Assembly: GCF_002217405.1 (NCBI RefSeq)
Contig: NZ_MUHE01000014.1
Span: 62,001 to 126,000, forward strand
Source of the DNA: Flavobacterium psychrophilum DSM 3660 = ATCC 49418
Lineage (GTDB): Bacteria; Bacteroidota; Bacteroidia; Flavobacteriales; Flavobacteriaceae
Direction: 5' to 3'
DNA: 64,000 bases
Shown here piece by piece: positions 1 to 64,000 of this stretch. The notes below the pieces were generated by a model, which searched no databases, had not been told where the DNA came from, and saw only the letters and a program-made list of their open reading frames with translations. Both the position numbers and the translations under genes were made by a program. Numbering within the stretch: position 1 is the first letter of the stretch; every line of letters starts with the position of its first letter.

Positions 1-2
1 AA

Positions 3-1157
3 AAAGTAAGCCTTACAGATGCTCATGTAGAACACGAAGAGCATGTAGCGCATGTCTTAGGTCAGTTGCAAAACAAGCCTTGGGCCGCTTTGTACGTTGC
101 TGCCTTATTCTTTATGCTAATATCACTTGGAGTCTTAGCGTTTTATGCTATTCAGCATGCTGCACAAGCAGGATGGTCTCCTGTATTGTTTAGAGTGATG
201 GAAGCTATAACTTCTTATCTGGTTCCTGGTGCTATAATCGTTTATGTGTTATTGGTACTTTCAGGTTTGCATTTTAATCATTTATTCATTTGGATGAATG
301 AGGGTGTTACTGAGCTCGGAAATGAAAATTATGACGAAATAATTGCTGGAAAATCTGGGTATTTAAACGTTCCGTTTTTCCTAATTAGAGCTGCTATTTT
401 TATGGGTGGTTGGATATTGTATCGTAACTATACCCGCAAAAATGCCTTAGCATTAGACGAGACAAATGATGTGACTTATTATAAGAAAAATTTCAAAGCT
501 TCAGCAGGATTTTTAGCCTTTTTCTTAGTGTCAGAATCTATGATGTCTTGGGATTGGATTATGTCTGTAGATCCTCATTGGTATAGTACTCTATTTGGTT
601 GGTATGTTTTTGCAAGTTTTTTTGTAAGCGGAATTACTGTTATTGCTTTAATAACCTTATATTTAAAATCTAAAGGATATTTAGAAAACGTAAACAACAG
701 CCATTTTCATGATTTAGCTAAATTTATGTTTGGTATATCCGTATTTTGGACTTACTTATGGTTCTCTCAATTTATGTTAATGTGGTATGCAAATATCCCA
801 GAAGAAGTAACATATTTTAAATTTAGAATCGAACATTATAACTTGCCTTTCTTTGGTATGGTAGCTATGAACTTTGTGTTCCCAATTTTAATATTGATTA
901 ATACAGATTTCAAACGTGTCCCTTGGATAATATCTATGGCTGGCGTTGTAATTTTATGTGGTCATTATTTAGATTTTCATAATATGATTTATCCTGCTTC
1001 AGTAGGAGATCAATGGTTTATAGGAATTTCAGAAATAAGTTCAATATTATTCTTTGTGGGATTGTTTATATTTGTTGTCTTTACAACACTTGCAAAACAA
1101 CCATTATTGCCAAAAGGTAATCCACTTATCGAAGAAAGTAAGCATTTTCATTATTAA
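3..1157 (+). CDS. actF: Alternative complex III subunit ActF (quinol:cytochrome c oxidoreductase), 5' truncated by window edge
   Basis: Integral membrane subunit of alternative complex III, which oxidises menaquinol and passes electrons to cytochrome c or directly to an aa3 oxidase. The reading frame is open from base 3 with no start codon, so the N-terminus lies outside the window; an apparent TTG start at 66 is internal. About 384 residues are visible, with roughly ten hydrophobic helices and the NrfD/ActC-like quinone-subunit look. It ends 18 bases before coxB, and the actF-coxB-coxA order is the standard Flavobacteriia arrangement in which ACIII and the terminal oxidase form a supercomplex. 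Family assignment rests on the protein pattern together with this context. Confidence 0.9.
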   Translation, partial: KVSLTDAHVEHEEHVAHVLGQLQNKPWAALYVAALFFMLISLGVLAFYAIQHAAQAGWSPVLFRVMEAITSYLVPGAIIVYVLLVLSGLHFNHLFIWMNEGVTELGNENYDEIIAGKSGYLNVPFFLIRAAIFMGGWILYRNYTRKNALALDETNDVTYYKKNFKASAGFLAFFLVSESMMSWDWIMSVDPHWYSTLFGWYVFASFFVSGITVIALITLYLKSKGYLENVNNSHFHDLAKFMFGISVFWTYLWFSQFMLMWYANIPEEVTYFKFRIEHYNLPFFGMVAMNFVFPILILINTDFKRVPWIISMAGVVILCGHYLDFHNMIYPASVGDQWFIGISEISSILFFVGLFIFVVFTTLAKQPLLPKGNPLIEESKHFHY

Positions 1158-1175
1158 TATTTAAACAAAAAACAG

Positions 1176-2348
1176 ATGACAAGTTTGTTGGTAATTATAG
1201 TTTTACTTTTAGTAGGTGTTGCAATTTGGCAAATGACGAAAATTTTCGATTTGACACAAATTGGCGCAAATAAAAATAGTTCTCAAATAGCAGATAATAA
1301 GGATAATAATCTTCAAGGTTATTTAATGTTCGGATTTCTCGCCTTTCTTTACATTTTTATAATCTTTGGATTGTTTAAATGGAGTCATCTAGTTTTAGTT
1401 GATCCTGCTTCAGAGCACGGAAAAGATTATGATAGTTTGATGGCTATAACATTTTGTGTTGTATTTTTTGTTGTAGCAATTACCCAAGCGCTTTTGCATT
1501 ACTTTGCATTTAAATACAGAGGAGCAGAAGGTAAAAAGGCAATTTATTTTGCAGATAATGATAAATTAGAGTTTATCTGGACAATTATTCCAGTATTTGT
1601 TTTGGCAGGATTAATCCTTTACGGATTATATACTTGGACAAATATTATGTTTGTTGATGAAGACGAAGATGTAATGTATGTAGAGTTATATGCTAAACAA
1701 TTTGCTTGGACTGCACGCTATTCTGGTAAAGATAATGTTCTTGGAAAAGCAAATGTACGTTTGATAGAAGGTGTTAATACAATGGGTGTTGATATGGAAG
1801 ATCCAAATGCACAAGATGATATTTCGGTGTCTGAATTGCATATTCCAAAAGGTAAGAAAATTGTGTTCAAATTGCGTTCGCAAGATGTATTGCACTCTGC
1901 TTATATGCCTCATTTTAGAGCGCAAATGAACTGTGTACCTGGTATGGTTACTCAATTTGCTTTCCGACCTATTATGACTACTGACGAAATGCGTCAAACT
2001 GAGCACATGATAGAAAAAGTAGCAAACATTAACAAAATTCGTGCAAAGAAAAGTATCGAATTAGTGGCTAATGGAGAATCTCCTTTAGATCCTTATACTT
2101 TTGATTACCTATTATTGTGTAACAAAATTTGCGGAGCATCTCACTATAATATGCAAATGAAAATTGTTGTTGATACACCCGAGGAATACCAAGATTGGTT
2201 AAAAAGTCAGAAAACAATTGTAAATGCAATTGCTGATGATAAAGCAGCAAAAGCGGCCGAAAGTACTCCAGGAGCTACAACGGTAGTAATTAAAAAAGTA
2301 GATTCAGCAAAAGTTGCGGTAGTTGCAACTCCAGTTGCAGTAAAATAA
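1176..2348 (+). CDS. coxB: Cytochrome c oxidase subunit II
   Basis: Carries the CuA centre that receives electrons for the aa3 oxidase. Visible: an N-terminal hydrophobic helix (residues 1-20), further membrane helices at about 47-67, 88-110 and 131-152, then the cupredoxin domain. CuA ligands are H240, C315, C319, H323 and M326 in the C-x3-C-x3-H-x2-M arrangement. The extra N-terminal helices and the Ala/Lys/Val-rich tail after residue 350 are usual for Bacteroidota versions. There is no fused cytochrome c domain, which fits direct electron delivery from the ActABCDEF complex. Start is the ATG 18 bases after actF; coxA follows 31 bases later, so all three are probably one operon. Confidence 0.95.
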   Translation: MTSLLVIIVLLLVGVAIWQMTKIFDLTQIGANKNSSQIADNKDNNLQGYLMFGFLAFLYIFIIFGLFKWSHLVLVDPASEHGKDYDSLMAITFCVVFFVVAITQALLHYFAFKYRGAEGKKAIYFADNDKLEFIWTIIPVFVLAGLILYGLYTWTNIMFVDEDEDVMYVELYAKQFAWTARYSGKDNVLGKANVRLIEGVNTMGVDMEDPNAQDDISVSELHIPKGKKIVFKLRSQDVLHSAYMPHFRAQMNCVPGMVTQFAFRPIMTTDEMRQTEHMIEKVANINKIRAKKSIELVANGESPLDPYTFDYLLLCNKICGASHYNMQMKIVVDTPEEYQDWLKSQKTIVNAIADDKAAKAAESTPGATTVVIKKVDSAKVAVVATPVAVK

Positions 2349-2379
2349 TTATACAATTAAAATTTAAAATAAAAACACT

Positions 2380-4185
2380 ATGGCAGCAGCATCTCATGAC
2401 CACGATCACGCACATGATCACGATCACGAACACCACCATAAAGATACTTTTATAACTAAATATATTTTTAGTTTAGATCACAAAATGATTGCTAAGCAAT
2501 ACCTGATTTCAGGTATTATTATGGGAATTATTGGTGTTATTATGTCCTTGCTTTTTAGATTGCAAATTGCTTGGCCTGAACAACCATTTAAAATATTCGA
2601 CTTTCTTTTAGGAGATAAATTAGCACCAGGAGGTGTTATGCGTAACGATATTTATTTAGCATTAGTAACCATTCATGGTACTATTATGGTTTTCTTTGTG
2701 TTAACCGCTGGTTTGTCAGGAACTTTTAGTAATTTACTAATTCCTCTTCAAATTGGTGCTAGAGACATGGCTTCAGGTTTCTTAAATATGCTTTCTTATT
2801 GGCTGTTTTTTACTTCGGCTGTGATTATGTTGTCTTCTCTTTTTGTAGAGTCAGGACCAGCGTCTGCGGGGTGGACAATTTATCCGCCACTAAGTGCCTT
2901 GCCTCAAGCTATTCCAGGTTCTGGTACAGGTATGACATTATGGTTAGTATCTATGGCTATATTTATTGCTTCTTCATTAATGGGGTCATTAAATTATGTT
3001 GTTACCGTAATTAACCTAAGAACAAAAGGGATGTCTATGACCAGATTGCCTCTTACTATTTGGGCTTTCTTCGTTACCGCTATTATTGGTATTGTTTCCT
3101 TTCCAGTATTATTGTCGGCAGCATTATTATTGATAATGGATAGAAGTTTTGGAACATCATTCTTCTTATCAGATATTTTTATCTCAGGTGAAGTTTTACA
3201 TTACCAAGGTGGTTCTCCAGTTTTGTTTGAACACTTATTTTGGTTTTTAGGTCATCCAGAAGTTTATATTGTATTATTGCCTGCTTTGGGTATTACATCT
3301 GAAGTTATTGCAACTAACTCTCGTAAACCAATTTTTGGATACCGTGCTATGATTGCTTCTATTTTAGCTATTGCGTTTTTATCGACAATTGTTTGGGGTC
3401 ACCACATGTTTGTTTCAGGAATGAATCCGTTTTTAGGATCTGTATTTACTTTTACAACTTTGTTAATTGCAATACCATCTGCAGTAAAAGCTTTTAATTA
3501 TATCACAACACTTTGGAAAGGTAACTTACAGTTAAATCCTGCTATGTTATTCTCTATCGGTTTGGTTTCTACTTTTATTTCTGGAGGTATTACAGGGATT
3601 GTTTTAGGTGATAGTACATTAGATATAAATGTTCACGATACTTATTTTGTGGTTGCTCACTTTCACTTAGTAATGGGTATTTCTGCATTGTACGGATTCT
3701 TTGCTGGTGTTTACCACTGGTTTCCAAAAATGTTCGGACGTATGATGAATAAAAATTTAGGTTATATTCACTTTTGGATTACTGCAATTTGTGCTTATGG
3801 TGTTTTCTATCCAATGCATTTTATAGGGATGGCTGGATTACCACGTCGTTACTACACAAATACTAACTTTCCATTATTTGATGATTTAGCTGATGTGAAT
3901 AAAGTAATTACTACTTTTGCTTTGATTGGAGCAGCTTTCCAATTGGTATTTATGTGGAATTTCTTTACTAGTATTTTTTACGGAAAAAAAGCTGTGCAAA
4001 ATCCATGGAGGTCTAATACCCTTGAGTGGACTACACCAGTGGAACATGTACATGGAAACTGGCCAGGTGCTATCCCAGAAGTTTATAGATGGCCTTATGA
4101 TTACAGTAAACCAGGGCATGACGAAGATTTTGTTCCTCAAACTGTGCCAATGAAAGAAGGAGAAGAAGAACTTCATCATTCATAA
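2380..4185 (+). CDS. coxA: Cytochrome c oxidase subunit I (aa3 type, A1 family)
   Basis: Catalytic, proton-pumping subunit of the heme-copper oxidase; reduces O2 to water in the inner membrane. Ligands visible: H99 (low-spin heme), H292 and Y296 in GHPEVY (CuB and the cross-linked Tyr), H341/H342 (CuB), H427 (heme a3) and H429 (low-spin heme) in AHFH. E294 in GHPEV plus D129 and N136 match the D-channel of A1-type oxidases. The first 22 residues form an unusual His/Asp-rich tail ahead of the first helix, possibly copper binding. A strong terminator follows directly, so subunit III and assembly genes must lie elsewhere. Confidence 0.97.
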   Translation: MAAASHDHDHAHDHDHEHHHKDTFITKYIFSLDHKMIAKQYLISGIIMGIIGVIMSLLFRLQIAWPEQPFKIFDFLLGDKLAPGGVMRNDIYLALVTIHGTIMVFFVLTAGLSGTFSNLLIPLQIGARDMASGFLNMLSYWLFFTSAVIMLSSLFVESGPASAGWTIYPPLSALPQAIPGSGTGMTLWLVSMAIFIASSLMGSLNYVVTVINLRTKGMSMTRLPLTIWAFFVTAIIGIVSFPVLLSAALLLIMDRSFGTSFFLSDIFISGEVLHYQGGSPVLFEHLFWFLGHPEVYIVLLPALGITSEVIATNSRKPIFGYRAMIASILAIAFLSTIVWGHHMFVSGMNPFLGSVFTFTTLLIAIPSAVKAFNYITTLWKGNLQLNPAMLFSIGLVSTFISGGITGIVLGDSTLDINVHDTYFVVAHFHLVMGISALYGFFAGVYHWFPKMFGRMMNKNLGYIHFWITAICAYGVFYPMHFIGMAGLPRRYYTNTNFPLFDDLADVNKVITTFALIGAAFQLVFMWNFFTSIFYGKKAVQNPWRSNTLEWTTPVEHVHGNWPGAIPEVYRWPYDYSKPGHDEDFVPQTVPMKEGEEELHHS

Positions 4186-4195
4186 TAAAATTTAA

Positions 4196-4227
4196 AAATG
4201 CCTTTCTTAGTGAAAGGCATTTTTAGT
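4196..4227 (+). terminator. Rho-independent terminator after coxA
   Basis: An 11-bp perfect stem (4196-4206 with 4212-4222) containing GCCTTTC/GAAAGGC and a 5-base loop is followed by a T-rich tail. It lies 11 bases after the coxA stop and closes the act-cox operon. Confidence 0.9.
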
Positions 4228-4266
4228 TTAAAGTATTTTACTAACTTTAATCCATAAATATATATT

Positions 4267-4953
4267 ATGCAAAAGCTTTTTAATGTTGTGTTATTACTTT
4301 TTTGTTTAAATGTTTTTTCGCAAGAGGAACTTAATTTTTCTGCAATAGATTCTTTATACCGTGAAGATCAGTTTTATTTTGGGGTTACTTATAATATCTT
4401 AAATTTGAAACCAATGGATGTTTCTCAAAACTCATTTTCTACAGGGTTGAATCTTGGTTTTTTGAGAGATTTTCCAATAAATAAAATGAGAACTTTTGCT
4501 GTAGCGCCAGGTTTGGGTTTTTCGTATAGTAATTATAAAGAAAATCTTCGGGTAGATGATTTTGGAGGAAGTATCAATTATAGTGTTATACCGTCGGGTG
4601 TTAGTTATGAAAAAAATAAATTGGCACTATATTTTGTCGATCTTCCAGTCGAATTCCGTTGGAGAACTTCTACCTTCGAATCGCATAAATTCTGGAGAGT
4701 TTATGCGGGTTTTAAATTAAGTTATTTGTTTTTAAGTCAGTCACGATATGTTGATGGGGATAAAATTTTTAAAATAAATAACAATCCAGATGTTAATAAA
4801 ATTCACTATGGTGCTTACCTTTCTGCGGGATATAATTCTTGGAATTTGTATGCTTATTACGGATTAAATAACATGTTTAAAAATGGTGCTTTAAGTAGGG
4901 ATCCTATCGAATTAAGTACTTTAAATGTGGGCTTGATGTTTTACATTTTATAG
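4267..4953 (+). CDS. PorT-family outer membrane beta-barrel protein
   Basis: A 228-residue secreted protein with a signal peptide (about residues 1-18, cleavage near VFS-Q). The mature part has alternating aromatic/polar strands, an RDFPIN segment, and a final strand ending in FYIL, as expected for a small outer-membrane barrel. It resembles the porin/PorT-like barrel family common in Flavobacteriia. True PorT is a type IX secretion component, but this sequence alone does not show whether this is PorT or a paralogue. It sits between the coxA terminator and a convergent gene whose stop overlaps its own by six bases. Confidence 0.7.
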   Translation: MQKLFNVVLLLFCLNVFSQEELNFSAIDSLYREDQFYFGVTYNILNLKPMDVSQNSFSTGLNLGFLRDFPINKMRTFAVAPGLGFSYSNYKENLRVDDFGGSINYSVIPSGVSYEKNKLALYFVDLPVEFRWRTSTFESHKFWRVYAGFKLSYLFLSQSRYVDGDKIFKINNNPDVNKIHYGAYLSAGYNSWNLYAYYGLNNMFKNGALSRDPIELSTLNVGLMFYIL

Positions 4954-5556
4954 CCAAAAAAACAGCAGTAATAATTGTGAAAATAATCCTATTAGATAAC
5001 CTAAAACTAGTTCTTTAATCGAATGCGCTTTCATATATAACCGTGATGAGGCTACAAGGCCAGTACTAAGTAGTAATGTGCTTATGATAATTATTTCGCG
5101 AACTTGAAAATACATACAACTGCTAATGCAAAAAACAGTTAATGACGCCATTCCTAGCATATGTAAGCTTACTTTCTTGCCAAAATAAACTAATAATAAT
5201 GCAATTAAACTGCTAATTATACTGCCTAAAAAGAAGTAAAATAGTTCAGGAACTGTTTCTTTTGTGCCGCTTCTTATGATAAATAAAGAAAGTAGTGAGA
5301 TATGTATAATTAGCGGTATTTTGCGTTGGGAAACGTTTGTAACCATTACCGAATCTATTTTTTCTAAAGCAATAAGTAAATAAAATATAGCCAAAGGGAT
5401 AAATACAGTAACTATTAGTACTTGTATAGTGTACAAGTAAATAGCTTCATATATAAAATACCTGTCTTTTGTTATGAAAAAATAAAAAACAGTTGCCAGC
5501 ACCGATATAAAAATAGGGTGGAAGAGGTAAGAAAAAAAAGGAAGTATCTTTTTCAT
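4948..5556 (-). CDS. Multi-spanning membrane protein with degenerate PAP2-like motifs
   Basis: About 202 residues with six to seven predicted membrane helices. A C-terminal segment reads SR-x5-H-x3-E, close to the third motif of PAP2 phosphatases (SR-x5-H-x3-D). An SLH segment and a QRK-IP segment lie where the other two motifs might sit, but neither matches well. It may be a divergent or inactive PAP2 phosphatase; no activity can be claimed. The ATG at 5556 is preferred over the TTG at 5574, because the upstream TTG overlaps a TATATTTG -7 promoter box and could not be in the transcript. Convergent with the barrel gene. Confidence 0.6.
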   Translation of the reverse strand: MKKILPFFSYLFHPIFISVLATVFYFFITKDRYFIYEAIYLYTIQVLIVTVFIPLAIFYLLIALEKIDSVMVTNVSQRKIPLIIHISLLSLFIIRSGTKETVPELFYFFLGSIISSLIALLLVYFGKKVSLHMLGMASLTVFCISSCMYFQVREIIIISTLLLSTGLVASSRLYMKAHSIKELVLGYLIGLFSQLLLLFFWL

Positions 5557-5571
5557 CAAAATGTGTTTACG

Positions 5572-5579
5572 CAAATATA
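5572..5579 (-). promoter_or_regulatory. -7 promoter element (TATATTTG)
   Basis: Perfect match to the Bacteroidota TAnnTTTG box, about 16 bases upstream of the ATG at 5556. It decides the start of the membrane-protein gene, since the longer TTG start would overlap it. Confidence 0.65.
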
Positions 5580-5692
5580 CTTTTTTGAATTTAAAGTTTA
5601 ATTAAAATAATCCATCCGTTTTGCTAAATAGAAAGCTGTGTTGGGTCATGTGTTGTTGTTTCTTTTATGTCGCTTAATTGTATAATAAACAG

Positions 5693-5878
5693 TTTTTTTA
5701 AATCTTATTATTTGGGAGTTGTTACAAGTGTTGGGCTTTGCGTTACAAGCGAAGTTCGCACAACTCTTATAAAAATAAAAATATAGTGAAGTAGTTTCTT
5801 TGAGCCAAAAAAAGCCTCGAAAAGAATTTTCCCTTCAATACCTAGCCAAAAAGCTGTTTTTAATGGTGTTAAGTCTTC
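5693..5878 (+). repeat. Dispersed intergenic repeat family A, copy 1
   Basis: Shares with the copies near 9.6, 19.8, 30.2 and 48.5 kb the succession: poly-T, ATTATTTGGG, GTTACAAG, TTGGGCTTT, GTTACAA-CGAAGTT, ACTCTTATAA. It then contains a variable hairpin segment and a GTGTTAAG tail. It occupies most of the 467-base gap between the PAP2-like gene and the S46 peptidase; nothing else was recognised in that gap except the peptidase promoter. Confidence 0.7.
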
Positions 5879-6023
5879 TATGTTATTATAAGTACTTTAG
5901 AAACACGCCAAAAGGCTAATTGTTTTTCTAAAAACACCCTTTTAAACACCAAAATGATTTTACTATTTTATTTCCAATAAAATCAAAAATAGTATCTTGC
6001 AACACTATAAATTATATAATGCT

Positions 6024-8165
6024 ATGAAATATTTAAAACTATTCCTTCTGTTATTTATTATTCAAACACAAGCCCAACAAGGGGGCATGTGGATTCCTTC
6101 TTTACTGAGCGGAATGAATGAAACCGAAATGAAAAACTTGGGTATGAAAATCTCTGCCGATGATATTTATTCGGTAAATCATTCGAGTTTAAAAGACGCT
6201 GTTCCTCATTTTAATGGCGGTTGTACATCGGAAGTTATCTCTCCAAAAGGATTAATTCTTACTAATCATCACTGTGGTTTCGATGCCATTCAGAACCATT
6301 CATCGGTAGACCATGATTATTTAACCAATGGTTTTTGGGCAATGAAAATGGAAGACGAATTGCCAAACGAAAATTTAGTGGTAACCTTTATCGTAAGTAT
6401 AAATGACGTAACTGCTCAAATTTTAGATGGTGTTGCCTCAATTACTTCGGAAACCGAAAAACAAAATAAAATTCAAGAAAATATAACCAAAGTTACTGCC
6501 AGTTTTGCAAAAGAAGCTTGGCAGGAGAATAAAGTTCGTACCTTTTTTGAAGGGAATCAGTATATTCTATTTGTTACAGAAGTCTTTAAAGACGTTCGTT
6601 TAGTTGGTGCGCCACCAAGTTTGATTGGTAAATTTGGTTCCGATACCGACAATTGGGTTTGGCCACGCCATACAGGAGATTTCTCGATGTTTAGAGTTTA
6701 TGCCAATAAAAATAATCATCCAGCAGCTTACTCTAAAGATAATGTTCCTTATATACCAAAACACTTTTTACCAGTTTCTTTAGACGGTGTTCAAGAAGAC
6801 GATTTTACAATGGTTATGGGGTATCCTGGAAAAACACAAGAATATTTGCCGTCATTTGCCGTAGCGCAAATTGTAAACGAAACCAATCCTGCAAAAATAG
6901 AAATACGAGAGGCAGCGTTAAAAGTGCAAGATGGTTTTATGAGAAAAGACAACGCAATCAAGATTCAATACGCTTCAAAATATGCTGGCGTAGCAAATTA
7001 TTGGAAAAAATGGATTGGGGAAAGCCAAGGGTTAAAAAAATCGAATGCCATTGGTCTTAAACAAAATTTCGAAAAAGATTTTCAACAAAAAGTAATTGCA
7101 GCTGGCAAACAGAACGAATACGGAAATTTATTAGCAGATTTTCAGAAATACTATACCGAAATTACTCCTTATGCAGTAAGTAGAGATTATTTTAATGAAG
7201 TGGTTGTAAAAAACACCGAATTATTAAGCTTAGGCTACAAATTATATCAGCTAGAGCAAGTGTTTATTACCAAAGGCGAACAAGCTTTTAATGACAGAAA
7301 AGAAAATTTAATAAAATCTCAAGCAGATTTCTTTAAAGATTTTAATTCAACTGTCGATGAGAAGGTTTTCGAACAATTGGTAGCTCTTTACGCAACCAAA
7401 GCACCAAAAGAGTTTTTGCCTATTTCTTTATTAAATGTAGAGTATAAAAAATTTGCACCATCAATATATAGTAAATCGAAATTAGTAGATTATGCAAATT
7501 TTAAAGCACTTTTGAGTGGCGATGCAAAAGCAGTGTTGAAAAAAATTAGTTTAGACAAAGGTTATGCTTTTGTGAAATCATTAGCAGATAATTACAGCAA
7601 AAATATTGCACCACGATACGACGAAATTAATCTAAAAATAAACGCTTTGCAAAGAATTTATATGAAAGCACAGTTAGAATTGTATCCCAACTCCCGCATT
7701 TTTCCTGACGCTAACAGTACTTTGCGTGTAACTTACGGAAAAGTAAAAGGGTATTCTCCAAAAGATGCAATCTATTACAATCCTACAACATACTTAGATG
7801 GGGCTATCGAAAAATATATTCCAGGAGATTATGAATTTGATGTTCCGAAAAAGCTAATTGACTTGTATAATAACAAAGATTACGGACAATATGGAGAAAA
7901 CGGAAAGTTGCCAGTTTGCTTTATAGGTACAAATCATACAACAGGAGGGAATTCCGGTAGTCCTGCGGTAGATGCTCAAGGTAACCTTATAGGATTAAAT
8001 TTTGACCGTGTTTGGGAAGGTACCATGAGCGACATACATTATGATCCTTCTATTTGTAGAAATGTAATGGTAGATATGAGATATGTCTTATTTATTGTTG
8101 ATAAATTTGCTGGTGCAAAACATTTAATTAATGAGATGAAACTTGTTCACCCTAAGAAAAAATAA
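6024..8165 (+). CDS. S46 dipeptidyl-peptidase, DPP11-like (Asp/Glu-specific)
   Basis: Periplasmic serine peptidase that removes dipeptides from the N-termini of oligopeptides, feeding peptide catabolism. A signal peptide ends near AQ-AQQG. The triad, numbered from the ATG at 6024, is H83 (in NHHCGF), D219 (in TGDFS) and S644 (in GGNSGSP). The residue 18 positions after the serine, which sets P1 preference in the family, is Arg, as in Porphyromonas DPP11 (acidic P1), rather than the Gly of DPP7. Length of 713 aa is normal. The ATG is chosen because the upstream TTG at 5997 lies inside a TATCTTGC promoter-like box. Confidence 0.92.
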   Translation: MKYLKLFLLLFIIQTQAQQGGMWIPSLLSGMNETEMKNLGMKISADDIYSVNHSSLKDAVPHFNGGCTSEVISPKGLILTNHHCGFDAIQNHSSVDHDYLTNGFWAMKMEDELPNENLVVTFIVSINDVTAQILDGVASITSETEKQNKIQENITKVTASFAKEAWQENKVRTFFEGNQYILFVTEVFKDVRLVGAPPSLIGKFGSDTDNWVWPRHTGDFSMFRVYANKNNHPAAYSKDNVPYIPKHFLPVSLDGVQEDDFTMVMGYPGKTQEYLPSFAVAQIVNETNPAKIEIREAALKVQDGFMRKDNAIKIQYASKYAGVANYWKKWIGESQGLKKSNAIGLKQNFEKDFQQKVIAAGKQNEYGNLLADFQKYYTEITPYAVSRDYFNEVVVKNTELLSLGYKLYQLEQVFITKGEQAFNDRKENLIKSQADFFKDFNSTVDEKVFEQLVALYATKAPKEFLPISLLNVEYKKFAPSIYSKSKLVDYANFKALLSGDAKAVLKKISLDKGYAFVKSLADNYSKNIAPRYDEINLKINALQRIYMKAQLELYPNSRIFPDANSTLRVTYGKVKGYSPKDAIYYNPTTYLDGAIEKYIPGDYEFDVPKKLIDLYNNKDYGQYGENGKLPVCFIGTNHTTGGNSGSPAVDAQGNLIGLNFDRVWEGTMSDIHYDPSICRNVMVDMRYVLFIVDKFAGAKHLINEMKLVHPKKK

Positions 8166-8324
8166 GATATTAATAACCAGTGATTTAAAAAGCAGGTGTT
8201 TATTTTAAAATAATTGTTTAACTCGTATTTTTTGGCACAGAAATTGTAATTTAATTACATGTTGACAAAGATTGATTTTTTTTTAAAAAAAGTAAAAAAA
8301 AAGTTTTACCTATCAAAAAATTTA

Positions 8325-8332
8325 TATCTTTG
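8325..8332 (+). promoter_or_regulatory. -7 promoter element (TATCTTTG)
   Basis: Perfect TAnnTTTG box 37 bases before the lipoprotein ATG, preceded by a very A/T-rich tract. Probable promoter of the small lipoprotein gene. Confidence 0.7.
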
Positions 8333-8368
8333 CAAAGAATTAATAATTAACCTTTATAATTAAGTAAG

Positions 8369-8608
8369 ATGAAAAAAGTTGTTTTAAGTTTAGCTTTAGT
8401 AGCTATGATGAGTGTTTCTTTCGTATCATGTAAAGATGCTGCTGCTGAGGCTCCAGTAACTGAAGAAGCTACTCCAGTAATGGAAGAAGCTGTTGATTCT
8501 GCAGCTGTTGTTGCTGATTCTGCTGCTACTACTGCAACTGAAGCTGTAGCACCTGCTGCTGAAGCTGCTGCACCTGCTGCTGAAGCTGCTGCACCTGCAA
8601 AAAAATAA
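8369..8608 (+). CDS. Small Ala/Glu-rich lipoprotein
   Basis: Seventy-nine residues. A lipoprotein signal ends at SFVSC, giving an acylated Cys21. The mature chain consists almost only of Ala, Glu, Val, Pro, Thr and Asp, ending in two direct repeats of AAEAAAP and a Lys-Lys end. Such a sequence has no predicted fold and may act as a flexible envelope spacer or simply be an abundant small lipoprotein; no function is known. It has its own promoter box and terminator, so it is monocistronic and possibly strongly expressed. The long antisense frame opposite it results from the GCT repeats and is not a gene. Confidence 0.85.
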   Translation: MKKVVLSLALVAMMSVSFVSCKDAAAEAPVTEEATPVMEEAVDSAAVVADSAATTATEAVAPAAEAAAPAAEAAAPAKK

Positions 8609-8632
8609 TTAGAAAACACTTCTAAAAATTTT

Positions 8633-8658
8633 AAACCACGCCATTGGCGTGGTTTTTT
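8633..8658 (+). terminator. Rho-independent terminator after small lipoprotein
   Basis: Ten-bp perfect stem (8633-8642 with 8646-8655), loop ATT, followed by a T run. Confidence 0.92.
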
Positions 8659-8869
8659 AGTTATAATAGTTTTTAAAGATTCTTCCAAAATTAAATAATG
8701 CTAATTTTATTTAGTATTCGAATTTGCTGGAAACAGGCGTGCTAGTTTTGTTGTTTGAAGGATTGTGGTCTATTAGGTCTAATGCTTGAATTCTTAGCTA
8801 ATTAGGTGCTAAAAATATCATTACGTACCGCAATAAGTTTTTATAAGGCGAGGCGTGTGTAAAAGAGCG

Positions 8870-9235
8870 CTATTGCTCTTGTTCTAAATCATCAAAGAAA
8901 GTGAAATCATTATTGGAAAAATCGAGAATTTCTGATTTTGATGCGTATTTAATAATTTCATCAATCCCCTTCTGTAGCAGTAATTGTGTGGTGTATTTTC
9001 GGCTAATCGCCATTTCTTTATCATGAATAATTAGTCTAAAGAAAAACTTGCCTCTAGATGATTTGAATTTTAGAAAAACGGCATCGCCTACGGTGGCTTT
9101 TAGGAATTCAATTTCATCTTCACATTCAAATTTTAGTTCGAAATTATTGCTTGTAAAAATAACTTTACCTCTTCTGGAGGTAAATTCAAATTTATATTCG
9201 TCGTTAATTCTTTTGCTAATAATAAATGCGCTCAT
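8870..9235 (-). CDS. YegP-like (DUF1508) protein
   Basis: A 121-residue cytoplasmic protein with two YegP-like segments, the N-terminal one around the FEFTSRRGK stretch and a second around KSSRGKFFFRLI followed by an alpha-helical ending with a conserved-looking IDEIIKYA. YegP/DUF1508 proteins are small tandem-repeat folds of unknown function. The C-terminal tail is acidic (FFDDLEQEQ). The gene stands alone in a region of otherwise non-coding sequence; a short AAGAGC/GCTCTT inverted repeat overlaps its stop codon and may weakly terminate it. Confidence 0.65.
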   Translation of the reverse strand: MSAFIISKRINDEYKFEFTSRRGKVIFTSNNFELKFECEDEIEFLKATVGDAVFLKFKSSRGKFFFRLIIHDKEMAISRKYTTQLLLQKGIDEIIKYASKSEILDFSNNDFTFFDDLEQEQ

Positions 9236-9583
9236 TTTTTTAAATAGGTTCTAGAAGGTGCAAATTCTAAAGAGGTTAAAATTTTTATTTGAGTTGTTAA
9301 TAAATTAAAAATAAGATCTTAATTTTATTACGATCATTGTTTGATAAAATGTTGGTATTAATTTATTTGTGTAAAGTTTCTAAGTTGTCAGGTTTTCGAT
9401 TGATGTCTTGTAATTTTGTTTTCGGATGCAGATGAAAACTAAATAAATTATTCGTTTTTGTGTTGTTTGTGGTAATGTTTCTTAGTGTGTTCCTGTGTGT
9501 TTCTGTTGGGTTTTTATTTTGTTTAAAGAGGTTTTTGTGGTTTTGTATAAAATTTGTTGATTTTTTTTAGTGTGTATAAGTCC
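9236..9583. other. Non-coding A/T-rich gap, nothing recognised
   Basis: About 350 bases of G/T-skewed sequence between the YegP-like gene and a repeat-A remnant. No frame looks coding on either strand and no structured RNA was recognised. Confidence 0.5.
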
Positions 9584-9703
9584 TAGGTTTCTGCAAGGGG
9601 TGTAATTTGCATTACAAACGTAGTTGGCTGAACTCTAATAAAAGTAAAGTAAAAATTCCTAATGCAAAATGCTGTAATTAATAGAATTAAGCTAGCTGAT
9701 TAG
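9584..9703 (+). repeat. Dispersed repeat family A, copy 2 (decayed)
   Basis: The right half matches copy 3 closely: ATTACAAACG, CTGAACTCT-ATAAAA, AAAATTCCTAA, GCAAAATGCTGTAATTAATAG, AATTAAGC. The left half is diverged. It ends at the tRNA operon terminator. Confidence 0.65.
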
Positions 9704-9747
9704 TGGTAATAATATTATTTAATGTGTTTAGGTGGGTGATATAAATA

Positions 9748-9779
9748 AAAAAAGCTTCAAACATAGTTTGAAGCTTTTG
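9748..9779 (-). terminator. Terminator of the tRNA operon
   Basis: Twelve-bp stem (9751-9762 with 9766-9777, AAAGCTTCAAAC) with a 3-base loop. On the minus strand it is followed by a T run. It abuts the 3' end of tRNA-Leu. Confidence 0.88.
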
Positions 9780-9864
9780 TACTCGGGACGGGACTTGAAC
9801 CCGTACGACCATTACAGTCACTGGATTTTAAGTCCAGCGTGTCTACCAATTTCACCACCCAAGC
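9780..9864 (-). tRNA. tRNA-Leu (anticodon TAA)
   Basis: Eighty-five nucleotides. The minus strand starts GCTTGGG and ends CCCGAGT plus discriminator A, giving a 7-bp acceptor stem with wobble pairs. The anticodon arm is CTGGA-CTTAAAA-TCCAG, placing TAA in the loop. A long variable arm of the Leu class follows, and the T loop has GGTTCAAGTCC. The 3' CCA is not encoded. It lies 43 bases after tRNA-Gly in the same transcript. Confidence 0.96.
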
Positions 9865-9907
9865 AGTTTTGTTTTTCCAAAATTAAATATAATTTTGTTT
9901 GGTATAG

Positions 9908-9980
9908 AGCGAAAAACGGGGCTCGAACCCGCGACCTCGACCTTGGCAAGGTCGCGCTCTACCAGCTGAGCTATTTTCGC
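9908..9980 (-). tRNA. tRNA-Gly (anticodon GCC)
   Basis: Seventy-three nucleotides. Acceptor stem GCGAAAA/TTTTCGC, discriminator T, D arm GCTC-AGCTGGTA-GAGC, anticodon arm CGACC-TTGCCAA-GGTCG with GCC, T arm GCGGG-TTCGAGC-CCCGT. CCA is not encoded. First gene of a two-tRNA operon. Confidence 0.97.
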
Positions 9981-10026
9981 ATTTCATTTTTTTAAAGAGC
10001 ATCAATACGTTGCTGTATTGCGAGGG

Positions 10027-10057
10027 CAAATTTAAGACATTTATTTAATTAAACAAT
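10027..10057 (-). promoter_or_regulatory. tRNA operon promoter (ATTG - 19 nt - TAAATTTG)
   Basis: On the minus strand a TTG-type -33 element (10054-10057) is separated by exactly 19 bases from a perfect TAAATTTG -7 element (10027-10034). This is the best-formed Bacteroidota sigma-A type promoter in the window. A CAATAC/GTATTG inverted repeat lies in the leader before tRNA-Gly. Confidence 0.85.
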
Positions 10058-10118
10058 GGTTTTTTTAATAAAAAAAAAACTTTTTTATAATGTCCTGTAA
10101 ATCTATGCTTTACAAAAC

Positions 10119-12719
10119 TTATTTTTTGCTTAACATTCGTTTTATTTCGTTTAACTTCATTAATGCTTCAACTGGAGTTAAGGTATTGATGTCTAAATTG
10201 AGTATTTCTTCTTTTATTTCTTCCAAAAGAGGGTCGTCGAGATTAAAAATACTCAGTTGCATATCGTCTTTATTTCCTTTTGTGCCACTTAAAGCTTCGG
10301 CCGAATGGTTTTTTTCTAATTTTTTTAAAATCTTTTCTGCCTTCTGCAAAACGATTTGTGGCATTCCAGCCATTTTTGCCACGTGAATACCAAAACTATG
10401 TGCGCTTCCGCCTTTTACTAATTTACGAATGAACAAAACGGTATCTTTTAGTTCTTTAACCGATACATTATAATTTTGTATTCGTGGCAACGATTCGGTC
10501 ATTTCGTTTAGTTCATGATAATGCGTAGCAAACAATGTTTTGGGTTGTGCTGGGTTTTCATGTAAGAACTCGGCTATTGCCCAAGCGATAGAAACTCCGT
10601 CGTAAGTACTGGTGCCACGACCTATTTCGTCGAGTAAAACCAAACTTCTGTCGGAAATGTTATTCAAAATAGATGCGGTTTCATTCATTTCGACCATAAA
10701 GGTAGATTCCCCCATCGAAATATTATCGCTAGCTCCTACTCGGGTAAAAATTTTATCAACAATTCCCATTTGAACGCTTTCTGCGGGCACAAAGCTTCCC
10801 ATTTGTGCTAGCAGTACAATAAGTGCTGTTTGGCGTAAAATAGCCGATTTACCCGACATATTTGGTCCAGTAATCATAATTAATTGCTGTGTATCTCTAT
10901 CTAAATAAACATCGTTCGCAATATACGGAACGCCAATTGGTAATTGTTTTTCGATAACAGGATGGCGTCCGTTTTTAATATCTAAAGCAAAAGAATCATT
11001 TATCTGGGGGCAAACATATTTATTATCTATAGCCAATTGTGTAAACGAAATTAAACAATCTAGTTGTGCTATTAGGTTTGCATTCAATTGCACTGGCTTT
11101 ATGTAAGTGGCAATCCAACTAACTAATTGTTCGAATAACTGGTTTTCTATTTGCTGAATTTTTTCTTCGGCTCCTAAAATTTTAGTTTCGTATTCTTTGA
11201 GTTCTTCGGTAATATATCGTTCGGCATTTACAAGGGTTTGTTTTCGGATCCATTCTGTTGGGACTTTATCTTTGTGTGTATTTCTGACTTCGATATAATA
11301 CCCAAAAACATTATTGAATGATATTTTTAATGACGAAATGCCTGTTTTTTCAGATTCTCGTTTTTCAATTCCTTCTAAATATTCTTTTCCTAAAGCAGAA
11401 ATTCCTCGCAATTCGTCTAATTCAGGATGAATACCAGCCGCAATCGCATTTCCTTTACTTATCGCAACGGGTGCTTCTTGGTTTAGTGTTGTTTTAATTT
11501 TTTCTCGCAACAAATCGCAACTGTGCAAACTATCGCCAATAACTTTTACCGCTTCTTGTGGGCTTTTTAATGCCAATTCTTTTATCGGAATAATAGCGTC
11601 TAATGATTCTTTTAGGTAAATAATTTCTCGTGGACTAATTCTGCCTGCTGCTACTTTAGATATTAATCGTTCTAAATCTGAAATTTGTTTAATCTGATTT
11701 TGAACCTTTTGAAGTATTTCTTGGTGGTCTTTAAAATAAGCTACCACTTCATGGCGTGATTTTATTATAGTAGCATTTTTTAGCGGAAGTGCCAGCCATC
11801 GTTTGAGCATTCGTCCGCCCATTGGCGAAAGTGTCTTGTCTATAATGTCGAGCAAAGTTACCGCATTTGGGTTGTAACTATGGTATAATTCTAGGTTTCT
11901 AATCGTGAATCTATCCATCCATACGTAAGCATCTTCGGCAATACGGTGTATCGATGTGATGTGCTGAATCTTATTGTGTTGTGTTTCCGATAAATAATAC
12001 AAAATTGCTCCTGAGGCTATAATTCCGCTTGCTAATTCTTCGATACCAAAACCTTTTAGTGAATTTGTTTGAAAATGATTTGTTAAAGTTTCTGTGGCAT
12101 AATCTTCTTTATAAACCCAGTCTTCGAGATAAAAAGCATGAAAATTATCTCCGAATTTTTCTTTGAAATCGCCTTTGTTTTGTTTGGGAACTAAAATTTC
12201 GCTTGGGCTAAAGTTTTGTAACAATTTGTCTATATATTCTTCGTTTCCTTCGGAAGTAAGAAATTCGCCAGTAGAAACATCAAGAAATGAAACGCCAATG
12301 ATTTTTTTGCCAAAATAAATCGAAGCTAAGAAATTATTTGTTTTCGAATTTAACACTTCATCATTCATCGAAACCCCAGGAGTAACCAGTTCCGTTACTC
12401 CTCGTTTTACAATGGTTTTGGTCATTTTCGGGTCTTCTAACTGGTCGCAAATAGCCACTCTAAGTCCTGCTTTTACTAATTTGGGTAAATAAGTATTAAT
12501 AGAATGATGCGGAAAACCAGCCAAAGCTGTTTCGGTAGGTGAGCCAGCACCACGTTTTGTAAGTGTAATGCCTAAAATTTTTGAGGCTCGAACAGCATCG
12601 TCTCCAAAGGTTTCGTAAAAATCGCCTACACGAAATAGTAAACAAGCATCAGGATATTTCCTTTTTATCTCGTTATATTGCTTCATTAATGGTGTTTCTT
12701 TGATTTCTTTTGTAGACAA
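10119..12719 (-). CDS. mutS: DNA mismatch repair protein MutS
   Basis: Recognises mispaired and looped bases and starts mismatch repair. All domains are present in 866 residues: the mismatch-reading GDFYETF (F34-x-E36) near the N-terminus, connector, lever and clamp regions, and the ATPase with Walker A GPNMSGKS (618-625), Walker B LLLDE (E698), [12 protein letters not shown] and the ATHYHEL switch. Length and motifs are those of a functional MutS1. Upstream lies a divergent DUF1573 gene; downstream is the tRNA operon. The long plus-strand frame opposite its 3' end is a shadow. Confidence 0.98.
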
Positions 12720-12831
12720 AATTTTTAATTTTAATTAATAGGTTACGAAATTACTTATTTTACCTAAATATACGGTCAAAAATTTAACAACAATTTTAGA
12801 TAAAAAAAGTATTGTAATTCGAATTTATTTT

Positions 12832-12839
12832 TACATTTG
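12832..12839 (+). promoter_or_regulatory. -7 promoter element (TACATTTG)
   Basis: Perfect TAnnTTTG box, with ATTG 17 bases upstream (12811-12814), driving the DUF1573 gene at 12869. Confidence 0.7.
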
Positions 12840-12868
12840 CTATGTTAAACTATAACTAAAAATTAGAA

Positions 12869-13387
12869 ATGAAAAAACTTATATTTATTTTGTCAGCTAT
12901 TGCTTTTTTTGGAGCAAATGCTGTTAGTGCTCAGGAAGTTGCTACTAAAGCAAAAGTAGAAGTAACAAAAACTAAAAAAGCAATAAAAGCCAAAAAAGGA
13001 GCCGTTGCAGCACTTCCAAAAGTAGAAGGAGCTGGAATGGTTTTTGAAAACGAAACTATCGATTACGGTACAATTGCGCACAATGCAGAGCCAAATCGTC
13101 AGTTTGTATTTACAAATAATGGTAACAAACCACTTATTATTACAAATACTCAAGGGTCATGTGGTTGTACAGTGCCTACAACACCAAAAGAACCAATTGC
13201 TCCAGGGGCAAAAGGAATTATTGGTGTAAAATATGCTACTGATAGAGTAGGACCGTTTACAAAAACGGTAACTGTGAGTTCAAATGCAGAAGGAATGCCA
13301 TCAAAAATACTAACTATTAAGGGGACTGTTTTGCCAGATGCGACTCCAGCAGCAGGTACAGTAACAGTAGAGCCTGTAAAGAGCTAA
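12869..13387 (+). CDS. DUF1573 secreted protein
   Basis: A 172-residue protein with a signal peptide (about 1-21), a short Lys-rich spacer (25-45), and a single DUF1573 domain (about 55-150) with immunoglobulin-like strands. The family hallmark SCGCT (C98, C100) is present. DUF1573 proteins are widespread envelope or periplasmic proteins of Bacteroidota whose role is not established; the fold resembles ASH/HYDIN domains. It has its own promoter and terminator. The Pro/Ala/Val-rich tail looks disordered. Confidence 0.88.
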   Translation: MKKLIFILSAIAFFGANAVSAQEVATKAKVEVTKTKKAIKAKKGAVAALPKVEGAGMVFENETIDYGTIAHNAEPNRQFVFTNNGNKPLIITNTQGSCGCTVPTTPKEPIAPGAKGIIGVKYATDRVGPFTKTVTVSSNAEGMPSKILTIKGTVLPDATPAAGTVTVEPVKS

Positions 13388-13406
13388 TAAATAAAGAATA
13401 ATATTA

Positions 13407-13440
13407 CTAAAGCTTCCTAAATATTTAGGAAGCTTTTTTT
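13407..13440 (+). terminator. Terminator after DUF1573 gene
   Basis: Near-perfect palindrome 13409-13436 (AAAGCTTCCTAAA / TTTAGGAAGCTTT) followed by a T run. Confidence 0.92.
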
Positions 13441-13451
13441 ATAAAAATAAC

Positions 13452-14000
13452 ATGAGAAAATTAGAAAACAGCGAACTAGACAGGAAATCTATTTCGGATT
13501 TTAAAGAAGCTAAAAAAACACCTATAATCATTGTTCTTGATGATATTAGAAGTTTGCATAATATAGGATCCGTTTTTAGAACTGCCGATGCTTTTCTTAT
13601 CGAAAAGATTTATCTGTGCGGTATAACTGCAACGCCACCCAATAAAGAAATTCACAAAACGGCACTTGGTGCAACCGAAACGGTTGTTTGGGAACACCAC
13701 GAAAATGTTTTGGAAGTGATTGAAAATTTAAAAAAAGACGAGATTTCTGTTTTTGCAATCGAGCAAGTAGAAAATGCTATTTTTCTTAATGATTTTAAAG
13801 TAGAGGCGACTAAGAAATATGCTCTAATTTTTGGTAACGAAGTTTTTGGTGTAAACCAAGAAGCTATAAAATTATGCGACGGAACTATTGAAATTCCGCA
13901 ATTGGGAACCAAACATTCGTTAAATATTTCGGTAAGTACGGGAATTGTAGTTTGGGATTTGTTTTGTAAATTGAATGATTTAAAAAACAGAATAATCTAA
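13452..14000 (+). CDS. SpoU/TrmH-family RNA 2'-O-methyltransferase
   Basis: Transfers methyl from SAM to a ribose 2'-OH of tRNA or rRNA. The SPOUT trefoil-knot motifs are all present: motif 1 N37-IGSVFRTAD with catalytic R43, motif 2 IFGNEVFG, and motif 3 IPQLGTKHSLNISVSTGI. At 182 aa it is the short form without an N-terminal RNA-binding extension, similar to TrmL/TrmH-like proteins; the target nucleotide cannot be told. It is convergent with the folK fusion gene, overlapping by four bases at the stops. Confidence 0.9.
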   Translation: MRKLENSELDRKSISDFKEAKKTPIIIVLDDIRSLHNIGSVFRTADAFLIEKIYLCGITATPPNKEIHKTALGATETVVWEHHENVLEVIENLKKDEISVFAIEQVENAIFLNDFKVEATKKYALIFGNEVFGVNQEAIKLCDGTIEIPQLGTKHSLNISVSTGIVVWDLFCKLNDLKNRII

Positions 14001-15139
14001 ATTTGAAGGTCTAATTTTTCCTGAATTATATCTAAAATCTTTACGTAATCTTCTTGTTTTTCTACAAAATCGAAATCAGAAACATCAATTACCAAGACAT
14101 TCAAATCTGTTTGAGATTTAATATAATCTAGATAACCGTGGTTTATTTTTTCTAAATATTCGGCTTCAATTTCTTGCTCGTAGCTTCTGCCTCTTTTTTT
14201 AATATTTTGCAGTAATCGGTCTGTGTTTTGGTACAAATAAACATACAAATCAGGTTTTGTCATTTCTTTGTAAATAATGTCGAAAAGTGTTTTGTATAGC
14301 CTAAATTCGTCTTCTTGCAGGGTTACTTTAGCAAAAATTAGAGATTTGAAAATATGATAATCGGTCACAACAAAATCTTTAAACAAATCAAATTGCGATA
14401 AGTCATCAGATAACTGCTGGTATCTATCGGCTAGAAACGACATTTCTAGAGGAAAAGCATATCGGTTTTGGTCTTTATAAAATTTGGGTAAAAAAGGATT
14501 GTCAGCAAAACGTTCTAATACTGTTTTAGCGTTAAAGTCTTGGGCTATTTTTGTGGTTAATGTTGTTTTTCCTGCACCAATATTTCCTTCAATAGCAATA
14601 TAGTTTAGCGCATTGATCTTGTATTTTTTTAAAAATAGATTTAAATTTGAAATCACTTTACAATCACTTATGTCTTCGCAGGCCTTAATAAGTTCTGGAA
14701 CTGATTTTTGCAGCATTGGGTGTTGCCATTCTAGTTTCAAATCTAACATTGGTAATAAAACAAAAAGTCTATTTTGCATTTGCTGATGCGGAATAGTTAA
14801 TGTTTCGGAATTGTGTATTTGTTCATCAATAGCAATAATATCAATATCAATAACCCGAGCTTGGTAATGGCCCGTGTGATGTTTAATGCGGCCTAAATCT
14901 GTTTCTATACAGGCAATTTTTTCAAGTATTTTTTCGGCAGCAAAAGAAGTATGCAAAATTAACGCACAATTGTAAAAAGCATCACTACTAAAACCCCAAG
15001 AGGGTGTTTCGTATAAATTAGAAATACGCAGAATTAATCCAATTTTCTGATGAATAAGTTGGATACAATTTTCGATATTTTTTAGACGATTTCCTTGGTT
15101 ACTGCCAAGGGATAAAATTACTTTTTGCTGCATTTTCAT
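13997..15139 (-). CDS. folK: Fused HPPK (FolK) - deoxynucleoside kinase
   Basis: Two enzymes in one 380-residue chain. Residues 5-155 are 6-hydroxymethyl-7,8-dihydropterin pyrophosphokinase (folate synthesis), with SLGSNQGNR, RVIDIDII (metal-binding D98 and D100) and the TIPHQQMQNR stretch. Residues 178-380 are a deoxynucleoside kinase (dNTP salvage) with P-loop GNIGAGKT (185-192), the LERF motif near 208-211 and a DRY motif (238-240). This fusion is known in Flavobacteriia. ATG at 15139 is used; ATG two codons later is possible. Confidence 0.92.
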   Translation of the reverse strand: MKMQQKVILSLGSNQGNRLKNIENCIQLIHQKIGLILRISNLYETPSWGFSSDAFYNCALILHTSFAAEKILEKIACIETDLGRIKHHTGHYQARVIDIDIIAIDEQIHNSETLTIPHQQMQNRLFVLLPMLDLKLEWQHPMLQKSVPELIKACEDISDCKVISNLNLFLKKYKINALNYIAIEGNIGAGKTTLTTKIAQDFNAKTVLERFADNPFLPKFYKDQNRYAFPLEMSFLADRYQQLSDDLSQFDLFKDFVVTDYHIFKSLIFAKVTLQEDEFRLYKTLFDIIYKEMTKPDLYVYLYQNTDRLLQNIKKRGRSYEQEIEAEYLEKINHGYLDYIKSQTDLNVLVIDVSDFDFVEKQEDYVKILDIIQEKLDLQI

Positions 15140-15179
15140 ATATAAAGCAAATTAACTAAAAAGAAATTTACAATCTTAT

Positions 15180-15187
15180 TATATTTG
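15180..15187 (+). promoter_or_regulatory. -7 promoter element (TATATTTG)
   Basis: Perfect box in the divergent folK-sppA gap, about 75 bases before sppA, so the sppA transcript has a leader of roughly 70 bases. Confidence 0.65.
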
Positions 15188-15262
15188 CCAAGTGTTAATA
15201 ACTAATTTGATTTGTAACAAATTCAATAAAAACACGACTTATTAAGTATTAAATAATTAATT

Positions 15263-17026
15263 ATGAAGTTTTTAGGAAACGTATTGGCGACCATTGTTGG
15301 TTTGTTTGTGTTCTGCATGTTGTTCTTTTTTGGAATATTATTTATTGCAGCTATTTTTGGGGGTGGATCGGCAACAACTTTTGTCGAAGATAATTCGGTT
15401 TTAGAGTTAAATCTAGAAGAGGTAACTAATGATTACGGTGGGAAATTTAATTTTGCAGAAATAGGATATTACGAAGCCAAGCATGATGGGCTTACAGATA
15501 TTCTAAAAGCTATTGATGCGGCAAAAACCGATGATAAAATAAAAGGAATTTCAATTCTAAATAACACTTTGGCACTTGGTGTAGCACAAACCAAAGCCCT
15601 ACGTGACGAATTAGAAATTTTTAAAAAATCAGGAAAATTTATCATGGCTTATGGTAATGTATATTCGCAAAAAGATTATTATTTGAATTCGGTTGCCAAT
15701 ACAGTTTATTTAAACCCTGTTGGAGAACTAGATTTTAAAGGACTCTCGACCGAAGTTATGTATTACAAAGATTTTCAAGACAAAACAGGATTGAAGATGG
15801 AAGTCATTCGACACGGAAAATACAAAAGCGCTGTCGAACCCTTTTTGCTAAACGAAATGAGTCCAGAAAATAGAGATCAAATTACCACTTTCTTAACTTC
15901 GATTTGGAATTCGATGGTTAACGATATTTCTAAATCCCGAAAAATTTCGATAGCACAATTAAACACTATTGCAACAGGATTGCTAGCTAGAACGCCAGAA
16001 TTGGCTTTAAAAAACAAACTAATAGATAAAATTGCTTACGAAGATGTATATCACGACGATATTAGAAAAGCACTAAAAGTAGCGGCTAACGAGGATTACA
16101 AAACCGTAAATATTATAGATTATGCTCAAGATATTGCTACATCAACTTCCGATTCTAATACAAAAGACAAAATAGCAGTCATTTATGCTCAAGGAGAAAT
16201 AGGTTCTGGCGAAGGTGATATAAATACAGTTGGCGAAGGCTCTATGCGTCGTTCGTTGCAAGAAGCTAGAAAAGATGATAACATAAAAGCTATTGTCTTG
16301 CGAGTAAATAGTCCAGGAGGAAGTGCTTTAACTTCCGATTTAATTTGGAGAGAAATAGAAATTACTAAAAAAGTAAAACCAGTGATCGTATCTATGGGGA
16401 ATTTAGCCGCTTCTGGCGGTTATTATATTGCCTGCAATGCTAATAAAATTTTTGCCGAAGCTAGTACAATAACAGGATCTATTGGTGTTTTCGGGACTTT
16501 GCCAAACTTGTCTGCAGTGACAAAAAAATACGGAATTAATACCGAGCTAGTAGAAACACATGAAAATGCTTCAGGGTATAGCTTGTTTAAGCCACTAGAG
16601 GACAATTTCAGACAAATCACACAAGAAGGAGTAGAGCATATTTATAATGTTTTTGTAACCCGTGTGGCTAAAGGAAGAAAAATGACTTTTGCTCAAGTAG
16701 ATGCCATAGCGCAAGGCCGTGTTTGGGCTGGATCTGATGCTTTGCGATTAGGATTGGTTGATAAAATAGGCGGTTTAGATGATGCTTTGGCTTACGCTTC
16801 TAATCTAGTGAAGCTAAAAGAATACTCGACTGTCGATTATCCTAAATACGAAAAAGACTTTAAAGAACTGTTTAGCGGTAGTGGCTTGCCATTTATGAAA
16901 TCCCGAGAAAATTTAATTAAAGAAGAAATAGGTATCGAAAATTATAAAATAATCGAACAAATTAGAAAAATGAACGCCCAAAAAGGTGTTCAAGCCATCA
17001 TGCCGTTCGAAATTAATGTAAAGTAA
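15263..17026 (+). CDS. sppA: Signal peptide peptidase SppA (protease IV), 67-kDa type
   Basis: Membrane-bound serine protease of family S49 that degrades cleaved signal peptides. One N-terminal transmembrane helix (about 8-32) anchors two tandem S49 domains. The Ser/Lys dyad is split between the halves as in the E. coli enzyme: K188 in GKYKSAVEPF and S384 in NLAASGGYY. At 587 aa it is full length. It is single, with its own promoter and terminator. Confidence 0.95.
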   Translation: MKFLGNVLATIVGLFVFCMLFFFGILFIAAIFGGGSATTFVEDNSVLELNLEEVTNDYGGKFNFAEIGYYEAKHDGLTDILKAIDAAKTDDKIKGISILNNTLALGVAQTKALRDELEIFKKSGKFIMAYGNVYSQKDYYLNSVANTVYLNPVGELDFKGLSTEVMYYKDFQDKTGLKMEVIRHGKYKSAVEPFLLNEMSPENRDQITTFLTSIWNSMVNDISKSRKISIAQLNTIATGLLARTPELALKNKLIDKIAYEDVYHDDIRKALKVAANEDYKTVNIIDYAQDIATSTSDSNTKDKIAVIYAQGEIGSGEGDINTVGEGSMRRSLQEARKDDNIKAIVLRVNSPGGSALTSDLIWREIEITKKVKPVIVSMGNLAASGGYYIACNANKIFAEASTITGSIGVFGTLPNLSAVTKKYGINTELVETHENASGYSLFKPLEDNFRQITQEGVEHIYNVFVTRVAKGRKMTFAQVDAIAQGRVWAGSDALRLGLVDKIGGLDDALAYASNLVKLKEYSTVDYPKYEKDFKELFSGSGLPFMKSRENLIKEEIGIENYKIIEQIRKMNAQKGVQAIMPFEINVK

Positions 17027-17049
17027 TATTTAAAATTAAAATAACCGAC

Positions 17050-17092
17050 AAAAAAAATCCGTTTTACTAAATTAGTAAAACGGATTTTTTAA
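17050..17092 (+). terminator. Terminator after sppA
   Basis: Long stem, 17053-17070 with 17072-17089, built on AATCCGTTTTACTAA and its complement, followed by a T run. A-rich on the other side, so possibly bidirectional, though nothing converges here. Confidence 0.92.
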
Positions 17093-17126
17093 TAAAAATT
17101 TTACAATACAACTAAACTATAAATGT

Positions 17127-17134
17127 TATTTTTG
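17127..17134 (+). promoter_or_regulatory. -7 promoter element (TATTTTTG)
   Basis: Perfect TAnnTTTG box about 60 bases before the AsmA-family gene. Confidence 0.6.
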
Positions 17135-17194
17135 TGAAAAAAAAAGTTAGGCAAGATATTTGCTTTACGCTATCTAGAATTAAATTCAAACAAT

Positions 17195-19777
17195 ATGAAG
17201 AAGAAAATTTTTATAGGAATTGGTGTTTTTTTGTTAATAATAATTGCTTCATTAGCCGCAATTCCAATATTTTTTAAAGACCAAATAAAGGCTAAAATAG
17301 AAAAAAGTATCAATGAAAATGTAGATGCCAAAGTAACTTTTGCCGATGCAAGCCTAAGCTTGTTTAAAAACTTCCCACAAGCCAATGTAGGAATTCAAAA
17401 GCTAATTATAATTAATAAAGCCCCTTTTGCTGGCGATACTTTGGTAGCTTTCGAAGAGTTAAATCTTCAAATGTCTGTCAAAGAATTGTTTAATGGCGAA
17501 AACCAACCCATGACTTTAAAAGCAATTTCTGTCAAAAACGGAAAAGCAAATATCCTTTTCAATAAAGACGGCATTGGAAATTTCGATATCGCCATCAAAG
17601 ACAATAATAAAGAAGAATCTAAAAGCAAACCGTTTGCTATGAATATTCAGAATTATGCTTTAGAGAATTTCAATTTCAAATATTACGACGAACGTTCGAA
17701 AATAAAAATGGTTATTAATGAGTTAAATCATACAGGAACTGGAAATTTTGCAGCACAAATTTTAGATTTAGACACAAAATCGACAGCAAAAATTTCGCTC
17801 GACATGGACAAGATGAATTACATGAAAAATGTAGCCATTTCGCTCGACGCTGTTCTTGGAATCGATTTAGAAAAAAGCAAATATACCTTTAAAGACAATA
17901 CAGCAAAAATTAACGAATTGCCTTTACAATTTAACGGGTTTATTCAATTGTTGGAAGATGGTCAGGATTATGATTTAACTTTCAAAACCCCAACCTCATC
18001 CTTCAAAAACTTCTTAGGACTAGTTCCTGCAGCTTATGCTGGCGATTTAAATACTGTAAAAACCACTGGCGATTTTACTGTTGCTGGTTTTGCAAAAGGT
18101 AAACTAACAAATGCAACTATTCCCAAATTTAATATTGCCATTGCCTCAAACAATGCTTCATTTCAATACCCAGATTTGCCAAAATCTGTTCAGAATATTA
18201 TTATCGATACAAAAATCATCAACGAAACAGGTTTGATGAATGATACTTATGTAAATCTCGACAAACTATCTTTCAAGATAGATCAAGATGTTTTTACGGC
18301 CAAAGCCAATATTAGAAACGTGGCTACAAATGCCTTAGTCGATGCTGCGCTAAAAGGAACAATTAATTTAGGAAACGTAACCAAAGCTTATCCTGTAAAA
18401 TTAGCAATGCCACTTTCAGGAATATTAAAAGCAGATGTGACTACAAAATTTGATATGAAATCTGTAGAAACCAGTCAGTATCAAAACATTCAAAACGCAG
18501 GAAATATGACCCTTACAGGATTTAATTATACTGGCGAAGGCATGGCAAAACCTGTGCAAATTAAACAAGCTATTGTGGCTTTCAATCCAAAACAAATTCG
18601 TTTGAATCAATTGGATATGAAAACAGGGAATTCTGACATTCAACTCACAGGAACTTTAGATAATTTTTACGGATTTTTGTTTAGAAAACAAATTCTGAAA
18701 GGAAATTTTGATATGAATTCTAGCAATTTCCTTGTTTCAGATTTTATGGCACCAACAGCAGTAACAACAACAGAAGGCAAAAAAACTACTAAAGAAGCCG
18801 TAAAAATACCCGCCTTTTTAGATTGCGCTATTACGGCCAAAGCCAATACCGTTGTTTATGATAATTTAACGCTAAAAGCAGTTTCAGGAAAAATGATAAT
18901 TCGTGACGAAGCAGTTACTTTACAAAATATAAAGACTAATATTTTTGACGGACAAATTGGACTAAGCGGATTGGTTTCGACCAAGGGGAAAGTGCCAACA
19001 TTTAGCATGAATTTAGATTTAAATAAAGTAGATATCGCCAAGACTTTTACCCAACTAGACATGTTAAAAAAAATTGCGCCAATTGCTGGTATTATTAATG
19101 GGAAGCTAAATTCAAACATCAAATTATCTGGGAATCTTAATGCGATTGAAATGACACCTGATTTAAACACTATTTCGGGCGATTTGTTGGGGCAATTGTT
19201 ATCTACGACCGTCAATTCTAGTAATTCTAAAGTGCTGTCGGCTTTGGGGGCTCAGGTTAAATTTTTAGATGTTAGCAAATTAAATTTGAATGATATAAAA
19301 GCAGCTATTTCTTTTAATGATGGAAAAGTTACTGTAAAACCATTTAAAATAAAATACCAAGATATCGTTGCCGAAATTGGTGGTTCACACGGTTTCGACC
19401 AGAATATGAATTATAATATAAAAATGGATGTTCCTGCTAAATATTTGGGTGCCGAGGTAAATAAAGTATTAGCAAAACTAACACCAGCTGATGCTGCTAA
19501 AATAGATAATATTCCAATTACAGCATTAGTTACTGGGAATTTTGCAAATCCAAAAGTTAGTACTGATATGAAGCAAGCATCAACAAATTTGGCTTCTCAA
19601 ATCTTAAAATCACAGAAAGATAAGCTAATAAACCAAGGGGCTTCTGCTTTAGGTAATTTGTTGGGCGGAGGCAAAAAAGACCCTGCAGACACAACAAAAA
19701 CAAAAGATCCTAAAAAAGAGGCTATAAAAAATGCCGCTGGAGATTTGCTAAACGGTTTGTTTGGTAAGAAAAAATAG
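17195..19777 (+). CDS. AsmA-family envelope protein
   Basis: An 860-residue protein with an N-terminal membrane helix (about 5-27) followed by a long beta-strand-rich periplasmic body and an AsmA-like C-terminal section. AsmA/TamB/YhdP relatives form long hydrophobic-groove proteins thought to move phospholipids between inner and outer membranes. The N-terminal pattern (helix, then a segment with DAKVTFADASLSLF) and the repeated -LSG- and -TG-F- strands are typical. The C-terminal 60 residues are Lys/Asp/Ala rich and probably disordered. It is flanked by its own promoter and a strong terminator. Confidence 0.85.
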   Translation: MKKKIFIGIGVFLLIIIASLAAIPIFFKDQIKAKIEKSINENVDAKVTFADASLSLFKNFPQANVGIQKLIIINKAPFAGDTLVAFEELNLQMSVKELFNGENQPMTLKAISVKNGKANILFNKDGIGNFDIAIKDNNKEESKSKPFAMNIQNYALENFNFKYYDERSKIKMVINELNHTGTGNFAAQILDLDTKSTAKISLDMDKMNYMKNVAISLDAVLGIDLEKSKYTFKDNTAKINELPLQFNGFIQLLEDGQDYDLTFKTPTSSFKNFLGLVPAAYAGDLNTVKTTGDFTVAGFAKGKLTNATIPKFNIAIASNNASFQYPDLPKSVQNIIIDTKIINETGLMNDTYVNLDKLSFKIDQDVFTAKANIRNVATNALVDAALKGTINLGNVTKAYPVKLAMPLSGILKADVTTKFDMKSVETSQYQNIQNAGNMTLTGFNYTGEGMAKPVQIKQAIVAFNPKQIRLNQLDMKTGNSDIQLTGTLDNFYGFLFRKQILKGNFDMNSSNFLVSDFMAPTAVTTTEGKKTTKEAVKIPAFLDCAITAKANTVVYDNLTLKAVSGKMIIRDEAVTLQNIKTNIFDGQIGLSGLVSTKGKVPTFSMNLDLNKVDIAKTFTQLDMLKKIAPIAGIINGKLNSNIKLSGNLNAIEMTPDLNTISGDLLGQLLSTTVNSSNSKVLSALGAQVKFLDVSKLNLNDIKAAISFNDGKVTVKPFKIKYQDIVAEIGGSHGFDQNMNYNIKMDVPAKYLGAEVNKVLAKLTPADAAKIDNIPITALVTGNFANPKVSTDMKQASTNLASQILKSQKDKLINQGASALGNLLGGGKKDPADTTKTKDPKKEAIKNAAGDLLNGLFGKKK

Positions 19778-19807
19778 CTAGGATTAGCGCCTTTCTTTAG
19801 TAATTAC

Positions 19808-19945
19808 TGCTTTTTTAAAATCTCATTATTTGGGCGTTACCACAGCGGTTGGGCTTTACATTGCAAACAAATTTTGCCGAACTCTTATAAAAAAGATCGT
19901 GAAAATTCCTAGCGTAAAACGCTGTAATGAATAGCGTTAAGCCGT
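19808..19945 (+). repeat. Dispersed repeat family A, copy 3
   Basis: The best-preserved short form: poly-T, TCTCATTATTTGGGCGTTACCACAG, GGTTGGGCTTTA, TTGCAAAC, GCCGAACTCTTATAAA, AAAATTCCTAGCG, and a terminal AACGCT/AGCGTT hairpin ending in TTAAGCCG. It lacks the long internal hairpin of copy 5. Confidence 0.75.
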
Positions 19946-19969
19946 AATTGCAAAGGCCTAAAAACTTAT

Positions 19970-20036
19970 ACGACCTTAATATGTTATGTAGTTCAAATTA
20001 TAGCACTACATAAATATATTAAGGTCATATTTTTTG
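19970..20036. terminator. Strong bidirectional terminator hairpin
   Basis: About 20 bp of paired stem: GACCTTAATAT (19972-19982) with ATATTAAGGTC (20016-20026), and TTATGTAGT (19984-19992) with ACTACATAA (20005-20013). The loop is 12 bases, with T-rich tails on both strands. It separates the AsmA gene from the convergent DUF2797 gene. Confidence 0.88.
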
Positions 20037-20831
20037 TTACAAACTAATTTTTACTACATAACCTTCAAAAGTCCTTACGTTAAAAACCGTTCCGTCTTCA
20101 AAAATTAAGTATTGCCCTTTTATTCCTGATAATTTACCAGAATAATTAGGCGATTTATCAAGATTTAGGCTGGTTACTTTTTTGGGATATTGCAAAACAG
20201 GAAAATGCAATTGGTACAAATCATTTTTATTTGCATCGAAATATTCTTGAGCCTCTTTTGGAATTAAATATTTTAAACTCGCTCGTTCTTTTATTAAATC
20301 GGCAACTGGCACTTCATTTTTTAGCATTTTTTGCCAATTGGTTTTGTCTGCATAATGACTTTTTAGGGCAACTTCGGTGATTCCTGCTAAGTACCTGTTG
20401 GGAACTTCTACGATAGGAATGGCTTGTACAGCACCTTGATCTATCCATCTAGTTGGCACCTGAGAGCCACGAGTTACGCCAACTTTTACTTCGCTAGACA
20501 AAGCCAAATAAACAATATGTGGTTGCAATTGCACTTTCTTTTCGTAAACTAAATCTCGGTCTTCAATATCTAAGTGGGCTGTAGAAAGTTCGGGTTTCAT
20601 AATCCAATCGCCTGCTGAGGCACTTCCCATAAAGCAATCGTAACAAAATCCTTGTCGGAAAATTTTTTTCTTTTTCTTACAATTCAAACATTGGTATCCC
20701 TGAAAATTAATCTCTAATTCTTTGCCAAGTAGCTGGTTCATATTTAGAAAACTGTTTTCGAATACTAAATAATATTGAATTGGATTTCCAATTTCGGTTT
20801 GCATTTTTGTTAAAACTCCTTCGTATTGCAT
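20037..20831 (-). CDS. DUF2797 zinc-ribbon protein
   Basis: A 264-residue cytoplasmic protein. C48-x2-C51 and C63-x2-C66 make a four-Cys zinc ribbon. The middle segment (about 103-135) contains VYLA...VKVGVTRG...RWIDQGA, which resembles the core of GIY-YIG nucleases (Tyr, Gly and Arg positions). DUF2797 has no established function; a nucleic-acid role is an inference from these two parts. It stands alone, divergent from the amidase gene. Confidence 0.8.
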   Translation of the reverse strand: MQYEGVLTKMQTEIGNPIQYYLVFENSFLNMNQLLGKELEINFQGYQCLNCKKKKKIFRQGFCYDCFMGSASAGDWIMKPELSTAHLDIEDRDLVYEKKVQLQPHIVYLALSSEVKVGVTRGSQVPTRWIDQGAVQAIPIVEVPNRYLAGITEVALKSHYADKTNWQKMLKNEVPVADLIKERASLKYLIPKEAQEYFDANKNDLYQLHFPVLQYPKKVTSLNLDKSPNYSGKLSGIKGQYLIFEDGTVFNVRTFEGYVVKISL

Positions 20832-20921
20832 ATTTCAGATTTTAGATTTTTGTATTTAAACTTCAAAAATCTTTTTTTTTTACTATTTTAGCGTAAAGAT
20901 AAACATCAAATATATATACTT

Positions 20922-21533
20922 GTGAAGAAATTAATGAAATTATCAATCGTAGTACTAGTTTTTCTTTGTTTTGCTTTTATACCAAAAAATGATAAAATCA
21001 CAGTTGTTATTGATGCCGCCCATGGTGGGTCAGATTTAGGAGCTACAATGAATGGCTTTTCTGAAAAAGAAATTGTTTCATCAATTGCACAAAAAATAGA
21101 GAATTTAAATTTAAATTCGAATATAGAAATCCTTCTTACTAGGAGTGATGACCAAAATATTCCTAATCAAGAAAGAGTAGCATTTATTAATGCTATGAAA
21201 CCTGATTTAGTAATTTCGCTTCATGTAAATGCAAGTAAAAACTCCGAATTTAATGGGTTAGAGGTTTTTGTTTCAGAAAAATCTACAGAATATTTAGCGT
21301 CTAAAGAATTTGCAAGTAAATTTCACGCATCAATTACAAATAAAATGCCATTAAAAATACATCCTTTAAAGAATGCTAATTTTTTAATTTTGAGAAGGTC
21401 AGATGTTCCAGCAATGTTAGTAGAACTTGGTTATTTATCTAACCAAAACGACAAGGCATACCTTGAAAATAAAGACAATCAAATAGAAATTGCTCAAAAC
21501 ATTTTAACTTTTGTTGCCAATCTAAAATCATAA
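20922..21533 (+). CDS. N-acetylmuramoyl-L-alanine amidase (Amidase_3)
   Basis: Zinc hydrolase that cuts the lactyl-amide bond between MurNAc and the stem peptide, used in cell-wall turnover or daughter-cell separation. Zinc ligands, numbered from the GTG start, are H34 (IDAAHGG), a Glu in FSEKE (E48 or E50) and H101 (SLHVNAS); catalytic Glu lies in VELGYLSN. A hydrophobic segment at 7-20 is a signal or anchor. At 203 aa it is catalytic domain only. The start is GTG at 20922; ATG at 20934 would also leave a signal-like N-terminus. Confidence 0.88.
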   Translation: MKKLMKLSIVVLVFLCFAFIPKNDKITVVIDAAHGGSDLGATMNGFSEKEIVSSIAQKIENLNLNSNIEILLTRSDDQNIPNQERVAFINAMKPDLVISLHVNASKNSEFNGLEVFVSEKSTEYLASKEFASKFHASITNKMPLKIHPLKNANFLILRRSDVPAMLVELGYLSNQNDKAYLENKDNQIEIAQNILTFVANLKS

Positions 21534-21554
21534 ATCTAAATTCTAAAATCTTTT

Positions 21555-23063
21555 ATGTCTTTACCAATCATAAATTCTATAGCTTCTTGGTTTTTAAAAC
21601 AACGCATTCATCAGATTGAGCTGTTCCTTAAATACCCTAACGAAGTGCAAGAGGAATTGCTGATAAATCTTATCAGATCATCAGAAAACACGATTATAGG
21701 TAAGCAATATGGTTTCGATTCTATAAAATCGTATCATACATTTCAAGAACGAGTTCCTGTTTCTACTTACGAAGATTTAGAACCGCTTATAGAACGCACT
21801 AGAAAAGGCGAACAGCAAGTTTTTTGGCAAGAACCTATAAAATGGTTTGCAAAATCGAGTGGAACTACAAATGCTAAAAGCAAATTTATTCCCGTTAGCA
21901 ATTCTGCTTTAGAAGATTGTCATTATAAAGGAAGTAAAGATTTGTTGTGTTTGTATTTAAATAATAACGAAAACTCACAATTGTTTACTGGTAAAAGTTT
22001 ACGACTTGGCGGAAGCAAGCAATTGTATGAAGATAACAACACTTTTTTTGGCGATTTATCAGCAATACTAATAGATAACATGCCTTTTTGGGCAGAGTTT
22101 AGTAGTACGCCAAGCAACAAAACATCGCTTATGAGTGATTGGGAAACTAAATTACTAGCTATTGTAAACGAAACAAAAATAGAGAATGTAACCAGTTTTG
22201 CAGGTGTTCCGTCTTGGATGATGGTTTTGCTAAACAAAGTTTTAGAAGAAACTGGAAAAAATAATTTGTTTGATGTTTGGGCAAATCTCGAAGTCTATTT
22301 TCACGGTGGCGTAAGTTTTGATCCGTATCGTGACCAATACAAAAAAATATTGCCAAAACAGGATTTTAAATATTACGAAATATATAATGCTTCTGAAGGT
22401 TTTTTTGCCATTCAAGACCTAAATAACTCTAACGATTTATTATTAATGTTAGATTACGGAATCTTTTACGAATTTATTTCGATGGACATTTTTGGTACAC
22501 CAAACGAAAAAATAATCCGCTTGGCGGAAGTAGAAATTAATAAAAATTATGCCATTGTGATTACTACAAATTCTGGTTTGTGGCGTTATTTAATAGGAGA
22601 TACAGTACGATTTACGTCATTAAATCCTTACAGAATTAGAATTACAGGAAGAACAAAGCACCATATTAATGTTTTTGGCGAAGAATTGATGGTCGAAAAT
22701 ACTGATATGGCGATTGCCAAAACTTGTAAAATGACAAACTCTGAAGTTAAAGATTATACCGTTGCGCCCATCTTTATGGAAGGCAAAGCCAAAGGTTCTC
22801 ACGAATGGATTATCGAATTTAGAAAACAACCAGACAATATTGCCTTTTTTACAAAAATTTTAGACGAAAACATTCAGGCTTTAAATTCCGATTATGAAGC
22901 CAAACGTTACAATAATATGACCTTAAATCAGCTTACTGTAAATATTGCCCGTGAAAATCTTTTTTATGATTGGTTAAAAAAACACGACAAATTAGGCGGG
23001 CAACACAAAATTCCTCGCTTATCGAATAAGAGAGATTATTTAGAAGAATTATTGCTCTTGTAA
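21555..23063 (+). CDS. GH3-family acyl-adenylate/amide-forming protein
   Basis: A 502-residue member of the GH3 family, in the ANL adenylating superfamily. The plant members conjugate amino acids to hormones; bacterial ones are common in Bacteroidota but their substrates are unknown. The phosphate-binding loop SSGTT (101-105) is present, followed by K-K, and a YxxSEG-like adenine motif (YNASEGF) and a WRYLIGD stretch. It follows the amidase gene by 21 bases, so the two are probably co-transcribed, although their functions suggest no common pathway. Confidence 0.88.
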   Translation: MSLPIINSIASWFLKQRIHQIELFLKYPNEVQEELLINLIRSSENTIIGKQYGFDSIKSYHTFQERVPVSTYEDLEPLIERTRKGEQQVFWQEPIKWFAKSSGTTNAKSKFIPVSNSALEDCHYKGSKDLLCLYLNNNENSQLFTGKSLRLGGSKQLYEDNNTFFGDLSAILIDNMPFWAEFSSTPSNKTSLMSDWETKLLAIVNETKIENVTSFAGVPSWMMVLLNKVLEETGKNNLFDVWANLEVYFHGGVSFDPYRDQYKKILPKQDFKYYEIYNASEGFFAIQDLNNSNDLLLMLDYGIFYEFISMDIFGTPNEKIIRLAEVEINKNYAIVITTNSGLWRYLIGDTVRFTSLNPYRIRITGRTKHHINVFGEELMVENTDMAIAKTCKMTNSEVKDYTVAPIFMEGKAKGSHEWIIEFRKQPDNIAFFTKILDENIQALNSDYEAKRYNNMTLNQLTVNIARENLFYDWLKKHDKLGGQHKIPRLSNKRDYLEELLLL

Positions 23064-23098
23064 GTCTAAATTTTTAAATAATGCTTTATATTCTTGCC

Positions 23099-24328
23099 CT
23101 AACAAATGTGTTTCAAAACCACGTTTGTTGCGCCTTTATTCATATTTACAAAAGTGCTGCAAATATGTCCTTTTTCAAATCTTTCGTCAGGATTTTGAAT
23201 TAAATTGTCCAAAATTTCATTCAATTCCTTCTGGTTCGAAATAGAAACACATCCTGTCATATTTACCAATGCCGTAGCTTCTGCAAAATGAGAAAAATTT
23301 GTGCCAATAACAATTGGAACCCCAAAAGTAGCTGGCTCTAATAGGTTGTGAACACCAGGGTTTCCAAACCCACCGCCTACATAAGCTATATCTGCATAAG
23401 AATATATTTTAGTCAAAATGCCAATCGTGTCAATAATAAACACATTAAAACTAGATAAATCTTGATTTTCTTTTTCTGTAAATAAAACAGCTTTTTTTGT
23501 AATAGCTTTTTTTAATTCCTGAATTTGTTCTGATTTAATGTTATGTGGTGCAATAATAAACTTTACCTCATTTGAGGATTTATTAATATAGTTTACCAAT
23601 AAATTCTCGTCTTTTGGCCACGAACTTCCAATAACAATAGTGGTTGTGTTATTTTTGAATTGTTCGATAAAACCTAATGAATTATCACGTTCTAAAACAG
23701 ATGCTACCCTGTCAAAACGAGTGTCTCCAGAGATTTTTACATTATTAAAACCAATGCTTTGTAAGAGTTTCTTAGAACTCTCGTTCTGTACAAAAAAGTA
23801 ATCGAAAGATTGTAAAGCATTTCTATAAAAGCCACCATACCATTTAAAAAAAGATTGCTTTTCTCTAAAAACACCCGAAATTAGATAGGTTTTAATATTT
23901 TGTTTTTTGAGTTCATGCAAATAATTAGGCCAATATTCGTATTTAATAAAGAAAACCATTTCGGGATGCACTAATTTTAAAAAATCTTGAGCATTGCTTT
24001 TAGTATCTAAAGGCAAATAAACCGTAACATCAGCAACCTTATTTGTTTTCCTAATTTCATAACCAGAAGGGGAAAAAAAGGTAACTACAATTTTGTGAGC
24101 AGGAAAATGCTCTTTTATTTTTTCAATTACAGGCAAACCTTGCTCATACTCGCCTAAAGAGGCAGCGTGAAACCAAATAGTTTTATCTTCTAAATTAATT
24201 TTGCTTCGTAAAGTGGCAAAAACAGTCCTTCGTCCAGAAACAAAAAGCTTAATTTTTGGACTAAAAAACGCCACGATTTTTAATAAAAAACTGGCAAAGT
24301 GAACGATTAAATTATAAATGAAAAGCAT
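23099..24328 (-). CDS. waaA: 3-deoxy-D-manno-octulosonic acid (Kdo) transferase
   Basis: Adds Kdo from CMP-Kdo to lipid A precursors (GT30 family). An N-terminal hydrophobic anchor (about 3-24) is followed by the GT-B fold; the catalytic base E60 is in HAASLGE. The second domain has the CMP-binding YVGGGFG...HNLLEPA..G.P stretch. At 409 aa it is normal length. Convergent with GH3, divergent from the DegT aminotransferase gene, each with its own TAnnTTTG box. Confidence 0.94.
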   Translation of the reverse strand: MLFIYNLIVHFASFLLKIVAFFSPKIKLFVSGRRTVFATLRSKINLEDKTIWFHAASLGEYEQGLPVIEKIKEHFPAHKIVVTFFSPSGYEIRKTNKVADVTVYLPLDTKSNAQDFLKLVHPEMVFFIKYEYWPNYLHELKKQNIKTYLISGVFREKQSFFKWYGGFYRNALQSFDYFFVQNESSKKLLQSIGFNNVKISGDTRFDRVASVLERDNSLGFIEQFKNNTTTIVIGSSWPKDENLLVNYINKSSNEVKFIIAPHNIKSEQIQELKKAITKKAVLFTEKENQDLSSFNVFIIDTIGILTKIYSYADIAYVGGGFGNPGVHNLLEPATFGVPIVIGTNFSHFAEATALVNMTGCVSISNQKELNEILDNLIQNPDERFEKGHICSTFVNMNKGATNVVLKHIC

Positions 24329-24345
24329 TAAATAAAATTTGATTT

Positions 24346-24353
24346 CAAAAATA
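24346..24353 (-). promoter_or_regulatory. -7 promoter element of waaA (TATTTTTG)
   Basis: Perfect TAnnTTTG on the minus strand, 17 bases upstream of the waaA ATG. Confidence 0.65.
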
Positions 24354-24396
24354 CATTTTTCTTTACATTATATAATAAGTATAAATCTAAAATTCC

Positions 24397-24404
24397 TATT
24401 TTTG
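24397..24404 (+). promoter_or_regulatory. -7 promoter element of DegT gene (TATTTTTG)
   Basis: Perfect TAnnTTTG on the plus strand, about 70 bases before the ATG. The leader contains a TTTGCG...CTTTGTGGTTAAA stretch resembling a motif seen in many flavobacterial leaders. Confidence 0.6.
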
Positions 24405-24473
24405 TTCTAAATTCTAAACTTTGCGAGCCTAGCGAAAGCTTCGTAAACTTTGTGGTTAAACGAAAAAAAATCG

Positions 24474-25607
24474 ATGAAAAAAATTCAAATGGTTGACTTA
24501 AAAAGTCAGTACGAAAAAATAAAAGATACAGTAAATACCTCTATTCAAGAAGTTTTAGATACAAATGCTTACATAAACGGACCAGAAGTACACAAGTTTC
24601 AAAAAAACCTTCAAGAATACCTAGATGTAAAACACGTGATTCCTTGCGCAAACGGAACAGATGCTTTGCAAATAGCCATGATGGGATTAGATTTAAAACC
24701 AGGTGACGAAGTCATTACTGCCGATTTTACTTTTGCAGCCACTGTCGAAACCATTGCGCTTTTGCAGCTTACACCAGTTTTAGTCGATGTTGATATGCAT
24801 AATATGAACATTAATATCGAAGCCATTAAAAAAGCAATAACGCCAAAAACAAAAGCTATTATCCCAGTGCACTTGTTTGGTCGCACCACTAATATGGAAG
24901 CAATTATGCAAATTGCAACCCAACATAACCTTTTCGTAATCGAAGACAATGCACAAGCAATTGGTGCCAATTGCGAATTTTCTGACGGAACAAAAAAGAA
25001 AGCGGGAACAATAGGTCATGTGGGAGCAACATCATTTTTTCCCTCTAAAAATTTAGGTTGCTATGGCGATGGAGGTGCTATTTTTACTAACGATGATACC
25101 TTAGCACACAAACTACGAGGTATTGTAAACCACGGTATGTATGAGCGTTATCACCACGACGTTGTAGGGGTAAATTCCCGTTTAGACAGTATTCAAGCAG
25201 CAGTTCTTAATGCAAAATTACCACTTTTAGATACCTATAACAAAGCCCGTCAAGAGGCAGCTAGAAAATATTCAGTGGCTTTCGAGGGGCACAAAAACAT
25301 TGTAGCACCAAACATTTGCGACATCTGCGATTGTCACGTATTTCACCAATATACATTACGAATTGTTGATGCCGACAGAAATGGTTTAATGAATTATTTA
25401 TTAAGCAAAGACATTCCGTGTGCCATTTATTACCCAATTCCGTTGCATTCTCAAAAAGCTTATTTAGATTCTAGATATAAAGAAGAAGATTTTCCAGTAA
25501 CTAATCAATTAGTTCAAGAAGTATTGTCGTTGCCAATGCACACAGAACTTGACGACGAACAAATAAAATTTATAACCAATTCAGTTTTAGAGTTTTTAAA
25601 TAAATAA
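24474..25607 (+). CDS. DegT/DnrJ/EryC1/StrS-family sugar aminotransferase
   Basis: PLP enzyme that transaminates keto-sugar nucleotides, for surface polysaccharide or LPS amino sugars. 377 aa from the ATG at 24474; the longer frame starts at an unlikely TTG. The PLP lysine is K192 in FFPSKNLGCYGDGGA, D158 in VIEDNAQAIGA contacts the pyridine nitrogen, and the NGTDAL phosphate-binding loop is at 60-65. It neighbours galE and waaA, which supports a role in envelope sugar synthesis. The exact sugar cannot be told. Confidence 0.92.
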   Translation: MKKIQMVDLKSQYEKIKDTVNTSIQEVLDTNAYINGPEVHKFQKNLQEYLDVKHVIPCANGTDALQIAMMGLDLKPGDEVITADFTFAATVETIALLQLTPVLVDVDMHNMNINIEAIKKAITPKTKAIIPVHLFGRTTNMEAIMQIATQHNLFVIEDNAQAIGANCEFSDGTKKKAGTIGHVGATSFFPSKNLGCYGDGGAIFTNDDTLAHKLRGIVNHGMYERYHHDVVGVNSRLDSIQAAVLNAKLPLLDTYNKARQEAARKYSVAFEGHKNIVAPNICDICDCHVFHQYTLRIVDADRNGLMNYLLSKDIPCAIYYPIPLHSQKAYLDSRYKEEDFPVTNQLVQEVLSLPMHTELDDEQIKFITNSVLEFLNK

Positions 25608-25616
25608 ATTTTTTTT

Positions 25617-25692
25617 AGGAGCTAATCCAGCTATCCGTTGCAATCTCGCCAAGAAAAATGGCGAGGATTTTCACTGCTATCTGGGCTAAAAA
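25617..25692 (+). repeat. Dispersed repeat family B, copy 1
   Basis: Order: TTAGGAGCTAATCCAGCTATCCG, TTGCAATCT, inner hairpin CTCGCC/GGCGAG (25645-25664), ATTTTCACTGCTATCTGGGCTAAAA. It fills the DegT-galE gap and creates a false N-terminal extension of the galE frame. Confidence 0.75.
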
Positions 25693-25718
25693 GTAACAAA
25701 TACAAATCACAACATCTA

Positions 25719-26750
25719 TTGAAAATACTAGTAACAGGAGGTCTCGGATTTATAGGTTCTCACACCGTTGTCGAATTACAAAACGAAGGCTTCGAAGTCG
25801 TAATTATAGACAACCTTTCTAACTCGTCCGAAGAAGTACTAAAAGGCATTGTTGCCATTACAGGTAAAACACCATTGTACGAAAAATTAGATTTAAGAGA
25901 AAAAAAATCAGTACAAGATTTTTTCAAAAAACATGATAACATCAATGGTGTAATTCATTTTGCCGCTTCAAAAGCAGTAGGCGAAAGTGTCGAAAACCCT
26001 TTGTTGTATTACGAAAATAATATTAACACCTTGGTTTATATTCTGCAAGAATTACAACAAAAGGACAACGCTAATTTTATCTTTAGTTCCTCTTGTACCG
26101 TTTATGGACAAGCAAAAAAAATGCCAATTACCGAAAAAGCACCTATTCAACCCGCTATTTCTCCTTACGGAAATACCAAGCAAATTGGCGAAGAAATCAT
26201 AACCCATGTTTGTGCTATTAGCAACATTAATGCGATTTTGTTAAGATATTTTAACCCAATTGGAGCACATTCTAGTGCAGAAATTGGCGAATTGCCTATT
26301 GGCGTTCCTCAAAATTTAGTACCTTATATTACCCAAACTGCTTTTGGTTTGCGAAAAGAGTTGTCTATTTATGGAAATAATTACCCAACACCCGACGGAA
26401 CTTGTATTCGGGATTATATTCATGTAGTCGATTTGGCAAAAGCACATGTTCTTGCCTTGCAACGACTTATTAATAAGAATAATATACTCAATATAGAAAC
26501 CTATAATTTAGGAACAGGAACAGGAACATCAGTCCTAGAAGTAGTTCATGCTTTCGAGAAAATTTCTGGTAAAAAAATGCCTTACACAATTGTTAACCGT
26601 CGAGAAGGAGACGTAGTTTCTGCTTACGCCGATACTAAAAAGGCAAATGTCGTTTTGGGCTGGAAAGCACAATTTAGCTTAGAAGAAGCCTTGTCAAGTG
26701 CTTGGAAATGGGAACAAAAAATTAGGAAAAAACAGGAAGATTACAAATAA
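25719..26750 (+). CDS. galE: UDP-glucose 4-epimerase
   Basis: NAD-dependent short-chain dehydrogenase that interconverts UDP-glucose and UDP-galactose. The Rossmann loop TGGLGFIGSH begins at residue 6, the catalytic Ser/Thr region is SSSCTVYG and the Tyr-x3-Lys is YGNTK. 343 aa. The start is TTG at 25719 giving MKILVTGG, the family's usual N-terminus; 27 further upstream codons in frame lie inside a dispersed repeat and are not homologous to GalE. Probably transcribed with the DegT gene. Confidence 0.94.
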   Translation: MKILVTGGLGFIGSHTVVELQNEGFEVVIIDNLSNSSEEVLKGIVAITGKTPLYEKLDLREKKSVQDFFKKHDNINGVIHFAASKAVGESVENPLLYYENNINTLVYILQELQQKDNANFIFSSSCTVYGQAKKMPITEKAPIQPAISPYGNTKQIGEEIITHVCAISNINAILLRYFNPIGAHSSAEIGELPIGVPQNLVPYITQTAFGLRKELSIYGNNYPTPDGTCIRDYIHVVDLAKAHVLALQRLINKNNILNIETYNLGTGTGTSVLEVVHAFEKISGKKMPYTIVNRREGDVVSAYADTKKANVVLGWKAQFSLEEALSSAWKWEQKIRKKQEDYK

Positions 26751-26812
26751 AAAAGGTTTCTTTCTTATCTAAAAAAAACAGCAGCCCCAAAAACCATTTT
26801 CAAATGATTATT

Positions 26813-26932
26813 TTAGCTAATTGTAGTAGTAATTGTTTGGGCAACTACTTCTTTTGGGATTTTTCTGGCGATAGATGCCATACCGCCTTGGTATATTACT
26901 TCTATACGGCAAGTTTTGGCATCACTAATTTT
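26813..26932 (-). pseudogene. Possible short coding remnant (39 codons)
   Basis: On the minus strand a stop-to-stop frame reads with protein-like composition (RIEVIYQGG, then MASIARKIPKEVV and a Thr/Ile ending) and ends in TAA at 26813. No start with a promoter and no recognised family. It may be the tail of a deleted gene or a micro-ORF starting at the internal ATG. The rest of the 26751-26994 gap shows nothing besides the terminator. Confidence 0.25.
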
Positions 26933-26952
26933 TTAGAAAAAAAATCAGAAAT

Positions 26953-26992
26953 AAAAAAAAGTCCTCATAAATATTTATAAGGACTTTTTTAG
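26953..26992. terminator. Bidirectional terminator
   Basis: AAAAAGTCCT (left arm) and AGGACTTTTTT (right arm) flank an A/T stem-loop of TCATAAATATTTATA. T runs lie on both strands. It sits directly at the 3' end of the small lipoprotein gene and also faces galE. Confidence 0.85.
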
Positions 26993-26994
26993 TA

Positions 26995-27252
26995 TTATTT
27001 AACAGATTTTTTTACTTTATCTGCAGCGTCAATGATCTTATCAGCTCCTTTGTCAACTGCGTTTTTCAGTTTTTGCTCTGTTTTTGCTTTTACTGTGTCT
27101 AAAGTAGTTTCTGTTTTAATTTTTGCAGAATCTACAGTTTCCTTTACCTCAGAAGTTACAGCTTCGGTAGCAACTTCTACTTTGTCTTTGGTTTCTTCTT
27201 TACAAGAAACAATTAGCGTTACAATTGCTAACGATAGGATTAATTTTTTCAT
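26995..27252 (-). CDS. Small Lys/Glu/Thr-rich lipoprotein
   Basis: Eighty-five residues from the ATG at 27252; ten additional upstream codons in frame lack a start signal and precede the typical lipoprotein start. The lipobox is LIVSC. The mature part is an amphipathic, charged helix of repeats such as EVATEAVTSEVKETVDSAK, ending in KVKKSVK. It looks like a coiled-coil or disordered envelope spacer, somewhat like other small helical lipoproteins. No function known. It has a promoter with both -33 and -7 elements and an adjacent terminator. Confidence 0.82.
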   Translation of the reverse strand: MKKLILSLAIVTLIVSCKEETKDKVEVATEAVTSEVKETVDSAKIKTETTLDTVKAKTEQKLKNAVDKGADKIIDAADKVKKSVK

Positions 27253-27286
27253 AGTTATAAAATTTGATTTATTATTAGCCAAGTTA

Positions 27287-27317
27287 CAAAATTAATAATA
27301 CAAAAAAACACTTTCAA
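27287..27317 (-). promoter_or_regulatory. Promoter of small lipoprotein (TTG - 20 nt - TAATTTTG)
   Basis: Minus strand: TTG at 27315-27317, 20 bases, then a perfect TAATTTTG box at 27287-27294. Predicted start of transcription lies about 28 bases ahead of the ATG at 27252. Confidence 0.72.
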
Positions 27318-27403
27318 TATTATTTTTGTGGTTTAAAACCAGTCTTTTTGGGTATAAATTTTTAGGTTTTATTTTTCTAAATTGGTTTGTTTTCTAAAAA
27401 AAA

Positions 27404-28276
27404 TTAAGCCGAATGAGTTTCTATTTCTTTATTAATTTTATTAACCAATCCTACTAATACTTTTCCTGGGCCAACTTCTGTAAATAAAGTGGCGCCATCT
27501 TGTATCATTTGTTGCACAGATTGTGTCCATTTTACAGGAGCAGTTAATTGTGTAATTAGATTTTTCTTAATCTCATTTGGATCCGAAACAGCACTTGCAG
27601 TTACATTTTGATACACAGGACAAATAGGAACAGAGAAAGTTGTTGCTTCAATAGCAGCCGCTAACTCTTCACGAGCTGGCTCCATCATTGGAGAGTGAAA
27701 TGCTCCGCCAACAGGTAATATTAGGGCTCGTTTTGCGCCAGCTTCTTTCATCTTTTCGCAAGCCAATTCTACTGCTTTATATTCGCCAGAAATAACCAAT
27801 TGTCCTGGACAGTTATAATTTGCAGCTACAACCACACCCTCAATAGAAGCACAAATGTCTTCTACAATTTTATCATCAAGATTCAAAACAGCCGCCATTG
27901 TAGAAGGTGCAATTTCGCAAGCTTTTTGCATTGCCAAAGCCCTTTTTGAAACTAATTTTAATCCGTCCTCAAACGACAAAGCACCATTGGCAACCAATGC
28001 CGAAAATTCTCCTAATGAGTGACCAGCAACCATTTCGGGTTTAAAATCGGCTAAAGTTTTTGCTAGAATTACCGAATGTAAAAATACCGCAGGTTGTGTT
28101 ACTTTGGTTTCTTTTAGTTCCTCGGCAGTTCCCTCAAACATAATATCTGTAATTCGGAAGCCTAATATTTCGTTTGCTTTTTCAAATAATGCTTTTGCTA
28201 ATTCTGAATTTTCATATAAGTCTTTGCCCATTCCTGAAAATTGTGCGCCTTGACCAGGGAATACGTATGCTTTCAT
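27404..28276 (-). CDS. fabD: Malonyl-CoA:ACP transacylase
   Basis: Loads malonyl groups on acyl carrier protein for fatty acid synthesis. FPGQGAQ at the N-terminus, the nucleophile S87 in GHSLGE, R112, and H194 in GAFHSPMM form the standard active site. 290 aa, normal length. It stands apart from other fab genes here and has its own TAnnTTTG box. Confidence 0.97.
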   Translation of the reverse strand: MKAYVFPGQGAQFSGMGKDLYENSELAKALFEKANEILGFRITDIMFEGTAEELKETKVTQPAVFLHSVILAKTLADFKPEMVAGHSLGEFSALVANGALSFEDGLKLVSKRALAMQKACEIAPSTMAAVLNLDDKIVEDICASIEGVVVAANYNCPGQLVISGEYKAVELACEKMKEAGAKRALILPVGGAFHSPMMEPAREELAAAIEATTFSVPICPVYQNVTASAVSDPNEIKKNLITQLTAPVKWTQSVQQMIQDGATLFTEVGPGKVLVGLVNKINKEIETHSA

Positions 28277-28322
28277 GTCTTTAATTTAAAGTATATAATG
28301 TAAGAAAATTTATAATCTCAAG

Positions 28323-28330
28323 CAAAAATA
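28323..28330 (-). promoter_or_regulatory. -7 promoter element of fabD (TATTTTTG)
   Basis: Perfect box on the minus strand, 46 bases upstream of the fabD ATG. Confidence 0.6.
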
Positions 28331-28376
28331 GTGTTTTTTTTAGAAGCGCAAACTTTTAGGCTTCTCTAGAAACTTG

Positions 28377-28455
28377 GTTTCCCGCTGTCATTCCAAATCT
28401 TTATGTCGTCAAAAAAGACTTCCATAAAGGATTTTCCCTTCCATCGGGGCTAAAG
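28377..28455 (+). repeat. Dispersed repeat family B, copy 2
   Basis: TTTCCCGCTGTCATTCCAAATCT, an inner hairpin (GTC...GAC, TTATG...CCATAA), then AAAGGATTTTCCCTTCCATCGGGGCTAA. Same order of blocks as copy 1. It lies between fabD and the DUF6370 gene. Confidence 0.65.
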
Positions 28456-28468
28456 AGCAAACTAGTTT

Positions 28469-28792
28469 TTATTTTGTTATTTCGGCAAGCAGTCTAAAAT
28501 AAGTAGCAATAAATCTTTTATTCACGATTTTTCCAGCAACTTCTGCTTTTCTAATCGTTTTGCAAAAGCCATCTTTGGCATGTGCATTACCATGCTCGTC
28601 TATTTTTGTGCCCTCTACAAAATAAGATTTTCCATCTATGCGAACAGCAAGATCACACCCTTTTGCATTTATCCCAAACTGACACTGACCGCAAGAAGCC
28701 TCAACGATTTTCGTTTTTTGAGTAGTTTTGCTCTCTTGCGCATTTACAAGAAATGCAATAAGAAGTAATAATAGTGTAAATACTTTTTTCAT
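28469..28792 (-). CDS. DUF6370 secreted Cys-rich protein
   Basis: 107 residues from the ATG at 28792 (the frame extends further upstream, but that part overlaps the preceding mini-gene). Signal peptide to about residue 18 (VNA-QE). The mature protein has C34-x2-C37, C46 and C77, plus His67 and His71 in a conserved-looking block with CDLAVRIDGKSYFV and DEHGNAHAKDGFC. DUF6370 is of unknown function; four Cys and two His suggest disulfides or metal binding, an inference only. It is the last gene of a tight purT / mini-lipoprotein / DUF6370 run. Confidence 0.75.
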   Translation of the reverse strand: MKKVFTLLLLLIAFLVNAQESKTTQKTKIVEASCGQCQFGINAKGCDLAVRIDGKSYFVEGTKIDEHGNAHAKDGFCKTIRKAEVAGKIVNKRFIATYFRLLAEITK

Positions 28793-28796
28793 GACT

Positions 28797-28946
28797 TTAA
28801 ACCTGTACTTTGCGGTCTTTATTTTTTTCAAAATTATTCTTTTTACAAACCTCGACACATCTTTTTCCGGGACCACAACCTAATCTGCGAGGACCACAAG
28901 CAGTTAATAATAAAAATATTGCAAGCACTAAAAATATTCTTTTCAT
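28797..28946 (-). CDS. Cys-rich mini-lipoprotein, 49 aa
   Basis: A very small gene: ATG at 28946, TAA at 28797-28799. It has a lipoprotein signal with lipobox LTAC (Cys17), then a short basic stretch with C24, C30 and C34 (GPRRLGCGPGKRC-VEVC) and a Lys-rich tail. It starts 2 bases after the purT stop and ends 4 bases before the DUF6370 ATG, so the three are translated from one message. The lipobox at the right place and the tight spacing argue that it is real. Function unknown. Confidence 0.72.
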   Translation of the reverse strand: MKRIFLVLAIFLLLTACGPRRLGCGPGKRCVEVCKKNNFEKNKDRKVQV

Positions 28947-28948
28947 AT

Positions 28949-30121
28949 TTATAAATTTACTTTTACTAAAGTAGCCATTTTTTTTGCACGTGTTACAATT
29001 TCTTCAATTGGCGTTTCTAAAGTGTCGTTTGTTAGTACTACCCCCATTCTTCGGTAGGGTCTAGAGGTAGGTTTGCCAAAAATTCTAAAATCGCTTTTGG
29101 GCAAACAAGCTATGTTTTCTATGCCAGAATAGGTAGGATTGTTGCTGTTTTCAGAAGCCAAAATAACGGCGCTAGCACCTGCTTTTTCTAAAGTAATGTC
29201 AAAAATAGGCAAGCTCAAAATAGCCCGCAAATGCAATTCGAATTCGTTAAAATTTTGTGTTCCTGCAAGTGTTACTATTCCTGTATCGTGTGGGCGAGGC
29301 GATAATTCAGAAAAGTACACGCCATCATTAGTCAAGAAAAATTCGACACCAAATAAACCTGCACCACCTAACGCTTCAGTAACTTTTCTCGCCATATCTT
29401 GTGCTTCGTGCAAATCTTTGTCGGAAATTCTGGCTGGTTGCCAACTTTCTTGGTAATCGCCACGTTCTTGTCGGTGACCAATTGGTGCACAAAATAAGGT
29501 TGGATTGTTGTTTTGGGCAACGGTTAATAAAGTGATTTCGGAATTAAATTTCACAAAAGCTTCTACAATGACTTCTACAATGACTTCTACTACATCACCA
29601 CGAGAACCTTCTACGGCATAGTTCCAAGCTTTCTCTATATCTTCGACTGTTTTTATAGTTGATTGCCCTTTTCCTGAGGAAGACATTAATGGTTTTACAA
29701 CACAAGGCATTCCTACTGCTTGCACCCCTTTTTGTAATTCCTCGGCAGAAGTTGCATAACGATAATTAGCAGTTTTTAAGCCTAATTCTTTGGCTGCTAA
29801 ATCACGAATAGCTTTTCTGTTCATTGTAAAATTTGCTGCTTTCGCCGATGGAACTACTGTAATTCCTTGTTTTTCGTACTCATAAAAGCGTTCGGTACGA
29901 ATGGCTTCTATTTCGGGAACGATGAAGTCGGGTTGGTGTTTAGCAACTATTCTATCTAATTCGGAACCATCGAGCATATTGATGACTTCAAATTGGTGGG
30001 CAACTTGCATGGCTGGGGCATTTGGGTAATTATCGACAGCGATTATAGTTTGACCTATTCTTTGTGCTGCAATGGCAAATTCTTTTCCTAATTCGCCTGA
30101 ACCGAGTAGTAATATTTTCAT
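28949..30121 (-). CDS. purT: Formate-dependent GAR transformylase PurT
   Basis: ATP-grasp enzyme making formyl-glycinamide ribonucleotide from GAR, formate and ATP in purine synthesis. 390 aa; N-terminal Rossmann part with [14 protein letters not shown]-grasp with SSSGKGQS and a final [12 protein letters not shown] metal site. Residues 179-186 contain EVIV twice, encoded by a perfect 12-base tandem duplication (29561-29584) with no frame change. This adds four residues just ahead of the [11 protein letters not shown] strand. The enzyme may still work, since the site is near a surface strand junction, but that is not certain. Confidence 0.95.
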
Positions 30122-30152
30122 TTTTTTTGTGTAATGTTGAGTTTGAGGTTTT

Positions 30153-30251
30153 TTTGCGTGAGGGATTGAGGCGGTATCCTTTTTTGAGGCACGAAAAAAA
30201 GATATAGCCGAAAGCCCGACCCCGCCATTAAAAGCGGGGTCACGCCCAAAT
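30153..30251 (-). repeat. Dispersed repeat family A, copy 4 (inverted)
   Basis: Minus strand reads ATTTGGGCGTGACCCCGC, inner GACCCCGC/GCGGGGTC hairpin, GTCGGGCTTTCGGCTATATC, a CGTGCCTCAAAAAAGGAT arm and CAATCCCTCACGC. It lies between purT and the aminotransferase terminator. Confidence 0.7.
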
Positions 30252-30253
30252 GT

Positions 30254-30284
30254 ATAAAAAAAGCCTCAAGTTTCCTTGAGGCAA
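30254..30284 (-). terminator. Terminator after aspartate aminotransferase
   Basis: Eight-bp GC-rich stem GCCTCAAG/CTTGAGGC (30263-30270 with 30275-30282), followed on the minus strand by a T run. Six bases after the stop. Confidence 0.9.
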
Positions 30285-30288
30285 ATAA

Positions 30289-31476
30289 TTAGGCTAATAC
30301 TTCTTTTATTCTTCGAATGGCTTCGGTTAGGATTTCTTCGCTGGTTGCGTAGGAGATTCTGATGCAGTTTGGGTTTCCAAAAGCGTCGCCAGTTACGGTG
30401 GCTACATTGGCTTCGCCTAATAGGTACATCGAGAAATCATCGGCATTGTTTATGGTTTTTCCTCTTAAGGTTTTTCCGAAATAAGCAGAAACATCTGGGA
30501 ATACATAAAAGGCACCTTCTGGGGTGTTTAGTTTTAATCCGGGAATTTCTTTGATTAATGCTACGACTAGGTCACGGCGGCTTTTGAAGGCTGTTACCAT
30601 TTCGTTTAGTACGCTTGGGTCGGCATCGACAGCGGCAATTGTGGCTCTTTGTGCGATGCTATTGGCTCCACTGGTTACTTGTCCTTGCATTTTTGTGCAG
30701 GCTTTTGCGATAAATTCTGGTGCGCCAATGTAGCCGATTCTCCAACCTGTCATGGCAAATGCTTTGGCAACTCCGTTTACGGTAATGGTTCTGTCGAACA
30801 TTCCTGGGATTGAGGCTATGCTACAAAATGTGCCTGAAAAGTTAATGTGTTCGTATATTTCGTCAGAAACGATAAAGATGTTTGGGTGTTTTTCTAAAAC
30901 TTTGGCTAAAGCGGTTAATTCTTCACGATTATATACGGATCCGCTTGGATTGCAAGGTGAGCTGTACCAAATCATTTTTGTTTTTGGGGTGATGGCTGCT
31001 TCTAATTGTGCGGGTGTGATTTTGAAATCGCTTTCTACAGATGTTGGAACTTCTACTGGAATTCCGCCAGACATTTTGATTATTTCGTAATAAGACACCC
31101 AGTATGGTGCTGGGAGTATTACTTCGTCACCATCGTTTATCATTACTTGTGCAATGTTGTATAATGATTGTTTTGCTCCTGTAGAAACTACAATGTTAGC
31201 TGGTTTGTATTCTAGGTTATTGTCTCTTTTAAATTTGCGACAAATGGCGTCTTTTAGTTCTGCGTATCCTTCTACAGGGGTGTAAGTACTGTAGTTTTCG
31301 TCGATGGCTTTTTTTGCGGCTTCTTTAATAAAATTAGGCGTGTTAAAATCTGGTTCGCCTAAACTTAAGCTAATTATGTCTTTTCCTTGGTTTTTTAATT
31401 CTCTGGCTAAGGCTGCCATTGCTAGGGTTTGCGATGTGGATAGCTTGTTAATTCTGTCTGAAAGAAAATTGTTCAT
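30289..31476 (-). CDS. Aspartate aminotransferase (class I, subfamily Ib)
   Basis: PLP enzyme exchanging amino groups between aspartate and 2-oxoglutarate; some relatives also use prephenate. 395 aa with PLP-lysine K238 in VAKAFAMTGWRIGY, N176, D205 and Y208 around the pyridine ring, and R246. The fold and the TYTPVEGYAELKDAI N-terminal stretch match the Ib group. Single gene with its own promoter box and terminator. Confidence 0.94.
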   Translation of the reverse strand: MNNFLSDRINKLSTSQTLAMAALARELKNQGKDIISLSLGEPDFNTPNFIKEAAKKAIDENYSTYTPVEGYAELKDAICRKFKRDNNLEYKPANIVVSTGAKQSLYNIAQVMINDGDEVILPAPYWVSYYEIIKMSGGIPVEVPTSVESDFKITPAQLEAAITPKTKMIWYSSPCNPSGSVYNREELTALAKVLEKHPNIFIVSDEIYEHINFSGTFCSIASIPGMFDRTITVNGVAKAFAMTGWRIGYIGAPEFIAKACTKMQGQVTSGANSIAQRATIAAVDADPSVLNEMVTAFKSRRDLVVALIKEIPGLKLNTPEGAFYVFPDVSAYFGKTLRGKTINNADDFSMYLLGEANVATVTGDAFGNPNCIRISYATSEEILTEAIRRIKEVLA

Positions 31477-31504
31477 TTGTTGTATTTGTAGTTTAATATA
31501 AGTT

Positions 31505-31512
31505 CAAATATA
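31505..31512 (-). promoter_or_regulatory. -7 promoter element of aminotransferase (TATATTTG)
   Basis: Perfect box on the minus strand, 28 bases before the ATG and immediately after the desaturase terminator. Confidence 0.65.
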
Positions 31513-31513
31513 T

Positions 31514-31541
31514 AAAAAAAGACGCACAATGGCGTCTTAAA
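31514..31541 (-). terminator. Terminator after desaturase
   Basis: Stem AAGACGC/GCGTCTT (31519-31525 with 31532-31538) with T run on the minus strand, three bases from the stop. Confidence 0.9.
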
Positions 31542-31543
31542 TA

Positions 31544-32641
31544 TTATGCTAATTGGGGTTTTTGTCCCAAATCTTTTAAATGACGAAAGTGGGCTAAAAC
31601 AGCGCTTGTCATTGTTTCGTATTCGTGATAGGGTAATTCGCATTCTTTTGCAGTTTGTTTTACAATTTCTGCAATTTGGCCATAGTGAACATGACTAATG
31701 TTTGGGAAAAGATGGTGTTCTACTTGGTGGTTTAGTCCTCCAGTGTACCAGTTGACTATCCAGTTTTTAGGGGCAAAATTTACGGTTGTAAACAATTGGT
31801 GTATTGCCCAGGTGTTTTCCATTTCGCCTTCTTCGTTAGGATTTGGGTTTGTTGTGTCATCTGTGATATGTGCCAATTGAAAAACAATGCTTAATATAAG
31901 TCCTGCAGTATAGTGCATTACGGTAAATCCTATTAAAACCTTCCACCAAGTGATGCCTACAACAAGTGGCAATACAATCCAGAAACTAAAATAAATTATT
32001 TTCGATATTACTAATCCGATCCATAAGTTGGTAGGATTTGGTGCGTCTCCGTAAGATAAATTTCTTTTTAAATAACCCCCCATTTGTTTAAAATCGGTAG
32101 TCAAACACCAGTTAAAAGTTAATAATCCGTAAAGAAAAACAGAATAATAATGTTGAAAAGCGTGAAACTTGTACCATTTTGCTTCTTTGGTAAAACGAAT
32201 TACTCGTCCTGCATCAAGATCCTCATCGTGACCAGGAATATTAGTATATGTATGGTGTAAAACATTGTGCTGTACTTGCCAGTTGTACACGTTTCCTGCT
32301 AAAATGTAAATGCTTCCGCCCATGATTTTGTTTAGCCATGATTTTGAAGAATAAGAGCCATGATTTCCGTCATGCATGACATTCATTCCTACTCCAGCCA
32401 TTCCTATTCCTATGATTATAGATGATAGAAAATAAATCCAAAAAGGCATATTGGTAAAATAAAGAATTGCAAAAAAAGGCAAGAAAAACAAAGAAAACAT
32501 GATTACGGTTTTTAAATGTAATTTCCAGTTTCCAGTTTTTTGAATATTATTGTCTTTAAAATAAGAATTAACTCGTGTGTTTAAAGTTTTGAAAAACTTC
32601 ATAGAATCGTTACGAGCAAATGTGGGTGTTGTTGTATTCAT
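31544..32641 (-). CDS. Fatty acid desaturase (acyl-lipid/front-end type)
   Basis: Di-iron membrane enzyme that inserts a double bond in acyl chains, likely for membrane fluidity. The three His boxes are present: H90-x3-H94 (HDGNH), H125-x3-H129-H130 (HNVLHH) and Q306-V-E-H309-H310. The Gln-type third box places it near front-end (delta-5/6-like) desaturases, but there is no cytochrome b5 domain. Two pairs of membrane helices. 365 aa. Own promoter box and terminator. Substrate unknown. Confidence 0.92.
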   Translation of the reverse strand: MNTTTPTFARNDSMKFFKTLNTRVNSYFKDNNIQKTGNWKLHLKTVIMFSLFFLPFFAILYFTNMPFWIYFLSSIIIGIGMAGVGMNVMHDGNHGSYSSKSWLNKIMGGSIYILAGNVYNWQVQHNVLHHTYTNIPGHDEDLDAGRVIRFTKEAKWYKFHAFQHYYSVFLYGLLTFNWCLTTDFKQMGGYLKRNLSYGDAPNPTNLWIGLVISKIIYFSFWIVLPLVVGITWWKVLIGFTVMHYTAGLILSIVFQLAHITDDTTNPNPNEEGEMENTWAIHQLFTTVNFAPKNWIVNWYTGGLNHQVEHHLFPNISHVHYGQIAEIVKQTAKECELPYHEYETMTSAVLAHFRHLKDLGQKPQLA

Positions 32642-32660
32642 ATATATTATGTATAATTTA

Positions 32661-32668
32661 CAAAGATA
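32661..32668 (-). promoter_or_regulatory. -7 promoter element of desaturase (TATCTTTG)
   Basis: Perfect box on the minus strand, 19 bases before the ATG. Confidence 0.65.
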
Positions 32669-32724
32669 ATTATTAAAACATTTTAATTGTTAAAATTCAG
32701 ATAAATATTTCGATTGTAAAGTAT

Positions 32725-32732
32725 TACTTTTG
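32725..32732 (+). promoter_or_regulatory. -7 promoter element of rsmG (TACTTTTG)
   Basis: Perfect box 14 bases before the rsmG ATG, so the message has a very short leader. Confidence 0.65.
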
Positions 32733-32746
32733 TTAAAAAAATAAGT

Positions 32747-33376
32747 ATGGAAGAAATTTTGAAGCATTTTCCTGATTTGACCAATCTTCAAATTACTCAA
32801 TTTGAAAAACTAGAAGCACTATATCAGGATTGGAATGCAAAAATAAACGTTATTTCTAGAAAAGATATCGACGAGTTATATACCAAACACGTTTTGCATT
32901 CTTTGGCTATTGCCAAAATTCAGAAATTTGAAGCAGGAACTTATGTCCTAGATGTTGGGACAGGTGGTGGGTTTCCAGGTATTCCGCTAGCAATTTTGTT
33001 CCCAGAAACTCGTTTTTATTTGATAGATGTTATCTTGAAAAAGATAAAAGTAGTTCAGGCTGTTGCCGAAGCACTAGGACTTAAAAATGTAAAAGCCGAG
33101 CAAATTCGTGCCGAAAATGTGAAAGGAGATTTCGATTTTATAGTAAGTCGTGCGGTTACCAATATGCCTGATTTTGTTTGTTGGATAAAAGATAAAATTA
33201 AAAAAACAAACAAACATGAACTAAAAAATGGAATTTTGTATTTAAAAGGAGGCGATTTGACCGAAGAGCTACAAGATTTTCCTAAAGCTAAAGAATATAA
33301 TATTTCGGAATTTTTTGCAGACGATTTTTTTGAAACTAAAAAAGTAGTGCACGTACCGTTGAAGTTTAAGCTTTAA
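32747..33376 (+). CDS. rsmG: 16S rRNA (guanine527-N7)-methyltransferase
   Basis: SAM-dependent enzyme that methylates G527 of 16S rRNA. 209 aa. The SAM loop VLDVGTGGGFPGIPLAI (68-83), the YLIDV acidic loop and the VSRAV motif are typical of RsmG/GidB. Single gene, divergent from the desaturase and convergent with pruA. Confidence 0.96.
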   Translation: MEEILKHFPDLTNLQITQFEKLEALYQDWNAKINVISRKDIDELYTKHVLHSLAIAKIQKFEAGTYVLDVGTGGGFPGIPLAILFPETRFYLIDVILKKIKVVQAVAEALGLKNVKAEQIRAENVKGDFDFIVSRAVTNMPDFVCWIKDKIKKTNKHELKNGILYLKGGDLTEELQDFPKAKEYNISEFFADDFFETKKVVHVPLKFKL

Positions 33377-33397
33377 AAATCTGAGATCTATTAATAA

Positions 33398-33437
33398 AAA
33401 AAAAACTCACAAAATATAATTCTTGTGAGTTTTTGTT
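33398..33437. terminator. Bidirectional terminator between rsmG and pruA
   Basis: Twelve-bp stem AAAAACTCACAA/TTGTGAGTTTTT (33401-33412 with 33423-33434), with T runs on both sides. Confidence 0.9.
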
Positions 33438-33452
33438 TCTTATAATTGCATC

Positions 33453-35078
33453 TTAGCCTAAAAATGGGTAAGCATAATGTTCTGGAGTTACAAAAGTTTC
33501 TTTGATAGTTCTAGGCGAAACCCAACGCAATAAGTTTTGTGCAGAACCTGCTTTGTCATTTGTTCCTGAAGCACGAGCCCCACCAAAGGGTTGCATTCCT
33601 ACTACTGCTCCCGTTGGTTTATCATTAATATAAAAATTACCCGCAGCATTTTGTAAAGCTACCGTAGCTTCTTCAATAGCGTAACGATCTTGACTTAGGA
33701 TCGCACCAGTTAATGCGTATTCTGAAGTTGAATCAATTAATTGTAATGTGTCAGACCAGTTTTTATCTTCATATATATAAATTGTCATGACTGGACCAAA
33801 AAGTTCGGTTTCCATGGTTGCATATTTAGGATTTGTAGTTACAATAACTGTTGGTTCTACAAAATATCCTTTCGATTTGTTGTAGTTTCCACCCACAATA
33901 ATTTCTGCATCTGTATCTTTTTTAGCTTGGTCTATAAAACTAGCTAATTTGTCGAAAGAGCCTTCGTGAATAACTGCGGTAATAAAGTTAGAGAAATCTT
34001 CTGGCGAACCCATTTTCATCGATTTTACATCGGTAATTAGTTGTTCTTTTACTGCTTGCCACATAGATTGTGGAATATATGCTCTTGAAGCTGCTGAGCA
34101 TTTTTGTCCTTGAAATTCGAAAGCGCCACGAGTAATTGCAGTTGTAACTTGTTTTACGTTTGCCGATGGGTGTGCGATGATAAAATCTTTCCCTCCAGTT
34201 TCTCCAACAATTCTTGGGTATGTTTTGTAATTGTGAATATTGGTTCCAATTTTTTTCCAAATTTCTTTGAAGATAAATGTTGATCCTGTGTAGTGAATCC
34301 CAGCAAAATCTGGAGAGGCTAAAACTGTATCGGTAATCATAACTGGATCACCAAATACAACATTAATTACTCCGTCTGGAACTCCAGCTTCCTTAAAAAT
34401 ATCTATGATTATTTTTGCAGAAAACACTTGGCTGTCACTTGGTTTCCAAACTACAACATTACCCATTAATGCTGCGCTTGCAGGAAGGTTTGCTGCAATG
34501 GCTGTAAAGTTGAAAGGTGTAACGGCGTAAACAAAACCTTCTAAAGGGCGGTATTCTACCCTGTTCCACATGTCTGAATTAGATGCGGGTTGGTCTTGGT
34601 AAATTTGTGTCATAAACTCTACGTTGAAACGTAAAAAGTCTATTAATTCGCAAGAAGCATCTATTTCTGCTTGGTGAATTGTTTTAGATTGTGCAATCAT
34701 TGTTGCCGCATTTATTTTTGCTCGGTATGGTCCTGCAATTAGTTCGGCTGCTTTTAGGAAAATAGCAGCACGTTGTTCCCATGCCATATTTGCCCATTTT
34801 GTTCTGCTTTCTAAAGCGTTTGCGATGGCTTTTTCTACATGAGATTTTTCAGCTAAATGATAGGTTCCCACGATGTGTTGGTGGTCGTGTGGTGCTGTCA
34901 TGTTTTTTGTGTTTCCTGTACGAATTTCTTCGGCACCAATGTATAATGGTACATCGATTTTAGTATTCCACATTGTTTTGTAAGCTTCTAAAACTCTTGT
35001 TTTTTCTGGAGAGTTTGGTGCGTAAGTTTTTACGGGTTCGTTTACTGCTTTTGGTATGTTAAAAAATCCTTTTAGCAT
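33453..35078 (-). CDS. pruA: L-glutamate gamma-semialdehyde (P5C) dehydrogenase
   Basis: Oxidises glutamate semialdehyde to glutamate, the second step of proline breakdown. 541 aa aldehyde dehydrogenase with N190 (PFNF), the general base E293 in GETGGKD and the nucleophile C327 in GQKCSAASRAY. It is the stand-alone enzyme without a proline dehydrogenase domain, like eukaryotic ALDH4A1. Own promoter box. Confidence 0.95.
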   Translation of the reverse strand: MLKGFFNIPKAVNEPVKTYAPNSPEKTRVLEAYKTMWNTKIDVPLYIGAEEIRTGNTKNMTAPHDHQHIVGTYHLAEKSHVEKAIANALESRTKWANMAWEQRAAIFLKAAELIAGPYRAKINAATMIAQSKTIHQAEIDASCELIDFLRFNVEFMTQIYQDQPASNSDMWNRVEYRPLEGFVYAVTPFNFTAIAANLPASAALMGNVVVWKPSDSQVFSAKIIIDIFKEAGVPDGVINVVFGDPVMITDTVLASPDFAGIHYTGSTFIFKEIWKKIGTNIHNYKTYPRIVGETGGKDFIIAHPSANVKQVTTAITRGAFEFQGQKCSAASRAYIPQSMWQAVKEQLITDVKSMKMGSPEDFSNFITAVIHEGSFDKLASFIDQAKKDTDAEIIVGGNYNKSKGYFVEPTVIVTTNPKYATMETELFGPVMTIYIYEDKNWSDTLQLIDSTSEYALTGAILSQDRYAIEEATVALQNAAGNFYINDKPTGAVVGMQPFGGARASGTNDKAGSAQNLLRWVSPRTIKETFVTPEHYAYPFLG

Positions 35079-35140
35079 TTGTTAGGTTGTTAGGTTGTTA
35101 GACTGATTTTGTTTGTAAATTTTTAAATGAAAAATTTACA

Positions 35141-35148
35141 CAAAAGTA
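35141..35148 (-). promoter_or_regulatory. -7 promoter element of pruA (TACTTTTG)
   Basis: Perfect box on the minus strand, about 63 bases before the ATG. The leader holds three copies of a TTGTTAGG-like heptamer (35079-35102). Confidence 0.6.
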
Positions 35149-35198
35149 CAAAGGAAAAATGATTTTTGCTAAATCAAAATATTATTTTCAGTTTATAA

Positions 35199-35372
35199 TT
35201 AGGACAACTTCTCTATTATTTTTTTTGGCTCTACAATCATATCTTTTTTGTCTTGCAACCTTGCTTCATATAATTGCGCTATTTTCTCCATTTTTTCTTT
35301 ATTGTCTTGGTAAAGGTTTTGAAATTCTTGATGACCAATAAATGTTCTGTTATCATTCTTGTTTTGATGATA
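35199..35372 (-). pseudogene. C-terminal remnant of an unidentified protein
   Basis: On the minus strand 57 codons read cleanly to TAA at 35199, with coding-like composition: NDNRTFIGHQEFQNLYQDN followed by a charged coiled-coil (KMEKIAQLYEARLQDKKDM) and a KIIEKLS end. Coiled-coil tails like this occur at the end of some flavobacterial helix-turn-helix regulators, but the family cannot be fixed. Upstream codons run into the antisense of the ABC remnant, so the N-terminal part is missing. Confidence 0.45.
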
Positions 35373-35392
35373 AATAATATTGGGAATACAAA

Positions 35393-35656
35393 AACCCTGA
35401 AATTTTATTAATAGATGAAGCTACTTCTGCTTTAGATAGCAATTCGGAACGAATAGTAAAGGAAGTAATTGATGATTTTAAATTGAAAGGTAAAACTATC
35501 ATTGTTATAGCTCACAGATTAAGTACTATTGCTAATGCGAATACCATTTTGGTGATGGAAAACGGTGCGATTGTAGAAGAAGGGAATCATAATGACCTAT
35601 TGAGCTTGAGGGGTAAATATTTTGATTTATGGGGCAAGCAAAGTTTGGTAAATTAG
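35393..35656 (+). pseudogene. Truncated ABC exporter ATPase, C-terminal 87 codons
   Basis: The plus strand, open from 35393 to TAG at 35656, encodes the end of an ABC exporter nucleotide-binding domain: Walker B and D-loop LLIDEATSALDS, H-loop VIAHRLSTI and the LVMENGAIVEEGNH finish. Walker A, Q-loop, signature and the membrane domain are absent, and an in-frame stop lies just upstream. The preserved sequence suggests a recent truncation. No start codon serves it. Confidence 0.85.
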
Positions 35657-35699
35657 CGTATGTAGCCGTTGAAAAAAAATCTTGATAGTATTTTTCTGT

Positions 35700-35785
35700 T
35701 TTTAGCCCAGATGGAAATGGAAAGCTTTTTGAGGTCTTGTTGCATTTTTTCTTGTAAAAAAAGAGCGACGATAGGAGCTCCTTTT
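35700..35785 (-). repeat. Dispersed repeat family B, copy 3 (inverted)
   Basis: Minus strand: AGGAGCTCCTATCG, an A/T-rich inner segment, CCTCAAAAAGCTTTCCATTTCCATCTGGGCTAAAA. It follows the ABC remnant, and its presence near a rearrangement scar may not be accidental. The 35657-35699 stretch shows nothing else. Confidence 0.62.
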
Positions 35786-35844
35786 TTTGCTTAGAAAAAA
35801 GCAAACAAGCCGAAAAAACTTGTAGTGTACAGCTGGATTGGCTT

Positions 35845-36231
35845 CTAATTTAATGCAAATAGTGCGTTTAGTTTGAAGGCCGGAACGATTACTTTGAATG
35901 ATTTTGTGGTGGTAAAATTGATCATTTCGAAATGACCTTTCATTGTGCCAAATGGTGCGCAAAGCAAACAGCCTGAGCTGTATGTATGAGTTTCGCCTGG
36001 TTTTAGCACTGGTTTTTTGCCTATTACGCCTTCGCCATCTACGGTTTCTAGATAATTTAGGGCATCGTGTATTTCCCAATGTCTGGTTATGAGTTGTACG
36101 GAGTCTTTGCTGTGATTTTCGATTGTAATGTGGTAACTGAATGCAAAGTGCATTTTGTTGTTTTTGAAGTATGTTCCTTCAAAAGTTGTTAGAACCGAAA
36201 TTTTGATGCCTCTTGTGGTTTGAATTACCAT
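35845..36231 (-). CDS. apaG: ApaG-family protein
   Basis: A 128-residue single-domain protein with the immunoglobulin-like ApaG fold: FAFSYHITIENHS, RHWEIHDA, VVGEQP-like GVIGKKPVLKPGE, YSSGCLL and GTMKGHFEM are family landmarks. ApaG was first linked to Co2+/Mg2+ resistance; its biochemical role is not settled. Frames on either strand overlapping it are shadows. Confidence 0.93.
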   Translation of the reverse strand: MVIQTTRGIKISVLTTFEGTYFKNNKMHFAFSYHITIENHSKDSVQLITRHWEIHDALNYLETVDGEGVIGKKPVLKPGETHTYSSGCLLCAPFGTMKGHFEMINFTTTKSFKVIVPAFKLNALFALN

Positions 36232-36250
36232 AACTGTTTGTCTACTTTTA

Positions 36251-36258
36251 CAAAGTTA
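36251..36258 (-). promoter_or_regulatory. -7 promoter element of apaG (TAACTTTG)
   Basis: Perfect box on the minus strand, 20 bases before the ATG. Confidence 0.62.
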
Positions 36259-36298
36259 TAAAATTTATAGATGCAAAGCTATGATTGCATTGTTTTTT

Positions 36299-37552
36299 TT
36301 AGTTGGTGATGTTTGTAGAATTTGCATTGCCTTTGCCTATAACTCGGTCGTATAGTTCTCCGTTTTGGCGGTAGTAAACGATGGCTGTATATTGGTTTTC
36401 GGTTTCGTAAAAATTCCCGTCGATGGGGTCTTTGTCGGATATGTTGTTCTGTGAATCTAGAATGGTGTAATTGTAATTTGTGAATCCTTGTTTGATTAGT
36501 ATGGCTTTTTCAAAAACACCTTTGTTTGTATTATAGTCCATTTTATTTTCGGGCGAAATGGTATTGTTGTTAAACATTCCTGTGATGTAAATATTGGTGC
36601 TTGCGGGGGCATTGATAGCAAAAAGGGTAAAATATATCCATGAGTAATCGGCTTCGATGTCGTTGTTTTGAGCTGTTAGATTTCGGATTTTGAAATTCCC
36701 GTTTATATCAGGGTAATAGGAATATGATTTGTATTTCCTAGCGCTATCTGTGTATAAGTGAGAATTGTATAAGCCTGTATTCGAATTTACTTTGGCTATT
36801 GTATTTGTTGCTACACGTATTTCTTTGTTGTCGAAATATAAATATTCGTTTCCAGCAAAAAACTGTGTTTCTTTGTCGTATTTGAAAATTAAATCATTGC
36901 CAATTGTATATTGTGGTTTTATGTTTACGATGGCATTGTCCCATTTTCCGTTTTGTAGTAATATAATTTTTACGTTTTGAACGGGGTTTTGGAATAGAAT
37001 AGAATTTGATTTGATGCTAAATTCGAGATTGTGTTTGTACTTGTTGTCGGTAACATTTCGGGCTCTTTTTACTTGCATGGGCACATCTACAAGTTCTTCG
37101 TAAATGATGATTTTTTTGGTAAATATAATTTCTTTGTTACTGTTAAAGATAGATACTAGATAGTTACCGCTTTTGGTTATTTGGGTATAATTATTTGGAA
37201 AATTTAGCCTGTAATGAGAGTATATTTGTAATGTGTTGAACGAGTTTTCGTAGTCTTGAATTCTCTGGTTGTCGTTACCGTTGAGGTATTCGTTTTTAGA
37301 TAATAGGGTAGGTGTCCAGTTGTAGTTGTATTGTGCGATGGTATAATAATAATCTTCTTCGGTGCCAAATAAATCATCGAAACTTAATTGAAATGGTTCG
37401 CCTAATTTGAAAACTGGAATTACATTGTTTGTGTTTTGTGTGAAAGTAACCGTTTTTATATTGAATGGCGGTATGGTTTCAGAAATTGTTTGACCAATAA
37501 CGGAATTCATCAATAATATTGATAGAAATAATAAAAATACTCTTTTTGCCAT
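36299..37552 (-). CDS. Type IX secretion system plug protein (DUF5103)
   Basis: 417 residues with a signal peptide (about 1-20, IG-QT). DUF5103 landmarks are visible: an N-terminal beta-rich domain (IKTVTF...PVFKLGEPFQLSFDDL), a strand with YYYTIAQYNYNW, SGNYLVSIF, and the C-terminal stretch with YTAIVYYRQNGELYDRVIG. In Flavobacterium johnsoniae the homologous Plug protein closes the periplasmic end of the SprA translocon when no substrate is engaged. Its presence implies a functional T9SS elsewhere. Stand-alone gene. Confidence 0.85.
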   Translation of the reverse strand: MAKRVFLLFLSILLMNSVIGQTISETIPPFNIKTVTFTQNTNNVIPVFKLGEPFQLSFDDLFGTEEDYYYTIAQYNYNWTPTLLSKNEYLNGNDNQRIQDYENSFNTLQIYSHYRLNFPNNYTQITKSGNYLVSIFNSNKEIIFTKKIIIYEELVDVPMQVKRARNVTDNKYKHNLEFSIKSNSILFQNPVQNVKIILLQNGKWDNAIVNIKPQYTIGNDLIFKYDKETQFFAGNEYLYFDNKEIRVATNTIAKVNSNTGLYNSHLYTDSARKYKSYSYYPDINGNFKIRNLTAQNNDIEADYSWIYFTLFAINAPASTNIYITGMFNNNTISPENKMDYNTNKGVFEKAILIKQGFTNYNYTILDSQNNISDKDPIDGNFYETENQYTAIVYYRQNGELYDRVIGKGNANSTNITN

Positions 37553-37608
37553 GATTATAATTTGAACCGAAGTAAATATATAATTTTAGAACGTATAATT
37601 GTGCGTTT

Positions 37609-38385
37609 TTATTGTTTTTTAAAGCAAACAGGAATAATTTCTCCTTTTGCCAAACAATATTTTGTAACTAATTCTGGAGCAATTTTGTTTGTATAATCTT
37701 CTTCAATAACTGTAAAACCAATGCTTCTTAGTTTGTCGAAATAATCGCGACCGTATATGCGAACGTGGTCATATTGCCCGAATATTTTAGCCCGCTCTTT
37801 TTGATCGGTAATAGTGTCGTCAGAAAAAGTAGTTGCTCGAGATAAATCTTGTGGTATTTGAAGAATTGCCATTCCGTTTGGTTTGAGTACTCGAAATAAT
37901 TCTTGCATGGCTTTTGTGTCGTCAGGAATATGTTCTAGAACGTGATTGCACAAAATGATATCATATTGATTGTCATAGAAAGGAAGATTGCAAATATCTG
38001 CTTTTACATCGGCTAGAGGCGACAGTAAATCGGTCGTGGTATATTCGATATTTTGCTGTTTTCGGAAACGCTTATAGAACTCTTGTTCTGGTGCAAAATG
38101 CAACACTTTTTTCTTTTCTTTTGATGTAAAAAAATCGGTTTCATTCTTGAGATATAACCATAATAAGCGATGTCTTTCTAACGAAAGCGTACTTGGTGAT
38201 AATACGTTATTTCGTTGTGTTCCGTAACCATAAGGCAGGAACATACGGAAGCTTTTTCCATCTATTGGATCGGTAAATTTGCTTCCTTTTAGTAACAATG
38301 CTAAAATAGGACGTGCCACATAACTCAATCTAATTAAGATAGGTCGTGGGATAGTGTTGAGTATGAGTTTGAATACAGATTTCAT
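37609..38385 (-). CDS. Class I SAM-dependent methyltransferase (type 11)
   Basis: 258 residues. The methyltransferase part has KVLHFAPEQEF in place of the usual Gly-rich loop, ADICNLPF, IILCNHVLEHIPDD and a LKPNGMAILQIPQ strand, the general pattern of type-11 enzymes. The N-terminal 40 residues are basic and hydrophobic and may touch the membrane. Its ATG begins on the base after the stop of the upstream nuclease-like gene (TAGATG), so it is translationally coupled to that pair. Whether it belongs to the same system or is an original chromosomal neighbour of map is unclear. Confidence 0.82.
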   Translation of the reverse strand: MKSVFKLILNTIPRPILIRLSYVARPILALLLKGSKFTDPIDGKSFRMFLPYGYGTQRNNVLSPSTLSLERHRLLWLYLKNETDFFTSKEKKKVLHFAPEQEFYKRFRKQQNIEYTTTDLLSPLADVKADICNLPFYDNQYDIILCNHVLEHIPDDTKAMQELFRVLKPNGMAILQIPQDLSRATTFSDDTITDQKERAKIFGQYDHVRIYGRDYFDKLRSIGFTVIEEDYTNKIAPELVTKYCLAKGEIIPVCFKKQ

Positions 38386-38910
38386 CTAGATTCCAACTTT
38401 ATTAGTATTCAGATAATCCTCAATAAACATCTTTTCATTCAAAATATCAATTTCAAAAAAATTACCATATTTTTCAGTTAAAATAGTTTGTAAAGTTTTA
38501 AAATCATTAAAATCTGTTGATTTTAGCGAACTAAATACTACTACAACTTCAATTTTTTTACTGTAAAATTCAATTTTTGAAATATTGTTTTTTAAATATA
38601 ACTTAATAATTTCATTAATAGATTGAAATACTTTGGAAATTATTTCCATTGTTTTTTGCCAATTATGACTAAAATTGTAAACACGCTCGTCTTTGAATTC
38701 TATTAAATAATATGTATCTAAACTAAATTCCAAAGCATCAACTGTGCAATTTTTTTTGTCGAAATTATCAAAATCAAAACACCCCTTATCCGAATTTATT
38801 AAGTGTTCAACTGATAACTGGTGTTTTGTATGATTGTCGTTTAAACTTAATGCTTTTAAAGTTTTCCTTTTTAGATGTTTGTCTAATAAATCGATTGTAG
38901 CATTACTCAT
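38386..38910 (-). CDS. Small protein with PD-(D/E)XK-like motif, partner of ATPase
   Basis: 174 residues, no recognised family. Residues 56-73 contain D58 followed 13 residues later by E71-F-K73 in a hydrophobic strand (YYLIEFKD), which fits the D...(E/D)xK core of PD-(D/E)XK nucleases. The region after it alternates helices and a VVVVFSS strand, also compatible with that fold. It begins 8 bases inside the ATPase gene and ends on the base before the methyltransferase ATG, so production is coupled to both. Very AT-rich compared with neighbours. A nuclease effector role is an inference. Confidence 0.6.
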   Translation of the reverse strand: MSNATIDLLDKHLKRKTLKALSLNDNHTKHQLSVEHLINSDKGCFDFDNFDKKNCTVDALEFSLDTYYLIEFKDERVYNFSHNWQKTMEIISKVFQSINEIIKLYLKNNISKIEFYSKKIEVVVVFSSLKSTDFNDFKTLQTILTEKYGNFFEIDILNEKMFIEDYLNTNKVGI

Positions 38911-40210
38911 TCTTATAAATTTTTCTCAATTGATATGATGCTTCAGAAATTGAAGAATAAATTTCACTCAAATTATCATTTACATCAACAATTTTAGAAG
39001 ACAATCCATCTTTATTTTTTTCTGCAAAATAGAAATTAGTTAATTTTTCGTAATCGTGTTTTTTCGAAAATCCTTCTAAAGCTTCAATAAAGTAAGGGCT
39101 GTGAGAGGTTAAAAGAATTGGGATAGCAAATTCTTTAGATAATCTAACTAAAATTTCTGCATACTTAACTTGCCAAGTGGGATGTAAGTGAACTTCGGGT
39201 TCGTCAATAATTAGCAAAGTATTTGAGTTTAATTTTCCTTTTTGTAAAAGTAATTGTAATATTCCAAAGCTTTTTATTCCAGTTGCAACATTGTTTAAAT
39301 CAAATTCAATTTCATTTTTTTTGAATATCAATTGATTTTTTGAATTAAATTCAAAAGCCCCTTTTATAACATCAGAAATTATTAAATTTAATTTTTCTGT
39401 ATCATTACTTCTATCTGAAAAAATATCTTGTTCTTTATTCGGTTCAAAAATTTTACTATTTAAGTATTGGTTTTTATCGCGGAGTATATTGTTGAATCTT
39501 AAGAAATTTCTATCCTCTAATTTTATCGGGGATTCAATAAAGAATACTTCATCGTAATAAAAATTTGACATACTATCAAAACCTTCGAAATGAATAGGTT
39601 CTTCGAAGGTTATTTTTTTTTCTTTTATTCCTTCAATATTAATATAAGAATTTCCTTTTTTAAATTTGTTTTTAATTTGATTTCCAAATTCATTTTCAAA
39701 GAAAGATTCTAATTCATAATGCAATACTTCATTTGAATCAATTGAAATTGAAATACGATTTATTATATCATTTATAAAAGTTCCAAGTTGTGTTTTGATA
39801 GATACATTCGAGTAATCGTAATATAAATTATTAATTTCGTTTAGTTCGGATAAAAGAATGTTTGTTGATTCAGAATCTTCAAAATTGATTCTAAAGCTAT
39901 ATTTGCCAAACAAAGAGTCATCGTTTTCTAAATAAGTTAGAATGAATTTTCCTTGAATTTTTTCGTCATCAATATTAGATGATTTAGTTCGTAATAGAAG
40001 GTTTCTAATATCTCGGATTCTATTTATTATAAATTCATTTTTAGACGAATTGAATCTGTTTTCATCAATGTTCACTCCTCTAATCAAAGCATATAAAACC
40101 TTCCCAACCGTACTTTTTCCAGAATCATTTTGACCTGCAATTAAAGTAATTCCATCAATATTAATATCGGCTTCTTCAATAATTCCAATATTTTGAAGTT
40201 TTAATATCAT
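38903..40210 (-). CDS. OLD/AAA_15-like ABC-type ATPase
   Basis: 435-residue SMC/OLD-type ATPase with a single split nucleotide-binding domain: Walker A GQNDSGKST (K32) near the N-terminus, a helical insert of about 230 residues, a signature-like TGIKSFG, Walker B LLIIDEPEVHLHP (D336, E337) and an H-loop LLTSHSP (H370). There is no TOPRIM nuclease domain behind it, unlike OLD or GajA. Such ATPases commonly act as sensors or motors in phage-defence pairs. The AT content is strikingly higher than in map and the flanking genes. Confidence 0.85.
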   Translation of the reverse strand: MILKLQNIGIIEEADINIDGITLIAGQNDSGKSTVGKVLYALIRGVNIDENRFNSSKNEFIINRIRDIRNLLLRTKSSNIDDEKIQGKFILTYLENDDSLFGKYSFRINFEDSESTNILLSELNEINNLYYDYSNVSIKTQLGTFINDIINRISISIDSNEVLHYELESFFENEFGNQIKNKFKKGNSYINIEGIKEKKITFEEPIHFEGFDSMSNFYYDEVFFIESPIKLEDRNFLRFNNILRDKNQYLNSKIFEPNKEQDIFSDRSNDTEKLNLIISDVIKGAFEFNSKNQLIFKKNEIEFDLNNVATGIKSFGILQLLLQKGKLNSNTLLIIDEPEVHLHPTWQVKYAEILVRLSKEFAIPILLTSHSPYFIEALEGFSKKHDYEKLTNFYFAEKNKDGLSSKIVDVNDNLSEIYSSISEASYQLRKIYKNE

Positions 40211-40298
40211 TCTATATTATTTTGCGTAAAAGTAGTTATTTTTTTAAACTTAAGGATAAATATAATCCTTGTGAAATTTTATTTTGAAATAATTCTCT

Positions 40299-41117
40299 TT
40301 AAATTACCAAAGGCACTTTTCTAAATTCATCTTCTTCATTGCTTACAATCCCTAAAGCTTTATAAACATAAGCAAAAGTGGAAAGTAATTCTGGTTTTCC
40401 ATCTATAATAGCTACATCGTGTTCGAAGTGGGCTGAAGGTTTTCCGTCGGCAGTGGTAATTGTCCAACCGTCTTTGTGTTGTTTGATATTTTTAGTTCCC
40501 ATGTTTATCATAGGCTCTATGGCAACAACCATACCTTCTACAAAAAGTTTTCCACGACCTCGTTTTCCGTAATTTGGCATTTCTGGATCTTCGTGCATTT
40601 TTTGACCTAAACCATGGCCCACTAATTCTCGAACCACACCATAACCATGAGATTCGGTATATTTTTGAATGGCATTTCCAACATCTTCTACTCTGTTTCC
40701 TGCTTTAAATTCTCGAATGCCTACGTATAATGATTCTTTAGTAACTTGTAATAGTTTTTTGGTTTCTGGAGCTACTTCGCCAATCTCGAAAGAATAGGCA
40801 TGGTCGCCATGGTAGCCGTTTTTGAAAGCACCACAATCGACCGAAATAACATCGCCACTTTGCAAAGGAATGTTATTTGGTATTCCGTGTACAACCTGAG
40901 AGTTAGGACTCATGCAAAGTGAGTTCGGGAAACCATATAGTCCTAGAAAACTAGGTACTGCGCCATGGTCACGAATAAATTCTTCGGCTAGTTTGTCTAA
41001 ATATAAGGTAGTGACACCTTCTTTTATTTCGGAAGCAATCATTCCTAATGTTTTAGATACAATTAGGGCACTTTCACGCATTAATTCTATTTCTTCACGA
41101 GTCTTTTGGATAATCAT
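40299..41117 (-). CDS. map: Methionine aminopeptidase, type I
   Basis: Removes initiator methionine from nascent proteins. Metal ligands D94, D105, H168, E201 and E232 are all present with the usual spacing; H78 region VVHGIP is the substrate His. 272 aa, close to the usual 250-265. It has its own promoter box. Confidence 0.97.
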   Translation of the reverse strand: MIIQKTREEIELMRESALIVSKTLGMIASEIKEGVTTLYLDKLAEEFIRDHGAVPSFLGLYGFPNSLCMSPNSQVVHGIPNNIPLQSGDVISVDCGAFKNGYHGDHAYSFEIGEVAPETKKLLQVTKESLYVGIREFKAGNRVEDVGNAIQKYTESHGYGVVRELVGHGLGQKMHEDPEMPNYGKRGRGKLFVEGMVVAIEPMINMGTKNIKQHKDGWTITTADGKPSAHFEHDVAIIDGKPELLSTFAYVYKALGIVSNEEDEFRKVPLVI

Positions 41118-41136
41118 TTTGTGAGTTTTAAGATTA

Positions 41137-41144
41137 CAAAAGTA
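41137..41144 (-). promoter_or_regulatory. -7 promoter element of map (TACTTTTG)
   Basis: Perfect box on the minus strand, 20 bases before the map ATG. Confidence 0.66.
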
Positions 41145-41164
41145 ACGATTTTTTTATATCTTTT

Positions 41165-42556
41165 TTAATTAGGATTGGCTATGATTTTGAATAGTTCTGC
41201 ATGGGAAACGAAATACCTGTTTTCGAGTGATATTTTAGATAATTGTGCACTAACTAAATTGTTTTCGCGTGTGTTTATTAAAAAAACTGCACTTTCTCCA
41301 AATGAAAATAATCGCTCCTCCGAATTGAGCATTGTAATATTATCTTCAACTAAACTATTGATGATTTTTTTTTGATTTTTTATCGATTGAATTTCTGCTT
41401 GGTAACTGCTTATTTTGTTTTTTAACTGAAGCCTTTCTAAATATAATGAATATTGAGCATCTTGTAATTTAAATTGCGCTAATTTTAAACTACCTCGCTC
41501 CTTGCGAAGGAACAAAGGATAATAAAAATGTATGCCCACTTTATAATTGTTGAACTGATAATTATCGAAATACCGAGGTTCCGATAAATAACTGTAACTA
41601 AAATCTATTTTGGGTAAAAGCAAATTTGCTTTCAGTTTTTTATCGATTGTTAAGATTTCAATTTTATTTTCAAGGGCATTTATTTTGGGATGATTGTCTA
41701 GTGTTTTTTCTGGGTTTGAAAATTGATTGGTTTTTAGTGTTTCTTCTATTGTGATTGGTAGTGTTTCTTCGGGGGTCAAATTATCGGAAATCTCTACAGG
41801 AATCATGTTTTCTAACCAAATAAAATTAGATAATTCTAGTTTTGCTTTTGTAAGTTTTAATTGGGAATCTAAAAGGTTTAAAGCTCTATTTTTTACTACA
41901 ATACCTGCTTCAATACTATCGATAGCGGGTTTGTCGCCTAATTCTATTAGTTTTTTAATAGCCGTATATCTCGAATCGGCTTGTTTGTTGTATTTTTCGT
42001 ATAATTTTACTTCTGCAAAGTTTTTTTTCCAATTAAAATATGCCAATGAAGCATCGTATAGCACAGCAGTTGCTTGTAATTTTATTTCGGCTTGACTCAA
42101 ATTGTATTGAATTTTAGCTTTCTTCAAATCGGCCATTCGTTGGTTAATAAAAAGACCTTGTCCTAATGGAACAGTAATTCCAATGGCGGTTAATGCCTGA
42201 TTTGAGGTTGAGTTTTCAGGATCTAAATACAAACCATCATTACTGTCTAATCCTGCTTTAATCTCGATGCCATACCAAGTTGGAATTTTAAAACTACTAT
42301 TTAATTTAGAATAGTAGTCTTTGCTTTTAAATTGTTTTTCTGAAAAATCTACTTCAAATTTAGGGTCAAACGCGCCTCTAGCCATCATCAAATTAGCTTG
42401 TGCCATATTTAATTCTAGATTTGCTTTTTTAACTAATGGGTGAAATTTTTTTACATACCCTAGAAATTCATTGTACAGCAATTCATTAGAATCTTTGCTT
42501 TGCGCAAATGTTGTTCCAATGGTAAATAGTAAGTATATAAGGAAGCCAATTCTCAT
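41165..42556 (-). CDS. TolC-family outer membrane channel protein
   Basis: 463 residues with a signal peptide (about 1-18). Two long coiled-coil repeats of the outer membrane efflux family can be followed (helices at about 45-75, 145-200, 285-310 and 360-420). Partners with the HlyD adaptor and ABC ATPase encoded just upstream (3-base gap) to form a tripartite exporter reaching through the outer membrane. Last gene of the tetR operon. Confidence 0.88.
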   Translation of the reverse strand: MRIGFLIYLLFTIGTTFAQSKDSNELLYNEFLGYVKKFHPLVKKANLELNMAQANLMMARGAFDPKFEVDFSEKQFKSKDYYSKLNSSFKIPTWYGIEIKAGLDSNDGLYLDPENSTSNQALTAIGITVPLGQGLFINQRMADLKKAKIQYNLSQAEIKLQATAVLYDASLAYFNWKKNFAEVKLYEKYNKQADSRYTAIKKLIELGDKPAIDSIEAGIVVKNRALNLLDSQLKLTKAKLELSNFIWLENMIPVEISDNLTPEETLPITIEETLKTNQFSNPEKTLDNHPKINALENKIEILTIDKKLKANLLLPKIDFSYSYLSEPRYFDNYQFNNYKVGIHFYYPLFLRKERGSLKLAQFKLQDAQYSLYLERLQLKNKISSYQAEIQSIKNQKKIINSLVEDNITMLNSEERLFSFGESAVFLINTRENNLVSAQLSKISLENRYFVSHAELFKIIANPN

Positions 42557-42559
42557 GTT

Positions 42560-43918
42560 TTATTTTTTTTCTTTATTGTCTTTTTTAGTGTTTTGCTTGT
42601 AATAATTGGGTGGAAATCCGTTTAATGTTCTCCAAACTTCAAACCAAACAGGTACTGTATTTAATAACGCAATGGTTTGTGCGCCTGACCCTATGCTTAG
42701 TTGTTTGGGCCATTTTGCTTCATTCTCGTCAGGAGCAATGAGAATTCTGTATTTCCCATTTTCGCTAATAAAATTTTCTATGGCAATAACTTTACCCCCA
42801 AAAGTACCATAAGACATATCGGGCCATCCAGAGAAAACAATGGTAGGCCATCCGTCAAACCATACTCTTATTTTTTCACCTTTAGAAATTAAGGGCAAAT
42901 CTATTGGAGAAACATAGGTTTCTACCGCAATTTCGTAGTGGGCAGGCATGATACTAACTATTGAGGTTCCTTCTTTAATCGTTTCTCCAATACCTGATTG
43001 TAACGATCTGTTTATGTAACCACTTTGCGGTGCTTTAATGTAGTACATTCCGTTTCTAATGCTGCAATTTACATATTGGTTTTGTAGTTTATTTACTTGA
43101 GCTTCTGTGTCGTATTGATTGCTTAGCGCCGTAAATTTATCACTTTTTGCTTTGGCCGATTTTTCGGAATATTCGGCTAAAATTCGATTAATTTCTACTT
43201 TAGTATTAATGTATTCGTTTTTACTTGTTAAAAATTTATTCTCTTGTGTAATTATTTTTGCTTCTACTTCTTGTTGTTTTAATCTTTTTTCTTCGACATC
43301 GGTCATCGGTTTTAGCCCTTCTTTATTGAGTTGAGAAGACCGAATAAATTGGGTATTGACAATTTTTAATTGTGTTTTTACTGCTTCAAGATCTATACTG
43401 TCGCTTTTTATTTTGAGCAGGGATTGTTTAATTTTATTTTTTGCTTGTTCCAGTTTTAGCTTTTTTTCATTCTCAATAGCATTTATTTGAGAACCTAACG
43501 AAGAAACTTTCCCGTCATAAGATTCTAACGCCATTTTTTTGGCTTCGACTTGGTTTTTTGTGTTTCCTACAAGATTAGGGTCAAAATAATCTTCTTTTAT
43601 TTCGGAAATAAACAAGATGGTATCTCCTTTTTTAACAAAATCACCTTCTTTTATATACCATTTTTCTATCCTACCAGCAATTGCTGTTTGTATGGTTTGT
43701 GGTCGCTGGTTTGGTTTTAGCGTGGTTACAAAACCGCTTCCAGAAATGTTTTGTGTCCAAGGGAGAAACAAAATGATTATCCCTAAAATCGATACAAAAA
43801 GTATGATTTTGTTTAATATTTTATAATGAGGGCGATTGCTCAGGTTTTGTATCGTTCGAAATCGCGCTATCGTCTTTTGTTCTATTTTTGATTTGCTATT
43901 GTTGGAAAGATTTAGCAT
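42560..43918 (-). CDS. HlyD-family periplasmic adaptor
   Basis: 452 residues. One membrane helix (about 37-58), a split biotinyl-lipoyl domain (AGRIEKWYIKEGDFVKKGDTI and the partner APQSGYINRSL), a long coiled-coil hairpin (about 120-265) and a beta-barrel domain. It lacks other enzymatic parts. It follows the ABC gene by 5 bases and precedes tolC by 3 bases. Confidence 0.9.
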   Translation of the reverse strand: MLNLSNNSKSKIEQKTIARFRTIQNLSNRPHYKILNKIILFVSILGIIILFLPWTQNISGSGFVTTLKPNQRPQTIQTAIAGRIEKWYIKEGDFVKKGDTILFISEIKEDYFDPNLVGNTKNQVEAKKMALESYDGKVSSLGSQINAIENEKKLKLEQAKNKIKQSLLKIKSDSIDLEAVKTQLKIVNTQFIRSSQLNKEGLKPMTDVEEKRLKQQEVEAKIITQENKFLTSKNEYINTKVEINRILAEYSEKSAKAKSDKFTALSNQYDTEAQVNKLQNQYVNCSIRNGMYYIKAPQSGYINRSLQSGIGETIKEGTSIVSIMPAHYEIAVETYVSPIDLPLISKGEKIRVWFDGWPTIVFSGWPDMSYGTFGGKVIAIENFISENGKYRILIAPDENEAKWPKQLSIGSGAQTIALLNTVPVWFEVWRTLNGFPPNYYKQNTKKDNKEKK

Positions 43919-43923
43919 GGCTA

Positions 43924-45585
43924 TTATTTTTTTGAATCATTAAGTATTTGACCATTTTTCATCGTAATTGTTCTTGTGGCAAGATTTTGCCAATGCTTGT
44001 TTTTTGAAGTTGTTAGAACCGTCCAATCATTTTTATCCGACAGTATAAAGTCTATTATTTGGTTAGCAACAGGTTCGTCCATTAAGTCGGTTGCTTCTTC
44101 AAAAAACAAGAGTTGCGGTTTTTTGATGATACTTCTAGCTAATACTATTTTTTGTGCATTTGATGACGAAAGTTGTTTGCCTTCAGGGAAAATTTTAGTA
44201 TCTAATCCTTTTGGTAAGGTTTTAATGTATGGTGTAAGCTGCACCGCATCTAACGCCCATTTTAAATCTTCATTACTAATTGTAGGATCGTTGTAGGTTA
44301 TGTTTTCTAAAATAGTTCCTTCAAAGGGTGTTTCTCCATGTACAATAGCCCCTATTTGGCTTCGATATTGGTTTAAATCCATTTTTCTAAACGTATTGTC
44401 ATTAATACTAAAAGAGCCCGATGTTTTTTCTATAGCACCCGATAATATTCGCATTAGTGTGGTCTTACCAGAGCCGTTTTTGCCTAGCAATACTATTTTT
44501 TCGCCAGGCTCAATTTTTAAGTTGATACCACTTAAAATGTCGTTTTGTGAATCTGGAAATCTAAAACTAAGGTTGTCTGTTTCTAATGAAATGTTTGAAT
44601 AATTGAGTGAATGATCCTCTAATTCATTGCTATCCTCGATATTCATATCTGTAACTTGTCCAATTTTTTCAACGGCAGTTAGTACATCGTAAAATGTTTC
44701 TAGGCCTAAAATTATTTTTTCTACAGAATTAATTACCAATAAAATGATGATTTCTGCGGCCACAAATTGACCAATATTCATTTGTTGGTTTAGCACTAAA
44801 TATCCTCCAATTAGTAATAAGCTTGCGGTAATAATCACTTTAAAAATAATTAACTGACTAAATTGCTTTTTAATAATGCTAAAATGACTTTCTCTATATT
44901 TTAGATAATCAGTTACCAAATCATCATTTTTCTGAAGAGAAAAATTAAAAGCTGTATTTTTCTTGAAACTCGTATTCTTTCTAGCCATTTCTTGAAGCCA
45001 TCCCGCAACTTTGTATTTAAATTTCGATTCTTTCATGCTTGTTTCTAGCCCTTTGTTGTATGAAAATTTGAAAATACCATACAAAAGAAGGAGTAATAAA
45101 AGTCCAAAAATGATGAAAAACGGATGGTATATAGACAAAAGCAGGATGCCGAAAATAATTTGTAATAAAGCTGCAGAGAAGTCAATCAATAATTTAGAGG
45201 TTCCTTTTTGTATGGTTAAAGTATCAAAAAAACGATTGGCTAATTCGGGCGGATAGGTATTGTACATTTCTTCAAACTTAATTTTGGGTAACCTATAGGC
45301 AAACTCAAAGGAAGAACGAACAAATAGTTTTTGCTGTAAATTTTCGGTTATGCGAAGTTGCATTAAGGATAATATACCTACTAAAGCAACTCCAATTACA
45401 ACAAGAATAATTAAAATAATCCATGATACACTAACCCTTCCAGATTGTATAAAGTTAATTATAGCCTGTATTCCCAATGGTAGCGATAAACTAATTAATC
45501 CTGCAAAAATGGCATAAAAAAACACCTGATAAACGTCTTTTTTATCTAAAGATAAAAGGTAGAAAAATCTTTTTAGTGGAGACAT
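43924..45585 (-). CDS. ABC exporter (fused membrane and ATPase domains) with degenerate catalytic motifs
   Basis: 553 residues: five to six helices (about 20-290) then a nucleotide-binding domain. Walker A GKNGSGKT (368-375) is intact, but the Q-loop Gln is replaced by His416, the signature LSGGQ is LSSSN (472-476), Walker B has Glu496 in place of Asp (FFEE), and the switch His is Ser527. There is no C39 peptidase domain. It may hydrolyse ATP poorly or need a partner, although the operon has none. The substrate is unknown; small toxic molecules or a peptide are possible. Confidence 0.88.
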   Translation of the reverse strand: MSPLKRFFYLLSLDKKDVYQVFFYAIFAGLISLSLPLGIQAIINFIQSGRVSVSWIILIILVVIGVALVGILSLMQLRITENLQQKLFVRSSFEFAYRLPKIKFEEMYNTYPPELANRFFDTLTIQKGTSKLLIDFSAALLQIIFGILLLSIYHPFFIIFGLLLLLLLYGIFKFSYNKGLETSMKESKFKYKVAGWLQEMARKNTSFKKNTAFNFSLQKNDDLVTDYLKYRESHFSIIKKQFSQLIIFKVIITASLLLIGGYLVLNQQMNIGQFVAAEIIILLVINSVEKIILGLETFYDVLTAVEKIGQVTDMNIEDSNELEDHSLNYSNISLETDNLSFRFPDSQNDILSGINLKIEPGEKIVLLGKNGSGKTTLMRILSGAIEKTSGSFSINDNTFRKMDLNQYRSQIGAIVHGETPFEGTILENITYNDPTISNEDLKWALDAVQLTPYIKTLPKGLDTKIFPEGKQLSSSNAQKIVLARSIIKKPQLLFFEEATDLMDEPVANQIIDFILSDKNDWTVLTTSKNKHWQNLATRTITMKNGQILNDSKK

Positions 45586-45590
45586 ATTTT

Positions 45591-46265
45591 TTATTTTTTA
45601 AATAGGGTTGTTATAAGGTTTAAATAAAAGTCAGTAGGCGTAATTTCTTGATTGCAATTTGTTATGGTTTTTAAATGCTCTTTTAAAAAATGCTGATGTA
45701 ATGATCCTTCAATTATAGTAGATGCTAATGATTTTGCAAACGAATACTCGGGATTTACTTGTTCTATTATGCTTACAATTCTATTAACCACTCTTTTATA
45801 TACTAAAAAAAAACCTTCTTTGTTTTCTTGGTCAATTTCCTTGGTTAGTAATGTTTTAGTGAATTCAGAAATTATTATTTTATTTAATATTGCTTCATTT
45901 ATATGTTTTGTAGTACTATCATCGATAATCTTTTCTGTAGCAATAGTAACGGCTATTTTTAATTTTTCGAATACATTTTCTATGTTGTTTGTAGATAAGA
46001 CCATTCGGTATTCTATCCAACTCCAATACCATGATGACAAATATAATAAAAGCATGTGTTTGTTTTCAAAATATCGATAAATCGAACTTTCGTTTGAACC
46101 TATTTTTTCGCCCAGTTTTTTAAATGTGAAATCATCGAAACCAATGTCATCAATCAGGATAATGCTATGCTCAATTATTTTTTTTCCTAAAACAGAAGTT
46201 TCTGGGTCTTTCTGATACAGTTTTTCGTTGACCTGAATTTTTATGTTTGATAGTAAATTGTTCAT
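45591..46265 (-). CDS. TetR/AcrR-family transcriptional regulator
   Basis: 224 residues. An N-terminal helix-turn-helix (about residues 25-70) with FTFKKLGEKIGSNESSIYRYFENKHMLL is a clear TetR DNA-binding region; the rest is a helical ligand-binding domain. It is the first gene of the four-gene exporter operon, 5 bases from the ABC gene, and sits behind a palindromic operator next to its own promoter, so it likely represses the operon and itself until an exported ligand binds. Confidence 0.9.
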   Translation of the reverse strand: MNNLLSNIKIQVNEKLYQKDPETSVLGKKIIEHSIILIDDIGFDDFTFKKLGEKIGSNESSIYRYFENKHMLLLYLSSWYWSWIEYRMVLSTNNIENVFEKLKIAVTIATEKIIDDSTTKHINEAILNKIIISEFTKTLLTKEIDQENKEGFFLVYKRVVNRIVSIIEQVNPEYSFAKSLASTIIEGSLHQHFLKEHLKTITNCNQEITPTDFYLNLITTLFKK

Positions 46266-46282
46266 AATTATATTTATTTATG

Positions 46283-46305
46283 CAAATATAATAGTATTAC
46301 TATTA
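46283..46305 (-). promoter_or_regulatory. tetR operon promoter (TATATTTG) with overlapping 17-bp palindromic operator
   Basis: Minus-strand -7 box TATATTTG (46283-46290). A perfect 8-1-8 palindrome TAATAGTA-T-TACTATTA (46289-46305) shares its last two bases with the box and covers the spacer upstream. Binding there would block RNA polymerase, as expected for TetR autoregulation. Confidence 0.8.
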
Positions 46306-46414
46306 ATAATGAAATTTTAACTTTTATTTGTATGTTTTTTATTATTATGAGATGCGTTTTGTCATATTTTGGCTAATTTTACGTTACTAATTTTATAAAT
46401 AAATTATAATTATT

Positions 46415-47683
46415 ATGGGTAAATATGTTTCGGCTCAAGAAGCCGTAAAAATTATAAAATCTAATGATCGAATATATGTTCAAGCTGCCGCTGCAACGCC
46501 AACAGTTTTAACAAAAGCTTTGACCGAACGGGCTTCCGAATTAAAGAATGTTGAGGTTTGTCATTTACATACAGAAGGCGAAGCAGCTTATGCAAATCCT
46601 GAATTGTCTGAAAGTTTTCATGTAAACTCTTTCTTTATAGGTAAAAATGTTAGGCATACTCTAGTAGCGGGTAATGGCTCATATACCCCAGTTTTTTTAA
46701 GTGAATTGCCTTATTTGTTTAGAAAGAATGTGGTTCCTCTAGATGTTGTTTTTATTCATGTTTCGCCACCAGATATTCATGGGTATTGTTCTCTAGGAGT
46801 TTCTGTAGAAGCAACGCTGGCTGCAATAGAGAATGCAAAAACAGTTATTGCTCAGGTAAATCCTAAAATGCCAAGAACTTTTGGTGACGGAATTCTTCAT
46901 GTATCAGAAATAGATTATTTAGTAGAAGTTGATACTCCAATATACGAACATGAGATTGGAATTATTTCTTCTATCGAGGACAAAATAGGAACATATATTG
47001 CTTCGCTTATAGAAGATGAAAGTACTTTGCAAATGGGAATTGGATCTATCCCAAATGCGGCGTTAACCAAATTAACAAATCATAAAAATCTCGGATTGCA
47101 TACCGAAATGTTTTCTGATGGCGTTATAGATTTAATCGAAAAAAACGTAATAAATTGCGATTACAAAGGAATAAGCAGAGGGAGAGCTTTAGCTACATTT
47201 CTTATAGGTTCTCAGCGATTATATGATTTTGTAAATGACAATCCGTTTGTAGAAATGCGCGAATCTTCTTATGTAAACGACACTTCGAAAATTAGAAAAA
47301 ACCCAAAAATGGTAGCTATAAATTCGGCTATTGAGGTAGATGTAACTGGGCAAGTTTGTGCAGACTCTATTGGTGCCAAAATGTATTCTGGTGTGGGAGG
47401 ACAAATGGATTTTATTCGAGGAGCCTCTTTAAGTAATGGCGGAAAAGCAATTATTGCATTGCCATCAATTACTAAAAATGGCGTCAGTAGGATTGTTCCG
47501 TATCTAAAACAAGGGGCAGGAGTCGTAACCACTCGTTCGCATGTGCATTATGTAATTACTGAAAATGGAATTGCAGATTTATACGGAAAAACATTAAAAC
47601 AAAGAGCTTCCGAAATGGTAAAAATCGCACATCCAAGTCATCAGGAGTGGATTGAAAAATCTTATTTTGAGATGATTAATTGA
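46415..47683 (+). CDS. Acetyl-CoA hydrolase/transferase-family (CoA-transferase, Cat1/4-hydroxybutyrate type)
   Basis: 422-residue class of CoA-transferase that moves CoA between acyl-CoA and acetate or other acids. GIGSIPNA (208-215) and the catalytic Glu E231 in LHTEMFSDG are both present. The best-fitting roles are acetate/succinate or 4-hydroxybutyrate CoA transfer; the substrate cannot be told. Stand-alone, divergent from the tetR operon and sharing the upstream region. Confidence 0.9.
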   Translation: MGKYVSAQEAVKIIKSNDRIYVQAAAATPTVLTKALTERASELKNVEVCHLHTEGEAAYANPELSESFHVNSFFIGKNVRHTLVAGNGSYTPVFLSELPYLFRKNVVPLDVVFIHVSPPDIHGYCSLGVSVEATLAAIENAKTVIAQVNPKMPRTFGDGILHVSEIDYLVEVDTPIYEHEIGIISSIEDKIGTYIASLIEDESTLQMGIGSIPNAALTKLTNHKNLGLHTEMFSDGVIDLIEKNVINCDYKGISRGRALATFLIGSQRLYDFVNDNPFVEMRESSYVNDTSKIRKNPKMVAINSAIEVDVTGQVCADSIGAKMYSGVGGQMDFIRGASLSNGGKAIIALPSITKNGVSRIVPYLKQGAGVVTTRSHVHYVITENGIADLYGKTLKQRASEMVKIAHPSHQEWIEKSYFEMIN

Positions 47684-47694
47684 TAATTATAAAA

Positions 47695-47734
47695 AAAAAA
47701 CAGACAGAATTTATATTCTGTCTGTTTTTTTTAA
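47695..47734 (+). terminator. Terminator after CoA-transferase
   Basis: Thirteen-bp stem AAACAGACAGAAT/ATTCTGTCTGTTT with 4-base loop, followed by a T run. Confidence 0.93.
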
Positions 47735-47736
47735 TA

Positions 47737-47983
47737 AACGCTTTTTTCTAGCACAAAACAAAAATATGTTTCGATAAAAACACAGTAAAAATACTTGTAT
47801 TTAATATATTAGAAGATTAATTTGATGCAAAAGCAAACAAAAATAGTTGTTATAGGAGCATGCAGGAATTCATAAAAGAGTTCTATTTTACTATAAAAAA
47901 AGCGGTTTTTGCTTTGATATTCAAATTATTGCATTTTTTTTAAAACATTGTTTTATTCAATACATAATAAATTTCATACATAA
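47737..47983. other. Non-coding gap, no gene recognised
   Basis: About 250 A/T-rich bases. A 17-codon frame at 47825 (MQKQTKIVVIGA...) looks like the start of a Rossmann protein but stops at once; it may be a scar or chance. No structured RNA seen. Confidence 0.5.
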
Positions 47984-48415
47984 ATGAAAAAAATAATCTT
48001 CAAATCTTGGATAATTAATTTAGTGATAAGTATTTCATTATTTATAATTTACAGGCTAATTATTGCAGAAACCAATTATTTAGCGAGCACGAGTATGTTT
48101 GAAAAATTTTTATTCTTTATAGATGTGCTATTAAATATTTGGGTTTCAATCCTCTCTCTTATAGCGATGTTTTTTTGTTCACTGTTTTTTTTTCTAAATT
48201 TAGTAGTAAATATTAGAAATAATTACTATTTATCATCTTTGTCATTTTTAGGAATACCAACCATTTGGATTATTTATTTAATTGTAATTAATATTTATAC
48301 AGGCTTTGGGTTTTACAGAACTATTTTAGTGCTCTCAATGATTTATCTGTTTCTTACAGCAGTACAGTTTTTAAAATTCAGAAAGAAAATAAAAAGCTAT
48401 GCCTTGTATAAATAA
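47984..48415 (+). CDS. Small hydrophobic membrane protein, unknown
   Basis: 143 residues with four predicted membrane helices (about 9-28, 44-75, 85-105, 113-132) and a basic C-terminus. No motif is recognised. The gene is unusually A/T-rich and its codon use is dominated by Ile, Phe and Leu. Followed by a repeat-A copy. Could be a lineage-specific or acquired gene. Confidence 0.6.
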   Translation: MKKIIFKSWIINLVISISLFIIYRLIIAETNYLASTSMFEKFLFFIDVLLNIWVSILSLIAMFFCSLFFFLNLVVNIRNNYYLSSLSFLGIPTIWIIYLIVINIYTGFGFYRTILVLSMIYLFLTAVQFLKFRKKIKSYALYK

Positions 48416-48473
48416 AAATTGCCGCTACAATAAGGTTGTGAAACGCGACACTTAATTCTACAATAAACAACTT

Positions 48474-48693
48474 TTTTAAACCTCATTATCTGGGGCTTAC
48501 CACAAGGGTAGGGCTTTAGGTTACAAATGAAGTTTACGGAAATCCGATGATAATAAAAGTGTAATGAAGTAGAAATCCTTTTTGAGGCAGAAAAAGCTTC
48601 AAAAAGGATTTTTACTTCACCCGAGCTTCAAAGAACGAACTAGCGAAGCAATTCCTAACGCAAAATACTGTAATTAATAGCATTAAGCCATCT
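48474..48693 (+). repeat. Dispersed repeat family A, copy 5 (long form)
   Basis: The longest copy: TTTTTTAAACCTCATTATCTGGGGCTTACCACAAGGG, GGGCTTTAGGTTACAAATGAAGTTT, an internal strong hairpin AAATCCTTTTTGA...TCAAAAAGGATTT (about 48571-48621), then AATTCCTAACGCAAAATACTGTAATTAATAGCATTAAGCC. It fills most of the gap before the P-type ATPase gene. The remaining part of the gap (48694-48809) shows nothing but a short A/T-rich upstream region. Confidence 0.75.
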
Positions 48694-48809
48694 TAAGTTG
48701 GTTTTACGTCTAAAACATTTGTATAACCCGAAAATTTAGGCTAATTTAGTCTCAATCCCAAAGTAGTAGCGGGACATTAGCCTATACCCTAAAACGAAAA
48801 CATAAAAAC

Positions 48810-50792
48810 ATGGAGCATATACATACACATGACAAAAAGGGCAAACAACTTTGTTGCAAACACAAAGAAAAAAAAGCCTGTTGTACCACTCACACGCACA
48901 GCCATGATGACCATGCAGGCACAGAGCAAACGATGTTTCAAATGTTCTTGCCAGCAATGATAAGTTTTATATTATTACTTGTTGCAATTGGTTTCGATAA
49001 TTATTTTTCGCAAACTTGGTTCGCTGGTTGGGTACGAATAGCGTGGTATATCGTAGCATACATTCCTGTAGGTTTTCCTGTACTAAAAGAAGCGTTTGAA
49101 AGCATTGGTAAAGGCGAAATATTTTCGGAATTTCTACTCATGTGCATTGCTACAATCGGTGCCTTTTCGATTGCACAATTTGCAGAAGGCGTTGCTGTAA
49201 TGTTATTTTATGCCATTGGCGAAATCTTTCAAACATTGGCAGTGCAAAAAGCAAAATCTAATATCCAACTATTACTAGCCCAACGACCAGACGAAGCAAC
49301 AGTTTTAAACAATGGAAATGCAATTACAAAAAAAGCATCTGAAATTAACATTGGCGAAATAATTCAACTCAAATCTGGCGAAAAACTAGCACTAGACGGA
49401 AAATTATTAACCCACAATGCCACATTTAACACCGCTGCGTTAACCGGCGAAAGTAAACCCGATACCAAACAAAAAGGGGATACTGTTTTGGCAGGAATGA
49501 TAAACCTAAACACCATTGCACAAGTAGAAGTTACAACTGCTTATACCAATAGTAAACTATCCAAAATACTACAAATGGTGCAAGAAGCCACCGCCAGAAA
49601 AGCACCAACAGAATTGTTTATACGCAAATTTGCCAAAATTTATACCCCAATAGTTGTATTGTTGGCAATGGCTATTTGTGTGTTGCCTATATTCTTTACA
49701 GCCAATTATGTTTTTAGAGATTGGTTGTACCGTGCATTAGTTTTCTTGGTTATTTCTTGTCCTTGTGCTTTGGTTATTTCGATTCCGTTGGGCTATTTTG
49801 GTGGCATAGGTGCTGCTAGTAAAAACGGAATTTTGTTTAAAGGATCCAGTTTTCTTGATATAATGGCGTCTATTCAAATGGTCGTAATGGATAAAACAGG
49901 AACGCTAACTAAGGGAGTTTTTAAAGTTCAAAAAGTGGTTGCCGTTGGTATTTCTGAAGCCGATTTGGTTAAATTTACATCGGCACTCGAAACCAAATCT
50001 ACACACCCTGTTGGAACCGCAATACTACAATACGCAAACGGAACAGAAAAAAATGTAACCGTTACCGAAGTTCAAGAAATTGCAGGTCACGGGCTAAAAG
50101 GCAAAGTAGATGGAAACGAAATTTTGGCAGGAAATGTCAAATTGATGAAAAAATTTAATATTAGTTATGATGCCCAAATAGACAACACCCCATTTACAAT
50201 TATTATCGTGGCAATTAACCAAAAATATTCAGGGTATTTTCTAATTGCAGACCAGATAAAAGAAGATGCAAAACAAGCTATCGAAAGTTTACACAAAATA
50301 AACGTAAAAACCATGATGCTATCGGGCGACAAACAAGCCGTTGTAAATGCTGTTGCCAAACAACTTAACATCGATTTGGCCTACGGAGATTTATTGCCAG
50401 AAGATAAAGTAGCAAAAGTTTCGGCACTAAAATTACAAAATCTAAAAATTGCTTTTGTGGGCGATGGTGTAAACGATGCGCCAGTAGTTGCGCTTGCCGA
50501 TGCAGGAATAGCAATGGGCGGTTTAGGGAGCGATGCAACAATAGAAACTGCCGATATTGTAATTCAAAACGATCAACCTTATAAAATATATACCGCTATA
50601 CACATTGGTAAAAAAACAAAACAAATTGTGTGGCAAAATATCGGTTTAGCATTTACAGTAAAAGTAATTGTTTTAGTGCTTGGCGCAGGAGGATTAGCCA
50701 CTATGTGGGAAGCTGTTTTTGCAGATGTTGGTGTGGCACTATTGGCTATTTTAAACGCCGTAAGAATTCAGAGAATGAGATTTGACAATTAA
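48810..50792 (+). CDS. Heavy metal P1B-type ATPase (Zn2+/Cd2+/Pb2+ export type)
   Basis: 660 residues, exports divalent soft metals from the cytoplasm. It has TGES (212-215), C317-P-C319 in the metal-binding helix, the phosphorylated D361 in DKTGTLT, H399-P and GDGVNDAP. The CPC motif with two helices ahead and no N-terminal HMA domain fits the ZntA/CadA group. Instead of an HMA domain it has a short His/Cys-rich N-terminus (CC at 15-16 and 24-25, several His) that may bind metal. No regulator is adjacent. Confidence 0.92.
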   Translation: MEHIHTHDKKGKQLCCKHKEKKACCTTHTHSHDDHAGTEQTMFQMFLPAMISFILLLVAIGFDNYFSQTWFAGWVRIAWYIVAYIPVGFPVLKEAFESIGKGEIFSEFLLMCIATIGAFSIAQFAEGVAVMLFYAIGEIFQTLAVQKAKSNIQLLLAQRPDEATVLNNGNAITKKASEINIGEIIQLKSGEKLALDGKLLTHNATFNTAALTGESKPDTKQKGDTVLAGMINLNTIAQVEVTTAYTNSKLSKILQMVQEATARKAPTELFIRKFAKIYTPIVVLLAMAICVLPIFFTANYVFRDWLYRALVFLVISCPCALVISIPLGYFGGIGAASKNGILFKGSSFLDIMASIQMVVMDKTGTLTKGVFKVQKVVAVGISEADLVKFTSALETKSTHPVGTAILQYANGTEKNVTVTEVQEIAGHGLKGKVDGNEILAGNVKLMKKFNISYDAQIDNTPFTIIIVAINQKYSGYFLIADQIKEDAKQAIESLHKINVKTMMLSGDKQAVVNAVAKQLNIDLAYGDLLPEDKVAKVSALKLQNLKIAFVGDGVNDAPVVALADAGIAMGGLGSDATIETADIVIQNDQPYKIYTAIHIGKKTKQIVWQNIGLAFTVKVIVLVLGAGGLATMWEAVFADVGVALLAILNAVRIQRMRFDN

Positions 50793-50867
50793 GGCAAAAA
50801 GCAAGCCTACTAACAATTGTAGCTGTTGTATAACTATTTAGTTTTCAAAAAAAAACTGTAATCTCTG
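50793..50867. other. Non-coding gap between P-type ATPase and repeat
   Basis: A/T-rich, no gene and no clear terminator seen. Confidence 0.4.
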
Positions 50868-50952
50868 GTGATTATGTTGTTTCAAGGAACGAGGAATCTC
50901 ATAATCTGAACAACTCGATAGAATTTTTATTCCTCGGAATAGCAAACTGTGT
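50868..50952 (+). repeat. Imperfect palindromic repeat remnant (GGAACGAGGAATCTC type)
   Basis: TTTCAAGGAACGAGGAATCTC is followed at about 50 bases by ATTCCTCGGAATAGCAAAC, giving imperfect arms centred on AACTCGATAGAA. Resembles the palindromic dispersed element found between genes in many Bacteroidota, but arms are decayed. The rest of the gap up to 51276 shows nothing recognised. Confidence 0.45.
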
Positions 50953-51276
50953 GTTCTTTATTCCAGTAAATTTAATAATAAAATGGTATAACTATTTTGA
51001 AGAAAGTTTTGTACATAAACATCGCTGTCTAACTACTGTATTTTTCGAAGTTCTATGCAAGTTATCAATTAATGTTTCTTCTGATTCAGATAAAATTAAA
51101 AATCTCATAGGGTATTAAGATATGAGTAAATGTACTAAAAAGCGGTTTTATTATTTTTAGCTACTTATTATTTAAGCTTGCAATTGTTTTTGCATCAATT
51201 ATTTAAGGCGATGATATAATTAAGAAGCGCATCCACGAAAAACAGTAAATACAATACCAGTATTCAAAATAATTCT

Positions 51277-51284
51277 TACATTTG
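51277..51284 (+). promoter_or_regulatory. -7 promoter element of the thiamine operon (TACATTTG)
   Basis: Perfect box six bases before the first paired base of the TPP riboswitch, so transcription starts essentially at the aptamer. Confidence 0.8.
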
Positions 51285-51289
51285 CGATA

Positions 51290-51368
51290 ACTTTAGGGGT
51301 GTCTGCAAAATGTAGGCTGAGATTTTACCCTCGAACCTGATGCAGTTCATACTGCCGTAGGAAAAAGT
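51290..51368 (+). ncRNA. TPP (THI-box) riboswitch aptamer
   Basis: Binds thiamine pyrophosphate and represses thiamine genes. P1 is ACTTT (51290-51294) with AAAGT (51364-51368). The conserved sequence GGGGTG, CTGAGA, ACCC, GAACCTGATGCAGTTCATACTG and the GTAGGAAA end are present. The 79-base leader is standard. Confidence 0.96.
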
Positions 51369-51381
51369 AAGATGACTTCTG

Positions 51382-51450
51382 TGTCCCATATCTTGGGCAA
51401 TAGTAGCCATTCCTAAAGTATATAATCACATACTAAATTTAAAGGAATGG
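51382..51450 (+). promoter_or_regulatory. Riboswitch expression platform with thiS start-codon sequester
   Basis: A CCCA/TGGG hairpin (51385-51396) is followed by CCATTCCT (51407-51414), which is fully complementary to AGGAATGG (51443-51450), the segment holding the thiS ATG and the purine-rich bases ahead of it. No T-run terminator is present, so translational control is implied. It is not shown how the aptamer toggles this stem. Confidence 0.72.
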
Positions 51451-51653
51451 AGCTAAAAATAAACAATAAAACAAAACAATTTGCTGCAAATAGTCTAACT
51501 GTTCAAGCACTTCTTGACTTAGAAATTCCCACAAAACAAAAGGGAATCGCCCTAGCTATTAATAATATTGTTATTCCGAAATCTGATTGGAATTTTCATC
51601 TAATCAAAGAAACCGACGATGTTTTAATCATTTCTGCAACGCAAGGCGGATAA
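51447..51653 (+). CDS. thiS: Thiamine biosynthesis sulfur-carrier ThiS
   Basis: 68-residue ubiquitin-like protein that carries the thiazole sulfur as a C-terminal thiocarboxylate. The chain ends in QGG, the double Gly required for adenylation. First gene of the operon; its ATG is in the sequester stem of the riboswitch. Confidence 0.95.
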   Translation: MELKINNKTKQFAANSLTVQALLDLEIPTKQKGIALAINNIVIPKSDWNFHLIKETDDVLIISATQGG

Positions 51654-51745
51654 ATCTTTTAATGCAAAGATTGAAAGATTTGATGATTAAAATGTTTGTC
51701 AAACCCATCTCTTCAATCTTTTTTAATTTTAAATCTTTCAATTAA

Positions 51746-53575
<1,830 letters not shown>

Positions 53576-53626
53576 ATATTGCGCAACTAATAAACTGCCT
53601 CTGGCTTTAGCTAGAGGCTAATATTT

Positions 53627-54226
53627 ATGATTGTAATAACAAATCCAAATACAATTTCTAATGAAATAAACACCATTCATTCTCTTTTTGAGAGCGGTTT
53701 GGAGTTACTTCATGTAAGGAAACCTGATTTTTCGGAAGTAGAAATGAGCGCTTTCTTATCCGAAATAAAATTAGAATATCACCAAAAATTGGTTTTGCAT
53801 AGCCACCATCAATTGGCTTCAGAATTTGAAATAAATAGGATTCATTTTACAGAGAAATCACGAATAGAAACCGCAGAAGAAATTCTCAAAACAAACAAAC
53901 AAATAGGATTTACCTTGTCTACTTCTGTTCATAAAATAGCCGATTTTGAAGCACTGTCTTCTCTCTTTCATTACGCTCTATTTGGTCCTGTCTTCAAAAG
54001 TATATCTAAACCAAATTATATATCTAATCTTGACTTTAAAAAAGAATTAGAAAAGAGAACAAACAACAAAACGGCATTAATTGCTCTTGGCGGCATTTCA
54101 TCCGAGAGTATTACAACTGCTTTAAAATACGGTTTTAATGATGTAGCTCTTTTGGGTAGCATTTGGAACAGTAACAAACCAATAGAAAAATTTAAACTAT
54201 GCCAGCAAATCGCCCTTTCGTATTAA
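53627..54226 (+). CDS. ThiE/TenI-like protein (degenerate thiamine-phosphate synthase fold)
   Basis: 199-residue TIM-barrel related to ThiE and TenI. It keeps LLHVRKPD (like LHLRxK) and ALIALGGIS at the phosphate end, but the ThiE pyrophosphate motif is absent: GPVF-K-SISKPNY replaces the usual T-x-TK, and the second Asn-Asp is LHSHH. It therefore may be a thiazole tautomerase (TenI-like) or an inactive paralogue of the true ThiE two genes later. Its stop lies 28 bases inside thiD. Confidence 0.82.
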   Translation: MIVITNPNTISNEINTIHSLFESGLELLHVRKPDFSEVEMSAFLSEIKLEYHQKLVLHSHHQLASEFEINRIHFTEKSRIETAEEILKTNKQIGFTLSTSVHKIADFEALSSLFHYALFGPVFKSISKPNYISNLDFKKELEKRTNNKTALIALGGISSESITTALKYGFNDVALLGSIWNSNKPIEKFKLCQQIALSY

Positions 54227-54957
54227 CCATTGCGGGCTTCGATCCTTCGGCAGGAGCAGGAGTTTTGGCAGATATAAAAACATTCGAGCAGCATCGGGTG
54301 TATGGTTTTGCTATTAATACGGCCAACACAATTCAAACCGAAAATGTTTTTTTTGAAATGAATTGGACAAACTTAGATTTTGTCTCGAAATCATTAGAAA
54401 AATTATTCGAAAACTATCCTATTAAGGCAGTAAAAATAGGGATTGTTCCAACATTAGATTATTTAAGTCATATTGTTTTTAAGATAAAAAAGCTTTCGCC
54501 AAAAACAAAAGTTGTTTGGGATACTGTTTTAAAATCTAGTACTGAATTTAATTTTTTAAACATCGAAAATCAAGATTTTTTGATTAAAATATTGAAAGAA
54601 ATAGATTTGATTACCCCAAATTATCAAGAGGTTTTGAAACTTTCTGCAAATTTAATCGATGCAAATTCAATTGCAACAAAACTTTCAGAATATTGCGCCG
54701 TTTTACTAAAAGGAGGTCATAATCTAAACAAAATTGGATTTGATTATTTGTATTTGGACCATAAATCTCTTACCCTTCAACCAAATGTTACTACTCAAAT
54801 TTTCGAAAAACATGGTTCTGGTTGTGTACTATCATCGGCCATTACAGCCAATTTAGCTTTAGGGCAAGATTTAAAAACAGCTTGCATTAATGCCAAAAAA
54901 TATATAGAAACCTACTTGCAATCTACTCCAACCAAATTAGGAAATCATTATGTATAA
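54199..54957 (+). CDS. thiD: Hydroxymethylpyrimidine (phosphate) kinase ThiD
   Basis: 252-residue ribokinase-fold enzyme that phosphorylates HMP to HMP-PP. TIAGFDPSAGAGVLADIKTF at the N-terminus and VLLKGGH and GSGCVLSSAI near the C-terminus are the substrate and catalytic motifs. The start (54199) overlaps the preceding gene by 28 bases; the alternative start would lose the GFDPSAGAG loop. The stop overlaps thiE by 8 bases. Confidence 0.94.
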   Translation: MPANRPFVLTIAGFDPSAGAGVLADIKTFEQHRVYGFAINTANTIQTENVFFEMNWTNLDFVSKSLEKLFENYPIKAVKIGIVPTLDYLSHIVFKIKKLSPKTKVVWDTVLKSSTEFNFLNIENQDFLIKILKEIDLITPNYQEVLKLSANLIDANSIATKLSEYCAVLLKGGHNLNKIGFDYLYLDHKSLTLQPNVTTQIFEKHGSGCVLSSAITANLALGQDLKTACINAKKYIETYLQSTPTKLGNHYV

Positions 54958-55570
54958 CAAATTACAATACATCTCACAAGGAAAGACAATAGAAGAGCAA
55001 TTGTTAAATATTCGAAAAGCATTAGAAAATGGTTGCCAATGGATTCAGATGCGATTCAAAGACACACATTCTGATAACGTTTTTACATTGGCAGAAGCCG
55101 TAAAAAGGATGTGTCAAGAATATACAGCCACTTTTATTATTAACGATAACGTGTATTTGGCAAAAAAAATAAATGCAGACGGCGTTCATTTAGGGTTAAA
55201 TGACATGAATATTGCAGAGGCAAGAACCATTTTAGGCGAGGCAAAAATCATTGGAGGCACAGCTAATACCTTCGAAGAGGTACTGCAAAGAACAGCCGAA
55301 AATTGTAATTATATTGGCTTAGGTCCTTTTCAATTTACTGCTACAAAAGAAAAATTAAGTCCCGTTTTAGGATTAGAAGGTTATCATTTAATTATTCAGC
55401 AAATGAAAACAAAAAAAAATAAGATTCCTATTTACGCCATCGGAGGAATTCAACTTGAAAACGTTGACGATATAATGAAAACTGGAATTTACGGAATTGC
55501 CGTTTCGGGTTTAATTACCCAAAGCGAAAATCCATTTCAATTAATTACCCAACTTAACAAAAAACTATAA
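54950..55570 (+). CDS. thiE: Thiamine phosphate synthase ThiE
   Basis: Couples HMP-PP with thiazole phosphate to give thiamine phosphate. 206 aa TIM barrel with [35 protein letters not shown] and IYAIGGI, the complete ThiE active-site set. Its TAA overlaps the ATG of thiG (TAATG). Confidence 0.95.
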
Positions 55571-56340
55571 TGCTATCATTTAAAATAAGAGACAAAACAT
55601 TCGAATCTCGCTTGTTTTTAGGAACAGGAAAATTTGGTTCCAATCAGCAAATGGAAGAAGCCATACTAGCATCAGGAAGCCAATTGGTTACAGTAGCACT
55701 AAAACGTATAGATTTAGAAACCCAAACCGATGCTATTTTAGCACATCTCAAACACCCAAGGATCAATTTATTACCTAATACTTCTGGTGCACGAAACGCT
55801 AAAGAAGCTATTTTTGCAGCACAATTGGCTCGAGAAGCATTAGAAACAAATTGGTTAAAACTCGAAATTCATCCAGATCCAAAATATTTAATGCCCGATG
55901 CCATCGAAACCTTGAAAGCCACCGAAGAATTGGCCAAATTAGGATTTATCATCTTACCTTATATTCATGCGGATCCAGTATTATGCAAACGTTTGGAAGA
56001 GGCAGGAACATCGGCCGTAATGCCTTTGGGGTCGCCAATAGGAAGCAACAAAGGACTAAAAACCATCGATTTTTTAGAAATTATTATCGAGCAAAGTAAA
56101 GTTCCAGTAATCATCGATGCCGGAATTGGGGCACCATCTGATGCGGCAAAAGCGATGGAATTAGGGGCTGATGCCGTTTTGGTAAATACCGCTATTGCCA
56201 TAGCCGGAAATCCAAAATTAATGGCAGAAGCCTTTAAGGAAGCAGTAATGGCAGGAAGAAAAGCCTATGAAGCAAAATTGGCTCAAAAGGCAAGCCAAGC
56301 AGTAGCTTCGAGTCCTTTGACAGCGTTTTTGTATGAATAG
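55570..56340 (+). CDS. thiG: Thiazole synthase ThiG
   Basis: Forms the thiazole ring from deoxyxylulose phosphate, the ThiH product and ThiS thiocarboxylate. 256 aa TIM barrel; Schiff-base lysine K97 in [14 protein letters not shown]. The start overlaps the thiE stop. ThiH follows 125 bases later. Confidence 0.97.
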
Positions 56341-56465
56341 TAATAGTTTACTTCAATGCGCAAAAATAAATTATCATGTATTGGTTAAACTTAACGGCAA
56401 TTGAAGCAGAATAAGAAACTACAGATTTGAAATAACAATTTAATTTGTGTGAGAAAACAAAACAA

Positions 56466-57587
56466 ATGAACACATTTAACTCAATTTTTGAAAGTTATGA
56501 TTGGGATACCATTCAAAACAAAATATATCAGACTACAGCAACGGAAGTCGAACGGGCTTTGTCTAAAAACAAACGCAATCTAAATGATTTCTTGGTTTTA
56601 ATTTCGCCTGCTGCTCAGCCTTTTTTAGAACAAATGGCGCAATTAAGTAGTGAATTAACACAAAAACGCTTTGGCAAAACTATTCAAATGTATGCGCCTT
56701 TATATTTAAGTAACGAATGTCAAAATATTTGCACCTATTGCGGTTTTAGTTTAAACAACAAAATTAAACGAAAAACACTTACCGAAAGTGAAATTACATT
56801 AGAAGTAGAAGTCTTAAAAAAAGCAGGATTCGATCATGTTTTGTTAGTAACTGGAGAAGCTAATTATACGGTAAATATTAATTATTTTTTGAAATCAGTA
56901 GCGCAAATAAAAAAGGATTTTTCGACAATTTCGGTCGAAGTGCAACCTTTATCAGTCGAAGAATACAAACAATTGCACGAAGCTGGTGTTTATTCTGTTT
57001 TAGTATATCAGGAAACCTACCATCGTGATGTGTACAAAACATATCATACCAAAGGAAAAAAATCTAATTTCGACTTCAGATTAGAAACTCCTGACAGAGT
57101 AGGAATGGCAGGAATGCACAAAATTGGATTGGGCGTTTTGTTGGGATTGGAAGATTGGCGAACCGATAGTTTTTTTAACGCCTTGCATATAGATTATTTA
57201 CAAAAAACCTATTGGCAAACCAAATACACCGTTTCTTTTCCAAGATTACGTCCCGCTGAAGGGGTTATTAAACCTAATTTTATAATGAGCGACAAGGACT
57301 TGGCCCAACTCATTTGTGCGTATCGTTTGTGGAATGAAGACTTAGAAATTTCGCTATCTACACGAGAGAACGAAAAATTTCGTAATAATATAATTCCGTT
57401 GGGAATTACCAGCATGAGTGCCGGTTCTAAAACAAATCCGGGTGGTTATGTAGTAGATCAGCAATCTTTAGAGCAATTTGAAATCAGTGACGAGCGTTCT
57501 GCTCAAGAAATAGCAAAACTCATTTCTAGTCAAGGATACGAACCAGTTTGGAAAGATTGGGACAAAAGTTATGCAACAGTAGATTAA
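56466..57587 (+). CDS. thiH: Tyrosine lyase ThiH (2-iminoacetate synthase)
   Basis: Radical SAM enzyme that cleaves tyrosine to dehydroglycine for thiazole. 373 aa from ATG at 56466; an upstream TTG at 56445 is less likely. Cluster motif C85-x3-C89-x2-C92 (CQNICTYC). The radical SAM and BATS-domain landmarks (GMHKIGLGVLLGL, SFPRLRPAEG, STREN) are present. The use of ThiH rather than ThiO fits an organism with anaerobic or microaerobic capacity. Confidence 0.96.
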   Translation: MNTFNSIFESYDWDTIQNKIYQTTATEVERALSKNKRNLNDFLVLISPAAQPFLEQMAQLSSELTQKRFGKTIQMYAPLYLSNECQNICTYCGFSLNNKIKRKTLTESEITLEVEVLKKAGFDHVLLVTGEANYTVNINYFLKSVAQIKKDFSTISVEVQPLSVEEYKQLHEAGVYSVLVYQETYHRDVYKTYHTKGKKSNFDFRLETPDRVGMAGMHKIGLGVLLGLEDWRTDSFFNALHIDYLQKTYWQTKYTVSFPRLRPAEGVIKPNFIMSDKDLAQLICAYRLWNEDLEISLSTRENEKFRNNIIPLGITSMSAGSKTNPGGYVVDQQSLEQFEISDERSAQEIAKLISSQGYEPVWKDWDKSYATVD

Positions 57588-57608
57588 TGATTTTAGATTT
57601 TATAAAAC

Positions 57609-58319
57609 ATGAGTAAAATACAAGAATTTTTACGATACAACCGACAGACAATGTTGCCAGAGATAGGCGATTCCGGACAAGAAAAACTTAAAAAAGCAAA
57701 GGTTTTAGTCATTGGAGCAGGAGGGTTGGGTTGCCCTGTTTTACAATATATTTCTACAGCAGGAGTTGGTACTATTGGAATTGTAGATTTTGATAAAATT
57801 GAAATGCACAATTTGCACCGTCAAATTTTATATACGGAAAAGCAAGTAGGTTTATCGAAAGCCTTAACAGCAAAAGAGAGGCTAGAAAAACTAAACCCAT
57901 TAATCGATATTATTGCTTTCGATGAGAAATTAACTTTTGAAAACGCAACTCAAATTATTCAAAAATTTGATGTAGTTCTCGACGGATGCGATAATTTTGA
58001 GACTCGTTATTTAGTTAACGATACTTGTGTAGCCCTAGGAAAGACATTGGTTTACGGTAGTATTTTGAAATATCAAGGACAAATGGCCATTTTTAATCAC
58101 AACGGAAGCAAAAACCTTCGACACTTATTTCCTGAACCACCCAATTCTAGCGATGTTCCTAATTGTAACTTAAACGGCGTGATAGGAACACTTCCAGGAA
58201 TTATTGGTACAATGATGGGGCACGAAACCTTGAAATTGATTATAGATTTGCCAGTTTTAAAAAACGAATTAGTCCTTTTTGATACTTTATATTGGGATTT
58301 TAGGAAGCTGAAGTTTTAA
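57609..58319 (+). CDS. thiF: ThiF/MoeB/HesA-family adenylyltransferase
   Basis: Adenylates the ThiS C-terminal Gly. 236 aa. The ATP loop GAGGLG (36-41) follows an N-terminal [26 protein letters not shown] and [13 protein letters not shown] are typical. The CxxC zinc pairs of MoeB are not seen. It is the last gene of the thi operon. Confidence 0.9.
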
Positions 58320-58358
58320 TAAAATTAAATCGGTTTTTATAAAACCGAAGAATATCTT

Positions 58359-58366
58359 TATATTTG
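58359..58366 (+). promoter_or_regulatory. -7 promoter element of pyrH (TATATTTG)
   Basis: Perfect box 27 bases before the pyrH ATG. A TCGGTTTT/AAAACCGA hairpin (58330-58349) without a clear T run stands between thiF and this promoter, and may serve as a weak terminator for the thi operon. Confidence 0.72.
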
Positions 58367-58392
58367 CAACACAAAACAAGTACAAAACGGCA

Positions 58393-59100
58393 ATGAAATA
58401 CAAAAGAATTCTACTAAAATTAAGTGGAGAAGCACTAATGGGAGACCGTCAATACGGAATAGATCCAAAACGTTTAGCAGAATATGCTGATGAAATAAAG
58501 CAAATTCATGATTTAGGAGTTCAAATCGCCATAGTTATTGGAGGAGGAAATATTTTTAGAGGCATTGCAGGAGCCAGTAATGGTATGGATAGGGTTCAGG
58601 GAGATTACATGGGAATGCTTGCCACAGTCATAAACGGAATGGCATTGCAAGGCGCACTCGAAGAAAAAGGAATGCTTACTCGTTTGCAAACAGCCTTAAA
58701 AATAGAAGCTATTGCAGAACCTTACATCAAGCGCAGAGCCGTAAGACATTTAGAAAAAAACAGAATTGTTATTTTTGGCGCAGGAACAGGAAATCCATAT
58801 TTTACAACAGATACCGCTGCAGTTTTAAGAGGTGTTGAGGTTGATGCAGATGTGATTCTAAAAGGAACTAGAGTAGATGGTATTTATAATGTAGATCCAG
58901 AAAAAAATAAAGATGCAGTAAAATTTGACAACATTTCATTCGAAGATGTACTAAAAAAAGGATTGAACGTGATGGACACCACTGCATTCACTTTAAGTCA
59001 AGAAAATAAATTGCCTATCATTGTTTTTGATATGAACAAAGAAGGAAATTTGCTCAAAATTTGCAAAGGAGAAAACATAGGAACAGTAGTAAATATATAA
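58393..59100 (+). CDS. pyrH: UMP kinase
   Basis: Amino-acid-kinase-fold enzyme that converts UMP to UDP. 235 aa; [43 protein letters not shown] and the [13 protein letters not shown] stretch are classical PyrH features. First gene of the pyrH-frr operon. Confidence 0.98.
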
Positions 59101-59146
59101 TAAGGAGTTCGATTTTTCGAAAAATCTAAAAATCTAAAAAAAAAAA

Positions 59147-59710
59147 ATGACTGAAGAAATTGATTTTATTCTCGATAGCACCAAAGAATCTATGGAAGGT
59201 TCTATTGCCCATTTAGAAAAAGAATTTTTAAATATTCGTGCAGGAAAAGCTTCGCCAGCCATGTTAGGAAGTGTTTTTGTAGATTATTATGGTTCGGTAA
59301 CACCACTTTCGCAAGTAGCAAAAATTAGCGTGCCAGATGCCAGAACAATTACATTACAGCCTTTCGAAAAAAACATGTTGCAAGTAATTGAGAAAGCAAT
59401 TATGATAGCTAATATTGGTTTTAATCCAATGAATAATGGAGATGTAATCATCATTAGTGTTCCGCCACTTACCGAAGAAAGAAGGCGTGAGCTTGCAAAA
59501 CAAGCAAAAACCGAAGCCGAAGACGCGAAAATAGGTGTTCGTAATGTTCGTAAAGATTCTAATTCAGACATAAAAAAATTAGAAAAAGAAGGAACATCTG
59601 AAGATGCTTGTAAAATTGCCGAGGAAAGCGTTCAGAAACTAACAGATAGTTTTATCAGAAAAGTAGATGAACTATTAGTAGTTAAAGAGGCCGAAATAAT
59701 GAAGGTTTAG
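59147..59710 (+). CDS. frr: Ribosome recycling factor
   Basis: Releases the ribosome from mRNA after termination. 187 aa with FLNIRAGKASPAML, FEKNMLQVIEKAI and PPLTEERRRELAKQAK signature segments. Follows pyrH by 46 bases. Confidence 0.98.
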   Translation: MTEEIDFILDSTKESMEGSIAHLEKEFLNIRAGKASPAMLGSVFVDYYGSVTPLSQVAKISVPDARTITLQPFEKNMLQVIEKAIMIANIGFNPMNNGDVIIISVPPLTEERRRELAKQAKTEAEDAKIGVRNVRKDSNSDIKKLEKEGTSEDACKIAEESVQKLTDSFIRKVDELLVVKEAEIMKV

Positions 59711-59732
59711 TTTTTCGTTAAAAACACATACT

Positions 59733-59770
59733 AAAATCCGTTAAGATTAAAAGCTTAGCGGATTTTTTTA
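59733..59770 (+). terminator. Terminator after frr
   Basis: AAATCCGTTAAG (59734-59745) with CTTAGCGGATTT (59754-59765), one G-T pair, followed by a T run. Confidence 0.9.
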
Positions 59771-59869
59771 ATTTTCAAGGGGAATTAATATGTTTCTTAA
59801 AATTATTTTGATAAATTTACTTCCCCATAAAACTAAAAATATGTTTTTTAATTTAAAAGTTAACCTGCA

Positions 59870-60952
59870 ATGAATATTAGAAAAACACTTCTCAATATCG
59901 TTATATTTTCATTTTTTTTTCAAAATTTATCGTTTTCACAAGAAACACCAGAAAATCTATTTGCTGGAATTGAAATAGGTAGTAAAGGAATTAAAATGTC
60001 TGTTTTAGATGTTAAAAATATCCGAAGAGGAGATTTTGAGATTAAATCGTATTGGTCTGAAAACATAGGAATTGCAAAAGGAATCGCTATCGATGGAAAT
60101 TTAGCCAAAGAAGATATAGATAAAGCAGCAGCAACAGTACTTTCTAATTACATAAAAATAAAAAATGATTTTAAAGTAACCGACGAAAATATCTTTATAG
60201 TTGGATCCTCTGGTGTTGCCATGGCAAATAATACACAGGAATTAATAGATAAAGTTAAATTGTCAATAAATAAAAATCTAGATTTTATTGATGCTCAAAC
60301 AGAAGGAAAAATGCTGCTAAAAGGGTGTGTTCCACCTTCAGATTATAAAGACTCTATTATTCTAGATATAGGCGGCGGAAACACTAAAGGCGGCTATATA
60401 GATGTTAGGAATAATGATACTTTTGTGTTTTTTCCATTAAGTGTTAATTACGGAACCATAACACTAACGGAAGCGGTAATAAAGAAAACACGTAAAGACG
60501 ATATTTCAGAATATAACGACAAATCATTCGGGTTTCTCCCTACATTGCGAGACCAAGTAAATGCTATGTATAATGCTAGTCCAGTTGCTTTAGTAAAAGA
60601 TAAAATATTCATGTCTGGCGGTGCAGTCTGGGCTTTTTATACACTTTATAATGGCGTAGCAAAAGAAAATTTTAATAAATTTAATTTAGAAGATGTACTC
60701 AATTATGATGCAGTTCTAAAAAACAACTTCAGAAAATTTGAAGAATTAGCAAAAACAGATAAAGATGTAGAAAAAGTGCTAAAAACCTATTCGCAAAAAC
60801 ACCTAATATCTGGGAGTAATATCCTTTTGGTTTGTCTTGAAGCAATTCCAAAAGTAAATAGTAAAAAATTATATTTTGCTAAAGAAGGACAAATTGCATG
60901 GCTTGTATCTTATATTGCTGATCGGTCTAAAAAAATAAAAAAAATTTATTAA
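59870..60952 (+). CDS. Secreted Ppx/GppA-like ASKHA-fold protein
   Basis: 360 residues with a signal peptide (about 1-24, FSQ). The mature protein has the actin-like ATPase landmarks of the Ppx/GppA exopolyphosphatase family: GIEIGSKGIKM (phosphate 1; Glu replaces the usual Asp), IVGSSGVAMA, DAQTEGKMLL in place of the SGxEEA motif, and DIGGGNTKGG (166-175). Cytoplasmic Ppx/GppA hydrolyse polyphosphate or pppGpp; a periplasmic copy is odd. Catalysis is not assured because of the Asp change. Neighbours: MFS and coiled-coil proteins. Confidence 0.7.
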   Translation: MNIRKTLLNIVIFSFFFQNLSFSQETPENLFAGIEIGSKGIKMSVLDVKNIRRGDFEIKSYWSENIGIAKGIAIDGNLAKEDIDKAAATVLSNYIKIKNDFKVTDENIFIVGSSGVAMANNTQELIDKVKLSINKNLDFIDAQTEGKMLLKGCVPPSDYKDSIILDIGGGNTKGGYIDVRNNDTFVFFPLSVNYGTITLTEAVIKKTRKDDISEYNDKSFGFLPTLRDQVNAMYNASPVALVKDKIFMSGGAVWAFYTLYNGVAKENFNKFNLEDVLNYDAVLKNNFRKFEELAKTDKDVEKVLKTYSQKHLISGSNILLVCLEAIPKVNSKKLYFAKEGQIAWLVSYIADRSKKIKKIY

Positions 60953-61149
60953 TAGTTTTGCTTAATTCTAACCAATACCAAGTGGTAAACGTTAAAAAAA
61001 ATAACCAGCACAGATTTACGATTAAAATTAGATTGTTGGCCTCAAAAAAAAAAATATAAATCGACTGTCATGTAATTAAATGATGAGAATAAAATCAAGA
61101 AGTTAGCCCCTATTTCGTAATAAAAAACTAAAAACTAAAAACTAAAAAA

Positions 61150-62391
61150 ATGAAAAGCTATTTTAATGCTTATTTTGATAACTTTAAAGGTTTTTCGAAA
61201 GAGGTTTGGGTTCTAACATTAATAACCTACATTAATCGAGCAGGCGCTATGGTCATGTTGTTTCTAACCAAATATTTACATGATAATCTTTTTTTTAATT
61301 TAACCCAAATAGGTTGGATGCTTGTTTGTATAGGCGTTGGAGCATTATTTGGAAACTGGATTGGCGGAAAACTAACCGATATATTAGGGTTTTATACCAT
61401 CATGCTTGCAAGTCTTTTCTTAACAGGTTTTGGTATCATATCCTTAATGTTTTTATGCGATTTTGTAGAAATATGCATCGGTTTATTTCTAGTAACCGCA
61501 ATTGCCGATATGTATAAACCTGCAATGTATGTAGCAGTATCTAACTTTACCAATAGAAAAAACAGAACTAGGGCATTAACCTTAGTTCGATTAGCCGTAA
61601 ATTTGGGTATAGTTTCAGGGCCAATAATTGCAGGGCTAGTTATACAAAAAGATGATTACGACATGCTTTTCTGGATAGATGGACTAACTTGTATTATAGC
61701 AATTTCTGTTTTTATGTTGCTTATAGATGAGAATAACATAACCAGAGCTCGACAAAAAATAACTAGAGACAGGGAAAAAGAGAAGGTAATAAATAAAAAA
61801 ATAAAAACAGACACTAATTACATCATTTTTCTTTTGGCTAGTTTCTTAACCGCTTTTCTGTTTTTTCAATTATTTACAACAATGCCATTATACAACTCAG
61901 ACAAATTAAAGCTTAATGAGTTTGAAATAGGAATGCTACTTGCATTAAACGGATTGATAATATTTCTTTTCGAAATGCCTCTAATAGGTTTTCTAGAAAG
62001 AAAAAAAACACAAATAACTAAGATAATATTGCAGGGTTCTGTATTTATGACTTCTGGATTTTTGTTTTTACTAATTTCAAAATCAGTATTTGTAATAATT
62101 ATTAGTATTTTTCTAATAACCTTAGGGCAAATCTTGCTTTTTTCATTTTCTAATAGTTTTGCTTTTACACGAGCTGTTCAGGGACAAGAAGGAAAATATA
62201 TGGCTTTTTACGCTATGAGTTTTAGCGCTGCACAAATATTAAGTCCAAAAATTGGCTTTAGCGTTATCGAAAATTTCAATTACTTTTATAATTGGTTACT
62301 AATGGGGGGTATAGGAGTTATAGGTATAATGCTTTACTATAAATTAGATAAAAATATTACATTTGAAACACTCGAAAAAAGAATGAAATAA
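61150..62391 (+). CDS. MFS transporter
   Basis: 413 residues with twelve predicted membrane helices and the loop 2-3 motif (GNWIGGKLTDILG), features of the major facilitator superfamily. A central loop is basic (ITRARQKITRDREKEK). The substrate is unknown. It starts after three direct copies of AAAAACT. It lies in a probable accessory run with the Ppx-like and coiled-coil genes. Confidence 0.88.
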   Translation: MKSYFNAYFDNFKGFSKEVWVLTLITYINRAGAMVMLFLTKYLHDNLFFNLTQIGWMLVCIGVGALFGNWIGGKLTDILGFYTIMLASLFLTGFGIISLMFLCDFVEICIGLFLVTAIADMYKPAMYVAVSNFTNRKNRTRALTLVRLAVNLGIVSGPIIAGLVIQKDDYDMLFWIDGLTCIIAISVFMLLIDENNITRARQKITRDREKEKVINKKIKTDTNYIIFLLASFLTAFLFFQLFTTMPLYNSDKLKLNEFEIGMLLALNGLIIFLFEMPLIGFLERKKTQITKIILQGSVFMTSGFLFLLISKSVFVIIISIFLITLGQILLFSFSNSFAFTRAVQGQEGKYMAFYAMSFSAAQILSPKIGFSVIENFNYFYNWLLMGGIGVIGIMLYYKLDKNITFETLEKRMK

Positions 62392-62449
62392 TGTACTTTA
62401 ACCGACGATTAAAACAATCACTTCAAAAATAAAAACGGCGAAAATAAAA

Positions 62450-63358
62450 ATGTCAAAAAAAAGGAAAGCAACACAAAATAATAAAAGTTTCAAGACAATA
62501 ATAATTTTATTAGCCTGTACTATGCTTGTAGGTCTTTTTTATACTTACAAAATAACTAGTAGATCAAAAAAAGAAATTATAACACTTAGAGAAGATAAAG
62601 AGAACATGTTAAAAGATTTAGAAAAATCTCAATTGTTTTTAAATCAGATCATGACTTCTAATAAAATGTTGTCGAGTAAATTAGTAGCAGAACAAGATAA
62701 GATAAAACAGCTTATACTCGATTTGAATTCGAAAAATATAACAGAAAAAAACATAGCAGATTATAAGAAAACTGCAAATAATGTAGACGCTAGGATTAAA
62801 TCATTGCTGAATGAAATAGACAGATACAAAAAAAAAATAGACAGTACTAACATCGTTTTAGCAAAAACAAATATCGACTTAACAAAAACAAGCGCCAGCT
62901 TAATTAAAGAAAAAAACAAAAATGACACACTAACTGTTTCTAATGTAAAATTAGCTAACAAAATTAGCGATGCTTCTAAACTTTATTTCTTCGATTTGAA
63001 AACAAATTTTTTTAAACTAAAAAGCTCAGGAAAGCTTATAGAAACAGACAATGCTAACAAAATAAACCTAATAAAATTTAGCTTTATGATTGCCGAAAAT
63101 AATCTGGCAAAACCAACAACTAAAGATTTTTATATTCAAATAATAGATAGTAAAAACAATGTTTTGGGAAGTAAAAATCTCGAGAAATTTGGAAATGAAA
63201 CTTTAAATTACAGCACTTTATTAAAAGTTAAATATCAAAATAAAAACACAAAAGTAGAAGGAGAAATTCCAGTAACCAATCTACAAGGCGGGATTTTGTT
63301 TATTAATGTTTTCGATAAATCTAAACTCATTTTAAACTCGGCAGTCACTTTGTCATAA
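62450..63358 (+). CDS. Membrane-anchored periplasmic coiled-coil protein
   Basis: 302 residues. A basic N-terminus, one membrane helix (about 16-34), a long coiled coil (about 45-170) then a globular C-terminal domain with INLIKFSFMIAENNLAK, FYIQIIDSKNNVLG and VTNLQGGILFINVF strands. Similar architecture occurs in a family of Bacteroidota envelope proteins of unknown function. No enzymatic motif. Confidence 0.75.
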   Translation: MSKKRKATQNNKSFKTIIILLACTMLVGLFYTYKITSRSKKEIITLREDKENMLKDLEKSQLFLNQIMTSNKMLSSKLVAEQDKIKQLILDLNSKNITEKNIADYKKTANNVDARIKSLLNEIDRYKKKIDSTNIVLAKTNIDLTKTSASLIKEKNKNDTLTVSNVKLANKISDASKLYFFDLKTNFFKLKSSGKLIETDNANKINLIKFSFMIAENNLAKPTTKDFYIQIIDSKNNVLGSKNLEKFGNETLNYSTLLKVKYQNKNTKVEGEIPVTNLQGGILFINVFDKSKLILNSAVTLS

Positions 63359-63454
63359 TTGGGTTTAATTTTTTTTGATGATATAACTAATTCAGATTTT
63401 TCTATTTAATTATACTGTATTTGTAACTGTTTCTGTACTAATAGAACGAAACTT

Positions 63455-64000
63455 ATGACCTCAAAAAAGCGACTTTTTTTTATATGTTTTTTTCTTTTTT
63501 TTCTTGCTAATGTAAAAACCATTGCGCAAAAAAACATCTCTCTTGTAGATACTATTATTAAGAAAACAATTCTATTTAGAACAAGAAATAATCCTAAAAA
63601 TTACCAGTTTATAGCTTATAACAAACTCATTATAACAGCAAACCCTAATTTAATAGAAGGCAGGATAGATTCTGTTTTTACCACCAAACATAAGAAAAAA
63701 ATGTTCTCTAGGATAGATTCCTCTGATTATATTTTTAAAAAAATAATCACCAAGCAGCATTTGTATCAAACGGAAAAAATTTCAAAATTTCAAGTTAAAA
63801 ACAATCACCAGAAGGAAAGAATTTTAGCTACGAAAATGGCTGGTTTCAAAGAACCCATTTACGAATATTTTGCTTTACAACTTCAACCTTTTTCAGTTTA
63901 TGATGATGAATACTCGCTAGTAGAAAAAGAATATATAAGTCCAATTTCTAATAACGGAATAAAAAAATATGATTATACTTTTTTAGAAACCATTTTTTTA
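63455..64000 (+). CDS. DUF5686-family outer membrane protein (3' truncated by window edge)
   Basis: 182 residues visible; the frame is open to the edge. A signal peptide (about 1-25, IA-QK) leads into NPKNYQFIAYNKLIIT, RIDSVF, FSRIDSSDYIFKK, HLYQTEKISKF, RILATKMAGFKEPIYEYFALQLQPFSVYDDEY, landmarks of DUF5686 proteins, which continue as an outer-membrane barrel. The usual N-terminal carboxypeptidase-regulatory-like domain is missing in this copy. Function unknown. Confidence 0.85.
   Translation, partial: MTSKKRLFFICFFLFFLANVKTIAQKNISLVDTIIKKTILFRTRNNPKNYQFIAYNKLIITANPNLIEGRIDSVFTTKHKKKMFSRIDSSDYIFKKIITKQHLYQTEKISKFQVKNNHQKERILATKMAGFKEPIYEYFALQLQPFSVYDDEYSLVEKEYISPISNNGIKKYDYTFLETIFL

Follow-up and report, generated by a model that had tools for sequence, protein, structure and literature searches.

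Every Ppx/GppA enzyme known to us acts inside the cell. What, then, might be the role of a Ppx/GppA-like protein of Flavobacterium psychrophilum that begins with a signal peptide? Its gene (59870..60952, forward strand) lies in the window, the whole 64,000-nucleotide stretch of DNA analysed here, and encodes 360 aa. The ORF matched the Pfam family Ppx-GppA (PF02541) with an E-value of 8e-14 and a score of 52.2 bits, above the cut-off of 27, and its score for the exopolyphosphatase family TIGR03706 was 58.8, below the cut-off of 307. In the Pfam scan Ppx-GppA was the sole family at E 1 or below, with no match to GDA1_CD39, the NTPDase family, and no T9SS C-terminal domain. Since the T9SS C-terminal domain was not found, the protein was taken as periplasmic and not as cell-surface. 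An AF2 model was obtained with a pLDDT of 88 and a pTM of 0.83. The 23 best PDB entries were all Ppx/GppA structures (Z 24.4-32.6), among them Aquifex Ppx (1t6c), the H. pylori protein (6pc1) and BlR13 (3cer, the top Z of 32.6), and residues ~25-360 of the model are predicted to share their two-domain ASKHA fold. As in Aquifex Ppx, the protein is a short form without the C-terminal extension. A role in anti-phage defence was considered and rejected, the PADLOC matches being weak (AbiEi 0.007, DruC 0.12). The family is uncharacterised and occurs in Flavobacterium and scattered other Bacteroidota; among the titles and opening lines of abstracts listed in searches of one open-access library, none describes it.

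By eye, the N-terminus (MNIRKTLLNIVIFSFFFQNLSFS followed by QE) resembles a type-I signal peptide comprising residues 1-23 (59870..59938, forward strand), which is likely cut before Q24. A hydrophobic leader, meaning a stretch ahead of the GIE[IV]G motif whose best 10-residue Kyte-Doolittle mean is 2.1 or higher, was present in 102/102 homologous copies, a count that takes in the same genomes under two names and corresponds to 84 distinct sequences. At one locus (L075), where GMEIG replaces GIE[IV]G, the score was taken over the first 30 residues. Of the 84 distinct sequences, 80 carry a small residue and then Q near the end of the leader; the set was drawn from the best 80 among 175 confirmed relatives (79 distinct loci), to which the window gene and the second copy in this genome were added. 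In canonical Ppx of relatives, just 6-15 residues precede the motif-1 Asp (n=7). In the window ORF the next in-frame Met is M43, and a start there would remove motif 1. The preliminary description had proposed the signal peptide and had raised a mis-called start as an objection, in which case the ORF would be an ordinary cytoplasmic Ppx. We found no point supporting that alternative and consider its probability negligible, because the leader is present in every copy; the genome also already has a separate canonical Ppx (G000:C3), ~2 kb from a ppk gene.

The family falls into clade 1, with an intact glycine loop (59 copies), and clade 2 (25 copies); the counts that follow are for the same best 80 of 175 relatives and the window copies. 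For comparison, a canonical set of seven Ppx was used, eight loci having been tried and one (L023) having yielded none. In most canonical Ppx motif 1 reads D-I-G-S-N-x-x-R, and the window copy, E35-I-G-S-K-G-I-K42 (59972..59995, forward strand), begins EIGSKG. Residue 35 is Glu in 84/84 Ppx-like proteins versus Asp in 7/7 canonical enzymes, and position 39 is Lys in 59/59 clade 1 copies, Arg in 25/25 clade 2 copies and Asn in 7/7 canonical enzymes. The catalytic-position Glu, E145 in the HMMER alignment (60302..60304, forward strand), the position of Aquifex Ppx E119, is retained in 84/84 and 7/7, respectively. Motif 2 of the window copy, D166-I-G-G-G-N-T-K173-G-G (60365..60394, forward strand), keeps the phosphate loop, and D166 is present in 84/84, as is the canonical Asp in 7/7. 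K173, on the other hand, replaces the glutamate of GGGSTE (Lys in 84/84 versus Glu in 7/7), and the helix-1 arginine of the canonical ATSAxR (7/7) is gone from all 84 sequences, with Ala in 47, Gly in 24, Ser in 7, Thr in 3 and Lys, Glu and Gln in one each. The preliminary description had pointed out the Asp-to-Glu change and the retained loop, both of which were borne out, but its account was incomplete, since it overlooked the Glu-to-Lys change and the loss of the conserved Arg. The Asp-to-Glu change, which is not common to all distant relatives, is the milder one, and the Glu-to-Lys change in GGGSTE is more telling. With the catalytic-position Glu, the motif-2 Asp and, in clade 1, the glycine loop in common with Ppx/GppA, and with the signal peptide and these three substitutions setting it apart, the gene product is, as judged from its sequence, an exported relative of cytoplasmic polyphosphate-degrading enzymes with a rebuilt active site.

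How much these substitutions matter can be gauged from the D. radiodurans PPX, in which polyphosphate is the substrate and Ala mutants at equivalent sites lost most of the activity; kcat/Km fell from 2.28 to 0.05 (D7A), 0.05 (E114A), 0.1 (D136A) and 0.04 (E143A) (PMC11234463). By motif position, which assigned these residue numbers without an alignment to DrPPX, E145 corresponds to E114. Of the residues expected in an exopolyphosphatase, the D7 position is Glu in 84/84, the E143 position is Lys in 84/84 and the R86 position is Arg in 0/84.

One alternative is that the protein is enzymatically active as a periplasmic phosphohydrolase, with altered chemistry or another substrate, and that like an NTPDase it scavenges phosphate or dephosphorylates a compound moved by the MFS transporter. 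Extracellular polyphosphate or nucleotides would be the phosphate source. NTPDases are exported ASKHA hydrolases with a catalytic-position Glu and a second phosphate motif that lacks Glu; where GGGSTE has its Glu they carry Gln, yet they hydrolyse, so loss of this Glu does not prove inactivity. The argument that a periplasmic ASKHA protein would lack ATP, made in the preliminary description, fails: Ppx/GppA enzymes use polyphosphate or pppGpp, and exported ASKHA NTPDases exist. The other elements of that reading, namely export, likeness to Ppx/GppA, the Asp-to-Glu change and the insertion described below, hold. In favor of an active hydrolase, E145 and D166 are found in 84/84 sequences and the glycine loop is kept in clade 1 among the best 80 of 175 relatives, and rat NTPDase2 and Legionella NTPDase1, members of the NTPDase/apyrase (GDA1/CD39) family, align to the model with Z ~20-22 (19.5-22.6 for NTPDases as a group). 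The predicted ASKHA fold that they have in common is superfamily-wide and not diagnostic, and the NTPDases differ in an identity of only ~9-14% and in the absence of a GDA1_CD39 match at E 1 or below. Against it stand the Glu-to-Lys change together with the Arg loss, the ~57-fold drop in DrPPX kcat/Km upon changing the equivalent Glu to Ala (PMC11234463), and the persistence of clade 2 and of two distant paralogues (L296 and L297) despite loss of loop residues. We regard an active hydrolase as unlikely, though a serious contender. Binding is favored over a standard catalytic role, as had been suggested before, and we tentatively prefer, at somewhat less than even confidence, a Ppx derivative that binds phosphate or polyanions in the periplasm, is probably not a standard polyphosphatase and works with an MFS transporter.

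Strong purifying selection acts on the gene in the sampled pairs, with dN/dS of 0.03-0.13 in 9 of the 10 pairs tried, the tenth being saturated. A purely structural ASKHA scaffold of the envelope, binding protein partners and no small ligand, would fit the paralogues that have lost phosphate-loop residues and the TPR match in distant members (one over the cut-off and one below among five scanned). We consider it improbable, since the phosphate-loop columns of clade 1, which were picked by us, are far more conserved than the rest (mean entropy 0.19 versus 1.33 bits). TPR fusions occur in some other Bacteroidota. Distant secreted relatives were found there as well, and 0/5 of those scanned exceeded the PF02541 cut-off. 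One counted locus (L064) is titled Limnohabitans. Clade 2 would be derived if the outgroup root is right, a dependence that arises because the Ppx tree warns of long outgroup branches; the trees were of the 'quick' type with SH-aLRT support alone. The genome searches scored only candidates passing a loose first look, so that absences are not proof.

The preliminary description had placed the gene in a cluster with MFS and coiled-coil proteins. The MFS gene (MFSa, 61150..62391, forward strand; PF07690, 1.1e-45) belongs to a divergent branch. Among the best 80 of 175 relatives, an MFS gene was found within 6 kb of 55/59 clade 1 copies, in seven arrangements, and of 1/25 clade 2 copies, which also lack the glycine loop; gene orders came from mechanical ORF calls, and the counts are not independent because genomes and loci are related. 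The four clade 1 copies without it include this genome's second copy (L031). Among 91 genus genomes, the search at E 1e-40 found at least two MFS relatives in each of the 8 clade 1 genomes and one in each of the 13 clade-2-only genomes. In a tree that left out three MFS ORFs shorter than 350 aa and loci L031-L049, a fully supported branch separated 47 of 53 linked MFS, together with 2 further MFS of this genome, from the 23 genus-core MFS. The tree excluded the window's MFS from this main linked clade and put it on a different branch; this genome's main-clade-type MFS is located ~8.7 kb past the Ppx-like gene, outside the window, with RLC and GNAT genes. The linkage to MFS and Roadblock-like genes could also reflect shared ancestry or hitch-hiking, with the Ppx-like protein acting alone. 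This would agree with the missing MFS neighbor in 24/25 clade 2 copies, four clade 1 copies and eight distant Bacteroidota loci, where no neighbor matched the MFS, RLC, GNAT, PAS or coiled-coil queries (one, L274, had a weak response-regulator neighbor match). The pair stays together across the seven arrangements, however, and the extra MFS occurs in 8/8 clade 1 versus 0/13 clade-2-only genomes (n=21, related genomes), which makes hitch-hiking very improbable in our judgement.

The membrane-anchored coiled-coil protein (62450..63358, forward strand) matched no Pfam family over the cut-off and is a paralogue of a genus-wide family. With relatives in 91/101 genus genomes, it was rejected as a specific partner; the recurrent neighbor is an MFS. 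The RLC gene, encoding 124 aa, was found within 6 kb of 39/59 clade 1 copies (best 80 of 175 relatives). Its product is predicted to have an MglB/Roadblock-like fold: the AF2 model (pLDDT 93.9) gave MglC/MglB and Roadblock proteins as top Foldseek matches (MglC 7ct3, E 7e-8; MglB 6h5b, TM ~0.8). It differs from the Roadblock/LC7 proteins in having no Pfam family at E 0.1 in the two members scanned. RLC was assigned by fold prediction because the hhalign comparison with the Robl_LC7 family, which adjoins in some genomes, was not significant (probability 0.4, E 0.14).

The three genes were previously described as inserted between frr and a DUF5686 gene. The frr gene, for ribosome recycling factor, forms the left border (59147..59710, forward strand; PF01765, 1.1e-62). 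A weak terminator-like hairpin with a T tract follows it (59733..59766, forward strand), and the pattern scan found 1 such element versus 0.9 expected in shuffles. The sigma-70 scan gave 12 sites, fewer than the 19.5 in shuffles, and carries no information on promoters. The DUF5686 gene on the right border (63455..64000, forward strand) runs off the window, and its fragment matched PF18939 at 1.3e-7 with 30.9 bits, below the cut-off of 39.2. When frr was searched in 101 genus genomes and the 30 best-scoring loci were read, the 1.5 kb after frr held a DUF5686a relative in 20 and a DUF5686b relative in 2 (22/30 together), and neither in 7, of which 3 were incomplete. Among these best 30 loci, the Ppx-like gene follows frr in the window only, in agreement with an insertion.

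In the phosphate-binding reading that we prefer, the hydrolytic centre of a cytoplasmic Ppx would have been rebuilt in an exported Bacteroidota family, and the pocket would still bind a phosphate-rich anion, possibly polyphosphate, a nucleotide or a phosphorylated solute. The charge that Mg2+ gives in Ppx may come here from lysines 39, 42 and 173, and with lysines in its place standard polyphosphate hydrolysis would be weak or absent. The protein would capture a ligand, or process it slowly, in the periplasm as the partner of the MFS transporter, and cytoplasmic Roadblock-like, PAS, response-regulator or GNAT neighbors may tune the system. With its glycine loop and MFS both lost, clade 2 would represent a derived pseudoenzyme. 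A bolder version, which we hold to be decidedly doubtful, is that an exported ASKHA family with the signature GNTKGG swapped the metal-dependent hydrolase centre of Ppx for lysines and serves as periplasmic receptors of phosphate polymers or nucleotides, equipped in Flavobacterium with a dedicated MFS and a cytoplasmic MglB-like regulator, and with loop-less paralogues repeatedly born as regulatory partners.

The label 'exopolyphosphatase', when given from the Pfam match alone, is probably misleading for these proteins. A branch that is exported and has fixed changes at residues measured in a cytoplasmic Ppx would offer a clean test of the conversion of ASKHA phosphohydrolases into binding proteins, and the family may reveal periplasmic sensing of polyphosphate or nucleotides in Bacteroidota.

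In the window, frr (59147-59710) is followed by a terminator-like hairpin (59733-59766) and then by three genes on the same strand ahead of a DUF5686 gene. The first of the three (59870-60952, forward strand) encodes a Ppx-like protein with both a PF02541 match and a signal peptide, and its best named match is in F. swingsii (88% identity). A second Ppx-like copy, 73% identical, was found elsewhere in the same genome (G000:C31). An ordinary cytoplasmic Ppx is also encoded, with a ppk gene about 2 kb away, and therefore the exported protein is no replacement for the normal enzyme. No description of this exported family was found in the open-access literature searched, and we consider it a new variant of Ppx/GppA. 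Elsewhere in the window, four Flavo-1 RNAs (25620, 28374, 30151 and 35700) lie within about 10 kb and mark the genome as Flavobacterium-like. At 51285-51380 and 54950-58319, a TPP riboswitch precedes thiamine-synthesis-like genes (thiE, thiG, thiH and thiF-like, named by eye), which are 5' of pyrH-frr.

The gene frr was sought in 101 genomes, and 30 frr loci were read. A DUF5686 relative was found within 1.5 kb after frr in 22 loci and none in seven (three of these incomplete); the window is the one remaining locus, with the Ppx-like gene after frr. The order frr, Ppx-like, MFS, coiled-coil was observed in F. swingsii, F. terrae, F. amniphilum, F. amnicola and contig L064, and the order frr, Ppx-like, DUF5686 in F. 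luminosum and strain H122. The coiled-coil gene belongs, as a paralogue, to a family that 91 of the 101 genomes carry. The record of L064 is titled Limnohabitans sp. MAG20, and since its gene order is that of Flavobacterium, the contig is probably mis-binned.

All 102 Ppx-like copies, a total in which some genomes appear under two names, have a hydrophobic leader ahead of the first motif, and in 80 of the 84 distinct sequences a small residue stands before Gln at its end, in keeping with signal peptidase I. In seven canonical Ppx from relatives, just 6-15 residues come ahead of the motif Asp. The AlphaFold2 model, built with 20 family members as input (pLDDT 88, pTM 0.83), is closest to Ppx/GppA structures (Z up to 32.6) and then to NTPDases (Z up to 22.6), which are exported ASKHA hydrolases. 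The sequences fall into clade 1 (59 sequences including the window's), with the signature G[GS]GN[TAS]KG, and clade 2 (25 sequences), with GIE[IV][GS]RR and mostly DIGAQTTKG. Clade 2 is monophyletic (SH-aLRT 100) and probably derived, because it is nested in clade 1 when canonical Ppx is the root, although the outgroup branch is long. One clade-2 copy, in a 5.9 Mb genome (L022, G052), has internal stop codons and the motif TTRGG.

Four residues are invariant in the 84 sequences: E145 and D166 match the canonical Glu and Asp, E35 stands in place of a canonical Asp, and K173 in place of the GGGSTE Glu. The arginine that canonical Ppx have in the ATSAxR stretch is missing in all 84. The D. radiodurans PPX study (PMC11234463) reports that D7 contacts the modelled Mg2+, that E114, D136 and E143 contact a water, that E114 also contacts R86, and that kcat/Km fell about 20- to 60-fold in the four acid-to-Ala mutants. 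With these residue numbers transferred by motif position, the Ppx-like protein is altered at three of five centre residues, which makes ordinary exopolyphosphatase activity doubtful. The active site is not in decay: the columns we chose for it are far better conserved than the remainder (0.19 vs 1.33 bits in clade 1, 0.08 vs 0.51 bits in clade 2) and dN/dS was 0.03-0.13 in nine pairs, the tenth being saturated. The main rival to a binding role is that the protein is an altered hydrolase.

An MFS gene lies within 6 kb of 55 of the 59 clade-1 copies, in seven arrangements that differ in side, strand and spacing. In clade 2 it is near one of 25 copies, that of F. denitrificans (L112), where one copy of each clade occurs near the other. 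Within 6 kb of the 59 clade-1 copies were also a 124-residue gene with a predicted Roadblock-like fold (RLC, 39 copies), GNAT (17), frr (13), a BstXI-like nuclease (13), PAS (12) and a LuxR-type regulator (11). RLC had no match in Pfam, and its model (pLDDT 93.9) resembles MglC, MglB and Roadblock proteins. In the window's genome the usual RLC-GNAT-MFS set starts 7.7 kb past the Ppx-like gene, outside the window.

Among 91 genomes of the genus, 21 have the Ppx-like gene. At least two MFS relatives (E 1e-40) were found in all eight clade-1 genomes, and one in each of the 13 clade-2-only genomes; two matches occurred in two of the 70 genomes without the gene, in pieces on two contigs in G028 and distant in G072. 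RLC was present in 18 of 21 genomes with the gene vs 3 of 70 without (two of the three being fragments), counts that kinship inflates. In the MFS tree, a supported branch separated 47 of 53 Ppx-linked transporters, plus two more MFS of the window's genome, from 23 genus-core MFS, and the window's MFS and five others formed a long branch of their own. In 13 distinct clade-1 loci (L085-L105 and L112, e.g. L098:7396-8379), the genes close to the Ppx-linked MFS include one for a homologue of the BstXI restriction endonuclease type (PF09552, 4e-67) and one for a secreted-looking protein of 420-445 residues with no Pfam family over the cut-off in the one scanned. In four Flavobacterium loci (L194, L201, L202 and L203), RLC adjoins a family of which the one member scanned matches Robl_LC7, beside lspA-, dksA- and ileS-like genes (named by eye).

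When 395 genomes from the order were searched (E 1e-25), 18 contained the family, all from the window's genus, and two Tamlana records also carry it. Among 395 genomes of the phylum it was found in 19, of which seven, from five genera, were outside the genus, and ten copies were read from these. In eight distant copies (L267-L274) the leader is strongly hydrophobic and the lysine of GN[TL]KGG is retained, and six of the eight have Asp in motif 1, so the lysine, not the Asp-to-Glu change, characterises the wider family. None of five distant relatives scanned passed the Ppx-GppA Pfam cut-off; TPRs were over the cut-off in one and below it in another. The paralogues L296 and L297 combine a leader, identified by eye, with degenerate phosphate loops, and each accompanies an intact distant copy (G708, G812), like the clade 1/clade 2 pair in Flavobacterium. 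Loop-less paralogues seem to have more than one origin.

Computation shows the export signal, the fold, the changed residues and the linkage; the ligand, the loss of hydrolysis and the partnership are inferred. The favoured reading is that a Ppx was rebuilt into a periplasmic phosphate- or polyanion-binding protein, which would act in the service of the MFS transporter.
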